The notes beneath the pieces are model-generated. The model searched no databases. It had not been told where the DNA came from and was given only the letters and a program-made list of their open reading frames with translations. A program made the position numbers and the translations under genes. Shown one piece after another: positions 1 to 64,000 of a stretch of DNA of 64,000 nucleotides (position 1 is the stretch's first letter; every line of letters starts with the position of its first letter). Location of the stretch: positions 8,903,001 through 8,967,000 of the forward strand of contig NC_065535.1 in NCBI RefSeq assembly GCF_932294415.1. Direction: 5' to 3'. The DNA is from Quercus robur. Lineage: Eukaryota; Streptophyta; Magnoliopsida; Fagales; Fagaceae.

Positions 1-1311
1 TTCCTTATGAATAGCTATTCTTTAAAATGAAGAATAGTTATTCCTCTCTAAAAGGGTTGTAATAGCTATTTCTTAGTAGATATAATAATTTCTAACATTA
101 ACACATTTCCAAATAAATAAATTTTTCATATTCACCTAACAATTATGGAAATAAAAAATCATAAAAAAATAACTCATCTCTCTAAAATTTAAAATATATT
201 ATTTTATAGGAAATATAATTATATAAATGAGGTATTTCCTAAAATAAATCATAAGTTTTATTCTAATGTTACAACTTGCAATCAAACTAATGAATAGGTT
301 TGGTTATTCAATTACAACACATTTTATTCTTGATAATAAAGATTACTATTCCTGTTGTAATCCACGTTTAGTGTAACAAATGTACCCTTAATGATTTTGG
401 TGTAAAAAAATTTCATTATTTTCCCTTGCTTAATACATTCCATTCCATTATTTTCTATTCTCTTATGATTATTTCATTTCATTCTATTTCATTCCCTTAT
501 GAACTCCCAAATGAAGCCTTAATGATTTTGGTGTAAAAAAGATTTTATCATCATACCAATTGATTTTTAGTGTAGATAAAAATCGAACTTTAAATCTCTT
601 ATTCAATGATAATTTTAATCAGTTGAGCTAATTAAAACCTACTAATAAAGTCTTTTATCATCAAATAATAAATCTAAAATTCAATCTCACATATACTAAA
701 AATCAATTAACCTTTCTTAATTTGATGATAAGAGCAATAATCAAAAGTTGAAACTTTATATATATATATATATATTAGCCAAGATATTATTCTCAAATTT
801 TATAACTGAAATTGAGTTAAAGGCATGATAAGTTTATTTGCCGTTGAATGATATGACAAAGATCATGGCCGTTGATGTCACCAAAGGGACAATTCTTCAG
901 TAACCGACTGATCATTTGCTTGCCAATCAGTGAACTGACGTTGGAACATCAACATTACTCGTATAGATTATAGTATTATACAGGTGTTAAGTACTCCCAA
1001 ACTCGAGGCACAAATTCATTTCCAGGAAATAACATTCCCAGTAGTCTATTGATTTGAACCAGAAAGAGGGAATGCATTGCAAGCATGCAACCAATATATA
1101 CAGGAACAGCATTACTTTCACAGGCTCACAGCAGATCCCCATCAAGATTCCCATTAAAGGCAATCTGATATGACCCAAACTCAGAGCTAAATATAAGGTA
1201 ACCAGGGCTTCTGAAATGGGCTCAAATAGATGTAAAGAATATATGATAAACAAATGAACTTCTCAAAAAACATTGAGTCAAACAATAACAAGGCATTCTT
1301 ATATATACACA
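1..1311. other. Intergenic region downstream of the claspin-like gene
   Basis: No coding gene is supported here. The first 500 bases are AT-rich and contain repeated variants of the words AATAGCTATTC and CATTCCATT, which look like decayed MITE sequence. A (TA)n microsatellite lies at about 757-776. Bases 980-1311 probably include the 3' UTR of the minus-strand claspin-like gene. Confidence 0.5.
545..765. repeat. Inverted pair of degraded tRNA-type SINE copies
   Basis: Bases 547-640 read on the minus strand as a tRNA-derived SINE head (TAGCTCAACTGATTAAA, then a degenerate B box TTCGATTTTTATC and ACACTAAAAATCAATTGGT). From about 645 the same motifs appear on the plus strand, ending in TTGATGATAAGAGC and TTGAAACT, as in the 3' part of plant Au-type SINEs. 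The two copies are head to head and strongly diverged, so family assignment is tentative. Confidence 0.4.
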
Positions 1312-4300
1312 TCAAGCTTTTCCTTCTGTCTTTATTGGCTTCTTTGACAATTTAAATGCAGCAAATACGGATTCAGTTTGCACAACCATACTATCTCGAG
1401 TGCACTGCTCAGATTGCAGGGAAGATCGCCTTAATATCTCAAACAGTGAAGTACCTGACTTCATTTCAGCTACAGATCTTGTGTTCTGGGTACTAGCTTT
1501 AGTTTGTGAGTTACTGAACTTGGCTGAAGCAGGCCTTTTTGGTTGATTCTCTCTCTGAATCTGCATGTTCAAATAAAATTGATAAATTGAGAAAGATATA
1601 TTTAGCATTCTATCATTAAGAAAATGCCACAGGAGCAACTGGAATGAATGCTGTGATGGTAAACTAAAACTTCACGGTTGAAATGCTATCAATAGAGGTG
1701 CATTCTGATAGTCCCTAATCAATTGCAACCAACCCAGAAATTATAAAACCTCAATATTCTCATTGCATCTCCAATAATAATTCCCCCCCCCCCCCCCCCC
1801 CCCCACCTCCTCCCTTTAATCACCTTATGGTAAAACAGATTGCTGACTAAGTGCAGCAAGTAAAAATATATCAAAAATGAAGCAAGCAAGAAAATTTGTA
1901 TATACTTCAGCCTTGCTCCCTGTTTGAGCTTACCGCATCAGAAGAACCCTCTGACATTGAGATTAAACTCCTGCTGTTGCTGTCATCTAGACCAGACATT
2001 GAGATTGAACTCCTGCTATTGCTGTCATCTCGACCAAAAATAAAAGAACGAACTTTGCCTGATGCTTTCTTTTGGGATGAGGGCAAGGAATGATTTGACC
2101 CCCTACCAAGGAAAGAAGACTGCAAGAATAACCAATGCCGTAGTTATAGTTAATTCAAAATGTTCTTTATAACTGGTATCTCCCATCAATATGTGTATGT
2201 GCACAGAATTTATTAAAAATAAAGTTGGAAGCAGAAAATGAGAACTGGATTCCCAGTGTGCAAAAAATGTTCACGAATATGCATGTTAGAAGTTAGAAAA
2301 GGGAAAGGAGACAGGAACCAGCTATCACCATCATGGAAATAGAACATGCAGACTATCTGGCATACCTTTGGTATGAGATCTAAAACAAAAAATGTGTTCT
2401 TTGATATTTCACTTCAGCACACTGGTTTAAGTTTGGATACTCTTTTTGTTACAGAAACTGATAATCAATTAAAATAGCATAGCTAACAATACTGCAATCT
2501 ACATTCAAAATCCCAAGTGCAAACTGGTTTACCTTGGACAGTATGTTACTCTTTCCTCCAACAGGTGGCATTTTAAAAAGGGCTGCATAAAATAAAAATA
2601 GCAATAACAATAAGATAAGAAGCATAACAAAATAAACACAGAAGACTGGTGGCTGAAATATAATGCAGAACTTTTCTTTTTCTTTGATGAGTAAAATATA
2701 GAACTAATATACTAAAGACCATACAAGGTGTTTTGGCTTTCTTCTTAGAGTCAGGGACAATATTCAACTTCTTTATAAGACCAAAAACTTCTCTGGAACT
2801 CTCATCCTCTGCCGGTGACAAAAACATAGCTGGCTCCTGTTTCATATCATAACCTTCTGTGAATTGTACAATACTCAGAACAAATAGCATAATTGATATA
2901 TCTAATACAGACCAGATCCATTATTAGACAAGATAGCAGAAAATTCTGATAAAGCATTAGAAAATAAATCATATTTCTGAAGATAATAATAAATAAACTG
3001 CTAAGAACTCACAGATTTCTCAAATAGGCACTGCTTAGCTAGCCTCTTTTCTGTTTCCTCATCATCAGATGATAAATATACATCATCCTTATCCGTAAAC
3101 ATTTGAGGAATCATTTGCTTTGCTTTTTTTAAATTCATCCGGGCAACATTTGTTGGGTTAGAATCTTCTGCAGCTTCATCGCCAAAATCTTCTTTGTATT
3201 CATCACCTTCCTCATCTTCTTCCTCTTCAAGCAAAGTTGTTTCTTTCAATTTTGAACCACAATTAAATTTCTGCAAAAGATTTTCTGTTCCAGCCGCATC
3301 CTGTTGTTCAAGCCACTTCTGATGAAGTTGATTACGCTTCTCATTATCAACTGGCTTTTCTTCATATCCAGTTGCTATCATATCCTTAAGTTCTTCTAAA
3401 TCCTCATTGTCCTCATCTTCTTCATTATCTTGGAATCGAAGCATGTCATTATCACTGTCATCTTCTTCCTCTGCTTCATCATCAACAAATGCTTTAACAG
3501 GATCATGAAATGAAGATAAATCAGTTAATCCATGTGGATGGGGAGCAATGTTCTCCTTGTCATTGCCCTCTTCGTCAGAAGAACTACAAAAGAGAAGCAA
3601 TAATCAACTTTACATTTTAGAACACCTAGACTGTGGAGATAATGTAGAGTCCAGTAAGGTATGCCTCAAGTTTATAATAGCCAACTATAGTATGGATCAC
3701 AATTCACACACACACGAAATAAATAAATATATATATATATATATATATAAAATATTCACACACAAAAAAATACCATTTTAATTGATAAATGATTATTCAG
3801 ATGGTGAGAAAAGGAACCGGTTGTCATAGACAAACATAAATAAGTAAAACCATACAATACAGAAACAGAGAGCAATCTATTCCCTGTGAGTGATATCCTA
3901 ACAAGGGAACTTGAGGTGTAATGAAAATAAGGTCACAAAACAGTAAATGATTTTGCTGTGTAGAACTGTAAAAGAAAGAAATTCTACAAACACTTACACA
4001 TCATCAGGAGGAGCAGAATCAAGCTTTAAATTCATTGCAAGAATGGATGGAGCCATAACTTCTTCCAAGGGACTGCTGGGTGTCTTGCTAGGTAGCTCAT
4101 CCATAGAGTCACTTGTTTGGGAATCAGAAAACAGCTCCTACAGCATACAAATAGACTGATCATCCTTAGAGTTACTTGTTTTGAATCAGAACACAGCCCT
4201 AATTTTTTATACAACACACCAATAGGGTAAGAATAACTTCCAAACAATTCAGTTTTTTTTGGGGGCAGAGGGGGGGAAGAAGTACCTGGGTATCACCAAT

Positions 4301-6372
4301 TGGAGCTCGAAATTCTTGTTTGGATTCCTCATCCACATCCTGCAACGTAGAGGCATTACAACATATGGCTAGTCCATCCCAAAATAAAGCAGCAAACACC
4401 CCTCTTGCACAAGTCTACAGACTATGCTACTAAAACTCAACTCAGCCAAGCCTTTATCACAACTAATTAGGATTTGGGATCAGCAGCAATATGAAACCCT
4501 TTTCACCATCAGTGCTATCAAAATTACATTCTAAAAGTTGCAACCAGGAAAAAAAAAAAAAAAGAGCCTAACTTCTGAGAAGCACCAACTCTAATGATCA
4601 CTACAATAACAAAAGACCTAATTTACGTGTCACACTTAGAGGGTTTAAAGTGATGACCAAAATGTTGTGCAATTATAATTGTATATTTCAAGCTTCTGAG
4701 ATGTTGCCATTCAACTTAACATTGCTTGCCTTCTTGCCAGATCACATATTCACATCAAGTCATCAACAAACACATTGCTCTTCTCAACAAAAAAAAAAAA
4801 AACACATTGCTCAATATAAATATAGGGAAACATCATTTACAAACTTCCAACAATTCTCCATATACGTACTAGCTATTAAAGCGTATATACAAGTGATTTT
4901 GGGACAAAACATTCAATCCAACAAAAACCTAATAAACCAAAGGTAGTGATTGTTGCACACAGTGAGTACATACACACTGAAATAGGAATTACCCTAAATG
5001 GCTAAATCAAATTCATGGATACATCAAATGTTTAACTTGTTGAGGTAAAAAAGAGTTCTGACATATGTAAAACCATGTATGCGCAATCCTTTATGGTATT
5101 AAATTAGTGTGCCTACACTTTTTTCATTTTACAACAGTTAAATTCATCAAGAATTTGTCGTGCCTTATAACTCACCATTTGGGAAAGTATACTTTTACGG
5201 CTGGAGTGATCTTTAATATCACTTGGTTCATCCATACATAGCTCATCTAAATTGCTCTTCATGTTAACAGGAAATTCAATCGTTTCTTCACTAGCCACTT
5301 TTACCACTCCATTTCCCCTATTTTCATCAATAGGACTACCTGAATTACAATCCACTACCACCTCCCTTACAAAACCATCATCGCCATCATCATCATCATC
5401 AAGAAAAGACATACTGTTTATAGCAACAGATCTGCCACACACAAAACAAGCATAAATACATTGACCAATATGTACATAAATATAAACCCAAAGTAAACTA
5501 CCCACTTTTTTGCAATCTCCAGCTTTCGTTTGCGAATCTTCTCCAAAACTGAAGATATCGGCTTCTGAACAAGCAGTACGGGTTTAAATGATGCATCTCT
5601 AGTTTCTAACAACAAAGACAAAATGGTAAAACTAATTAAATCCACTAAATCAAACTATACAAACAAGTTCAACAAAATAAAGGGTCTTAAACATAACTTT
5701 ATACCTCGTAAGAGTCTCTGAGACTCAGCACGAAGTTGCTTAAGATTGTCCCTTCTTTCCTGTAAAAATAGCAGCCACTATTAATTACAACAAAAACAAA
5801 AACAAAACCCAAAAGAGAGAGAGGGAAAGAAATACCTTTTTAGTCATTTTTTTGGTGGTGGCATCAAGATCAACAACACTCTCATCAACATTCTTCTTTT
5901 TTTTCTTCTTCGTCTTCTTGTTGTCTACATTTTCATCAAGCTCATCAGAACTACGTCGTTTCTTCACTGGCTCCTCAATTCTCAGATCCTCAGCCCCATC
6001 TCCCATCTCTTCGCTCGGATCGTCGCGTTTTGCGACGAAATCGTCACCCACAGAGTCAAACTCCAAAACCCTCTTAGTCTTAACCCCCAAACCATTTTCT
6101 TCTTCTTTTTCTTCTTCTTCGCCACCCAAACCAAAATCCAATTCATTTCCTCCATCAAAACCCTCCTCCGATTCCGATTCAGATCCCGCCCCCGACGGCG
6201 ACAATTCCTTCAACTCCTCCGAATCTTGGGCTTCAGATTTAGGGAAATCCAACAAAGGCGAGGAAGGCTCGGTGGAAACCCTAATTGCTTTCTTCAAGCG
6301 CTTCAGCTTTCTTTCCGAAGGAGAAATCTCTTCCGATTGTGGGAGTAGCTGAAAATCATCGTCGCTCTCCAT
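1312..6372 (-). CDS. Claspin/MRC1-like DNA replication checkpoint mediator
   Basis: Eleven exons on the minus strand fit GT-AG rules: 5836-6372, 5705-5759, 5506-5605, 5176-5431, 4286-4339, 3998-4137, 3013-3583, 2725-2856, 2533-2582, 1934-2119 and 1312-1560, giving about 776 residues. The ATG at 6372 opens MESDDDFQLL. The protein is very acidic. It has a Lys-rich stretch at the end of exon 1, a helical Arg/Lys segment (ERRDNLKQLRAESQRLLR, exon 2), and in exon 7 the FVDDEAEEEDDSDNDML block followed by LEELKDMIATGYEE. This is the pattern of the MRC1/claspin domain. The C-terminal end carries SSFLGRGSNHSLP and FIFGRDDSNSR. Claspin/Mrc1 proteins act at nuclear replication forks and relay ATR to checkpoint kinase. 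One junction is unsettled: exon 7 ends in phase 0 at its best donor (3012), while exon 8 needs one extra base. A micro-exon or another donor is possible. The domain call rests on recalled family features. Confidence 0.8.
1783..1804. repeat. Poly-C tract, 22 bases, in the last intron of the claspin-like gene
   Basis: An uninterrupted run of about 22 C on the plus strand (poly-G in the transcript), inside the intron between exons 10 and 11. Homopolymer length is error-prone in assemblies. Confidence 0.8.
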
Positions 6373-6403
6373 ATCTCTCTGTGATGAAATCAATGGAGAA
6401 CAA

Positions 6404-6412
6404 CTAGGGTTT
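6404..6412 (-). promoter_or_regulatory. Telo-box-like motif in the claspin-like 5' leader
   Basis: On the minus strand the sequence is AAACCCTAG, 32 bases upstream of the ATG at 6372. Telo-boxes (AAACCCTA) near the start of transcription are known in plant genes for cell growth, replication and ribosome production. Upstream, 6610-6630 carries TGGGCC-type Site II words. The motif is seen; its activity is inferred. Confidence 0.45.
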
Positions 6413-6744
6413 TTTGTCAGATCTATAATCTAATTTGTGAAATTCTAATTCTAATTCTAATTTTTTAGAAATGAAAATAGTATTACAGGTCGTGACTATA
6501 TTGGGTTTTTACTTTTAGGCGGCAAAAAGTTTTGAAATTTTTTAGGATTGGCGCAATTTTTAGGGTTAGGATTCGTATCGAACCGCCAAATTTACCGGCT
6601 TGTTTTGGACTTTGGGCCGGGCTGGGCCGTTGAGTCTGATGTGTGGTTGTGATTGAAACATGGGCCGGGATCATGTGCAGTGAACCAGAGGGATTTTGCA
6701 GTTTAGCACTGTGAGAGGAAAAATTATAATAAGTTAACATACGG

Positions 6745-7972
6745 TCGGAAAAATTTTGGAAACTAGCATTTTGAGTTTTAAAAACTTGAGATCAATGATA
6801 AAAATCGAGACTTTCAAACTCGAGTTTTACTGCTACTGCGGAGCAATTTAGCCACATAGATCTCAAGTCTATAAGACTCAAGTTCTAAAAAGCAAAACCA
6901 AGTCTTCAAAACTCAATTTTTGTCGGACTTGAAGAATAACAAACCTAAAGAAAAACGCAGCACATAAGAAGACAATCTAGTGCTGGGTGGGCGATCTGGT
7001 TAAAGAAGAATGCTGGTAGATGATCTAATCTTTAGCGACTGGGTGGACGAACAGACACGACTAGGTGGATGATTTGATCTTCAGAGTCTTCAGCAACGAT
7101 GAAGAACGAACAGACGCGAGGAAGAAGAAGAAAGGGAAAATAAAATGGTGGAACTCGAGTTCCACATGAATTTTTTTTTCCACATCACCTACCACAACTT
7201 ACAAATCGAGACTCAGAAACTTGACATGCTAGTGTGGGGGCCGGTTAATCAATAATTATTAAAACCGAGCTAACTGGGCCTGTGGCCCATCCGAGGACGT
7301 AAAACCGTCCGAGGAGGCCCATATAAGGTTATAAGGGGAACCAAATGAAAAGAAGAGTAAATATCACATGAGGTGGGTTTAACATTCGTCCGAGAACAAA
7401 TTCCTTCTCGGCAATATGTGTTTGAGGATGACCTGAACGCCATATTGTTACAAACACACTTTAGAACTACATTACCACTAAAGGTGAGATATGAGACCAA
7501 GGGTAAAAAAGAAAAGGTAAACAAATATCTTAAACAACTGTTGCCTTCGCATTAATTACCTCTCAACAAACTCTCTGGCCGCATTAATGTGGAGGTGATG
7601 CCTGAATAGTGATGAAGCAGCCTTACAGCTGCTGGTTAAAGGATCCAAGAAGTGTTGGATGGGACAGGAAGGGATTTCCCGAATCCAACCTACACGTGTG
7701 TGGTAAATATGACACCAAAAGGGCAGTATATAACATGAAAGAATGCATTGAGAAAAAGGAGATCAGAACTTCTAAACAAAGGACGCTTAGAGGAAAACCT
7801 TTTGAAATAAAGAACTTAGCTTGATTAAAGGGGAAATTGATCGTAATATTTATGTTAATCCATCTAAAAACGTGAAGTTTAATCGTTTTTCTTTTGAAGT
7901 TAATCTAGTTCTTTTATATCCACGCTCTACAAATTGAGTCTTTACAGCTAGTTTTCCAGATTGTTTTGAAAC
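6745..7972. mobile_element. Mutator-like MITE relic (CGAG-rich), interrupted by a solo LTR
   Basis: The left end (TTGGAAACTAGCATTTTGAG) is matched in inverted form by the right end once the LTR at 7233-7946 is set aside: the minus-strand right end reads TGGAAAACTAGCATGTCAAG. The interior repeats CTCGAGTTT/AAACTCGAG and GAGACTCAGA words, as does the element at 9137-9981. No transposase is seen, and I could not define the target-site duplication. Confidence 0.55.
7233..7946 (+). mobile_element. Solo LTR of an LTR retrotransposon with target-site duplication
   Basis: A 714 bp unit begins TGTGGGGGCC and ends CTTTACA. It is flanked on both sides by GCTAG (7228-7232 and 7947-7951), the 5 bp duplication expected for LTR elements. 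A TATA-like word (GTATATAACATG) lies near 7727. A related LTR is at 20021-20724 and a more distant one, in reverse, at 44166-44965. No internal retroelement domain adjoins it, so it is a fossil solo LTR, probably left by LTR-LTR recombination. Confidence 0.7.
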
Positions 7973-8108
7973 GTGACAGCTAACAAAATTGTTTGATATT
8001 TAGGGTTAATTGGGAAAAAAATTCTAGTGAACCACTTAGGATGCTTCTTTTCAAGGATAAATAAATGGGACAAAATATATTAGAACTTTAAATCTGGTTT
8101 GAATTAGG

Positions 8109-8142
<34 letters not shown>

Positions 8143-9136
8143 GAAGATAGCTAAAAGTTGGTAAAACTATATTTCTACTTCTATCTAGACTAGATGATGT
8201 GAAACTATACAAAGTTGTGCAAAAGCAACTAAAGCTAATAAGTTGAAAAATAAACTATAATAATTTAGTCAAGGTATGTCACCTATAATTGTATAACTTT
8301 TACTATAAATATATTTAACTAACAGAATTTTTGTGTTTACTTTTGATAATAGAAATGTAGTTGTATACAGCATGAAAAAAAACATTTAACATGCTAATAA
8401 AATGTTTAATATTGCATGATTGTAGTATGATTATAGTTTTTTTAGACGGTTAGCATGATTATAGTGGTACTAGTACAAATAAATCAATTCAATTGAGACT
8501 AAAATTGTTTAAAAAATATATCAAATTGATGTTTTTTTGCAAATAATCATTCAACGATAGTAATATCATTGGGATATTGGAAGAAACTAATAACTCTCTA
8601 CTTTAAATTATCTCCTTAAACCATAAAATGTTTTAAGTTAGCCCTACTATAAGAGCATTCACAACAAAAGTTGTAAAAGAGATGAAATGCTATTTTTATA
8701 GCTCTAAAAAAAAAAAAAAAAAAGCTCCATCAATGATGCTATATCTGAAAAAATTTGGCACCTAGCTACAGTGAGCTATTAATAGTAACAACTCGCTGTA
8801 GCTAAATGTTATAAAATTTTTATTTGATTTTATTCTTCATTCTCCTTTCTCTCTCTCTCTCTCTCCTCTCCCCTCTTGCCTACAACCCATTCGGCCATTC
8901 CCATTCTCTCCACCCTCTCTATCTCACTTCTCCTCCATCACCTCTATCCTCTCACACAATGGCTCAAGGTTGCTCATCCTAGTCTCTCTCTTCTCGTTGT
9001 CGTGGTGGTCTGTACTCGTTGGTGGTTATCCTTGGTTCGTGCCTGGGCTATTGGTATGGGTTTGTGTGAGTTGTTGTGGTGATGATGGTAGTCGTTGATT
9101 TTGAGAGTGGGTTTTGTGGATTGGTGGCTGTAGAGG

Positions 9137-9981
9137 GGCCAAAATTAGGAATTAACATTGGTTTTCAAACAATATAATTAATAGGCACTGTTTTCAAACT
9201 ATATTTTTTACTAGCATCTCGAGTCAAAGAGACTCGATTTAGGGCCTATAAATCGAGTTTTTAAAACTCAATTTTCCTGGTCTGATAATGTTTGATATTA
9301 CATTTTTTCCATGTGACGACCATCTAGAAATCAAGTCTTAGAGACTCGATTTATAAATTCCTTATATATTCAGCCTCCTTACACTACAACACCCCACCTT
9401 CTCATCAGACCAGAAACCAAAGAACCCATAGCCGCCCGATCCAGCCAGACCACGCCACCACCGTGCGCAACCCGGCAATGCGACCCAATCCGTGCAACCC
9501 AAGTAGCGCGACCGAGGCAACGTGACCAGGGTCACGCGACCCAAGCATCAACCCAGCGAGGTGAGGTGAGGTGAGCTCTCTCTCCTGGGATTCTTTCTCT
9601 CTCTGATCTGATGGGTTTTGGGGTTTTTATTTTTTTAATATGTATTTTAGGTGGTTGGTAGGGGTGGAATTTGGATTTTAGGTGGTTGTTAGGGGTGGAT
9701 TTGGTTGGATTTATGCTGAGTTGTTGGATTAAAGTTTTATAGAACAAATCGAGTATTTAAGCGTCGATATATAAATCGAGTCGACGCTTAAATACTTGAT
9801 TTCTAGGTGGACAAAGTGCCACCTCAAACCTTTTTAGAACATGAAAACCAACCCTCAAAGACTCGATTTATAGCCCAAAATCGACCCTCTAAGACTCAAG
9901 ATGTTAATAAAATATATACTTTTGAAACCACGCCTACTAATTGCATTGTTTGAAAAACACTGTTAATTCCGAATTTTGGCC
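9137..9981. mobile_element. Mutator-like MITE with 9-bp target-site duplication
   Basis: 845 bp with long terminal inverted repeats: left GGCCAAAATTAGGAATTAAC, right (reverse complement) GGCCAAAATTCGGAATTAAC, continuing to about 65 bases. Flanks CTGTAGAGG (9128-9136) and CTGTGGAGG (9982-9990) match at 8 of 9 positions, the Mutator-type duplication length. The interior has many CGAGT/ACTCG words, including the pair around 9720-9800 (CGAGTATTTAAGCG and CGCTTAAATACTTG). It is inserted in the GGT-rich interior of the Harbinger-like element. No coding capacity is seen. Confidence 0.75.
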
Positions 9982-9990
9982 CTGTGGAGG

Positions 9991-10420
9991 TGGTGGTGGT
10001 GGTTTATTTTAGGTGTGGGTCTTGTGGATTGGTGGTTGATTTTTGGAGTGAATTTTATGAATTGGCAGTGGTGATGTGGCGGTACTTGATTTGGGGGTGG
10101 GTCTTGTGGATTGGTAGTTGATTTAGGGTGTGGTTCTTGTGGATTGGTGGTTGTAGTTGTGGTGGTGGTTGATTTTGGGTGTGGGTCTTATGGATTTTTG
10201 GCTGTGGTGGTGGTGGTAATTGATTTTGGGTATGGGTATTGTGGATTGGTGGTTGTAGTGGTGATGGTGGTTGATATTGGCTGTGGCAGTGGGTTGTGGT
10301 TATGGTTGTGATGGTGTGTTGTCTTGTGGCTGGTGGTGATAGATTGGGTTTTTTTTTTTTTTTTTTTTTTTTGTGCGGTGGGTGGTGAGTTATAGATACC
10401 ACAGTGTTTGTTGTTGGTAG
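9991..10420. repeat. Degenerate GGT-rich minisatellite
   Basis: Imperfect repeats built from GTGGGT, CTTGTGGATTGGTGGTTG and TGATTTTGGG, about 30-40 bases each, with a T-run near 10350. The same pattern occurs left of the MITE (9090-9127), so the MITE split it. Open frames through it encode only Val/Gly or Pro/Thr/His low-complexity peptides and are not genes. Confidence 0.6.
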
Positions 10421-11129
10421 TGGAGGTGCAGTGGCTAGTGGTGATGAGTTGTGGTTGGTTGTTGTAGATTTTGTGGTGATTTTTTATTTTTATTTTTTAT
10501 TTTAATGAGTTGTTTATATTATTTTAAATGAAGTGCTAAAAAAATAGAACTTTTGATGTTCGATGTATTTTAAAGTGAAGTAGTAAAATAGATAAAGTAG
10601 CCTTTTGAGATGCTAAAAGCTAAAAAATTTAGAACCTTTGATACGAATGCTCTAAGGTGCTAATTGTTATTATTATTATTATTTTTTTTTAGAATCCTAG
10701 TTGTTATTAATCTAATGATATGAAGCCATCCAATTCCTTGCAAAATATTGGTCTCGCCATTTTCTTGCTCAAACCAAACTGACCTACTCTCTCATTTTTA
10801 AACTACAAAATTTCAATTTGACACCATTTATTTCTCCAATTAGGGAGGCCCTCCTCTCAATGGTAACACAGTAAATTCGACTATGCTTATATGCCCTAAC
10901 CCTCTTCTTGAATATAAACAGGGAAAAAATGATAATTATTTTCCCAATAAGGGAGAACATCTTGTCCTCTCCTTTCTAAAGCATGAAGTCTATTCGACCT
11001 TCGAAGGCATTGTATCACTTCAGTTTCTTATAGTCCATAACTCTCACACACTCTCTTGTCTAATTTCTTTCTTTCCAGTAAGGGTGGCTCAACTATTAGG
11101 CCATTTAGACAATAAGTTTTTGTTGTGAT

Positions 11130-12796
11130 TGGTGCAATTTCTAGGTTTGGTTTACCAAAACTATTGGTTTGTTTGGGGCTTTTGGGCTGGGTTGGGCCAT
11201 TGCATTTATTGATAAGTTACCATGATTGAAACGTGAACTGGGATCCTGTATAGGAAAGCAAACTCAATGCTTGTTTTATTAAAAATAAATAAATAAATAA
11301 ACTAATGCATGTTTTGGATGCCGAAATAAAATTTTACTTAAAAAAAACATTTTAATTTTTCTATAAAGTAAATGTGCTCTGAATTAGGTTTTTTCCTCAA
11401 AATTTATCTACTTATTTGCTGAAAACTTATTAGCTAAAAGCTAAATTAGGTTTTTTTCCTCAAATTTTATCGGTTTATTTGTTGAAAATTTATCTACTTA
11501 TTAGCTAAAAGCTGGTAAAACTATATTTCTACCTAGATGATGTAAAACTTTACAAAGTTGTGCATAAGCAACTAAGTTGAAAAATAAACTATACTAGTTT
11601 AGGCATGGTATGTTAACTATGATTGTAGAATTTACTATACAAATATTAAGAACCTTCATAAAAACGTGGCCATATATTATATGAAAAATATTTAACAATG
11701 CTATAACATGGTTAATATTGCATAATTTTAGCATGATCATAGTGGTACTAGTACAAAGAAACCAATTCAATCAAGGCTAAAGTTGTTTACAAAAATATAT
11801 CAAATTAATGGTTTTTTTGGCAAAAAAAAAAAAAATTATAGTACCACCATTGCAATATTGTAAAAAAAACCAATAACTCTTCAAAAAATGCCTCATGGAA
11901 AACTCACTCCACAAAACGAGTTGAACCAGCTCCGGTATAGGTGTTAGTTGATATTGATCAACGATATGAACCTCTTGCCCATCCAATTCCCTACCAAATA
12001 TTGGTCCTATCTTTTCTTGCTCAAACCATATTGACTCGGCCTCTCATAAACTTCTTGAACTACAAAATGTTCAATTTGACACTGTTTATTAGTATGACAA
12101 AGTTTAATTTCCCAATTAGGGAGGCCTTCCTATTGAGCTACAACATAGTAAATTCGACTATGTTTATGTGCCCAGTGAGGGGTCTGAACCTTTTCTTAAA
12201 CATTAACATGACAAGATTGACAACACTTATTTGCCCAACAAGAGAGAAGTATTCTAGGTTGTATTGCTTGCTCCTGGATTCAGTAGTAGATCAAAAGGCT
12301 AACTTATTCAAAATCTTAAAATCTACGCTTATTTTCAACTCCCCAAAGCATTTCATCGCTTACTACGTCCTTCATAGTCTTTGGGTGCCTAGGTATCAAC
12401 TGTAAGTCTTTCCTTGTTTGAACCCCGCCCTTAACTTTAAGGCTATGTCATCCTAAGGTGCATCTTAAGGTGCTACATCTTGATATTCAAAGGCATTATA
12501 TCACTTCAGTTTCTTGCACTCTTGTGCAGCAGCTAGCTTAATCATTTGGCCATTTATACAATGATATAAGGTTTCAAGTGGTTTCATTGGCCAACTCAAG
12601 TAGCTTAACCATTAGGCCATTCAGACATAAGGCTTCAAGTGGTTTCATTTAGCCAATTCAAGAGGTTTCACTTGAACCCTGGGCTTCAAGTGGAGTTGCA
12701 TCTAGATTTAAAAAAAAAAAAAATGATATGTAAAATTGTAGAACTACCGAAATTTATGTGACAAAAACATCTTTGACTATTATAGATAGATTATAG
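11130..12796. repeat. Copy B of the duplicated claspin-gene 5' flank
   Basis: A tandem, uninterrupted counterpart of copy A. It starts with GATTGGTGCAATTTCTAGG and GGGCTGGGTTGGGCC, and runs through the GGTAAAACTATATTTCTACC, GTGGTACTAGTACAAAG and CCAATTAGGGAGGCC landmarks. It is matched almost base for base by copy C at 20724-22680. No gene is supported; the short open frames are repeated noise. Confidence 0.65.
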
Positions 12797-12814
12797 TCTA
12801 GTATACGAGTAGAA

Positions 12815-13560
12815 GATTGCTTCCTTGGCCTTCCTCATGATTATGGTATTAGCTCCTCCTTTAATATTGAGGATCTAGTTGCTCATAAAAGCCCCACAGC
12901 TACTCTTGATACCCCTTTTGATGAGTCTTTGCCTAATCCTATTGATGCCCCTATTCCCACCCCTTTACCCTTAAATCTGCTCTATGCACATAAAGAATCT
13001 ATTGATGCTATTTTAGATGAGCAGATTATTTCTACTAGGGATGGAGGATTTCGCCGTTTCCTAGTTCGGTGGCGAGGGCAACTGGATTCTGATTGCACAT
13101 GGATTACTCAAGATGGCTACAGTGACTGGATCCAGACTTGTTGGAGTGCTATCAGAGTTCTTTAGATTTCCACTCAACGGGATTAAGTTCTTCTCACCCG
13201 GTGGGAGTTGGTGCGGACATAAGGTACAAGCCCCCAATTACACGCACGTATAGGAGGAAGAGCAAAAGAAGACGGTCCAACCTGTGGCCTTATGGATGGA
13301 GCCTATTAGTTATTGGGCTTGAGACTAAGTAAGATTGAGCATTTAATAATTAGGGTTTCTTTATGCATTTTTATTGTTAGCTATTTAAGCACTTTTTTAT
13401 TATTATTGTAAGACAATTTTGAGAATTAAAAAAAAAAAATGTGTGTTTCAATTTTTGCTTGGTGTTGACTCCAAGCAGCCCTTAGGTGCTGACTCCTAGG
13501 GTTTATTTTATGGTTTAATTGTTCCATTGAAATAGTGTGGTTGTCCTACGTCAGGGGGTC
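12815..13560 (+). mobile_element. Ty3/Gypsy chromovirus fossil fragment (integrase C-terminus with chromodomain)
   Basis: The plus strand encodes the end of a Gypsy polyprotein. A linker matches HDYGISSSFNIEDLVAHK, then a chromodomain-like segment reads IDAILDEQIISTRDG, FRRFLVRWRGQ and CTWITQD. This is followed by non-coding sequence with a purine-rich tract near 13258-13275. Only the 3' part of the element is present, so it is a broken fossil. It abuts the right edge of copy B. LTR boundaries could not be set. Confidence 0.7.
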
Positions 13561-14104
13561 TACTAAGCCTAATCATAAAATAATTTAATTTATAGTTTAC
13601 CAATAAAGTTGTACCAGTCAGCCTTATAGCTTGTTAGATTAACTTGTTAGTTGTTAGTAGCATTCAAATTTTATTGGATGTCCTTGAAGGAAGGGAACGT
13701 TTGCTTCGTAATTAATAAAGACTTGCAAGTTCTGAATATAAACTAATGCCATGTGAAGTTTCATGGAATGTCATATACATGGTCTAGAGCAGCCTATTGG
13801 AGAGTAATGACAATTAGTACAACTTTATGAGTCATCATGATGAATGAGAGTATTATTCCAATAAGCCAACATTTTGGGGTTTACACGCGGTGATGCACTT
13901 TGAAGGAACAAGAAAGATGCGTAAGATACTGAAGGCAATCAAATAATCAAATCATCTTGATGTTTCTATTTTCATTTTCAACTAGAACTAGGATTACATA
14001 ATTATTGTGTCCAAGAGGAAAGACGAATTCTGTTATTTCAACATAGAACACCGTAGGCTGTAGCAAATGAAAACATCTAAAAAATGGACCTATTTTTTTT
14101 ATTT
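13561..14104. other. Intergenic and subtilase 3' UTR
   Basis: AT-rich sequence with no supported gene. The part next to 14104 is presumably the 3' UTR of the minus-strand subtilase. Nothing else is recognised. Confidence 0.4.
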
Positions 14105-17100
14105 CTAGCTAGCAAGATTCACTGCAATAGGACTCCTGACTGAGTGCTTGCCGTCTGACCAAATCATATCTCCAAATACATAGCCAGCTCTAGTGCCTAA
14201 TTTGGCAAAATTGGGCGTAATAATAACCTGGAAGGTCTTCTTTTCACCAGTTGTCTTGAACTCCAAAACTCTAGGTTTGACAGTGACGAAAACTGCAAAG
14301 GGTTGCCTGACACGCACATTGTATGTGCCTGGAGAACCAACGTTAGTTACTGTTCTAGTAAGAGTCACCTTGCGTGCTTGGATATTAGGAACTGCAATTG
14401 AAGGGTAGTTGAAGTCCTCTATACTGAAAGTATCAGGACATGAATAAGGCTTCTGAGAAAATAATCGGATCATGGTATCATTGTAGCCACGAGCACATAA
14501 GAAGTTCAAGTAATCTTCAGTGGTTGCATCATAAACGAGTCCAGGGTCCATTGCACGGTTTGGGTTCACATGTCCTGAACCATAGGCAAATGGTGTCGCT
14601 TCGACAGTGGATGAGTCCAAAATTGACTTCCTGGTGTTATCTAGGGTTTTTCCTGGATTTGAAAATGGAAATGGAAAGATTAGAGGTGGTGAACAAGAAT
14701 GTGCGACACTTCTCTGACTTCACAGCACGAAGGATTTGCAATATGAACTTAAAGAGAATGTTTACCTGTAGTCATGATTGCAGATTTGATAGCTGACGGA
14801 CTCCAGAGAGGGTACCGTGTTTTGAGAAGGCCAACAATGCCAGCAACATGAGGACATGACATGGAAGTGCCAGAGAGTACAGAGTATGGAAATCGGCGTT
14901 GGTCATTATCTAATCCAGTGGGACTTTCTGCTTCGGTGAAAGCAGCAAGTATGCTCACTCCTGGTCCAGTGATATCAGGCTGCAATTAACACAAAAAGTT
15001 AAGCACATAAGAGAATCTACACATGATGTATACTTGAAAATAATACCCAAAAAAAAAAAATGTTGAAGATTGAATTGCTTTGCAGACCTTGAGAATTGCT
15101 GGCTCAATGTTACTGGGTCCCCTAGATGAGAATGCAGCCATAAATGGTGCTGGCTTTACTCCTAATAGTGTCTTTACATCAGTAACGAAAGCAGTGGGGT
15201 TCCTATTACAAAGAAATATCCATTCATAACAATTATAACTTGTTAGAAAATAATCTTGGGTCTAACTAGTTCAAAAATGACTATAAGAAGTGAAAAAGAT
15301 AAGTACTTGGTTCTGTTAAGGTAAGCAAATATGATTTGGCCATCATTATAGTTTATATGTGAAGCAGGTAGCACATGAGGATCAGCTGAAAGATCATTCC
15401 CATCAGTCACATTATTAGCCAATATCATACCTACAGCACCTGCCCTATGACACTCACTGCCCTTTTCAACTCTTGCATTCTCCCCTCGTAGACACAACAC
15501 AATCTTGCCTTTCACCTTTTTTGGATCAAGACTTCCAGCATAACAAAGCAGACTACCAGGAAAGATTGAAAAAAAAAAAAAAAAAAAAAACTCAGTTTTA
15601 TATGGTAGAGAATTGAAGAAAGGTAATCATACAATTTGATATTACAAAATTATATGTGCTATATTGAGGACATGGAGTGGTTGTGCTTACGCGGATGTGG
15701 TGGATACGTTTGCAATATTGGCATTTGCAGCACTAATCAATGGATAGAACTTTCCACCTGGCACGCCTGAAGCTGAAAGACTTACTCCCTAACAATGAAA
15801 ATTAGGAATGTCACTACAACTGTTTTCATGTAATGAAAAAGGATAACTTACATATTTCTTGTCAAAAGTTGCATTTGGAGGAAATTTTTAAAAATTCTGG
15901 TCTTTTCCAGAACTAGTTTATCAATAATGCTCTCTTGAATGTGCATTATATGGAAAAAAAAAAATGGTAGGATTGAACTCCCACCTTATCCAACTGCAAC
16001 GCTAGAGGCAAAGCACCTTAGTATTAAGATTCAAATAATTGTTGCAAAATCAATGTAAGGGCATAGCTGAAAAAGCAAACAGCTCAGAACTTGGCTAGCC
16101 ACAACTCACTTTCGTGTTATACGCATACTGAAATTAATCCCTAGAATATTTTTTTACATGGACTGAAAAATAAGATACACAATACCTTGATTTGCTTCTT
16201 GTTGCCAAGAGAAACATAGTTAGCAAGATTCCTGTCTGTTGTACTAGCCCCAACTGTGAAAATCCATGGAGCCACATTTTCTACAGTCTCCAGAATTGGT
16301 CCAGAATTGCCAGCTGAGCAAACCACAGCAATATTATTCTTAACAGCATGGAAGGAACTTATTGATAGCCCATCCCTGAAAAATTCAGTGCTAGAGGCAC
16401 CAATAGACATTGAGAGCACATCAACACCATCACTTATTGCAGCATCAACGGCAGCCATGATATCTGCATCATAGCACCCGCCAGCAGACTCAGTTGCTGG
16501 CCAGCAGACCTTGTAGGCAGCCACGCGGGCTCTTGGTGATCCACCTGAAGCAGTGCCATTGGCAAAGCCAAGAATACTAGTGTGGGGAACAAAGTTACCA
16601 CCAGCGGTAGATAAGGTATGGGTGCCATGGCCCCCCAGATCACGAGCAGAGTTAAGGGATTCGTTAAGAGAAGTTTTTAATGCTGCAGCATAACCTTTGT
16701 TGAAGTACCGAACTCCAATCAACTTCCTGCATACATAACAATTAAAAATGGTGAAGCCGGGCCATATTCAAATGTGAACATATGAGAATAGAGAGCATAT
16801 AGGGAAGCCTTACTTAGTAGAAACACAAGCAAATACCAGATTGACTTAACAAGAATGACTAGAGGGTGATTTCTATCTAATCATATTACATTAGAAGCCA
16901 TTCCACGTGGTTTTTTGCTTTGAAAATTTACTTAAGCATTTAAGACATGATAATTCCCATGAAGCTAAATTAGCACACTTTGTTTTCAAGTGTGACAATG
17001 AACCACCTTAGTTCTTTCAATAGCTTTTCAAAATTTATGAACTCAATTTTGCTATCAAAATCGAAACTCTGTTTCTTTTTGGTTATCAACATAAACTTCT

Positions 17101-18881
17101 TGATAGTATTCATAAAATCTTTCAATATGAACTCATTAAGGCAATACACACAATCGGATGAGGTATTTCCTATTCAAAATTTGTTAGAGAATTGGCATGA
17201 GTGGAGGGGAAAAAAAAAAGACCTGTTGCAACGAACTCCATCTTTATAGCCAGGTTGACAGATGCCACGCCATTTGGCTGGGATGGGACCATACCCCTTA
17301 TCTTGGAAGCTCTTTGATTCTGGCCAAGCACCTAGCACAATCCCATTGAAAAAAGAGCGCACACCATAAAATGTCAAAACAAAATAGCAATTAACATAGG
17401 AAAATTTGCACAAATATTTTTTATATATACATGTGAACATATTGCATATATGGATAATTGATATTTATTTCTTTGGTGACTCACACTTGCAAAATTTGAA
17501 TGATAACAAATATCAAGTTGCAAAGATAAGAATAAGTGAATGTGGATAACCTAAGCAATGGAGGAATTAATAGAGAGAGAGAGAGAGTTACAATCATAAT
17601 ATAAAAGGTATATTTATTTTATATATATATATAGATATAGTACTATGGGTTGTTAAAAAACAAACATGCCATGAATCTCTAATATATAATATTTTATAAC
17701 ATGAGATCAGCACACTCCAATCTGAAAAATATAAAATTGGGTTGGTCAAATCAACTAAGAAACGTCATACGTTGGTTTGAAATATATCAAAATTGACCTG
17801 ATAATTGATCTAGTAAAAAGAAGAGTTTGGAGTCAAATATGTTCATGTCAAAGCAGTAATACAAAGCATATGATTTCATCATATAGCCAACTTTAAGGGC
17901 TAGAAACATGCATGCAACATTTTCATATTTCTTCACACTTTGTGAAAGGAAAAAGCAATCAATCTTGAAGTAAAAGAGAATATAAGACTCACCGGTGTCA
18001 AGGGTTCCAATGACTACGTCTTCACCATACCTCCCTGCTTTCCATGCTGATGAATCAGGAATTTGTCCATCTTTAGTAAGCCCAAGAAATTCCCATGACC
18101 GGGTTGTGTGCAGTTTTCTTGGTAGGTTTGGGAATACTGATATTACTTTTGGATCCTCTGCAAGTGAAAACACAGCCATTGTCAGATATGGTCCTAACTG
18201 CTTAAATTTAGCTTGCAACAGGGACAGAAACAGAGGAAAACAGAGCCATCGATATAAAAATCTAGAGAACTGAATTAGATTGTATTCCTCACTTGCAATC
18301 TCTGCTGCTTCTTTCTCATCAAGCATTGCAGCAAATCCATTGATATGTCTTGTATAAGAGTAAATGATTGCATCCTTAGCCTTCACAGTACTGTGCAAGA
18401 AATTTATAAATAACAAAGTTGTCATTTTTATTCAACATTGACCAAAAAGAAAAAAGAAAGAGGAACATAAGTTATACAGGACCCCTGTTATCAAATTTTA
18501 TACCTTCCTACGAATGATCCAAGCATGTCTAAATGAGAATTCGTCACACTGTCACGTTCTTGCAATGAAGCATCAAATAGATGCGATTGTGCTCCCATGT
18601 ACACAACATAAGACTGCACCAAGATGTAAAAATTAAGGCCATTGATGAAACAGTTATAGAAGTCTATCAAATACCCAGATCAATACTGGTACATATATTT
18701 AGAACCTGAAATTTTATTCACATGCATAAAATATCAAAACCTTTTCATGAAAACAAAAAACATAGAACTTTGAATGACAACACCAAAATGTTGTTACCTT
18801 TTTAGCGCCATTGGTGGTGGTATGCAAAAGAAAGAAAACAACAAGGGGTAAAAGAAGCGAGGGGAGAAAAGAAAGGGCCAT
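14105..18881 (-). CDS. Subtilisin-like serine protease (plant subtilase, SBT5-like)
   Basis: Eleven exons join in frame to 775 residues: 18798-18881, 18504-18613, 18293-18390, 17993-18157, 17223-17331, 16186-16726, 15691-15788, 15307-15552, 15088-15202, 14766-14979 and 14105-14652. The signal peptide ([20 protein letters not shown]) is followed by an I9 prodomain ([11 protein letters not shown] to about residue 115). The catalytic Asp151 lies in VVIGTLDTG, His222 in GGHGTH, the oxyanion Asn329 in SAGNSGP and Ser561 in [15 protein letters not shown]-type insert (about 385-480, exon 8) and a C-terminal Fn3-like domain (from about 670) complete the family layout. Length and catalytic set are normal, so the enzyme should be a secreted, apoplastic protease. 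The many-exon structure fits the SBT5/AIR3 branch. Its substrate cannot be read from sequence. The residue after DTG is Ala where Val is usual. Confidence 0.92.
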
Positions 18882-18971
18882 TTTTTTTTTCCCTATCAAC
18901 TCTCTCAAGTCACAAAACCAAAGAATAAAATTTTGTGACTAGAGATAGTAAAGAGACTCTGCTTTCCTCTG

Positions 18972-18979
18972 CTTTTATA
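18972..18979 (-). promoter_or_regulatory. Putative TATA box of the subtilase gene
   Basis: On the minus strand TATAAAAG lies about 90 bases upstream of the ATG at 18881. This predicts a transcription start near 18945 and a 5' UTR of about 60 bases. Confidence 0.55.
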
Positions 18980-19113
18980 ACTCAGTTTTGCTGTGTCTTT
19001 GGATGATACAGATTATTGGTCATCCTTCAATAACGGAAACTAGTATGGTTTTGCCATTTCAAGACGATAACCTTTCAATTGAATATGGTCAATTTAGACA
19101 GAATGGGCTTCTG

Positions 19114-19155
<42 letters not shown>
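19114..19155. repeat. Poly-A tract of about 42 bases
   Basis: A long uninterrupted A run upstream of the subtilase promoter. It could be the tail of a retroposed sequence or simple slippage; no SINE or LINE body is recognised next to it. Confidence 0.7.
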
Positions 19156-19157
<2 letters not shown>

Positions 19158-20020
19158 CCGAATGACTTTGCGATTCTTTTTTATTCAAATACCATTTTTT
19201 TTTTCCAAAAATGACACGTACAGTTGTTACATGGTTGGAAATGATGTGTTTGTGTTCTGAAAAAAGTGTTTCTGAGTTTTGTTGTCTAATTCTTTGGCCT
19301 CAAAAGGAGGAGGACCTAGGAAGAGAAGAGAAAATTTCTTATCATTTTGTGTCTGTGATGTAAATGTAACCACCATTACTCTAAAGCAGGCTAAAAATGG
19401 AACAAGATGACCTACTGTTACCTACTGCCTTTGGGAACTACTAGCTGGTATCTTGCGCGATGCGCGGTGTATTTTGATAAATTTTGTAAGAAATTATTTA
19501 TGTCTTATTGATTTTATGAATACTATTGGAGGAAAATTCTTCTAATTTATGCAACCAAGATATGTCACCAAATCACACCGTTCACATTGTCGCCTACAAA
19601 TTTTAATTGAACTAAAAGTAGCCAAAAACAAATCCTTACCAAGTATATGCATCATATGAAATATCCAAAATATACATTGGCACATAATATGAAAAAATAA
19701 GCCTAAATACATTACAATGCTACATAAGTAAAAACGTATACATAAAATGTAAACAAAATATTTAAAATGAACATAATATTTTGAAAATTAACATCTCTCA
19801 AAAAGAAAACCAAAGATATTGTGAGAAAAATTATGGAAGTTTAATTTCCAAGTCCAATGAAAGTGAGGATTTATATTGGACAAATGTGGAGACAAATAAT
19901 ATTTACCTAATTCATTGAATCCGACTCTTACAATTCTACATTGTAGTTAGTTTTATGCATAAAATTGAAAAGTTTTCTTAATTCTTATATTTCCCATTAC
20001 TTTTTAGATCCATCTATATC
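19156..20020. other. Intergenic, no gene recognised
   Basis: AT-rich. At 19440-19475 the word TTGCGCGATGCGCGGTG stands out. A related word (CCTGTGCATATGCAC) occurs at 42171-42186, which suggests a short dispersed repeat. No coding or RNA gene is seen. Confidence 0.4.
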
Positions 20021-20724
20021 TGTGGGGGCCAGTTAATTAGGAGGTACTATTAAGGCTGTGCTAACTAGGCCTATGGCCCGATCCGAGGACATTAGACCAT
20101 TCGAGGAAGTCTAGATAAGATTATAAGGAGAACGGAGTAAAGATAAGAGTAGAGATAATATGAGAAAAGTCCAACAAGTGTCCGAGGTCAGTAAGAGTGT
20201 CATATCATCATGGACTTTCTTCAAAGTTACGTCACCACTAAGGGTTAGACGTTGGACAAGGGATAAGAAAGGAGAAGGGCAACAAATATCTTCAAAAAGC
20301 TGCTACCTCCGCATTAAATAACCCTCAACCAACTATCTGATTGCATTAATGTGGAAGTGATGCCTGAACAGTGATCAAGCAGCTTTACAGCTACTAGTTG
20401 ATGGTTTTGGGAGGTGCTAAATGGGTAAGGAAGGAGTTTCCTGAATCTAACCTACACGTGTATGGTAGGGATGATACCAAGATTGTAGTATATAACATGG
20501 GAAGATGTACTAAAAGAGGGAGATCGGGAAAAAATCAAGCAATTTTAGAACAAGACTGCGAACTCTTGTATAATTTTATTGATCAACAAGACAATATAAT
20601 ATAAACTCCTCAAGCTAGTTTGAGGACAGATTTTCTCATCCTACTTGTGTCTAACAGCCTTAAATTACCAAATTTTATCGTTTTTCTTCTGGAATAGATC
20701 TAGTTCTTTCATCCACGCTTTACA
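20021..20724 (+). mobile_element. Solo LTR, same family as 7233-7946
   Basis: It begins TGTGGGGGCC and follows the 7233 LTR through CCGAGGAC, GTGGAAGTGATGCCTGAACA, CTACACGTGT and GTATATAACATG to CACGCTTTACA. It directly abuts copy C of the duplicated flank. No matching target-site duplication was found (ATATC on the left, AATTT on the right), consistent with rearrangement at its right edge. Fossil, non-coding. Confidence 0.65.
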
Positions 20725-22680
20725 AATTTCAATTTGACACCATTTATTTCTCCAATTAGGGAGGCCCTCCTCTTAACGGTAACACAGTAAATTCGACTAT
20801 GCTTATATGCCCTAACCCTCTTCTTGAATATAAATAGTGAAAAAATGATAATTATTTTCCCAATAAGGGAGAACATCTTGTCCTCTCCTTTCTAAAGCAT
20901 GAAGTCTATTCGACCTTCGAAGGCATTGTATCACTTCAGTTTCTTATAGTCCATAACTCTCACACACTCTCTTGTCTAATTTCTTTCTTTCCAGTAAGGG
21001 TGGCTCAACTATTAGGCCATTTAGACAATAAGTTTTTGTTGTGATTGGTGTAATTTCTAGGTTTAGTTTACCAAATCTATTGGTTTGTTTGGGGCTTTTG
21101 GGCTGGGTTGGGCCGTTGCATTTATTGATATGTTACCATGATTGAAATGTGGACTGGGATCCTATATAGGAAAGCAAACTTAATGCTTGTTTTATTCAAG
21201 GAAAAATAAATAAATAAACTAATGCATGTTTTGGATGCCGAAATAAAATTTTACTTAAAAAAAACATTTGAATTTTTCTATAAAGTAAATGTGCTCTGAA
21301 TTAGGTTTTTTCCTCAAAATTTATCTACTTATTTGCTAAAAACTTATTAGCTAAAAGCTAAATTAGGTTTTTTTCCTCAAATTTTATCAGTTTATTTGTT
21401 GAAAATTTATATACTTATTAGCTAAAAGCTGGTAAAACTACATTTCTACCTAGATGATGTAAAACTTTACAAAGTTGTGCATAAGCAACTAAGTTGAAAA
21501 ATAAACTATACTAGTTTAGGCATGGTATGTTAACTATGATTGTAGAATTTACTATACAAATATTAAGAACCTTCATAAAAACGTGGCCATATATTATATG
21601 AAAAATATTTAACAATGCAATAACATGGTTAATATTGCATAATTTTAGCATGATCATAGTGGTACTAGTACAAAGAAACCAATTCAATCGAGGCTAAAGT
21701 TGGTTACAAAAATATATCAAATTAATGGTTTTTTTGGCCAAAAAAAAAAAAATTATAGTACCACCATTGCAATATTGTAAAAAAAACCAATAACTCTTCA
21801 AAAAATGCCTCACAGAAAACTCACTCCATAAAACGAGTTGAACCAGCTCCGGTATAGGTGTTAGTTGATATTGATCAACGATATGAACCTCTTGCCCATC
21901 CAATTCCCTACCAAATATTGGTCCTATATTATCTTGCTCAAACCATATTGACTCGGCCTCTCATAAACTTCTTGAACTACAAAATGTTCAGTTTGACACT
22001 GTTTATTAGTATGACAAAGTTTAATTTCCCAATTAGGGAGGCCTTCCTATTGAGCTACAACATGGTAAATTCGACTATGTTTATGTGCCCAGTGAGGGGT
22101 CTGAACCTTTTTCTTAAACGTCAACACGACAAGATTGACAACACTTATTTGACTAACAAGAGAGAAGTATTCCAGGTTGTATTGCTTGCTCCTGGATTCA
22201 GCAGTAGATCAAAAGGTTAACTTATTCAAAATCTTCAAATTTATGCTTATTTTCAACTCCCCAAAGCATTTCATCGCTTACTACGTCCTTCATAGTCTCT
22301 GGGTGCCTAGGTATCTACTTAAGGCTATGTCATCCTAAGGTGCATCCTAAGGTGCTACATCTTGATATTCAAAGGCATTATATTGCTTCAGTTTCTTGCA
22401 CTCTTGTGCAGCAGCTATCTTAATCATTTGGTCATTTAGACAATGACATAAGGTTTCAAGTGGTTTCATTGGCCAATTCAAGTAGCTTAACCATTAGGCC
22501 ATTCAGACATAAGGCTTCAAGTGGTTTCATTTAGCCAATTCAAGAGGTTTCACTTGAACCCTGGGCTTCAAGTGGAGTTGCATCTAGATTTAAAAAAAAA
22601 AAAAAAATGATATGTAAAATTGTAGAACTATCGAAATTTATGTGACAAAAACATCTTTGACTATTATAGATAGATTATAG
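20724..22680. repeat. Copy C: near-identical dispersed copy of 10808-12796
   Basis: This block matches the tail of copy A plus all of copy B, with roughly one to three differences per 60 bases by eye. It lacks about 35 bases that copy B has near 12400-12435. The left edge coincides with the end of an LTR and the right edge with the start of a MITE. It lies upstream of the subtilase, transposed about 10 kb from its source in the same orientation. Confidence 0.8.
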
Positions 22681-22684
22681 ATAT

Positions 22685-22944
22685 AGTGCCCGTTTGGAGA
22701 GCACTGAAAGTTGCGGTGTGTTTTACCTTTCACGTTTTGCCTTTTTTTTTTTTTATTCAGCCGCAACATTTGACTAAGTCTTCCGTGAACAGTGCATTCG
22801 TGCACTGTTCATGTACCCATAAATTTCACTTTTCAGCAACTTTTTCATTAAAAATGGGTCCCGCGATACTATTTACACATTTAAAAATTATTTTGCTACA
22901 GTGTTTTCAGTTTCAGCAACAATAAACTCAATCCAAACGGACCT
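22685..22944. mobile_element. MITE with CCGTTTGGA-type ends and internal perfect hairpin
   Basis: The left end TGCCCGTTTGGA and right end TCCAAACGGACC are inverted matches. The interior has a perfect hairpin, GAACAGTGCA (22787-22796), loop TTCG, TGCACTGTTC (22801-22810). Shared words (GGGTCCC, AAAATTATTTTGC, CAGTGTTTTCAG) relate it to the element at 59254-59537 and the fragment at 41443-41600. Flanks TAGATATAG and TATAAATAG may be a decayed target duplication. Probably hAT-like and non-autonomous. Confidence 0.6.
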
Positions 22945-23063
22945 ATAAATAGATGTATTATATATCATTAACTACTCAAGTGGGAACTCCACAAGGAGTT
23001 CTATCCCTATAATAATTTATTAAAAAAAGAGTTTAGATAATTTGATGAATGTTTGTTTGTTTT

Positions 23064-23095
<32 letters not shown>

Positions 23096-24015
23096 CACGC
23101 AAAATACATGTATGGACAAATCACTAACCCAGCCTAACCCAAACCAATCCGTGCAGGTCGGGTTGGGTTAAAAATTTTGTAACCTAATAAAATCATGAAA
23201 AAATGTAAAAACCATCCAACCCGATATACCCAGTTGAAGTGCATCACACTATCACTAAAGACTCCTACCTTGGCGGTACTCCTCAACAAGACTCCTACCA
23301 AATATTACTACCTTGGCAATACTTTGGTCTTTTAAATTAAAGATAGAATTGGATTCTTAAATACTGATATTTGTTTTTCTTGCATACCATACCGTGCGGC
23401 ATTCTTCCCTTCTATTCCCAATGTTTTTCAAATCCGTGATTATCAATGTACGTGTCGCACAAAATTCTGTTTATATTCATTATGTCTTTTAAAGTTCCAT
23501 GTTTTTCTTTTCAATTATGCAGAAATAGGTATTTATTTATATTAAAATTTTAAATATGCGAAGCTACAGTTTACAAACTTTATATATACTTCTCAAACAA
23601 TCCTAAATATTCAGCAGTCTAATTTGTTTGTAGACAAATGCAATTTTTACTGTAATTAGTCACATTAGGTTATTATTTTGGTTTATAGATTAATATACTT
23701 GTTAGGAACTGAATGCTAATATATGATCAGTTTTCAAGTCAGCGTTCATTGCGGATTTTATTGGGTTGCGGTGTTTGAAAATTAAACCAAAATTCACTTA
23801 CATATTTTTTTGTCCTCGGAGAAGTTTCTCTTTAGAAAATTTCAGTAGATTGTGTTTTTTGTCCTTGGATTGTATCATGTATGGCTTTTGTTTTTATTGG
23901 GTCTTGTTTGATTTAACTGATTTTTAATTTCACTGTTAAGGTTTCAAGTTTGTATATATAACGTAGTATTCAAAATTCATCTCCTCCTCATTAACAGGCA
24001 GTCAGATTGATTACA
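22945..24015. other. Intergenic and F-box gene promoter
   Basis: Contains a T run of about 30 bases near 23066-23095 and otherwise AT-rich unique-looking sequence. A TATA-like word (TATATATAA) at about 23951-23960 lies some 60 bases upstream of the ATG at 24016 and may be the F-box gene's TATA box. Nothing else is recognised. Confidence 0.4.
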
Positions 24016-25091
24016 ATGGGGGCAAATTCCCAAGAAAAGAAAAAACAAAAAGTGGACACACAGGTTGGATTTGAAGATCTATGTCCGGAACTTGTAGAAA
24101 AAATCCTCTCTCATATCCCCTTAAAACCTCGTACAAGATTGAAGTGTGTATCAAAGACTTGGTGTGATTTAATAACCTATCTTCGCCACTCGAGCTCCTT
24201 CAAATCTTCCACAAGCATAGTTTATGATCGTAGGAGACAAGACACAATGGGTGAAGCCATTTTCATCACATTTGAAGACCAAGGGGGAGTAACTTGGGGA
24301 CAAACCTCTCTCTCACTCAGTCACACATTCCATGGTGGCTTCTTGCTCGATTCTTGCAATGGCTTGCTCCTATATTTGGCGATAGATGAAGAACGTGTTA
24401 CAAAGGATGGAGAGGCTTGTACAAAGTTTGTTGTTTCAAACCCTGTTCTTAACCAATGTCTAGAAATTCCTTTCCATCAGAGATGGCACTGCTTAATTTT
24501 TGCAGCTCTAGTCTTTGATGGGTCACAAAAACACTTCAAGGTGATACATTACTCAACATACAGATTCAGCAAAGTAATCAAATGCTACATTTTTTCATCT
24601 GAAACAATGGAATGGAAAGAACATGAAGCAAGAGTTTTAAACTCCTCGTTTTCAAATGATACTAGGGGCTGCAGTGATGCTTCACTTTACTGGAAGGGAA
24701 AACTCTATAGCACATGGGGCAATAGCATGCTGGTTTATAATGTTGAAAAGGGTTTCTTTAATCTCGTGTCATTACCCAGAATAGGGCATTGGCTTAAGGA
24801 AGAATTATTGTGGGAGGCCGAAGGTCAATTACAATATTACATTACTGTCAATCAGGATTTGGAGGATTTCATATATGGACTTACGAAGACTTAAACTGCA
24901 AGTGGTTGCTCAAGCAGAGTGTGACAGATGATGAATTGAAGTTGCAAAATTGTGTGTTATTTCTTGATGATGAGGAAAAGATAAGGTTCCTAGAAAGTTC
25001 ACATATACATGTTGTTGCCTTTGATGACGACTTGCAAATACTATATCTTAAAATTTCGGAAGCCATCTTTTCTTATAGCCTAGAGACTTGA
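24016..25091 (+). CDS. F-box protein with a frame disruption in the C-terminal half
   Basis: The ATG at 24016 opens MGANSQEKKK. Residues about 19-60 (FEDLCPELVEKILSHIPLKP, CVSKTWCDLI) are a canonical F-box, which binds SKP1 in SCF ubiquitin ligases. An F-box-associated beta-propeller-type region follows (LLDSCNGLLL, FVVSNPVLNQCLEIP, LYWKGKLY). The frame runs to a stop at 24894. From about 24835 the adjacent frame continues the family pattern (CQSGFGGFHIWTYEDLNCKW and on to SYSLET, stop at 25089-25091). A small indel near 24835-24850 therefore separates the two parts; it fits loss of one base or gain of two. It may be real (pseudogene or truncated 293-aa protein) or a sequencing error. No intron with good splice sites bridges the shift. 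Function beyond SCF adaptor is unknown. Confidence 0.75.
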
Positions 25092-26545
25092 TAATTAGCA
25101 AAAGTCATGTGCTCTAATCCTTCTTCTTCATTTGACTTGCGCGAATTCGATAATTATTCATTAATCTTCAAAGCTTACCAGTTTAGACGATAGTCTTCTT
25201 TCACATACTAGCCAAGAGTAAGATGCCTCGTAGTTTCATTTGCTCCAAATGTTTTGTCAATATATTCTAAATTTGCTCTTATTTTGACGTACTATGGATT
25301 TTGTGACTCAATTTTCAAAATGTAAAAACTTCATAATATTGTGTTTCTTTAGCTTATAGATCTATCCCTTAGGTTTTATGTTTTATGGCTTTGGTTCTAA
25401 TTTGGTCATGTTTGGTTACTTTGATAAAATTCTTACTAAAAGGAATCAATGTTTTACTAAAAGCATTGTTTCGTTGATAAGATAACAACTTGTTGAGGAA
25501 CAAATTGTACCATTATAGTGATTTTTGGAGCTTAAGAAAAAAATTTGGAAGGAAGTCTTGTATGTTATTTAATTAGATATTTCATGTATTCAAAGCAACC
25601 TCTTGTTACTTTGTTTTGATGTTTACAAGCTATCGTTACTGCTAAATGAGCAGTAATTTTGGCTCGTTTTTTAATGGGAAAATTTCTTTTTTCAACTTCT
25701 TTATCAAACAAGTTTTCAAATTTTGGTTTTAATAACACAGTATGACCCATACCATACTAAATTTTTTAGATGGAAGTAGGCTTGAGCTCTATAGTTTATG
25801 ATAATTTCCAATTGGCAAGACATTTTTTTTTAAGAAACAGAAATTTAAGGAAAAAAAGGATATTTACCAAACATAGCCTATTTATCTTAGTATTAATAGA
25901 AAATAATGGGTGAAAAACTTTGGAAGCTTTCAGTACAAGCACCAATTTTTAAATTGAACAGTCAATTTCAAAAGGCTGCATCTGGTTCCGGGAAGAAGCT
26001 CAACGTAAAGGACTCAACATGCTCACTTAAAAGTTAAAACTGAACAAGCTCAAATCACATTTAACGTAGGGTACACAGACCCAACTCGAGAAGCAAGCGA
26101 ACTTCCGGGTCAAGTTCAAGCAATACCATGAATCCAGGGCCAACTTATCCAAACACAAACAATCTAGGCCCAGATGATAAGCACCCCACCCGCACGGTAA
26201 TTGTTAAATAAAATATACCAAACCTCTACATCTGCCTCCCTTGCATGCTACACTAGTAAAGTGTAGACAAATGAATAGCAAAATGTTGACGGGTTAAGGT
26301 TGTTGCACAACTATATTGACCAGAAGTTCATATTTCATAAGAAAAACTAGCAGTTTGACAATCATTGCCAGTTTGCCACTGAGCTGGCATTTACCAGGAT
26401 TTCAGCTCACTTATAAAAATATATAGTGTCCAAGGGAAAAGGAAGCTCAAAGTTTCATGAATTGCAGCCAATTAGAAGCTGTTTGTCTGATCTTGACAGA
26501 TTTCAACATGCAAATGAAAAATAAAGAATATATATTCTAAGACAA
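25092..26545. other. Intergenic, no gene recognised
   Basis: AT-rich. Bases 26040-26200 are less AT-rich, with words such as CCAACTCGAG and CTAGGCCCAGATG, and may be an old LTR-like remnant, but no boundaries are visible. The end of the block is presumably OEP24 3' UTR. Confidence 0.35.
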
Positions 26546-29500
26546 TTAAATCTCCAGATTCCATGTACTTTCAGCAATTAATTTCGGCACCTTATTTTCC
26601 TCAGCCAAATTGACAGACGCTGAAATCTGGAAGATACAAAAAGTGAAAGTTAGAATACAACCTAACAAATTGTTTTTTTTTTTTTTAATTTTAAATTTTT
26701 ATTTTTTATAGTTGTATCTGACAAATCTAACATACAGTTGAAAGTTAAGTGCAGACATCTAACTAAATCATACGAGCATTAGAGTTTAGAAATCTCATTA
26801 ACTCTTAACTGTACATCCAAATTGTTGAAAGTTAAGTACAAACCTTTGTTTAGCATTATAAAAATAGGGTCCTATAATAAGAAAAGAACATTCATGAGAA
26901 GCATTTCTTAATTTCCAATAGTTTCTAGACTATGAAATAATTAAATTATACTCTATATGTAGACAGCAGACTATCAACATTTCTACGGACCTTTTAAACT
27001 ACATAGCATATAATTTAACACTTATCAATGATATTGCTACCATTACTATCATCTCCACCACACTAGCAATGCAGCTACAGGAATACAACCTAGTTTCACC
27101 TTTGACATCACCACTACTGCATTCACTCCAAATTCATTGCCAGCATCAAAACCACTAACACAACTTTTGCCAGTACTTCAACTATCATTTCCTGATTGCC
27201 ACCTTATTTAAGGAATCCCAGCCAGCCATTTCCAACACTACCCCTGACAATTGCCACAGTCAATCACTCCTACAGTACTGTCATGACAAACACCAATTTC
27301 AAAAACATTTAGAATTCTTTTTTATTGATAAGTTTACACAAGCAACCGGTGGTTTTGAACCTGCAACCTTACCTTACCCAAGTAAGTCTAGAGACAGACC
27401 CAATTACACACCTGAATCCACAACATGCTTAAATTTCACCTTGTGATTGATGCGCCTATTTTTTTTTTTTTTTTTTAGCAAGTACCCGGTGTGGTCCTAT
27501 GCGTAAGTGCTGAAATCCAATCACAAATTGACACCCAAGCATGTTGTAAAATTAGGTGTGGATTTGGGTGTGTTCATAGGCGAACTGTACCCTACCCTCT
27601 ACCCTTTCTTATGAGTGGATAAGGTGCTGTTTGAGCAATAACTCATTTGCAAAAATTTTAAATTTCTAATACAATGATCATGATCCTCAATGCAATTGCA
27701 TGTAAAAAAAAAATAAATAAATAAACTATCTATTGCATCATCACAGCCAACTGGCCCTGAATTTATTGAGAGAAGACGTTTGACATTAATGCATTTTCAA
27801 TTACAGAAAACCCCAGGTCTTTTGCAAATGATTTAAAAAAAAAAAAAAAGAGAGAGAGAGCAAAGACTTAACCCATCTTCAAATTCAAACCATGCCAGGA
27901 GACCGCCATTTATGAGGAACAACTGAGAAATGTTGTGCTAAAATGGTTTACTTATACTATTTAGTTACCTAACAGTAACAAGACACAAAGACAAGAATGC
28001 AAAAGGTTTGCTAGCACGTAATTCTTATTCCGCATTAAGTTTCTAGTAGAATTTTAATGTTGTAAACCGCTGAATGTGTGTTTAGAGGAGATAAGCGTGA
28101 AAATTAGAGAGTAAAAACTCATATAATCTGACTGATCAAATATGCAGTCATTTTATATAAAATATGGATTGCTTAAAATATGTGGATATAAAGACTTAAA
28201 TTTGAAGAAATCAAAACAATGACATAAACTTGTTTTCTTTTTCTAGTATGCAGTTAAATTTTGTTACACACATGCAAACGCATAAACATACAGTCAGATC
28301 TTCACAAAATCCTAGCTTTCATGAAAATAATAATTTTTAAACAAAAGTATTGGGCATGTAGTAAGCTGTTGTTAGCACCAGCCTCCAAATACTAAGAACC
28401 CACTCAGACCATAACTAAAAAGATAGTGAGACTTTGACAGATTTTTCTAGCTTAATCATTTGAAAGGTTCAGGTATACACTCCAATAAGCTCCCAAAAGT
28501 TACTAAGTCATGATTAGAACTTCGCCTACCAATAGATTAGCACATCCAAATTCCAAAACTTAACCGCAACAACCCCATTTTAACTTAAAAACACTAATTA
28601 TCAATTGAATGCAGACCTATAGTTCAAAAAACACAAGGTTCTTTAAACATCCAAATCCAAATGCAAATAGGGAAAGCAAGATTAAAAAACTCTACTGATA
28701 ACACAAAAACAGGAATTCATATATACCTTGAAAGCCCCTTGGTGCTTCGAGTTCCTCACCCACTCCAGTCCAAGCACGTTGCTCGACGTTTGATATGAAG
28801 CCCTCAACACATCATCATCATAAACCCTACGTGATACCGCAAAGTCCCACGAATTCTTTGCCAAATCATAGCTCGGCTCAAAAGTATTCACTCCTCCATG
28901 CACATAAGTGTACTTCAGCTTGCAATTCCCCGACCCAAGGGTGTGATTGGCCGACAACTTGTTAGCCGAATCCAACACCAATGTCCCATCCAGAAGGGTC
29001 CTGTTGTCCCCTCTGCTGTGAATGTAAGTCAGATTCAACGGTTTCTCCAGAACCCTAACCGAGTTCATGAACTGAAACCGAAAATCCTGCTCCACACACA
29101 CACAATATCTAACTTATTATGTCTGTCTATGTGTATATTGAAATGTAACAAACCATCTACTCCGTTTGGTAACTGAAAAATCGAATTAACTCATAAGACA
29201 ATCTGGAACCAACCTTACGGTGCGTCTATAAACTGTTGCAAAACTATGTTTTGAGTTTAAAATGAGCCTTTATAAATTTTTTTTTTTTTTTGAAAAAAAA
29301 AAAAACTGTGAGGAGTTGCTGTTGCAAAATGGAGTTTTGGGTTTTAAAAGCGCTCTTTTAGGCTCCAAAATGACTAACCAAACCGACCCTAAGGGCCCGT
29401 TTGGATTGACAGAGCGGAGGGAGAGTACCAAACGTAGCATAAGTACCTTACAAGTTACAACATGTATTTCAAGTTTTCTCAGGTAAAATTGTTACTAAGA

Positions 29501-29842
29501 AACAATATAATAGAAAACAAAACCCATTGAAGTCTGTCTGAGACTGAAATGTTTCTCAATTTTCGATTAGTTTGGGTAAGACTTATGAGAGTGACCAAAC
29601 AGGACTTCAAAATTAGGAGTGGTGAACAGTACCTTTTTGGGAACGTTGTAATCGAGGATGAAGAAGCCGGGTTTTTCGACGGCTAGAGCCAAGCCGTTTA
29701 AGCTGGGGCCGTTGACGACGGTGGCGTCGGTGAGTGAAGCTCGGAGCTTGACATCGCCGGCGTTGAAGGCGATAGTAGCGGCGGCGGCAGCTGGGCTGTT
29801 GCTTTTCTGTAGTTCGTATCTGCCTTTCAAAGATGCCTTCAT
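26546..29842 (-). CDS. OEP24: Outer envelope pore protein 24 (OEP24), chloroplastic
   Basis: Three exons join in frame: 29633-29842, 28727-29086 and 26546-26626, giving 216 residues, close to the 213 of pea OEP24. The N-terminus is [10 protein letters not shown]; then [50 protein letters not shown] and [20 protein letters not shown] alternate polar and hydrophobic residues as expected for a beta-barrel. The end is [16 protein letters not shown] and STWNLEI. OEP24 forms a broad-selectivity solute channel in the plastid outer envelope. There is no cleavable transit peptide, as usual for outer-envelope barrels. The small last exon sits beyond a 2.1 kb intron. The Ala run ([10 protein letters not shown]) near residue 20 may be variable. 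Confidence 0.93.
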
Positions 29843-30858
29843 TTTTGGGAGAAATGGGAGGGACAGACTGACAGACAGCGAGAGAGACAAGCGGAGATAT
29901 CAGGCCTTATTAATGGGTTGTAATTTGTAAATAGTAAATACAAAAATGTTCTTGCGGTTGGTGGGTGGGAGTTTCTTTTCTTTACTTTTTCCTTTTTCTT
30001 TTAAATGCTTTTAAACAAAAATGCTCCTTATCCCTGTTTTCTCGAACAAATTGAAAAAAAAAAAAAAAAAAACCCTTTAATTTTGGGATTTAGCTTATAC
30101 AAAAAAAACCCTTTAATGTGCATTTATACGGGAATTATGTGTCTTAAAATGATAGTATTCCATTTTGGGAATAGGAATGGAAGCCTTACCCCAAAATTTT
30201 TTTTTTTTTATTTATTTTATTTTCATTTCCAGTTGGTCAAAATTTTAATGTGTTATCTTGTGCAATGGTTGCATACACTCTCACTCATTGAAGTGCACCT
30301 CATGTGACATGGATGTTATATATAACCATTACACAAAATATATGGAGTATGATGATGCATAATTTCAGAGAATTGTACGTTCAAACGAGATTTAGAAGGT
30401 ATGCAAAATAGAGCACACAAAAACTAGGAGTGGCACGGTGTGGTGTCAGCCAAGGTTCTTCTAATGCTTAAGTTTGCATTATAAAACCATAAAATAAAGT
30501 ATTCAAGTGTCTAGGAATTTCTTTCACATATTGACATTGTGGTGTTTGGCATTCTTATGTGAATTCTTGATTATTACTCCTATATCTCACCCATTCCCTT
30601 TAGTTGGGGTTTGGAAGCGTCATGGCTACAATTATAGATAGTTTTATTCAGGCATGTGCCCACGTTTAGGAGTGGTGGATTAATTTTGCGTGGATGATGC
30701 TCTTTTATAATGAGGATTGCACTTTCCAAGTTAAGGAGACAAATCCATTAGGGTTATGATATAACCGATGTCATCCAATTTTGAGACGAAAATTGTAGTG
30801 TATCTAATGAAATTGTTTCGTCGATAAAATAAAAACAAGAACATGCGAAAAGTACTTA
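29843..30858. other. OEP24 5' UTR/promoter and intergenic
   Basis: A purine-rich minus-strand leader (AGAGAGAC words at 29875-29890 on the plus strand) precedes OEP24. The rest is AT-rich with A/T homopolymers and no supported gene. Confidence 0.4.
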
Positions 30859-31459
30859 TGCGAGCCTAGGACCCAATGTGCCTGGTTAGCTATAAGGCCA
30901 GGCCCTCAATTTACTTGTATAAAGTGGGTAATGAGTTTCCTACAATGGGAAGACCTCTTGAGGCCAATTTAGTGGCACAGATGAAAGAGTTTATGACCCA
31001 GCCCTGTATCCCTCTACCCCTTCTTGTATCACCCGAGGAGGCCCAAGCTTGATAGTGAGCTTCTCCTATTTTGTTGATCCTCACAGTTTTCTCTTGTGTG
31101 TCTCTCTCACCCTAATTTTTCCAACCCCATTTCTTCCTCCTTTGGCCCCTATTTATAGACTTCCCTTAGTGGGATTGTCATGATGATGGGGAGGCTTTTT
31201 AGATTGGTAGGGCCCTTCTGGGATATATTCCTAACTAGATGGGAGCTTCCCAAGACAGATGTGACTATCTTGAAACTTGCATCTCCTGCTAATTGGTTAT
31301 CGGCAAGCGATTTCCCCCAAGACATTATCGTTATCGAACAGTCAGGTCCCCGATATGTAACTGATTCTTAGACCGGTGTGGCCTACTACCCGTTATTGGG
31401 CTCGAGGTTCTTGGGTATACTAAAATTGATGGGCTGGGCCTCTATATCATGCCCGTACA
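30859..31459 (-). mobile_element. Solo LTR, minus orientation
   Basis: Read on the minus strand it begins TGTACGGGCATGATATAGAG and ends near GGCTCGCA. A strong TATA box (TATAAATAG, at 31149-31157 on the minus strand) lies inside, as expected for an LTR promoter. The composition (AGGCCCAGCCCATC, CCTCGGGTGATAC) resembles the other LTRs in this window. No internal coding region adjoins it. The ends are approximate and no clear target duplication was seen. Fossil. Confidence 0.5.
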
Positions 31460-32414
31460 GTACCAATAATACATAGAAAATATATGATTGAAATCAACAC
31501 ACACAAAAATAGATTGGTAAAATTCAATAATTAAAATAATTAGGGTGTTGGGGTTTGTCCGCTAATGTCATTAATCATTCACTACCAATCCAATTTTAGG
31601 ACACAATTGGGTAATTAAACACATAAATTATATAATTGGAAGATTTAGAAATAAGCTTTATTGTCAACACTCTATTTGGTTGATTCTATCAATCAATCGT
31701 CCCAACAATTTAGTTCATAAAATAATAAGTTTATTAGAAAAACTCAATAATATCACTTACTTTGGAGGAAATGCAATTGCAAAAGCGATACCTAACAATA
31801 TTATTGCGTTTTGCTAGAAATGTTGTAAAACCATATTTTAAAAAGTTGTTTTTTCTAATGGCAAATTGAGAGGTTGGTTATGAGAGAAAGGCCGAGCTAA
31901 TTTTAGGCAGGCAGGCAGAATATCAAGTTTTGAATCACGGATAGGAAATGTGAAAACAAGACTAACTACATGTGAATTTACTATAATTAACACAATAAAT
32001 TTATAATCAAAATTCATTTAATTTAAATAAATTAAAACTATATTTTAATTCACTTCATTCTCTACCAACTACAATGTGCTACTATATATTATTTTTACTT
32101 TCCTTTTAAAAGTAATTAAAGTTTAAAATAGAAAAAAAATCATACATATGAGTTGGAGGATTTGTATTCATTCCCAAATCCACCTCATTGCCTCGTTGGA
32201 ACCTTTTATCATCACCATGATAAAACAATAATAAATCAACGGCAACGGTAACATGGTAGGTATACAACATGTTAGCACTAAAAAAAAAACATGTTTCCCT
32301 GGTGGCCTTCTATACATTTTATTTGAGACAACGCGACGCCCCCCACACCTTCCCGCCAAACAAATTGGCGCGAGCGCGAGCGCGACATCTGAAATCTGAT
32401 TCTAAATCCCTTTC
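31460..32414. other. Intergenic and promoter of the 942-residue gene
   Basis: AT-rich to about 32270. Then a GC-rich patch (GCGCGAGCGCGAGCGCGAC near 32368-32386) leads into a CT-rich leader typical of a plant 5' UTR. Confidence 0.45.
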
Positions 32415-32423
32415 AAACCCTAA
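32415..32423 (+). promoter_or_regulatory. Telo-box in the presumed leader of the 942-residue gene
   Basis: AAACCCTAA lies just before a CT-rich leader (CACTCTCCCTCC). Telo-boxes sit close to transcription starts of plant housekeeping and proliferation genes. It supports a transcription start near 32400. Confidence 0.5.
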
Positions 32424-32486
32424 ACACTCTTTTCCATCACTCTCCCTCCATATCTCTCTCTAGCTTTCACCAATCTCTCTCTCTAC

Positions 32487-32702
32487 CCATTTTCACGATC
32501 TAGCTCCAGCTTGCTCTACCTGACTCTCCCAAGTGAAACGGTGCGTTCAATCCAAGGTCCATTTTCACGATCTAGCTCCAGCTTGCTCAACCTCACTCTC
32601 CCAAGTGAAACGGTGCGTTCAATCCAAGGTCCATTTTCACGATCTAGCTCCAGCTTGCTCTACCTCACTCTCCCAAGTGGAACGGTGCGTTCAATCCAAG
32701 GT
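32487..32702 (+). repeat. Three tandem 72-bp units in the presumed 5' UTR, each ending in a splice-donor-like word
   Basis: Units start at 32487, 32559 and 32631 and differ at only a few positions. Each runs from CCATTTTCACGATCTAGCTC to TCAATCCAAGGT. The third ends CCAAG|GTAAAG, a good donor; the first two end CCAAG|GTCC, weaker donors. Because 72 is a multiple of 3, open frames cross all three, but the peptide is a by-product of repetition. The likely first intron runs from 32702 to about 34061 (acceptor TTGCTTCAG). Confidence 0.75.
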
Positions 32703-34131
32703 AAAGCCATTCAATGTAAGCTTATTAGTATTATGATTATTTGAAATGTTCACATTAAGCAGCTAGATCTGTATCTTCTGAGTATTTTCTCTTATCTAAA
32801 TGGGATTTGGAGATTTTTTTTTTTGTTTTTCTGCTTTTTCAGTTGTGTATGTTTTGGGTTTTTTTTATCGCTCTGATTATAGGGTTTCTCTGGGTTTGGT
32901 TGAATTTCTGCATTTGCATGTTGATGTGTTTTTTTTTTTTTGAACACTTTCAGAAATTTTGAATCTAAGGCTGTGTTTGGTTGTTGTGATTTGGGGCATT
33001 TTGGAATTTGGGGGTCTTGATTCAAGTTTCGCATATATGGGTGCTTTGTGGAATTCAATTTTGGCTCCTTAGACTTCAAAATCTCAACAACTGTTCTACA
33101 AGATAAGTAGATTGCTAGAATTCCTGAGAATTTCCAAAGCCCTATCCAATTTTAAGCAATTAAACACAGCTCTCAAGAAGCAATGTGAATGGATTAGAAA
33201 ATGAATTTACCCAGGCTTACAAATCAGTTTTTAACTATTTATGTTATACAACCACCTGGTGGGTTTTGACTCTTGAACCCACGATTTCACTCTCCATCTC
33301 AGTATAATGTGAGAAAGAAAGTGTCACTGTCAATCGAGCTATATCTCATTGCTTTTGTCAACTAAAAGTATACGTTTTGTTGTCCTTGAAATCTTATTGT
33401 TATTAGGAAACGAATTATTTGCTTATCTAAAGTTGAAATTGGGTATTTATACTGGGAATATTGTAACTAAAGGTGTTGGTTTTGCTGTTCTTGTTTGCAC
33501 ACTGGTTTCCACCATATGGAAAACTGAGGTTGTGGAGAAATGCATGAAATCAAGCATGCTAAAAATCAAATTGGCAACACACCTACACACATGTGCATGC
33601 TCAAGCTTGTTATTAAGAATTTTAACACTCGCATAATAGGGTCTTTCTCTCTTTATCAACTTTCTATTTCTAACTTTTTCTTTTGGTCCAATCCAATGAT
33701 TTTCAGTGGGGTCCCTGCCTCCTGCCCAATAACAATGCAGCTCCACCCTGATTGTAGTTATGTTGTATAACATATAAACTCTGCATAAGAAATGTCCGAT
33801 ATTATGTTAATCTTTCAGTGGGCATTTTTTCAGAAGAAGAATATCTAGAAGTTGTTTCATATCCTAGTCTGAGCTAGCAATTTTTAATGGAAAATTATTG
33901 TTTTATTGTGAGTGTTTGGTTTGTGAAGCAGCTCTTAAGATAAAGAGTATATTTTAATCAGAACTTTTACCATCATTTATTACTGTTCCATTTTCGATCA
34001 CATTGATACTTTGTGTTATTGCATTTGGCCAGTTAATGAGTAAAGTTGCCGTTTGCTTCAGGCAGGCATTATAGCTACGGTACTGAACATCCCTAAACTA
34101 CTGCAAAGAGTATAAGTTTCGTCTTCATCTA

Positions 34132-37100
34132 ATGGAGTTAAGGAGTTGCAATCATTTGCACTTTATCCAGGCTATTAAAGGTGGTTTTGTGACAAAAATC
34201 CTCAGTGTTACTTGTGGAAGGCCTTCACTCACCTTCAAGAAGTTAGAAGACATATATGAAGTTTTAGATGCCAAAAATCATGATTTGCTTCCGATGCTTC
34301 AGCCAAAGGACAAGAGTGAAAGTTTGTTGTGTGATAGTGATACGACTGAGGTCAAAAGTCCACGGTTACATACAGTGGAAAGAAGAACTGTCAAAAGGGA
34401 GCCTGAAACTTATGACTTATATTGCCATGGTGGTGACAATGGAATTAACAATGACTTGGCTGATTTAGAATTTAGCGATATGACATTGAAGCAAATTAAA
34501 GATAGATGCAAAACAAAGAAAAGGAAACGTTCAAAGTGTGTTAAATTAAGTATAGAAACTGCTGAAACTTCCTCCTGTCTAAGACAAGAATTTTCTGACT
34601 TAGAAACAGATGAAGAAGATATTGACCTCACGGAGCCTCTTAGTTGTTGGAAATCTAAACTTTCAAAGAAAATGAAGGCAAAGAAAAAGCATATGAGAAA
34701 CCATGCCTCAGCTTCATCTCAAAGTTCCATGTCAATTGCTATATCTGAACAGGTCCCAACTGATATAGTTTTGCCCCAGTCTAGTGGGGATTTGAGGTCA
34801 GTTATTAATATTAAAGTTGAGGATCCTGAATCTGATTGCTCAGATTGCCAAGATGTCATATGTGTTGGTGATGATTCGTCCTTGCCTTGTCCTGAGCCAA
34901 AGGGTTCTTGTGGAATGGTAAGTAATGAAGTGTGTGGGAGAGCTAATGGATGTGTTAAGGAGACCCAGGTGTCAATTTCATCAACGGAAGAGCCCCAATA
35001 TTGTGTTACTAATGAATTGTGTTACGAGTATATGGAATCTGCAGATCCCAACTTTCTTCAGATTGTAAGGGCCTCAGGAGGGAATTCTATGGAGGTGGAG
35101 TCCTTGCCTTGTCATGAGACAGAGGGTGGTTGTGGAATGACAACTAGTGAATTGTGTGAGAGGGCTGATGCAGGTGTTTTGGAGGTGTCAATTTCAAATG
35201 AATTTGTTACGGAGACCCAGGAGTCAATTTCATCAATGGAAGAGCCCCAATATTGTGTTACTAATGAATTGTGTTATGAGTATATGGAATCTGCAGATCC
35301 TAACTTTCTTCAGATTGTAAGGGTCTCAGGTGGGAATTCTATGCAGGTGGAGTCCTTGACTTGTCATGAGCCAGAGGGTGGTTGTGGAATGACAACTAGT
35401 GAATTGTGTGAGAGAGCTGATGCAGGTGTTTTGGAGGTGTCAGTTTCATTGACAAAAGAGCCAGAATATTGTGTTACTAATGATATGTGTCTTGAGTATG
35501 TGGAACCTGCAGATCCCAAGTCCATTCCGATTGTAAGGACCTCAGGTGGGGATTCTGTAGAGGAGGATAACACAGAAACAACCAGTCATGAGTGCACAGG
35601 TTTTCCTGTAACAGATTCCGAGAAAAAGGAATATTCCCATTCAGTTCCGCATGACATCTCCCCAGGAACCATTTCTTCAAGCATCAATCATAGTTCTTAC
35701 ATTTCTGATCTCTCTCAAAGTAGTTCTCCTATGGACAAAAACAATGATATTAATGTTCAAGCACCTCATATGAGCATTTGTAAGAGCACTCAGGTCATTG
35801 AGTTAGGATATGGAGGTGATGCATGTGTGTTTGAGGATGACATTGTGGCTGATTTACCTTCTAATCCCAAAGTCACTGTTATTTCCAGCTCATCTGGTGA
35901 CAGTAACTTGAGTCCTGATAGCTGTTTGGATTCTGTTGAGGATAATTCACCTACATCTGAAGAGAAGCAGCCCCAAAAGTCTGCCTGTGCTAATGCAGAA
36001 ATAAACATCTCAGCAGGGATTCATCCCTGTGATGCTACTGATGAGCTTATGATGCCAGTTGATTTTGAATATTGTCATCATTCAAAGCCGCAGCATCCTC
36101 CTGAGAGGCTGCTTGCAACCAGAAAGGTATGTGACTATCTATGTGATAATTATTTGGCTTGATTTACATATGCAGATTTTGTGTTTCATCATGTGCTTTC
36201 ACTTTCAGGTCATTTCTCCAACTTCCCAGGAAAGACTCCGTAAGGCTATGGATTCCCTTGAGTTACAAGACAATGAATATCACAGTAAGTGTATGCATTA
36301 CCATGTTTGGATCTATGGAATCTTCATGTTTATGATCAATGCATGTTCTCCAAACTGGTTTAGATGGTGATGAATGATGATACCATGCTGGCCAAGTGGA
36401 CAGGGTATGCCAAATATTAAAAATAAAAAGCCATACTGAATGATATAAATAAAATATATGGCAAATCCTGCGTCTCATAGGCAGGAGGGATATATATAAA
36501 TCTTTTAAAATATTTTTTACAATTTTTCCCTGCAATGTTCATCCAAAAGAGAAGGAAATGACAAAGTAAAGAAAGCCTAACATGGAGTTCATGGAACTGC
36601 CCTAGTGGAAATCCAGTTGAATGGTCAGTAAGAATTCTTGACTATCATTTCTGGTTCCTGGTACAGTTTTGTAACAACTGTTATTTGTGGAACAACAAAC
36701 AATTCCTGTGTGGCCAAAGAGCAGCTGAGGGTTTTCTAATCATATTGAATATAAGTAAAGAGTAATTTTCCTCTTTACAACTTTTTAACAGTAAGATCAT
36801 TACTGAATGCTAAGATATAAGAGGTTCTTTTATTCAATGTTCATTTTGGTCATTTGATTGTAATTCCATTATGTAAACTCAGATTTAGTTATAATTTTTT
36901 TATATTCTATTTTTGTTATTTGAAATATTTACACATTCACTATCTAATATACTGTTTATGGGTTGTAATGATGTCAGATTGTCGTGGGAAATTAGATTTT
37001 GAGAAGAATAAAATTGGTAGAGTTGAAGGACCTGATCTGATCAGGGGTGCTGAACTTGGTATTAACCCTCAACAAATTACAAGGAAAAGAAAGAATGATA

Positions 37101-38729
37101 AGCGAGGCACCCCTCCCAAAATTGTCCACAAGGTTCCTAATCTTTCTGGTGCTGTACCACGTTTTAGCACTGGGTGCACCTCTATCCAAAGTTGTTCACA
37201 GAGTGCCATAGAATTCTCACAGCAGCAGATGAATGACTTTGAATGTCTTGCTGTGAAACTTACAAAAGAGTTGAAGTCCATGAAGGAAATTCTGGAAGAG
37301 AGGTTGCTCCCTGAAGCCTGTCCAGCATCTTCCTTCAAATATAATGTGGATAGGGTGAGTTATTATACAAATTGGAAATAGTTGTTTACTTTTTTGTGGG
37401 TAAAGAGGCATGGTATGCCAGCCTGGGTTTTGAAGCCAAAATGTTATTTTTTTTTTTCAAAATTTTTAGGATGCCTTAATTCTGGTAAATATAAACCCAA
37501 TTTACGTATTAGTTTTATTGCATATCTTACCATTAAAAGTGACTGGAATCCGAATTGCTATGCATCCTTGACACGGCAGTTGAATCAAATACATGTATAC
37601 TCATACTTCCCTCTCTCATTTAATCTTTTGTTGTCTCATAATGGTCTGTAGAGGTATGTACTTGTCAAGTTGTCTAAATATTGGCTTGCTTGATCGATAG
37701 GGTTTGATTTTTCTGTATCTACTATACTTTTTCTAGTCCATTGTGTGAATTGTATGGATGTTTACAGTCCAAAGATTAATATACTTTTCCTTGTCTATTT
37801 TGGAGACTCTTTTTGAGCTTTGCTGCTCTCTTTCTTGGATTATTTGTAACTGGGTTCCATAGAAGTGAAAACTGGATCCATTATTGGTAAATCACATCCA
37901 ACTTTGACAAAACTGCTGGGGATTTAACCTTGTATTTCACCTGTCTTTGTTTTAATGATCCTATAAATTTTGCATAATGCCTTTTGTCTCCTTCACAATA
38001 CTCTCTTAAATGCTGATTATCTTGTGGGGTTGTATAGAATATACGTTCTTTGTTCTGCATACTCTAAATGGAAAATTTACAACTTCTATCTAAACTTTAT
38101 TTAGGCAAAATAATTGTTTTTGCATACAGATTATTATAATATAAAATGTTTTACATAATTTTACAACTTCACACAAATGTGTGGGTGCATATAGAGATCA
38201 TGCTTTTAAATTCTTTATGTTGGCAGGCAAGAATGGCTATTAAGAATGCAACTCGAATTGAAGAAAGCACAAAGAAATGGCTTTCAATGATGGCAAGGGA
38301 CTGCAACCGCTTTTGTAAAATCATGGTTTGTTCCTCTTCTCATACTATTGAATTTAATTGGATCTTGATTTTGGAAACAAAAAAGTTTAATTACTTGCTT
38401 TTGGTTTTATGGCATTTTTTAGAATTGCTTCTTATTATTAATTGCAGAGAATGACTGAGAAAGGTTCTGGTTATTCTGGAAATGTTGCCCAAAAGGAAAG
38501 GAAGGAATCTACTTCTGCTTATGAAGCAGTAGGAATTTTGGTCAACCAAGTACAGAGATTGACTGAGACAGGTTCTTCTTCTTCTGGAAATGTAGTCCAC
38601 AAAGAGAAGAAGAAAATTACTTTTGCAGATGAAGTTGGTGGAGAGCTTTGCCATGTCAAGTTTTTTGAGGATGACATGATATCTTTGTCAGAATCTATTA
38701 CCGACACTCAGGAATTGCCGGTTAATTAG
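34132..38729 (+). CDS. Uncharacterised acidic Ser-rich plant protein with internal repeats, probably nuclear
   Basis: Five coding exons join in frame to 942 residues: 34132-36126, 36209-36284, 36978-37354, 38227-38325 and 38448-38729. A non-coding first exon near 32400-32701 and a UTR piece from 34062 are inferred. The N-terminus (MELRSCNHLHFIQAIKGGFV, then CGRPSLTFKKLEDIYEVLDA) looks like a conserved plant-specific block. Basic clusters (KTKKRKR, KKMKAKKKH) suggest nuclear import. Residues about 280-480 contain about three repeats, each with EPQYCVTNELCYEYMESADP and GGCGMTTSELCERADAG. The third exon has QQITRKRKNDKRGTPPK and an amphipathic helix (FECLAVKLTKELKSMKEILE). The C-terminal third (ARMAIKNATRIEESTKKWLS, CNRFCKIM) is helical and ends DDMISLSESITDTQELPVN. 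I do not recognise the family, and no enzymatic motif is visible. Confidence 0.85.
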
Positions 38730-40109
38730 CTTTGAGATACTTGGTTGTTGTACAATAGCATTTCTGGTATCTAATTGATAGAAGCAGAGGGAAATTGCTT
38801 GAGTCACGGAGGCTTTCCACAACGTTTACTGCACATAACTTCAAGGTAGGCCCGAAGCAGTGATATCAACCTCCTTTTCCTGTTATCTACTGATTCTTGT
38901 TCATATTTCCATTTATTTGCACTGTATTGTATGAAGAGAGCTAAATCTTGACATTGAGGGATTAGTGATTGCTTAAAAGATAATTTATTTGAAGATTCAT
39001 TTTTCATCTGTCTTTTGCTTTTAACATCAATTCAGTCGCCCTTTGTTAACTGCTGCAAATTATTATTTCATACAAAAAAGAATATAATATATACCCCCAC
39101 ACAACCATATCCGGTATCCCTATATTTCTCTTAATCCTTAAACCTCACGAACTGACTCAAATTTCCTTTCCTACTCTAAAACCACTTGGAAATTTTGGAT
39201 GCTTTGCGTGTGTGTGTTGGGTAATCCTGGGTTCGTGTTATTAGTTCCTTTACTTGTGCCCAAGATATTGTGTTCACATATAACCTGCCGTTAGAAACTT
39301 AGAATGTTGTGACACAGTACGATTGATGTCATTACCGCTAAAGTCAATCATTGATGTTAGCGACAAAGATGGTTTTCGCATTATATGCATGGCGTGTTCG
39401 ACTATAATAACTAATAACGTACAATCACAATGTATTGATTTTTATTTTTGATAAATATTAAATACACAGGTGACAGTTTTTTATCATTACAAACAAACCA
39501 AAAGATTAAATTATGCCTAGAGGCTAGAGCTTATTGGCTTAGTGACAGGTCAACTGTTTATAACTGTATATATAAGATGAGCTCGGGTTTGCTTGCTCAA
39601 AAAGGAAAAAAAAATGAGCTCAGGTTTGCTTGAGTGAAGGGAAATGAGGATTTGAATTAATTTATGTTTTTTCTCTATAGAATGACTTGGTAATATTATT
39701 GAACAACAAAAAGTTTAGACAAGATAAAATTATTTTAGGCGTTTAAAATTTTTAATTTTTCAAAAATGATATATTGTACGCAATTGCATATTTTTTTTCC
39801 TTTCTATTTATGAGTTTAGTTTACTTTCGATACTTTTTTTAATTGGTACTTTTTTTGTTTTAATGAAAAAACTGTCACATTACTCACTAACTAAATAAAA
39901 TGTGAAGATTAAAATTCACTACTATTTATCATTGTGTATTTAAAATAAAAAAAATCACAATTAAAAAAGTACATAAGGAAAATAGACTACATTACTCAAA
40001 CATATATGTCTATTGAATCTGATTAAAAAAAAACATATATTTCTATTGTTCACCCCGTGAAATCCTCAACATATAGCCACAAGAACAATAAAAATATTTA
40101 TAAAAGTAA
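38730..40109. other. Intergenic, no gene recognised
   Basis: 3' UTR of the preceding gene up to perhaps 39000, then AT-rich sequence with A/T runs. Convergent with the OVATE gene. No RNA gene or element is recognised. Confidence 0.4.
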
Positions 40110-40874
40110 TTAACTTTTAGCTTGAAGTCCAAAAGAAGCTCGGTTGTCCTCAGGTTCACAGAACAAGATTTCCCAAATCTCAGAGAAGGCTACGACAATA
40201 ACTCCGTGATGTACGCGTGAATTCAAAGACAAAAAACAGTGCAAAAGTTCTTCCAAGTCTTTGGTCTCAAACATTTGCTTCTCCAGTATCATCTCCAACA
40301 TAGACCTCTTGAAATCCTCGTACGGATTCTCTGTCTTCTTCACCACCGCATAGCTCTCCCTCACTTTCCCATTCTCACGCACACTACTACACTCACTTTC
40401 CAAAGCATACCTCCTCAGCTTCCGACCCTTTTTCACTTCATCACTTTTACTTATTTCCTTCTCTTTACATTTCTCACTTACACTCACCAAAGACTCACTC
40501 ACAAACTCATTAGAACAATCCTTCGTAGAAACTGAGTTTTCTTTCTTCCACGTGTATTCTGCTGGAGATGATGATGATGACGACGACGATGATGATCCGG
40601 TGATGCTGCGGTACTGTGTGCATGGTTTTAATCGGCAGCCACAAGCGACTGATACGGTATTTGATGACACGTGGCGATTATTTGAGGGAGGAGGAGTGTG
40701 TTCTGGTGTTGAAGGTGGGGCTTTGAGGTTTGGGTAAATGATGTCTTGTGCTGTGGGGTTGACCGGAGATAGCCGGTATATTGCCGGCGGTGATGGATTG
40801 ACTGAGAGAGTGAGAAGGTGTTTGGGACGACAGAAATGGAAGAAAGGGAATTTAAGCTTGAAACGTTTATCCAT
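40110..40874 (-). CDS. OVATE family protein (transcriptional repressor)
   Basis: A single-exon gene of 254 residues, as is typical for this family. It opens MDKRFKLKFPFFHFCRPKHL; a related short motif is common at OFP N-termini. The middle is low-complexity, with a Ser run coded by a GAT/GAC-type repeat on the plus strand (40567-40596) and basic KKGRKLRR. The C-terminal OVATE domain covers about residues 185-240: ENPYEDFKRSMLEMILEKQM, DLEELLHCFLSLNSRVHHGV and IVVAFSEIWEILF. OVATE proteins are nuclear repressors that bind TALE homeodomain and TRM proteins and shape organs. The domain resembles the OFP6/7/8 group, but I would not assign a number. A TATA box lies 57 bases upstream. Confidence 0.93.
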   Translation of the reverse strand: MDKRFKLKFPFFHFCRPKHLLTLSVNPSPPAIYRLSPVNPTAQDIIYPNLKAPPSTPEHTPPPSNNRHVSSNTVSVACGCRLKPCTQYRSITGSSSSSSSSSSPAEYTWKKENSVSTKDCSNEFVSESLVSVSEKCKEKEISKSDEVKKGRKLRRYALESECSSVRENGKVRESYAVVKKTENPYEDFKRSMLEMILEKQMFETKDLEELLHCFLSLNSRVHHGVIVVAFSEIWEILFCEPEDNRASFGLQAKS

Positions 40875-40930
40875 GTCTGAAATGATTTTGAGGTTAATCA
40901 GCTAAGGCTGCTTAAGTTAAATATAGCGTG

Positions 40931-40938
40931 TATATATA
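40931..40938 (-). promoter_or_regulatory. Putative TATA box of the OVATE gene
   Basis: TATATATA on the minus strand, 57 bases upstream of the ATG at 40874. This predicts a short 5' UTR of about 25-30 bases. Confidence 0.5.
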
Positions 40939-41138
40939 GTAAAAGAGGGGCCGGCATTGAAAATAGTAACCATGCCCTTAGATAGAAAGTCTAACTAAGG
41001 ATATGTTATTATATATGTGCATGGTTTATACTCTATAACCTGAAAGGAATGTTGAATTCCTTTTGTGAATGTAGCGTGGATTGGGCATTTTGCTTGATCA
41101 ATGCGTTTTGTGTTTTTTTAGTGGTCCTTATGGGTATT

Positions 41139-41442
41139 GGGATTTTATTAAAAAATAACTATAAAACTCAAACCATATTATTAGTTAGGTAAGGTTTGAA
41201 ACAAATTTCATTTCTAATAAATCGAGTCCAAAGGACTTGATTTTGCTCTGAGAAAATCGAGTGTGAGATACTCGATTTCCATTCCAAATGAGTATGGAAA
41301 TCGAGTGTGAGACACTTGATTTCTAAATGCAAATTCACTGGGCAAAATCAAATGTAGAAATCTCAAATTGTTAGAAACCAAATATGTTTGAAACGTTGCC
41401 TAAATATAGATTGAGTTTTATAGTTATTTTTTAATAAAAACC
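41139..41442. mobile_element. Short MITE, about 304 bp, CGAG-rich interior
   Basis: Terminal inverted repeats of about 60 bases: left GATTTTATTAAAAAATAACT, right in reverse GGTTTTTATTAAAAAATAAC, continuing through ATAAAACTCAA. The interior repeats AAATCGAGTGTGAGA and ACTCGATTTC words, like the Mutator-like relics at 6745-7972 and 9137-9981. No clear target duplication. Non-coding. Confidence 0.65.
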
Positions 41443-41600
41443 TTTGTTCACGGACTACCAAACTTAGCAAAATACAGATTTTTAGGTAAATTTGGGTTCC
41501 ACAGCACTATTTATACTTTTAAAAATTATTTTGCAACAATATTTTCAGTAATAAGTTTTTAATTTTCAGCAAATAAGCGGTATTCAAACACACTCTTAAT
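41443..41600. mobile_element. MITE fragment related to 22685-22944 and 59254-59537
   Basis: Shares GGTTCCACAGCACTATTTA, AAAAATTATTTTGCAACA and TTTTCAGCAAATAAG with those MITEs and ends GTATTCAAACACAC. The left end is truncated at the neighbouring MITE. Confidence 0.4.
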
Positions 41601-42549
41601 GTTCGAAAAAGTTTGTGTAGTAGTTATTAGGCGTTAGGGTTACTAAAAAATGAACTCTGAAGTGAAATTTTTGTCGAGTTTCTCTCCAAATTAGTTTGAA
41701 GAGAAACCTTACAAACTCCTCATATATTTTTACATTGAGTATGTCTTCTTATATCCTTCATAATAGCAAAATTTTAAAAAGATTAAATAACATCCGATTT
41801 GAATGAAATTTGATATGCATGTTAAGAATGTAAGGAACATAAAATTCAATAGTTAGATTTTCTAAATTCACACTTAAAAAAAAGATATATGAGAAGTTTT
41901 AGGAGTTTCTCTCCAAACTAGTTTAGAGAGAAACTTTGTTTATGATGGGGTGTGGTTTGTTGAACTTGTACAAGGTTGATTGGTTTTGATTTTTTTTTTT
42001 TTTTTTTTTTTTTTGGGTTGTTGTTGTGAAGTGAAAATGACTGTTTATGTAACTATAGTTAATTGTAAAAATAATTGAAAATTTGCCTACACCGGGTGAT
42101 AGACAATTAGACATGATCATTACTTGTTATATTGTTGATGCAGCTCCAATTATATTTTATTAGTGTATAACCCTGTGCATATGCACAAGTACATTTAAAA
42201 ACAATCATAAGAATTACAACTTACACATTTTTTAAGCCTTGAATTTATAAAATATGTAATGATTTCTCATTATATATATATGATTTAGAATTTAATTAGA
42301 TCTAAACTCTTCTATTTTTGCACCCAATAATTCACTTGCCATAAAAATTTAAAAATTAGATGGGGCACATGCGCAAAATTGAACTTCAATTAAATTTTAA
42401 TTTAGAATCTAATCGAATTTAGACTCTTTTATTTTTGCACTTTATAAATCACTTGACACACAAATTTAAAAATTAAATGAGACGTGGTGCAAAATTAGAT
42501 TCAAATTTAGAATTTAATTGAATTTTCTTTTAGTTTTGACTACATAAAT

Positions 42550-42582
<33 letters not shown>

Positions 42583-44165
42583 GATTACTATATCAGTTTG
42601 TAAATCTTTTTATAATAAGATTGATAGTATAAATTATATAAGCATTTTATATCTTGAAAATGTAGAAAATTTTCAAGGAGGAGAAGGGAAACCAATAATG
42701 TTTGAACGAGTCCTTAATAATTATAATAAGACCATCTAACATCATTTTTTTTTCCTTTAGAAATGTGTCTTATTCTTTACCACGGATCCATCGTACAAAA
42801 CAACATTGATGATCATCTTTTTTTTGACGCATACATCCCAAACTTATGCATAATTTTAACCTGTTGCAAAGGGATTTATACAATACTGCCGATTACGTTG
42901 TTTCTACTACTACTTCAAGCAATATTATTCAGCTTTCAATTATAAAAAAAAGATACATTTTTATATAAAATTGACAAAATAATATTCAAACTCCTTATTG
43001 TAGACACAAAAAGAATATCAACAACATTTTATATGATTTTAAATCTGTTCCAGCTTTCCAGGTTAAAGGAAACAAGTTGTTTACAGCCCCAACTTTAACA
43101 GATTCCATACGATTATTCAATCCACAAAAATCTTGGGGCCCCCCAATATATATTAGTTTCACACTTTGTTAATTGTACAAAATATAAGTCTTTGGTTTTC
43201 TCTCGAGCTCCCTGTGATGCATGAGAGGACAAATTCTTGCACGTCTAATTTCATTCCTACGTGGACATATATATGAAACATTCACAACAATACAGACGAG
43301 AAGATTTTGTGACTATGCACACGCGTTTAGACAATTTGACCTAATTAATCTATTAGATTTTTCTCTTTTAATGAATACTTCAACTCTCTATTTCTATATA
43401 TTAATAATGCTAGAAATGAAGCTAATTTACACAAAAAATTGACATTTCTTTTGGAGGTAGCCATTAAACAGATTATAAGGTTTTTTTTGTTCTAATTTTT
43501 TTAAGGTCATATTGAAGAAGATTATCTCATCTTGTATTGTTCACAGATTTAATAAACCTTTAATGGAAAAGGAGAAAATAAATATTCGTATTATATGCAA
43601 GATTTCCCTGGCATCAGGAAAATAGTATAAAATTGGAATAACTAAACCAAGTAAAACTTTTATATACTATGCTTCAAACAGATCAACAAATATGCTTGAG
43701 GTTTCTACTTTCCTTGTAATAAAAAATTGTTTGTATACTTCAGATTCTTTCATAGTCCTACAGATTTTGGGTGTAGCATGTTTGGTACATTGTAATAGTC
43801 TAATAGACCCCATAATAAAATAATTAATACATAAGAATTAGTCAAAAAATTTCAATAAAATATGATTTTATCAACAAAACAAAATGATTTCTTCTCTCTA
43901 TCATTTTATTTTGTGTATGTGTGTATATATATATTATGAAACTTTATAATTATGATAGTTATTAATAGACATTTCCATTTATTTCAATTTGTGTTTTTAT
44001 ATGAAATATTGAAGAGATGTGCTAAATCCACAATATTTTCACAACAAATTTTGGTGATAAGTTGTTGACCCATATTAGAACCAGTAATAGCTTACCACAA
44101 TTTTTAGTGATTGACTTATATTAGAATTAATAACAACTTACCAACAATATTTTAGTAATTGAACT
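41601..44165. other. Intergenic, AT-rich, no gene recognised
   Basis: A T run lies near 41991-42014 and a (TA)n microsatellite at about 42556-42582. Short dispersed words (CCTGTGCATATGCAC near 42172) recur from 19450. Just before the LTR at 44166, imperfect 45-60 base units beginning TGACCCATATTAGAACC or TGACTTATATTAGAATT occur at about 44068 and 44113, and again after the LTR at 44966. Open frames are short and unsupported. Confidence 0.4.
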
Positions 44166-44965
44166 TGTGAGGACCAAATTTAGATCCTAAGCCTAGGAGG
44201 ATGGATGGACTTAGGCCCAAAAAGTCCAATACAATGAATTTGTAGAGAGTGGGTTGGAAAACTAGGCTTTAACGAGTTGGATGGCAAATGTAACAGGTTC
44301 AGGAGACAAGAAAAGGAAGATAAATTGATTCAAACTAAAGAAAATCGTTCTCGGCACAGTCTGAGGAGATTTGTTCTTATATACTTCTTTCGAGTGTGAT
44401 TACAAAGTCAGTTCTTGATGGCTACAGTGTTTTTCTCTTAATTTCTCGATCCCCTTGTTCTCAGGGGTCTCTTACATTATATATCTCCCTTTCTATGATT
44501 TGGCCCTCCAGTTTTTGACTATCCAGGGCACTACTTGAGTGCTTGTCCCATTAGACACCCCCTCTGACCTTCTGTGAGTTGGGGTAATCAAGGCAGCACT
44601 GTTCAGGGGTCTTCTCTACATAAATGCGGTCAGAAAGTTAGCTGTAGGGCATTCAATGCGGTGGTAGCAGCTTTTCCTTAGATATTTCTAAGCTTTCATC
44701 CCTCCTGTACGTTCATAGCGCTCGTCCCCATCGGTGGAATTCCCTGAAGGGTCACCTTGAATAATGGGATATACATTTGATCTGTGCTTTGTATATTCGA
44801 GGAGATACTCCTCCTCAGACCACTTTCCCCTACCTTTCCACTTGCAACCTACTCATGGGACTCTGAGCTTGACACCTTTACTACTATTTATTCGTTCTCA
44901 GACCAACCAACGTCCTCGGCTAAGGCCGAAGGCCCAACACATAACTCATGGCCCTTATCCCTACA
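44166..44965 (-). mobile_element. Solo LTR, minus orientation, about 800 bp
   Basis: Read on the minus strand it begins TGTAGGGATAAGGG and ends GGTCCTCACA, with TG...CA ends. Inside, TGACCGCATTTATGTAGAGA and CCTGAACAGTGCTGCC parallel the 7233 and 20021 LTRs. It interrupts a short host tandem repeat. Flanks GAACT and GACCC are at best a decayed 5 bp duplication. Non-coding fossil. Confidence 0.55.
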
Positions 44966-45169
44966 GACCCATATTAGAACCAATGACAGCTTTCCACATA
45001 TGAATGGTTGTGAAAATAAATAATTATGATAATTATTAAATAAATAATTATGATAATTATTAATAGATATTTATTATGATTGTATTTTTATAATAAATTA
45101 TCTACTCTATCATTTAATTGGTAGGTTTATACAGGGAATAGAATATAACTCCAATTAAATAATACACCA

Positions 45170-45327
45170 CCGCGCATTCTTGGTGCGGTGGTCACTCTAC
45201 AAGTATAAATACTTGTGGGGTGTGGGGGTAAGGGCTGAGATTCAATTCTCCAGAAGGGAGCTTCATACATATATACACTTAGATTAGGATAGAGTAAAAA
45301 TTCTATCTTATATTAAAAAAAAAAAAA
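45170..45327 (+). mobile_element. tRNA-derived SINE with poly-A tail
   Basis: The head has an A-box-like TGGTGCGGTGG (45190-45200) and a B-box-like GAGATTCAATTCTCC (about 45238-45252). The body reads CTTGTGGGGTGTGGGG and TTAGATTAGGATAGAGTAAA, and the copy ends in A13. I recognise this arrangement as a common SINE of woody eudicots, from memory. Relatively intact, so probably young. Confidence 0.65.
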
Positions 45328-45889
45328 TTGAGGTCACAAAAGTTTATGTGGCAAAATTTTATGATAATATCTAAAAGATAAATGTCTTTGACTTTATATA
45401 TGAGTCGTGTTTATTACACATTGCCCTATTATACACAAACTCATAAAGTACACATTTCAGTTTTTGAATTAAAATTATAACTTTAAAAATTAATTAGTGT
45501 GTACGGTATATTTAACAAGGTATGTGTAAGAAACATCTCTCTTTATATATATCATTATAGATAATCATTTAGTAGTAATTTGTTGTGCTTTTATAATGAG
45601 GAAATACTATTCCTTAGAAATAACCATTCTTTAATAGTTATTCTTTCATCTATAAAAATTAAAATCCTTAAAAAGATCCAAGCACATCAGCTACTCTCTC
45701 TTCCTCGTTAGGTTATCTCTTTCTCTCTCTCTTCCTGCTAACATTTTTAATCATGGCTTCATTGTTCTCATAATTTTCCATGGCTTTGTTTTTTTTATCT
45801 CACTGTGTTCTGCCTCCACACTAACAAATTAAAATTAGAAGTCATGCTCTTGTTAGTTCTTTAGTCAAAGATAGCGTTGTGATGTGATT

Positions 45890-46453
45890 CAACGTTTTCA
45901 GATCCGAACCGGACTGGACCGGGAGGTCGGACCATGAAAACCGAAAACTGGGATAAAAACCGGTTTTTTAAGCATAAAGAACCGGATTTTTTGTTAATTC
46001 TGTGAACCCCTAAAACTTGGGTTGAACCGCACGAACTAGTGAGAACCGTGCGTTCCAACCCCTTAGCAATTTTTTTTTTTTTAAAACAACTTAACATAAT
46101 TTTATTCTACTTAATTAAATTATCCATCTCTTATAAGGAATAAAAAAAAATTATAATTAAAATCCTTCAAAGATATTCAACTTTACTTCAAAAATTAATC
46201 ATAAATTTTAATATTTTCATGGTTATTTATTTTTTATTAACTTTCTTATTTAATTATTAAATATATGCTTGAAAATCATTAAATTTCTCTCACATATATA
46301 GATATATTGTCAATTTTGCTAGTTTTATAAATTTAATATCTATATTTAGCTTTAATTAATTATGACGTCATCACGGTTCGACCTCGGTTCGATCTCAAAA
46401 ACCTTGAACCTCTCCCTTTTACGGTTCAATGAACAGTCTGGGTCTAAAAACCT
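45890..46453. mobile_element. Mutator-like MITE with long target-site duplication
   Basis: The element is bounded by TGATGTGATT on both sides (45880-45889 and 46454-46463), a perfect 10-base match (a 9-11 bp duplication is usual for Mutator-like elements). The ends are imperfect inverted repeats (left CAACGTTTTCAGATCCGAAC; right in reverse AGGTTTTTAGACCCAGAC). The outer arms are rich in AACCGG/CCGGTT and GGTTCGA words. 564 bp, no coding capacity. Confidence 0.7.
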
Positions 46454-46640
46454 TGATGTGATTAGGAAAAATCTGCTGGCTAGATGATATGTGCTTCTTT
46501 TTTACGATTTGATTTTGATTTTTATAAAATTGAAAAATTGTATCTAATTACTCTAGTTTTTATATGTTCATATCTATATTCCTATAAGTAGAAACTGATA
46601 CCATCATTTAATCTGGTCACTGAGTGACTGACTCACTAAT

Positions 46641-47060
46641 ATATGAAATGAAACCAAACATAACCTGGTTTCCACAAATACTCTTTTAATTAATCAACTA
46701 ATGCTAGTGCTAGTGCTAATGCTACAGACATAACTTATTTTTTTGTCACAAAATATTGACATGTCAAGTTGTTATTGATTTTGTTTACCATTTATACTAT
46801 TTTTTTTGTTTATTATTAACAACATCCCACCTAGTAGATGTGAAAAGATTGTATGTTTATTAATATGAAATGAAACCAAACATAACTCGGTTTCCACAAA
46901 TACTCATTTAATCAATCAACTAATACTACATACAAAACTGTTTTTTTGGTCACAAAATATTGAGGTGTTAAGTTGTTATTGATTTTGTTTACTACTTATA
47001 CTATTTTATTGTCTATTATCAACAACTTGCCACCTAGTAAATGTGAAAGATTGTATGTTT
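46641..47060. repeat. Two tandem copies of a 222-bp unit
   Basis: Units start at 46641 and 46863. Both carry ATATGAAATGAAACCAAACA, GGTTTCCACAAATACTC, CACAAAATATTGA, GTTGTTATTGATTTTGTTTA and GTGAAA(A)GATTGTATGTTT. Similarity is high with small indels, pointing to a local tandem duplication. No gene. Confidence 0.75.
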
Positions 47061-47403
47061 GGACTCTTGTAATAATCAATATAATACATGGTGTTAGGCA
47101 TGTAATTGGTTACATACGGATGTAGAAAGTAAGTCAAATAATATATTAACTTATTCGTTGTTAATCATGTGTGTTTTTAGCAGTTAATTTGTTTCTCACA
47201 AAAAAAAAAAAAAGATTGGTGAAGGTTCCTTAAACAGAGGAAACTGTGCCTGTTCGAAAAAACCGTGCCCATACGAGACCTACGGGCAAGGAGCACCCTA
47301 GGCAATACAAAACTCTCCCTCCCCTCCTTCTCATTACCAGTTCTCATTTGCATACGCATACAAAATCACCTGCTCCATTCAATCCCAACATCAAGTTTAT
47401 GGT
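47061..47403. other. Promoter and leader region of the DUF620 gene
   Basis: AT-rich until 47220, then a CT/CA-rich leader (CTCTCCCTCCCCTCCTTCTC at 47310-47329). No clear TATA box identified. A short upstream frame begins at ATG 47399. Confidence 0.4.
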
Positions 47404-47458
47404 GAGAAAGAGGAAGGTAATTACCATTTTGTAATTAGGATTACCTTTCCTCTTTCTC
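47404..47458 (+). promoter_or_regulatory. Long inverted repeat in the 5' leader of the DUF620 gene
   Basis: The left arm GAGAAAGAGGAAGGTAAT (47404-47421) pairs with the right arm ATTACCTTTCCTCTTTCTC (47440-47458) with a single bulged base, around an 18-base loop. It lies 84 bases upstream of the coding ATG. It could act as a leader hairpin or a small-RNA foldback, or be a chance local inversion. A possible intron (donor AAG|GTAATT inside the left arm, acceptor TTTCTCAG at about 47484) would remove most of it. Confidence 0.5.
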
Positions 47459-47541
47459 CTTAATTTTTTTTCTTTCTTTCTCAGTGCCTTTCATAACATT
47501 CTTCATAATTCACATACAACTTATAAGTCATGTTTATTTCC

Positions 47542-50320
47542 ATGAGGAAACTGTGTCCAAATTATGATAAGGAAGATGGGCTTGATACCGTGCTGGAGGT
47601 TCCTATACCTGAGGAAATGTTCACCAACATGGGCAGCAATGGCGCGCTGCGTTGGCAAAATTTGCGTGCTTTGATGAGAGCTCAAGGTGTAGATAAATCA
47701 ACACATCTTGCGGCTGCATCAAACAATGAATTTATGGCATTGCTAAAGCTTGTTGGTACTCCTCTCATCCCTTTTCAAGTCCAACCAGACCAACCGTTAA
47801 CCCGCCCCATCAAAGATTGTTCGATTGTAAGCATATATATAAACTTTTTTTCATTGTTTCAGAATAAAACATGCATTGTTGTATCATGGAGTTATACCAT
47901 TTTTCATATGTTCTCAATGATATGTAATCAAATTTACAAGTATGGAGGGTCTGATAAGTTTTTCTTTCCCAACTTTTGATGGTACACATTATGCAATGCT
48001 ACACAATTACCACCTTTTGGTCGTTAACATTATACTATTGGATGAGTCTTGAATCTATAATCCTATTTTATATTGGTCTAAATGATGGAACCAATGGCCA
48101 AGACCATTTTTTTTCTTTCTAGGAGGCCAAAATATGAGTGACCTCTGAAATTTCTAAATGAAATTTTGGCCGTATATAGGGGTGGGGGTTTTCAAAAGAG
48201 GATGGCATATATGGCACTCCTGGCCCATTGACGTATTTTATTGAAGTCTTTATATGTGTTAATATGAGGGTAAAGGACCATGATACATTGTTATTCTTGC
48301 TATTGGTAACCTATACAAAAATGTTACTCTTTTTTGTTTATTGCCACTTGTTTGAATGTTGTGAAATGCACTCATCATCAATCCATGGATGCCTAGTGTG
48401 TTTAGCTAGCTTATTTGCTGTAAGTTTATCAGCTTAAAGACGAGACAAAAGAGATTTAAGTAAATTTAGTTTACTTTATGCAAATAAGTCACTTTTTTCT
48501 CCCGTTTTAAGAAAATATGCAGCAAAAAGCACCACTAGAACCCTTCCAATTTACTGATTTATTTATTTAAATAAACCCTCCATCCCACCACATTAGTTTC
48601 TTAAAAGGATTCTTTACCCTTAATAATGCTTTTTCGAATGCCTTTCAATAGGTTTCCATGCATTTTTCTATTGAAAAAATAATAGGGTGGAAAGGATATT
48701 TTTTTCTTATTTGAGATAGAAATATTACTTTAGCTTAACTTAAGTATATGAATGTGAAGTTCCTTCTTTGAACCTTGACCTTTGCCTACCATTTCACAAG
48801 AACTTGTATTTGTAAAGTAAGCATCACGTTAATGGTGTGCAGTGACGAATGATTTTATTTTTGAAACACACTGATCACTACCTTCATTGATAGCTAGCTA
48901 ACAAAAAAAATTTCTGTTATACGAACAGGAAGCTTCTACAGCGAAATATATAGTACAACAGTATGTAGCCGCTACTGGGGGACAAGCAGCATTAAATTCA
49001 GTGAAAAGCATGTATGCAGTGGGACAAGTGAAGATGGTTGGGTCGGAAATGCACCAAGGTGATGTTAGTTTGCATACCAAAGGCAATTGTGAGGTCGGTG
49101 GATTCGTTTTATGGCAAAAGAACCCGGATTTGTGGTATTTGGAATTGGTTGTTTCTGGTTTCAAGGTCAGTGCAGGTAGTGATGGCAAGGTAGCTTGGAA
49201 TCAGTCTTCTTCTCAACCTTCTCATGCTAATAAAGGTCCTCCAAGGCCTCTGCGCAGGTTCTTCCAGGTATTTATATTATTGCTTTCAAACTAGAATTGG
49301 CCTTCATGGATCATCTTTCTAATGAAATATACCTAATGTATCTATGTTTTTATATATAGTCATATATGCATCTCATATTGTTGAGTAACTAGGGATGGCA
49401 ATGGAATTTAATGGCTTTTCTGATAGTAAGACTTAATAGTTTTTTAAAGCGGTTTGGGAAGGGTTTGGTTCTAAATTTTTAAGGCTTTAGAAAGAGTTTA
49501 GTTTTAGATGATTAATCTAGTGTACAAATGTATACTAATGCAAACAATATTTTAGTTCAATTTTACGTCAACTTGACTCAACCTGTTTGACATGAATCAC
49601 AGTAAGATAAATGGATGAGTTTGGAATAGAAATTTATATGAATTTAATATGTAAAATATTTTAAGGGTTTAGATTTGGAGATATTAATGTCATTCATATC
49701 AATAACTTATACAACATTTTCAAGCACCATCAAATATTGTACATATTCCTGTTGGACATACCTCAAAATGTGCTCCTTTGCATTTAACATGAATTATTTT
49801 CACTTTGTGGTCTCATCAGGGATTGGACCCCAGGTGTACAGCTAACTTGTTCCTAGATGCAGTGTGCATTGGAGAGAAAACCATAAACGATGAAGACTGT
49901 TTCATACTCAAGCTCGAGACTGCCCCACTTCTCCTCAAAGCACAATGTACACCCAACACTGAAATTGTCCACCACACAGTTTGGGGCTATTTCAGCCAAC
50001 GTACAGGACTCCTTGTCCAATTCGAGGACACAAAGCTAGTAAGAATGAAGTCCATTAAAGGAAATGATAGTGTGTTTTGGGAAACAAGCATGGAATCGAT
50101 GATCCAAGATTATAGATACATTGATGGGATTAATATAGCTCATGGTGGTAGAACTAATACCACGTTGTATAGGTATGGAGAGGCGTTTCATCACAGGCGG
50201 AAGATTGAGGAGTCCTGGAGAATCGAAGAGGTTGATTTTAATATTTGTGGTTTGTCCATGGATTGCTTTTTGCCTCCTTCTGACCTTAAGAGAGAACAAG
50301 ATGGAGAACAAGGAGTTTGA
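47542..50320 (+). CDS. DUF620 family protein
   Basis: Three exons join in frame: 47542-47826, 48929-49267 and 49820-50320, giving 374 residues. I chose the ATG at 47542 because family members I recall start M-R-x-LCPN; an in-frame ATG at 47530 would add four residues. Conserved blocks are MRKLCPNYDKEDGLDTVLEV, EEMFTNMGSNGALRWQNLRA, YVAATGGQAALNSVKSMYAV, GFVLWQKNPDLWYLELVVSG, GPPRPLRRFFQGLDPRCTAN and CFILKLET. The C-terminus holds VWGYFSQRTGLLVQFEDTKL, the HGG motif and SWRIEEVDFNICGLSMDCFL. The domain is plant-specific and of unknown biochemical role. No signal peptide or membrane span is visible. The gene looks intact. Confidence 0.92.
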
Positions 50321-52169
50321 TTTGTTTTGCTATAACAACTTAACGAGAATATAAGTACAAGAAAAAAAGCTTGACGTACAAAATTGCATGTACATATAGG
50401 TGAATTGGAAATTTTTTGTCTTTTGTCGGTTTTTTTTTCACTTTTGAATTGTTTTGGTTTTGTAACTCCAGTTAGTGAGGAATTGAGGATCAAGCTTTAG
50501 GAGACTTGATAAATATGAAACCAGATAGAAGTATAGAACTTGAAATTTATTTACCTTTACCAATTAAATATTCTTCTTTCTTTGAAAAACTTTCTATTAA
50601 ATGCCAAATCGTATACCACAAATAATCTAATCTATCTCTTATTATAACAATATTTAACAGATTAAGCTTTCGGACATATAATATTTTGGGGGAAAGTATC
50701 CATTACTTGATTGCCGACTAATCTTGAACAAACTTTGGCCAAGCATTATTTTGACATCATTTCACTACTTCTTTTGAAATTTTACTGACCATATTTTGTT
50801 TATTTATTTATTTTGATAGTGAAATATGATTTTTTTTTTTTAATTACTTAAACTGTGTTTACATCCATCTGTGTTTGCCTTTCAATGATGGCCGAGGTAT
50901 CTTATAGCCAAATTCAGGGGTTACAACTTAGAAGACATTTTCAAGTATTGTTCATGTCTAGCAAACAAGTGGTCTACCATATTGTCACCTTATCCAACAT
51001 TACTTGTAATAAGATCTAAATTCCGAAGTATTGATAGTACAGTCAACAGTGGTACACCTCGTTCTTCTGTAGGCTACCTACAGGGATGGAACCACTCTTG
51101 GACTAGGAGGGATATAAGCACACCACTCACATCATTTTTTATTTATTTATTTATCAGTAATCATTTATCACATCATTAATTTATAAAAAAAAAACTTGTA
51201 ACTTTAGCATTTTCCTCATTTTAGTGACTATAAAAAAATTTATAGATCTAAAATCTAAAACAAAATATACAAGCAAAAAAAAAAAAAAAAAAAGCTCAAC
51301 AACAAAAATTACCAAAACTAAAAACAAAACTAAACTCAATTAACTAATTTTATCCAAAATAAATAACCTAGCCCTTTAAAAAATTCTAAAGAAAAATAAT
51401 TTTGTTCCTGCCCACACACAAAAAAAAAAAAAAAAAAAAAAATCTTAGCAGCTAAGAAGTATCAAAATTAGAGGTTGAAATTACCGCATACAACCAATAG
51501 TAAAACCGCCCACCCTAATTCAAAGTTCTAGCTTTGTCCTTGACTACCTATGATATGGGGGGACAACACCCATGGAATGGCCTTTGAATTTATTTATTTT
51601 TGGAGGGAAAAGATGCTAAACTTTCATTAAGAAAAGTTAATCAAGTCAACTTGGAGTGCAATTTCAACGTTTGGTGGTATTTCTTCCATCCATACTATTT
51701 GTAAACAAAATAGCTCGCCTTGCTAGGAATGTTCTACAACATTCCCTTGCTAGTGTACACGAGAGAATTTAGTACAAGTAGAAAAAAGAGGCAAGAAACT
51801 TTACATTTTGAGCAATATGGTCAAAATGTGCAAGTTATAGGTCGTTGTTGTTTAAGGTTTTGATTATGATCTCTGAGTCTCCCTCCAAAACAACCCATCT
51901 ATTGCATTGAATTTTCTAAGAATACATTTTACAAGCCTAGTTTTGGAGAAAATTTATCATGCATCAAATAAATTTATCCACCCTATGACATGGGGGTGGA
52001 CATGCATCCCCATACGATAAGGTGGATACATGCATCTGATAAGGTGGATACATGTATCTGATGCATGTAATACCTAATTTTGAAGCACACATAAATGAAG
52101 GTCCAACTATGAGACTTATAATTAGATTAGACAAGGGTGGGCAATAGTTGGTTAGAAGTTAGTTTTCCT
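50321..52169. other. Intergenic, no gene recognised
   Basis: DUF620 3' UTR, then AT-rich sequence with A runs (51278-51294, 51420-51442) and short local duplications (GATAAGGTGGATACATG twice at about 52015-52055). No supported coding or RNA gene. Confidence 0.4.
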
Positions 52170-53096
52170 CATGGGCGGTGACAATGGTTAATCAGGGTGG
52201 TCACATGACCATCCTGATTTTTTTTTAATATACCTTAAACATTTTTGAGTTTTAAATTAATATGGGTCTTTTGACCACCCTAAAAAAGACTTGACCACTC
52301 TAAAAAAAAAACTTGACCACCCTAAAAAAAACTTGAACACCCTTAATAGCAATTGAGTCAATTAAAAATAAAATTCAACCTTTCCAAAATTTTGGTCTGT
52401 TGAATGTTGAACCAAAAAATTGCGAGAAATGCTATGTTCACAGCATTTTCATAATAAATCCTAAGTAGCAGATTGTTACTACTGAACAGAAAATTAATTT
52501 CATTAGAAAGTTCAAGTTAGAATCAGTAAAAACTTACTACCTAGGTTTTGTTGTGAAAGTGTTGTAGAAATTTTGTGGACGTAGCACTTCTCAAAAATTA
52601 CTCAAACAAACAAATTAGCCTAAAAACCAAAATCAAATGTTTAATTGGGATTTTTTAAAATTGTGTTTTCAAATGGCATATTTTAAAATTGCTATTTTTT
52701 ATATAAAAGAATGCACACTTTTTAAATAACTAGTCTGTTACTCCTTGTTTTAGTTTTTAGTTGAATTTGTTGGATTTATGTGATACATTTTTTCAAAAAG
52801 ATAATGCATTTTGTTTATACTATTACTTGTTTAGGCAATATTTTTGTATTTGAATGGGAAATCAATAGCATAATAATTGTTTGGTTGTATACATTGAAAA
52901 AGATATAGCAGATAACATTGATAGTGAAACTATCATATCACATAACGATTTCAAAATATAAAAACTTGTGGAATGAAATTTTAAAACTTTATGCATTTGT
53001 GTATGTTTTTATTTTGTGATGTCAATATATTCAAGTTTTATTTTTATTAAATTTTTTTAATGACCACCCTGAAAAAAATTCTTAGAGCCGCCACTT
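52170..53096. mobile_element. Non-autonomous hAT-like element
   Basis: The ends are imperfect inverted repeats: left CATGGGCGGTGAC and CAGGGTGGTCA; right, in reverse, AAGTGGCGGCTC and CAGGGTGGTCA. Flanks GTTTTCCT (52162-52169) and GTTTTCAT (53097-53104) match at 7 of 8 positions, the hAT duplication length. Near the left end TTGACCACCCTAAAAAA is repeated three to four times. No transposase frame. Confidence 0.55.
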
Positions 53097-53238
53097 GTTT
53101 TCATTTCCCTCTTTTTGAGCTTTATATATACAATTACAATGCAAAATTTTCTCTCACCAAATAGAATTTTCTATTGTAGGATTGAATCTTAATATGGATC
53201 TATCACAAATACTTGTTAAGTCGCATACGTGACAGACA

Positions 53239-53675
53239 TTAAGGTTATGTTTGGTAACAGTTTTTGTTTTCTATTTTTAAAAACTTGTTTTTGGGAATAT
53301 AAAGAAAAAAACAATCTTCTTGTATTTTTGAAATAAAAAACATGTTTGGTTAGTTAAAATTAAAAAAATAGTTTTTTGAAGAAAAAAATAAAAAATACTA
53401 AATTATGTTATTATTAGGATTTGAATTATAATGCTAACTTATTAAATGAAAAAAATTCATTAAATCAAATGCGTATTTTCTTTGACTTTTAAAAACTAGA
53501 AACTGAAAACAATCCTTTGTATGTTTTCAGTTTCCTTTACAAATTGAATTTTGAGAACACTTTTCGTTTTCTGTTCATTTTGAGTTGACAAACAAGGTTT
53601 TTAGTTTTAAAAATAGGAAATTATTTTTAAAAACAAAAATTAAGAGGAAAAGAACAGTTATCAAACATATTTTAA
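53239..53675. mobile_element. MITE with TTAA-flanked ends, about 437 bp
   Basis: The left end GGTTATGTTTGGTAACAG and the right end in reverse AATATGTTTGATAACTG are similar, and TTAA occurs at both edges (53239-53242, 53672-53675). The interior is T/A-rich with imperfect mirror symmetry (GTTTTCTATTTTTAAAAAC). Non-coding. Confidence 0.6.
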
Positions 53676-53744
53676 CTAATTTGTTGAGGATATAATGATT
53701 TATATAGTCACTCGACTCCAAAATAGACAGGCGCAGGCGGGCTA

Positions 53745-53962
53745 GGCCCAACTGGGTACGACACATCGTGTCTCGACGCATATATCAAACATTCTTAAAA
53801 AAAATGGCGGCCCACTCAATGCACACATGAATAGAGATTGTGGATCACATCAGGCCCAAAGTAATTTTAACAACATCAAATCAAAACGCATCGTTTAATC
53901 AAGGTACATCAACAGCGTTCGTTGCAAAACCCTAATTCTTGTTAAGAAGCCACCTATTTAAA
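53745..53962 (+). promoter_or_regulatory. Promoter of the snoRNA cluster: three Site II motifs, telo-box, TATA-like box
   Basis: Site II words (GGCCCA, reverse of TGGGCC) occur at 53745-53750, 53809-53814 and 53853-53858. A telo-box AAACCCTAA is at 53927-53935 and a TATA-like TATTTAAA at 53955-53962, followed by a CT-rich leader. Site II plus telo-box is the known promoter signature of plant ribosomal-protein and snoRNA genes. The motifs are seen; activity is inferred. Confidence 0.65.
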
Positions 53963-54340
53963 ACCCTCGTATCCACACTCTCTCCCCACCTCTCTCTCTC
54001 AAGTCTCAACTTTCTTCAATTACATATCGAATTCTCTCTTTGCTTTCTTCAAAATCCATGGCTTTTCCTCGAATCGAATCGATCATTTGAGTGAGTCCTA
54101 ACAATTTCTTATTTTATTTTTTTTCTAATGAATGATTTTTGCATCTGTTTACCCTCTCCTCATAAGGCAAAATCTGAATGCTGGAGGAGATATAACAGGT
54201 GCAGAGAGTGAAAAGGTTGGCTTTACCAGCCCATGGCAGACTCTTTTGTCCATTGCCTTGGTGTCAAATGGTCCTTCCGATACTCTCATTCATTATTTAT
54301 TTATTTATTTTTTTATATATATGTAGAATATGTGAATTGA

Positions 54341-54429
54341 AATGGCAGGTGATGAATATATTTGACTAAACCGCTTATTGATATTCTGATTATAAACTGT
54401 GCTGTCAAAATCTTAAGTCTCTGATGCCT
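54341..54429 (+). ncRNA. Box C/D snoRNA 1 (guide to 25S rRNA, predicted U44)
   Basis: C box GTGATGA (54349-54355), D' box CTGA (54386-54389), D box CTGA (54421-54424), closed by GGCA (54344-54347) and TGCC (54425-54428). The stretch before D', CCGCTTATTGATAT (54371-54384), is complementary over 14 bases to AUAUCAAUAAGCGG near the 5' end of plant 25S rRNA. By the fifth-base rule the methylated base would be the U before CAAUAAGC, about U44 counting from the remembered 5' end. The rRNA sequence is from memory. No target was recognised for the D guide. Confidence 0.7.
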
Positions 54430-54507
54430 TTTTTGTTTTTCTGTTTATTTATTTAGGAGTATTTTGTTAATTGTTGATTTTGATTTTTTAAGAGCCCAAA
54501 TCTGCTT

Positions 54508-54593
54508 GGATGGCAAGTGATGAAAAAAACTCCTTATGCTTAACACTGAACTAAATGTGGACTAAAAACTTCGCTTATTATCTGATGCCATCC
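54508..54593 (+). ncRNA. Box C/D snoRNA 2 (guide to 25S rRNA, predicted U48)
   Basis: The terminal stem GGATGGCA (54508-54515) pairs perfectly with TGCCATCC (54586-54593). C box GTGATGA (54517-54523), D' CTGA (54546-54549), D CTGA (54582-54585). The D guide CTTCGCTTATT pairs with 25S AAUAAGCGGAG with one G-U pair, predicting U48. The D' guide TATGCTTAA pairs with UUAAGCAUA, only a few bases upstream in 25S, predicting about A37. This is the best-formed unit of the cluster. Confidence 0.8.
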
Positions 54594-54678
54594 TTGTTTG
54601 TCTTTTATTAGGATTAGATTATTTTTGTTATTATTATTATTATCTTTTTTTTTTTAAGTTTGAACATAGTTTGCTATG

Positions 54679-54767
54679 TAACCAATGATGTGAAAAAGCA
54701 GACGGGCGGTCTGAACTGATGCCATGTTGATTGTCTGCAATTTCCACTTTTGGAATATCTGAGGTGC
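54679..54767 (+). ncRNA. U43: Box C/D snoRNA 3, U43-like (18S rRNA guide)
   Basis: C box ATGATGT (54685-54691; last base off consensus), guide GACGGGCGGT (54701-54710) directly before CTGA (54711-54714), a C'-like TTGATTGT (about 54727-54734), and D box CTGA (54759-54762) with ACC/GGT closing the ends. The guide is complementary to ACCGCCCGUC near the 3' end of 18S rRNA, the target of U43 in human and snR70 in yeast (C1639 in yeast numbering, from memory). The GACGGGCGG core and the TGATTGT C' region resemble human U43. Extent is less certain than for the others. Confidence 0.65.
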
Positions 54768-54840
54768 TCTTTGATTATTTATGGATGTGTTAATTTTCTT
54801 TGTGTCACTTTTGTATTGTTGTCATATGAAATCGATACAT

Positions 54841-54921
54841 ACTGCTATGATGAAGTTGCTTAATTATGTCTGGACATATGAGACTTGTCTATGATCTTTA
54901 TATGCAATCTTGCTGAGCAGA
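54841..54921 (+). ncRNA. Box C/D snoRNA 4 (target not recognised)
   Basis: C box ATGATGA (54847-54853), D box CTGA (54913-54916), closed by CTGC (54842-54845) and GCAG (54917-54920). The D' box is degenerate (CTGG, about 54871). The guide before D (TTTATATGCAATCTTG) matches no rRNA stretch I can recall. It may be an orphan or target a snRNA. The start of this unit is repeated at about 54938-54961. Confidence 0.55.
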
Positions 54922-54937
54922 ATTGCACATCTCTAAA

Positions 54938-54961
54938 TTATATGATGAAGTTGCTTAATTA
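54938..54961 (+). repeat. Partial duplicate of the 5' half of snoRNA 4
   Basis: TATGATGAAGTTGCTTAATTA recurs 95 bases after its first occurrence at 54846. A C box is present, but no D box at the right distance closed by a stem, so this looks like a truncated tandem copy. Confidence 0.5.
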
Positions 54962-55043
54962 GTTACATTTAAGATTTTACTTGACATATTTGCATTCTTG
55001 TTCTTTTGAACATCTTAGTTGACACATTTTTTTTAATTGACTT

Positions 55044-55123
55044 GTGGCAAGTGATGAATTTGATCTTATCCTACACACTGATGATCTGTGTTGACAACAA
55101 CTCCGCTTATTATCTGATGCCAC
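55044..55123 (+). ncRNA. Box C/D snoRNA 5 (two 25S guides, predicted U48 and a central site)
   Basis: The stem GTGGCA (55044-55049) pairs with TGCCAC (55118-55123). C box GTGATGA (55051-55057), D' CTGA (55078-55081), C' TGATGAT (55079-55085), D CTGA (55114-55117). The D guide CTCCGCTTATT pairs perfectly with 25S AAUAAGCGGAG and predicts U48, like snoRNA 2. The D' guide CTTATCCTACAC pairs over 12 bases with GUGUAGGAUAAG, a 25S stretch recalled from the plant sequence (AGAGGUGUAGGAUAAGUGGG), predicting the U of GGUGU. Confidence 0.8.
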
Positions 55124-56061
55124 TTTAGTTTGTTTTTCACATTGTGATTCAGTTCGGAGTTTTTTTAATGCTTATTTTGCATGTATATTGTTTTCTGAGG
55201 TAACTTAATGTGAACCAGTTCATTCATAATTTCAAGATCACTATTCACTTTGAGGATAGATGAGTTCTATTTTCCAATTTTGGAGGCCATGATGCCCCCT
55301 TGCTAGTTTAATTTTTTTTGTTCTAAGAGCTTTCACATCGACAATATTTTTAGCCAAATTTAGTTCCTTTTGTTGGTTTAGGTAATCTACTATTCATATA
55401 TAGCTAACATCAGACTCAATACTCTATCACTATTCTTTTTCGATAATATTCTCTCAACAAATATCAATATTTTTCATCCTATCTTTTCCCAAAATATTGA
55501 TTTTTATCTTTGTAAATAAAAAAACCACACCACAAACTCATTATAAAAAAACAGAAACATGAAGAAGACCTCCTCCAAATTGTTGGAGTGTTGGTCCTTT
55601 CTAGCCAAATACTGTGCATTTTTTTGCTACTTCTAGCATGCTGGGACTTGTTGCGAATGATCTAAGCGATCTCTTGTTTGAATTGCACACAAGAAAAGCA
55701 TTAATTAGTTTTAAATGTTGTTACTAATCATAATTGCGCAATATTATTGTATGTGTCAGTTGTCTATGGTTCCCTCTAAAAAAAAAAAAAAACTCAGGTG
55801 CTGTGTGTTCGTTTTTCTATTTTTTAATTTGTGTTTTTTTTTTCTTTCCCGATCTTCTCCATTAACTTTTCTATATGCATCTTTTTCCATTCTATGTACC
55901 TATATGTACAACAAAAAGCATTTGATGCCATTCTTGTTGGGAAGACTGTGAGCTTAATTAAGGAGTGCATTTCCATTCTTTCTTCATACTACTTAATCCA
56001 GTCCAGGGGTTATTTGAGATTAGTGAGCTTCACTCTTATAGAATTCTAAACATCATTGAAA
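55124..56061. other. Downstream of the snoRNA cluster, no further unit recognised
   Basis: AT-rich. No other C/D pair with a closing stem was found. Short frames near 55715-56049 are low complexity and unsupported. Confidence 0.4.
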
Positions 56062-56084
56062 ACTGTCGGCCTTGTACCGACAGT
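56062..56084. repeat. Perfect 8-bp stem hairpin
   Basis: ACTGTCGG (56062-56069), loop CCTTGTA, CCGACAGT (56077-56084). It lies in non-coding sequence about 0.9 kb past the last snoRNA. Role unknown. Confidence 0.6.
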
Positions 56085-57514
56085 CCTCAACAAATGACTT
56101 CCTAGTGTAAAATTCACCAGTCTTTCTTCTCCCTCAATACCATCTTGTGCCGTGACCACTCTTCTATTCAGAAAGAATTGCCTGCCTCCTCATACGCTAA
56201 TATGCTGATTGTTGAACACTAGTGAATGCCTTTTCAGAGCGACCATACCTTTTCAAAACATTTTAAAATGACACCTAGAACCCAAAAAAAATCTTTTATA
56301 TGAATAAATTTTGCTTGTCAATACATCATATTAAAATTATTTGTTTTCTCTATATATCAAGCTTTCCTTTTAGGGACAGTACTGGACACAACTGACATGT
56401 GTCCATCTTAAGACTTTTAGTTATAATTAATCTAAAAAATAGGTGATTTTTTTAATTAGGGAATGGGGATTAAATTTGGGGGTGTTATTGTCATTAAAAA
56501 ACAATAGAATTTTATTAAGCCAGGGGAACTTGGATACCTACTTTTCTAAAATGGAATTCACATTTCTACAAAGGGTATGTTTGGATACCGTTTATTGTTG
56601 AAAATTGAAAATACTGTTTGGTGGGAATAGTGTTGTAAGACACAGACTTAAAGTTAATTTTGTCAAATTTCGTAACTCACACAAAGTAGATGTTTGGTGG
56701 GAATCCAAATGGCCATAGATTCACTTCAATTTTTTTTATAATTGGCTTGGGCATTGCGTGGTTCTCAATTCTTTGGGAGTATTGATTATGATATAAATAC
56801 CATACATGCCAACTTGATATAATTTGAGGTTTGAGATAATAAATTTTAAGAAAGATTGTTTAATATATAAAATAATTAAAGATTATATATTATTTTTAAA
56901 ATTGAAATTTATTTATTGTTTTGGACAAAGTTTAGTTACAAAATTAGTTGTTACCTAAGATTACGACCTTTATAAAATAAAAATTACTACATATTTTGAA
57001 AATCTAATCGTTGACATGTTTTTTATGCTCTTAATGCATATGTCAAATTTTGTTTCAATTGAATGTTATTTATTATATGATCTATAAGCTTATATTTTAT
57101 ATATAATTTTAAATTATAAAAACTTGCAATTTAAACAATTAATTGATGATATTACTATTAATTTTTAATTTTCTGGGAATTGGCAAACATGAGGATATAA
57201 GAAAGAAGATATAATCCAATGATAGATTTATCAAAATTTACCTCCAATAAAAAGATATTAAGTAAGGTTGGCAACAATCAATTTTACAGCCTAACGTTAT
57301 AATCAATTTTATAGCTAAACTTTGTTTTATTACTTTTTGATATGCAGATTTAATAATAAAAATTTTGTAATAAATCTTTTGTTCAATTGATAATATGACT
57401 AATAAACTTAGTTTTTCTTGTGAAATAGTCATCTTAGAAACTCTCTTTAAAAGTAACTACATGGGATAACGTTGGTAAACTTTTTGAGCAATACATGCAT
57501 TCTCAACTGGTAAG
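56085..57514. other. Intergenic, no gene recognised
   Basis: AT-rich. 56577-56740 carries words of the GTTTGGATACCG MITE family (GGGTATGTTTGGATACC, TGGTGGGAATCC) without a defined right end. Nothing else is supported. Confidence 0.35.
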
Positions 57515-57660
57515 TGAGTTTCAGTTAGTTCAATTGGTAAAGTTTTTAATGGTTGAATAAGAGTTTTGATGTTTAATTCCCCGCTTACAACAAAAATTGA
57601 TTAGTGTCTTAGTCTGATAATAAAGAGCTATTAGAACGAACGTTATAGATTGGAAAATGT
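57515..57660 (+). mobile_element. Au-type SINE remnant
   Basis: The A-box region TTAGTTCAATTGGTAAAG, a degenerate B box (GATGTTTAATTCCC), then TTGATTAGTGTCTTAGTCTG and ATAATAAAGAGCTATTAGAA resemble the plant Au SINE, whose usual 3' part reads GTGTCTTGGTCTGATGATAA. Diverged, no poly-T tail kept. Confidence 0.5.
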
Positions 57661-59253
57661 TAATAATTTTAATTAACTAAAAAAATGAAAATAATAATTT
57701 TTTTTATATATATAATTGAGTTCATCCATTGGTGTACTTTCTTCTAAAAAATAAATATAAACCACAAATATTTTCACCTTTTTTTTTTTGTTTTTTTTGT
57801 TATTGTTTACTACTATTAGTCAAATTTATCTATAGATCTCTTTTAAGATTCAACTTTATTTTTTATTCAAGTTATCATATCTAGATTCTTTTTTTCTGCA
57901 TTTATAATTAAAAATTATATATAAATAAAAGAAACACCAACTATAATATAAAATTATATCATGACTAAAATAAAACAACAATAGAACCTGATTTATGATA
58001 TTGTTGTAGTATCATTTATCGGTAGAATCATCTAATAACCTTAACATTCAAGGATTCACCATTAACTAAATTAATACTAAAATCAAATTATGGGTAAAAG
58101 GAGAAGAAAAGAAAGGTAAGTTTGATACTAAACCGAAGACTTCTAGAGAGAGGACAAAAGAGAATATAAAGATTTATTTCACTTTTTAAAAGTATGATGT
58201 CGTACAAGACCAAAATTATATGATTTTTCTGCACTCAAAAGACTACAGGTGATTGCCTAAATAACCTATGGGTAAATCTGTGGGAAGAATTATAACTTAA
58301 TTCCCTCTCATTTAGTTTTTTTTTTTTTTTTGGGTAAAATTCAACTAGTTTACAAAAAGTTTATAGATCTCAGAGGGTGCAGATTCATAATCGACATATA
58401 AAAATTATTGTGCGTCAAATAACATCAAAAGTGTTGGTTTCAGAAGAGGGAATGTCTAGCCTCGTTTTTAGCTGGTGGCAATTTGCCAATTTGGTCCCCG
58501 CAAACAATGATCTTTATTTCCGAATATTTTCCTGTTAGCTTGTGAAACAGACATGATAACGAGGGCAATGAAAAGGGTTTTTGTCTTTTTCACGATGGCA
58601 TTGCATTGGCCCTTGTAAATTGGCAGTGGTTACTGATTGACGCTCAATTTCGTTGCTTTTTAATGGCCCAAATGTCGCTTTCCCAGCTAAGATTGGGTTT
58701 GATTGAGATTTGGGAGGGCAAGAGACTTCAAAGGATGTGGTGTGAGTTGCTCACGACTTTGTTGTGATTTTACGTTTTTGGTTTTATGTCGTATTTTTAT
58801 TTTTACTATATTGCATACTTAAAAGGTATGTACGACAGGAAGCTCCAAATAGTATCAATCGGAGAAGCCGTGAGGTTGTTTCCTTCCTCATACGCAGGAA
58901 TTTTCCAAAACGTATCTTGTATTGTTGAATGAGAAATTCGTGCATGTTTGAATTTAACATACTTTTTTAATCACATTACTCTCCTATAAAGAGAAAATGT
59001 AATAAGGTTGGTATATTTTACATATCTTTGATTTTGTTGTGTGAATAGAGGATATTTCACCACCACTTATTTTTGTACTTCATGCTAACTTAGTCATCTT
59101 TATTTAATATAAGCATTTTTTTTTTTGCCCAAAAAAAAACTTTTAGAACTGTGTCAAATTCGTTGCTATTCCCTAATTTGCCAATTAATTAAAACAACTG
59201 GTAAAATGTTAAAAAAAACTTGTCTTTAAACAATACTATTCCAAATTACTCTA
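57661..59253. other. Intergenic, no gene recognised
   Basis: Very AT-rich to about 58430, then moderate composition to 58900. No coding, tRNA or element signature stands out. Confidence 0.4.
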
Positions 59254-59537
59254 AGGGTCTATTTGGATACTGTTTATTTTGCTGAAAACTAAAAACATTG
59301 TAGCAAAATAATTTTTAAATATGTGAATAGTACTATAAATCCAAGTTTAAAAAAAAATTCTGAATAAAGTACTTGCGGGTCCCATGAACAGTGCATGGGA
59401 CCCACTAGAAAAGCATAATCTCACGTTTGAAAACGTGAAACGCTCTTCTCAAAAAAAAAAAAAAAAAAAAAAAAAGAAGAAGAAGAAAACGTGAAACGCA
59501 GACGCAAGTGCTTTTCAGCACTATCGAAACGGATGCT
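59254..59537. mobile_element. MITE with perfect internal 12-bp palindrome
   Basis: The left end AGGGTCTATTTGGATACTG and right end, in reverse, AGCATCCGTTTCGATAGTG are imperfect inverted repeats. The interior has GGGTCCCATG...CATGGGACCC (about 59369-59402) around AACAGTG, and the AAAATAATTTTTAAATATG word in the same position as in the 22685 MITE. An A-run and GAAACG/CGTTTGAAAACG words follow. Non-coding. Confidence 0.55.
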
Positions 59538-60295
59538 AACTAATAGATATATTAAGTTATACATGATATCTTTCTCCAAAAAAAAAAAAAAAAAAAAAAA
59601 AGTTATACATGACATAACTCTTTGGGATGTTATACCAATTCTTAACATGAATATAGGTTGTTTTTAACTATCTAATTCACGAATTTGTGTGTGTATAATT
59701 TCAAATTTTTTAAAAATATATTAAAATTTCAATATTTTATAATAAAATACTTATTATTCTTTGATTATTTTGAAAGCATAGAGTGCAAAAGAAAATAATG
59801 TAATTGCATGGTCTCAGATGAATAGTATTAATCGCATTAATAAAATATACATGAGAGGGCAAGATATACTACACACTTAAAATTCAAATTTAATCATTCA
59901 ACAAATTCTTTTAACATTCTTTTGCAGTACGGACTCCGATTTCTCATCAACTGAGTTGACCCACGTAATTTCAAATGGGAAATATAAATGAAGTACAATA
60001 AATCAAAGAACTAGTAGGGAAAAAAAAACATTTAGCCGATATTCATACACTGTAATATATTATATTCTAATTAAACTTGATCGAAGAGATATAGGGCTTA
60101 ATAATTGGGTTGAGGCAGTGGACTAGTGGCAACCCAGCTATCACCTTTCGAGTTTCCGTGGATATAAGATTCTATCTTTTTGCATATTATTTATACACAA
60201 TATGTTTAGGTTAAAAATGTGTTTGATAAAGTTATTAAAGGATATAAAATCATATTTTTTTTAGTAACAAAAAATAAGATACTCCTTTTTTACCA

Positions 60296-60435
60296 CTCGA
60301 GGGCATAACTTAGTGGTAAAAAGCTCTTATAACCTGTCAATTTTGTGAGTTTGGAATTTGTGGGTTCGAGTAATATTCCACCCCACTATTACTTAGTTGA
60401 TCCCAGACTATACATAAGTCGAGTTTAAGTGGATT
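60296..60435 (+). mobile_element. tRNA-derived SINE remnant
   Basis: The A-box-like AACTTAGTGGTAAAAAG (about 60307-60323) and B-box-like GGGTTCGAGTAAT (about 60362-60374) have tRNA-like spacing, followed by CACCCCACTATTACTTAG. No acceptor stem or full cloverleaf, so it is not a tRNA gene. A second possible head (GGCAGTGGACTAGTGGCAA...TTCGAGTTTC) lies at 60113-60160. Confidence 0.45.
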
Positions 60436-61387
60436 AGGGGCTATGATGCTCCCCTTTTATACACCTTTTATAAAGAATTTTCTTTTCAAAAAGCAACGAC
60501 ATGACAATGTCAAGACAATCTCATAAAATGCTTTTGAAAAATTTTATTTCACACTTTGTACACTCTCATTTGAAATCGTGCCTTAAACGGTAATCAATGT
60601 GAACTATAAGTCTATATGTATATATAAATAGTGTTTAAATATCGTTACTAGCATACTTTAACCTTTAAAATAGGTCAAAATGGCCAAGTACCATATGTAG
60701 AGGCCTACTATTGTTTACAAAATAATTAGAAATTTATCACTTTTTTTAAACTTAAGTTTGTAAAATTCAAATTTACCATGTAACTCAAGTTTCACAAACT
60801 CCAGTTATTTGAAAAATAGTTACTAATTTTTTATATAACTAGAGTTCTATAAAAAAATAGCACGACAAATTTATTGAAAAAAAAAAAAAACTCAAGTTAA
60901 AAACTCGAGTTAAAAAAAAAAAAAAAAAAAAGTTGTACATCCATATAATATATTTTAAGAGAGTCTACATATTTTATTAAATAGTGGTGCGGGTCATCTT
61001 GGCCCTTTGAAGGAGGTGTGACTGACACTAGAACGCGGGCACGGCCGTACATACCAAGTCAGCCATTCACACATGGAGATATACAGTATACTGCTCTATC
61101 GTCAAGCTGGATACCTCATATACCTGTACCTCCCTGACCCTACCATGTCGGTAGTTTCTCAAACCTTCAACTATTACTAGTTAATGCCTTTGACACGCCA
61201 CCTACCATTCCATTATACATTATTATTCATCACTCCCATTAATAACACACCCATGACCCATCCATCCAAATAACTCTCTCTCTCTCTCTCTCTCTTACTT
61301 TAAAGGACACCCTCATAGCCAGTTCTGCTTCTGCAGCAGCATAACTGTACTAAAAATACTCATTAGCTTCAAAAAAATTAAACACAA
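60436..61387. other. Intergenic and promoter of the DUF1195 gene
   Basis: 60703-60935 holds AACTCGAGTT/AACTCAAGTT words and A runs like the CGAG-rich MITEs, without clear ends. 61000-61270 is less AT-rich and unique-looking. A (CT)n microsatellite at about 61274-61295 lies in the presumed 5' leader, a common plant promoter feature. Confidence 0.4.
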
Positions 61388-62067
61388 ATGAAGGACGAGG
61401 TTATACCGACAACAATACCATCTCCTTCGAGAACAACAACAACAACGTTGAAGAAAGAGAACTCGTCAGATCATGCCGGTCTATTCGGTAAAACCCGGTA
61501 CAAGTTCTGGGCCTTAGCTGCAATTCTTCTTCTCGCTTTCTGGTCCATGTTCACCGGTTCTGTCAATCTCAAATGGTCCGCTGCTAATCTCGCTCGCTTC
61601 TCCGACCACCACCACTCTCTCACTCACGACGATCTTGATATTCTTGTACTTAACCATTGTCTCTGTCACTCTTTGTGTTATTTTTTTTTAAAAGGAAAAA
61701 CGCTAATCACATCTGTTTTGTTTAGTCAGGTCTTTTTGGATTATAGCGCATACGTGACTAGCGGTTTCTTTGGGTTGTTACAATTTGCATGATAAGAATT
61801 TTGTGTTGCTGATTTGGTTTGTTTTGTGTATATTTATAGGAAGTGGAGGAGAGAAAGAAAGTGGTGCGGCACATGTGGGATGTGTACACGCAAAGCAAGA
61901 GTATAAGATTGCCTAAGTTTTGGCAAGAGGCTTTTGAAGCTGCGTACGAGCATTTAACCAGTGATGTTCAGGGTGTTCGAGACGCTGCCGTTTCGGAGAT
62001 CGCTAAGATGTCCCTAAGCTCCATCAATCTCGACCCACCTCCTGGTCGCTTTGAGGTTTCTTCTTGA
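61388..62067 (+). CDS. DUF1195 family small membrane protein
   Basis: Two exons, 61388-61645 and 61840-62067, join in frame to 161 residues (donor CTT|GTACTT, acceptor TTATAG|GAAGTG). The N-terminus is polar with a Thr run; one strong membrane segment lies at about 38-60 (YKFWALAAILLLAFWSMFTG), followed by VNLKWSA. The soluble C-terminal part reads VEERKKVVRHMWDVYTQSKS, LPKFWQEAFEAAYEHLTSDV, VRDAAVSEIAKMSL and INLDPPPGRFEVSS. This is the plant-specific DUF1195 pattern. The database label sugar transporter is, as far as I know, not supported by function, and a single span makes transport unlikely. A donor-like GAG|GTTTCT sits six codons before the stop, so another 3' exon cannot be excluded. 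Confidence 0.85.
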
Positions 62068-64000
62068 TCTGTTTTTTTTTTTTTTTTTTGGCTATTGATT
62101 TCAGAATTAAGATCACCTTGTGAGCTGGCTAGCTTGTTTTTTTGCACAAAATTTCACTTTTTTACTGTTAATTTGGAACTGGGTTTTGCTTCTACAGTTC
62201 TCTTAGTATTGTTCAGTGTTCACCTTTCACATAGACAGAGAGTAGAAATTTAAGTAGGAGGCTGGGTCTATGTTCGTCAACTTTTTTATTTTTTTATTTC
62301 TAAGAAAGTATAAAAATTAAAGTTTCTATATATATGTTCGATTGTGTACTTTTGTTGAATTGAGATTCTGATTATCGCAATGTCTGCTCTGGTGATTGAA
62401 TTTTGTCAAAAAAGCACTAATTTAGATTACTTAATTGTTGAATTTGTCTTCTGCCTTTTCAGTTAATGTCAAAAGTTCTATATCTTCCATTAAAAAAAAA
62501 AAGTTAATGTCAAAAGTGGATTAGGAATAGTCTTGTTGGTTTAGTCACACACTCACACTGATTGGTCTCCTTTAAAATGAGAATCAGGATCAGGATTGTA
62601 ACAATATATATATATATATATATAACTATCATTTATATATATAAAACTTTCTTGATTAGAACATACTACAATGGATCAATAGGGTGAGCCCAGAAGTTTG
62701 AGTGGATATGCGATGTCATGTCTGTATTGTTTGACTTGTCCTATGTGGTGGTTTTGGTTTATTTGGGGTTAGTGCGTGTCCAAGATAAATCAAAAGCCTA
62801 ATCCTTACTATCTGGTTTATTACCAAACCCATTATGTTTCTAAAAGTCAGAATCCTAATATTATATTGTATTCCTTTACCAATTTACCATTTTTCTAATG
62901 CAATTTGCTCTTAAATGCCAAATGGCATTCTGACATAGCTGTTTAGTTTAATTAAGTTTTTATATATGTCATATAAGTGTTTCTTTTCCATTAGTCTATT
63001 TTGTCTTTGTTAGAGACAGTTTGGTAGAGTGGCCATATAAATTTCCATTGTTTGGATCATTTGACTTGTGCAAAACACAAGAAAACAATGGACTGCTTTG
63101 TTTAATAAACCTTGTGCAAAACACACTGTGTGAAAGAGTTTTTACCCCTTTGTTTAATTTATTCTGTGAAGTACAATGGTTTATTTTGTACATATAAGAA
63201 AACAATTTGATGCATTTTTAGTTTTTTATAAGTGAAATAGATTTCGAACTTCTTGTGGACCACCAATTGTATTTGAGAAAAGGAAAATGAGTTCCATTTT
63301 CTTAGAAAATTTTACATGAACCCTCTGTAAGAGTTGACTGCCAGTTGGGCGGTTGGGCTTGAGCTTGATATTCAGCACCCTCAATGTTGATACATAACTA
63401 ATGGAATGCTTAAAATATATCCCTGACCTCCCCTACCCGATAAAAGTATCTTGTCAGCATTAGTAAAAATGATCTTCCCCTTGTGTTTAGCTATAGCAAG
63501 AGCCCCTAAATCATGACCCACTTGCCCTTCAGTGGTGATGAGAACCCTCTAGATCTGAATTGATCCTTCCTGGTTTATTAAATTGCTGTAGTCCCATCCC
63601 ATATTGAGTTCATGTAGAAAGCAGAAGAGGAGTGTAAAATGATGTTGAATTAATAAGGGGTTCCTCTAAATTTTGTGAACAATGGACTGCTCTCTTGATT
63701 CTCTTAGTGGATGTGTAAATTTTGTATCTAGATTTCTAATGTCTGATCAACCAAGTGATAAATATTCCTCCATGACATAACAGCCTTTGTTTTTGTTAAT
63801 TATAATTAAGATTATCTTCCACGTCTTCATTTTTGTGATTTTGCTCGTGGTTGAACTTAAAGATTGATAGTAGATTTTGCAATTCTCTCACACGTTTTCA
63901 AAAGATTTGAATGTTTAATTTTAAGTGAATAGAATACTAGAAATAAGTGTTTTTCTTTGGTTTGTGCTGAAAATCTCAACGAAGTTAATGTATTGTGTTT
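62068..64000. other. Downstream of the DUF1195 gene, no gene recognised
   Basis: 3' UTR followed by AT-rich sequence with a (TA)n microsatellite at about 62604-62624. Around 62991-63205 short related words (TTGTGCAAAACACA, AGAAAACAATGGACTG) are repeated. No exon of a further gene could be supported before the window ends. Confidence 0.4.

What the first reader, a model, noticed from the sequence alone, without database searches (positions are those of the whole stretch)
54341..55123. Cluster of five box C/D snoRNA genes without a protein-coding host
Five units with C and D boxes, four of them with clear closing stems, lie head to tail within 0.8 kb. No protein-coding frame crosses them. A Site II/telo-box promoter lies upstream. 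Automated gene annotation usually misses such loci.
Basis: partly seen in the sequence, partly recalled or inferred. Interest (0 to 1): 0.75.

Follow-up and report, generated by a model that had tools for sequence, protein, structure and literature searches.

The report
Plant box C/D snoRNA gene cluster
This is an ordinary plant gene cluster that appears to encode five small guide RNAs which direct the cell to add methyl groups to fixed positions of its ribosomal RNA.

Summary
54341-55124 carries five head-to-tail box C/D snoRNA units on the + strand, behind a Site II/telo-box/TATA-like promoter. Rfam calls two of them snoR16 above the gathering score. An exact C box + D box + closing-stem scan gives four hits in 64 kb on both strands, all here. 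Guides read by the D+5 rule identify four units: of 204 + strand CTGA boxes, only four reach a pairing score of 10 with the rRNA I held (18S, 5.8S and the first 400 nt of 25S, taken to be yeast), and all four lie in this cluster. They point at known plant methylation sites: 25S U44 (unit 1, SnoR120 site), 25S U48 (units 2 and 5, snoR16) and 18S C1645 (unit 3, U43 site). Unit 4 is weaker: 9 bp to 18S C1219, the SnoR166 site. The snoR16-U43 linkage is already described in Arabidopsis and rice (PMC5122169). So this is a new member of a known kind: a known type of polycistronic cluster with extra units. Expression was not testable. Interest is low.

The parts
53745..53961 (+). Promoter elements: Site II (TGGGCY, reverse orientation) at 53745, 53809, 53853; telo-box AAACCCTA at 53927; TATTTAA at 53955
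   Evidence: Motif scan; Site II and telo-box definitions from PMC4660826 (passages)
54341..54430 (+). Unit 1: box C/D snoRNA; C box 54349-54355, D' 54386-54389, D 54421-54424, 4-bp stem GGCA/TGCC; D' guide 54371-54384 pairs 14 bp with 25S at U44 (SnoR120 site of Arabidopsis)
   Evidence: Table 1 of PMC8053127
54508..54593 (+). Unit 2: snoR16 copy; C box 54517-54523, D' 54546-54549, D 54582-54585, 8-bp stem; D guide 54569-54579 pairs 11 bp (one G-U) with 25S at U48; its D' guide differs from the family consensus
   Evidence: Rfam RF00296 75.2 bits (alignment)
54681..54765 (+). Unit 3: U43-type box C/D snoRNA; C box 54685-54691 (one mismatch), D' 54711-54714, D 54759-54762, 3-bp stem; D' guide 54701-54710 pairs 10 bp with 18S at C1639 (yeast) = C1645 (Arabidopsis)
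   Evidence: Tables 1 and 2 of PMC8053127; stem and C box read
54842..54920 (+). Unit 4: box C/D unit of uncertain family; C box 54847-54853, D 54913-54916, stem CTGC/GCAG; degenerate D' ATGA 54878-54881, guide 54867-54875 pairs 9 bp with 18S at C1215 (yeast) = C1219 (Arabidopsis, SnoR166 site)
   Evidence: best Rfam match snoR1 24.1 bits, below its cut-off of 49
54941..54961 (+). 21-nt exact repeat of the C-box end of unit 4 (54846-54866), no CTGA behind it up to 55040: probably a relic of a partial duplication
55043..55124 (+). Unit 5: snoR16 copy; C box 55051-55057, D' 55078-55081, D 55114-55117, 6-bp stem; D guide 55101-55111 pairs 11 bp with 25S at U48; D' guide as in the family consensus (25S U2456 is assigned to SnoR16.1 in Arabidopsis; that pairing was not tested here)
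   Evidence: Rfam RF00296 82.5 bits (alignment); Table 1 of PMC8053127
54140..54290 (+). Leader region that folds into two hairpins (161-nt frame z -4.5; fixed 150-nt frame only z -2.2); membership in the cluster's function not shown
   Evidence: no Rfam match near a gathering score

Best explanation
A polycistronic plant box C/D snoRNA gene. RNA polymerase II would transcribe one precursor from the Site II/telo-box promoter, and nucleases would cut out five small RNAs of about 79-86 nt. Each would bind the box C/D core proteins including the methyltransferase fibrillarin and lead it by base pairing to the rRNA nucleotide opposite the fifth position upstream of box D or D'. Predicted sites in Arabidopsis numbering: unit 1, 25S U44; units 2 and 5, 25S U48 (unit 5 probably also 25S U2456); unit 3, 18S C1645; unit 4, tentatively 18S C1219. 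Shown here: boxes, stems, snoR16 family membership of two units, guide complementarity at known methylation sites, promoter motifs. Inferred from what is known of plant snoRNA clusters: transcription, processing, snoRNP assembly and methylation.
For: Rfam snoR16 at 82.5 and 75.2 bits against a gathering score of 45. 4 of 4 exact C/D/stem hits of the 64 kb lie here; 0 of 500 shuffles of the region reach 4. 4 of 204 + strand CTGA boxes have a D+5 guide with a score of at least 10 (pairs, a G-U counting half) to the rRNA tested, all four in the cluster; they fall on 25S U44, 25S U48 (twice) and 18S C1645, all methylated in Arabidopsis (PMC8053127 Table 1). snoR16-U43 linkage is published for Arabidopsis and rice (PMC5122169 section 6). 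Telo-box/Site II elements are highly enriched in promoters of plant polycistronic snoRNA genes (PMC4660826 passages).
Against: No expression data. Units 1, 3 and 4 pass no Rfam gathering score. Unit 3 has a mismatched C box and a 3-bp stem. The unit 4 target rests on 9 bp beside a degenerate D' box. The rRNA used was not the plant's own, and most of 25S was not available, so the U2456 guide was not tested by pairing. Chance matches occur: the - strand gave 3 of 183 CTGA boxes scoring at least 10, one of them 12; 22 of 204 on + and 15 of 183 on - score at least 9; and inside the units, boxes with one mismatch also gave 10.5 (unit 1, CTAA at 54366, 18S 789) and 9.0 (unit 3, TTGA at 54727, 18S 879), and the D' box of unit 2 gave 9.5 (18S 61) and 9.0 (25S 39).
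Confidence: 0.96

Rival explanations
1. The units sit in introns or exons of a spliced non-coding host transcript rather than in a simple unspliced polycistronic precursor.
For: A donor-like GTGAGT at 54091 and acceptor-like AG sites in the leader can be read from the sequence (my reading; no splice predictor was run).
Against: Close spacing of the units and the promoter type fit the polycistronic form; [quoted passage not shown]
Confidence: 0.1
2. A partly decayed cluster: snoR16 is real, but units 3 and 4 are no longer processed.
For: Unit 3 has a mismatched C box and a weak stem; unit 4 has a degenerate D' box; a partial copy of unit 4 without a D box lies next to it.
Against: The unit 3 guide still has 10 perfect pairs to a site methylated in Arabidopsis, yeast and human; unit 4 has exact C and D boxes and a 4-bp stem.
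Confidence: 0.15
3. Chance motif matches in AT-rich spacer DNA.
For: C and D boxes are short; isolated guide-like matches of 10-12 bp occur elsewhere in the window.
Against: Shuffles, Rfam scores and the coincidence of guides with known methylation sites.
Confidence: 0.005

Closest known systems
snoR16.1-U43.1 cluster of Arabidopsis thaliana and U43a-snoR16 (cluster 66) of rice (PMC5122169 section 6, read)
   Same: A snoR16 unit and a unit for the U43 site side by side.
   Different: Here a second snoR16, a unit for the 25S U44 site and unit 4 are also present. The published cluster sequences were not seen, so gene order and their full content were not compared.
Rfam RF00296 snoR16
   Same: Units 2 and 5 match over the whole model.
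   Different: Unit 2 departs from the consensus at the D' guide (alignment).
SnoR120, SnoR166 and U43 of Arabidopsis (PMC8053127 Table 1)
   Same: Units 1, 4 and 3 have guides for the sites assigned to these (25S U44, 18S C1219, 18S C1645).
   Different: Same predicted target only; the Arabidopsis sequences were not seen, so common descent is untested.

Membership tests
Box C/D snoRNA | C box RTGATGA and D box CTGA | tested here: met
   Exact in units 1, 2, 4 and 5; one C-box mismatch in unit 3
Box C/D snoRNA | Terminal stem that brings C and D together | tested here: met
   4, 8, 4 and 6 bp in units 1, 2, 4 and 5 (lengths read); unit 3 only 3 bp and below the scan threshold, inconclusive for that unit
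Box C/D snoRNA | Antisense element next to D or D' placing a methylated rRNA nucleotide at D+5 | tested here: met
   Units 1, 2, 3 and 5 with 10-14 bp; unit 4 with 9 bp at a degenerate D', suggestive only; tested against rRNA taken to be yeast
Box C/D snoRNA | Stable small nucleolar RNA bound to fibrillarin | not testable with these tools
   No expression or binding data for this plant
snoR16 (RF00296) | Score above the gathering cut-off | tested here: met
   Units 2 and 5
U43 | Guide for 18S C1645 (yeast C1639) | tested here: met
   Unit 3 D' guide, 10 bp
U43 | Sequence homology to known U43 genes | tested here: inconclusive
   No Rfam match near a gathering score at unit 3; published plant U43 sequences were not seen. 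Unit 3 is called U43-type by target only
SnoR120 | Guide for 25S U44 | tested here: met
   Unit 1 D' guide, 14 bp
SnoR120 | Sequence homology to SnoR120 | not tested
   The sequence of SnoR120 was not available
H/ACA snoRNA (leader hairpins 54140-54290) | H box ANANNA between the two hairpins and ACA after the second | tested here: not met
   Neither found on reading the sequence by eye
Plant polycistronic snoRNA gene | Telo-box plus Site II promoter upstream of the cluster | tested here: met
Plant polycistronic snoRNA gene | One precursor transcript processed into several snoRNAs | not testable with these tools
   No transcript data

The most novel reading that the evidence does not exclude
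Unit 1 and the snoR16 units are tandem duplicates whose guide moved by four rRNA nucleotides (U48 to U44), so that one cluster makes guides that compete for the same stretch of 25S; and the structured leader is a further, undescribed stable RNA of the cluster.
Probability: 0.12. Interest if true: 0.35.

Novelty: new member of a known kind. Interest (0 to 1): 0.15.

Why it matters
It adds a well-supported snoRNA cluster to a plant genome in a stretch without sizeable reading frames, and it suggests that the snoR16-U43 linkage was extended in this plant by local duplication. The finding changes no general view.

Tried and rejected
Rfam on the leader and on units 3-4 gave nothing above a gathering score. 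H/ACA snoRNA and microRNA precursor readings of the leader hairpins were set aside for lack of H and ACA boxes (by eye) and of an Rfam match. In a fixed 150-nt frame the leader is not exceptional for this window: z -2.2, while 72 of 852 + strand frames are below -2 (30 shuffles each). Folding single units gave z -1.3, -3.4, -1.1, -1.0 and -2.2 for units 1-5, of little weight, as box C/D RNAs have little structure beyond the closing stem. A search of phage records with the cluster found nothing, and three scans of viral contigs for eukaryotic rRNA found nothing. The held library has no copy of Brown 2001 or Qu 2001, so the original cluster papers were not seen; SnoR120 with 'snoRNA' occurs in one held paper. 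Of PMC7464842 I saw passages only, of no use here; the HID1 search and one search were seen as listings.

In the methylation-site control I carried Arabidopsis sites to the 18S of L002 by base-identity offsets and kept 30 of the 35 sites of 18S; U123, A162, U213, G246 and A1758 were dropped as ambiguous, the two 5.8S sites and 25S U144 and G399 were not used, and of 25S only U44 and U48 were. The offset of 4 around C1219 fits 8 of 8 sites between 978 and 1275; the next best of the nine offsets tried fits 5 of 8. In that control a score of 9 or more at a listed site was reached by 11 of 2920 near-CTGA boxes on +, 5 of them in the cluster, and by 3 of 2859 on -; six such boxes were tested in unit 4.

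Full report
What is there. The stretch 54341-55124 holds five box C/D units in one orientation. Rfam release 15 places snoR16 on 54509-54592 (75.2 bits) and 55043-55124 (82.5 bits), gathering score 45, over the whole model; besides these the 64 kb window has one more gathering match, SNORD36 (30.7 bits, cut-off 30), on the same bases as the first snoR16. With permissive thresholds the other units match snoRNA models only weakly.

Is it more than chance? A scan for an exact RTGATGA, a CTGA 45-105 nt on and a closing stem found four places in 64 kb on both strands: units 1, 2, 4 and 5. Shuffles of 54300-55200 that keep dinucleotides gave a mean of 0.03, maximum 1, none of 500 reaching four. With one C-box mismatch allowed, the window has 11 on the + and 1 on the - strand, four of them in the cluster (shuffle mean 0.19, maximum 3); with one mismatch and a stricter stem the region has two and 3 of 500 shuffles reach that. 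Unit 3 stays below the stem threshold in each setting.

What do the units aim at? No plant rRNA was held, so I used eukaryotic rDNA found in a bacterial record (L002, which I take for yeast by recall): 18S and 5.8S whole and the first 400 nt of 25S. Reading 18 nt upstream of each CTGA by the D+5 rule, with a G-U pair counting half and at most one allowed, four of 204 + strand boxes score at least 10, and all four are in the cluster. Unit 1 D': 14 bp, position 46 of the 25S stretch that begins at L002:4601. Unit 2 D: 11 bp with one G-U, and unit 5 D: 11 bp, both position 50. Unit 3 D': 10 bp, 18S C1639. On the - strand 3 of 183 boxes reached 10, one of them 12, though the exact box scan has no hit on that strand. 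Some boxes with one mismatch inside the units also pair by chance, up to a score of 10.5 beside CTAA at 54366. The two 25S sites are four nucleotides apart, as are U44 and U48 of Arabidopsis, which are assigned to SnoR120 and SnoR16; that they are the same nucleotides rests on this spacing and on my recalled Arabidopsis 25S start. C1639 of yeast is C1645 of Arabidopsis, assigned to U43 (Tables 1 and 2 of PMC8053127; passages and section 13 seen).

Unit 4 has exact boxes and a 4-bp stem but no guide scoring 10 to the rRNA tested. Its best is 9 bp beside a degenerate D' box (ATGA) to C1215 of this 18S, which corresponds to C1219 of Arabidopsis, the SnoR166 site; an offset of 4 fits eight of eight sites between 978 and 1275. 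Outside the cluster 9 of about 5,770 near-CTGA boxes score 9 or more at a listed site (6 on +, 3 on -); with six boxes tested in unit 4 this gives roughly a 1% chance, judged after the fact. The same paper reports three guides beside degenerate D' boxes and counts interactions from nine pairs up. I treat the assignment as suggestive.

The two snoR16 copies differ: unit 5 keeps the consensus D' guide, unit 2 does not (alignment). In Arabidopsis 25S U2456 is assigned to SnoR16.1. Units 1, 2 and 5 share their C-box and D-box surroundings, and the D-box end and flank of unit 1 resemble those of unit 2 (71% over 70 nt, E 0.04), which hints at tandem duplication. A 21-nt exact copy of the start of unit 4 at 54941 has no CTGA behind it up to 55040.

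Surroundings. Upstream lie three Site II elements, a telo-box and a TATA-like TATTTAA, the promoter type of plant polycistronic snoRNA genes (PMC4660826, passages). ATG-started ORFs of 30 aa or more that touch the units are 33 and 37 aa. The leader 54140-54290 folds into two hairpins (z -4.5 in a chosen frame; -2.2 in a fixed frame); no Rfam family fits.

Compared with what is known. PMC5122169 (section 6) lists the U43a-snoR16 cluster of rice and the snoR16.1-U43.1 cluster of Arabidopsis. This locus is best read as a relative of that cluster with extra units; the published sequences were not seen, so this rests on content, not on alignment. It is a new member of a known kind, not a new kind.

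Noticed in passing
54140-54290: The leader of the cluster folds into two adjacent hairpins; no Rfam family, no H or ACA box by eye. Arabidopsis HID1 is a precedent for a non-coding RNA that shares a polycistronic cluster with snoRNAs (PMC8053127, passage).
   Followed up: partly
54941-54961: Exact 21-nt copy of the start of unit 4 without a CTGA behind it up to 55040, a likely relic of partial duplication.
   Followed up: partly
55920-55938: 17 of 19 bases match the 3' end of the snoR16 copy at 54580-54598, with TTGA in place of the D box; E 0.5 in the window self-search, so a relic or chance.
   Followed up: no
6276-6700: The only other place in the window where 300-nt frames hold at least two Site II elements and a telo-box; next to a - strand reading frame (5785-6429) without a Pfam match.
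   Followed up: no
41140-41442: Inverted repeat with 40-nt arms, 93% complementary, around an inner hairpin: looks like a small foldback transposable element.
   Followed up: no
9746-9802: 22-nt inverted repeat sharing the motif AAATCGAGT with the inner hairpin at 41254-41322.
   Followed up: no
16141-16767 (-), 23995-24894 (+), 40110-40901 (-), 49793-50320 (+), 12797-13165 (+): 5 of 10 reading frames tested have Pfam matches: subtilase, F-box, Ovate, DUF620 and chromo domain (the last perhaps a retroelement remnant).
   Followed up: partly
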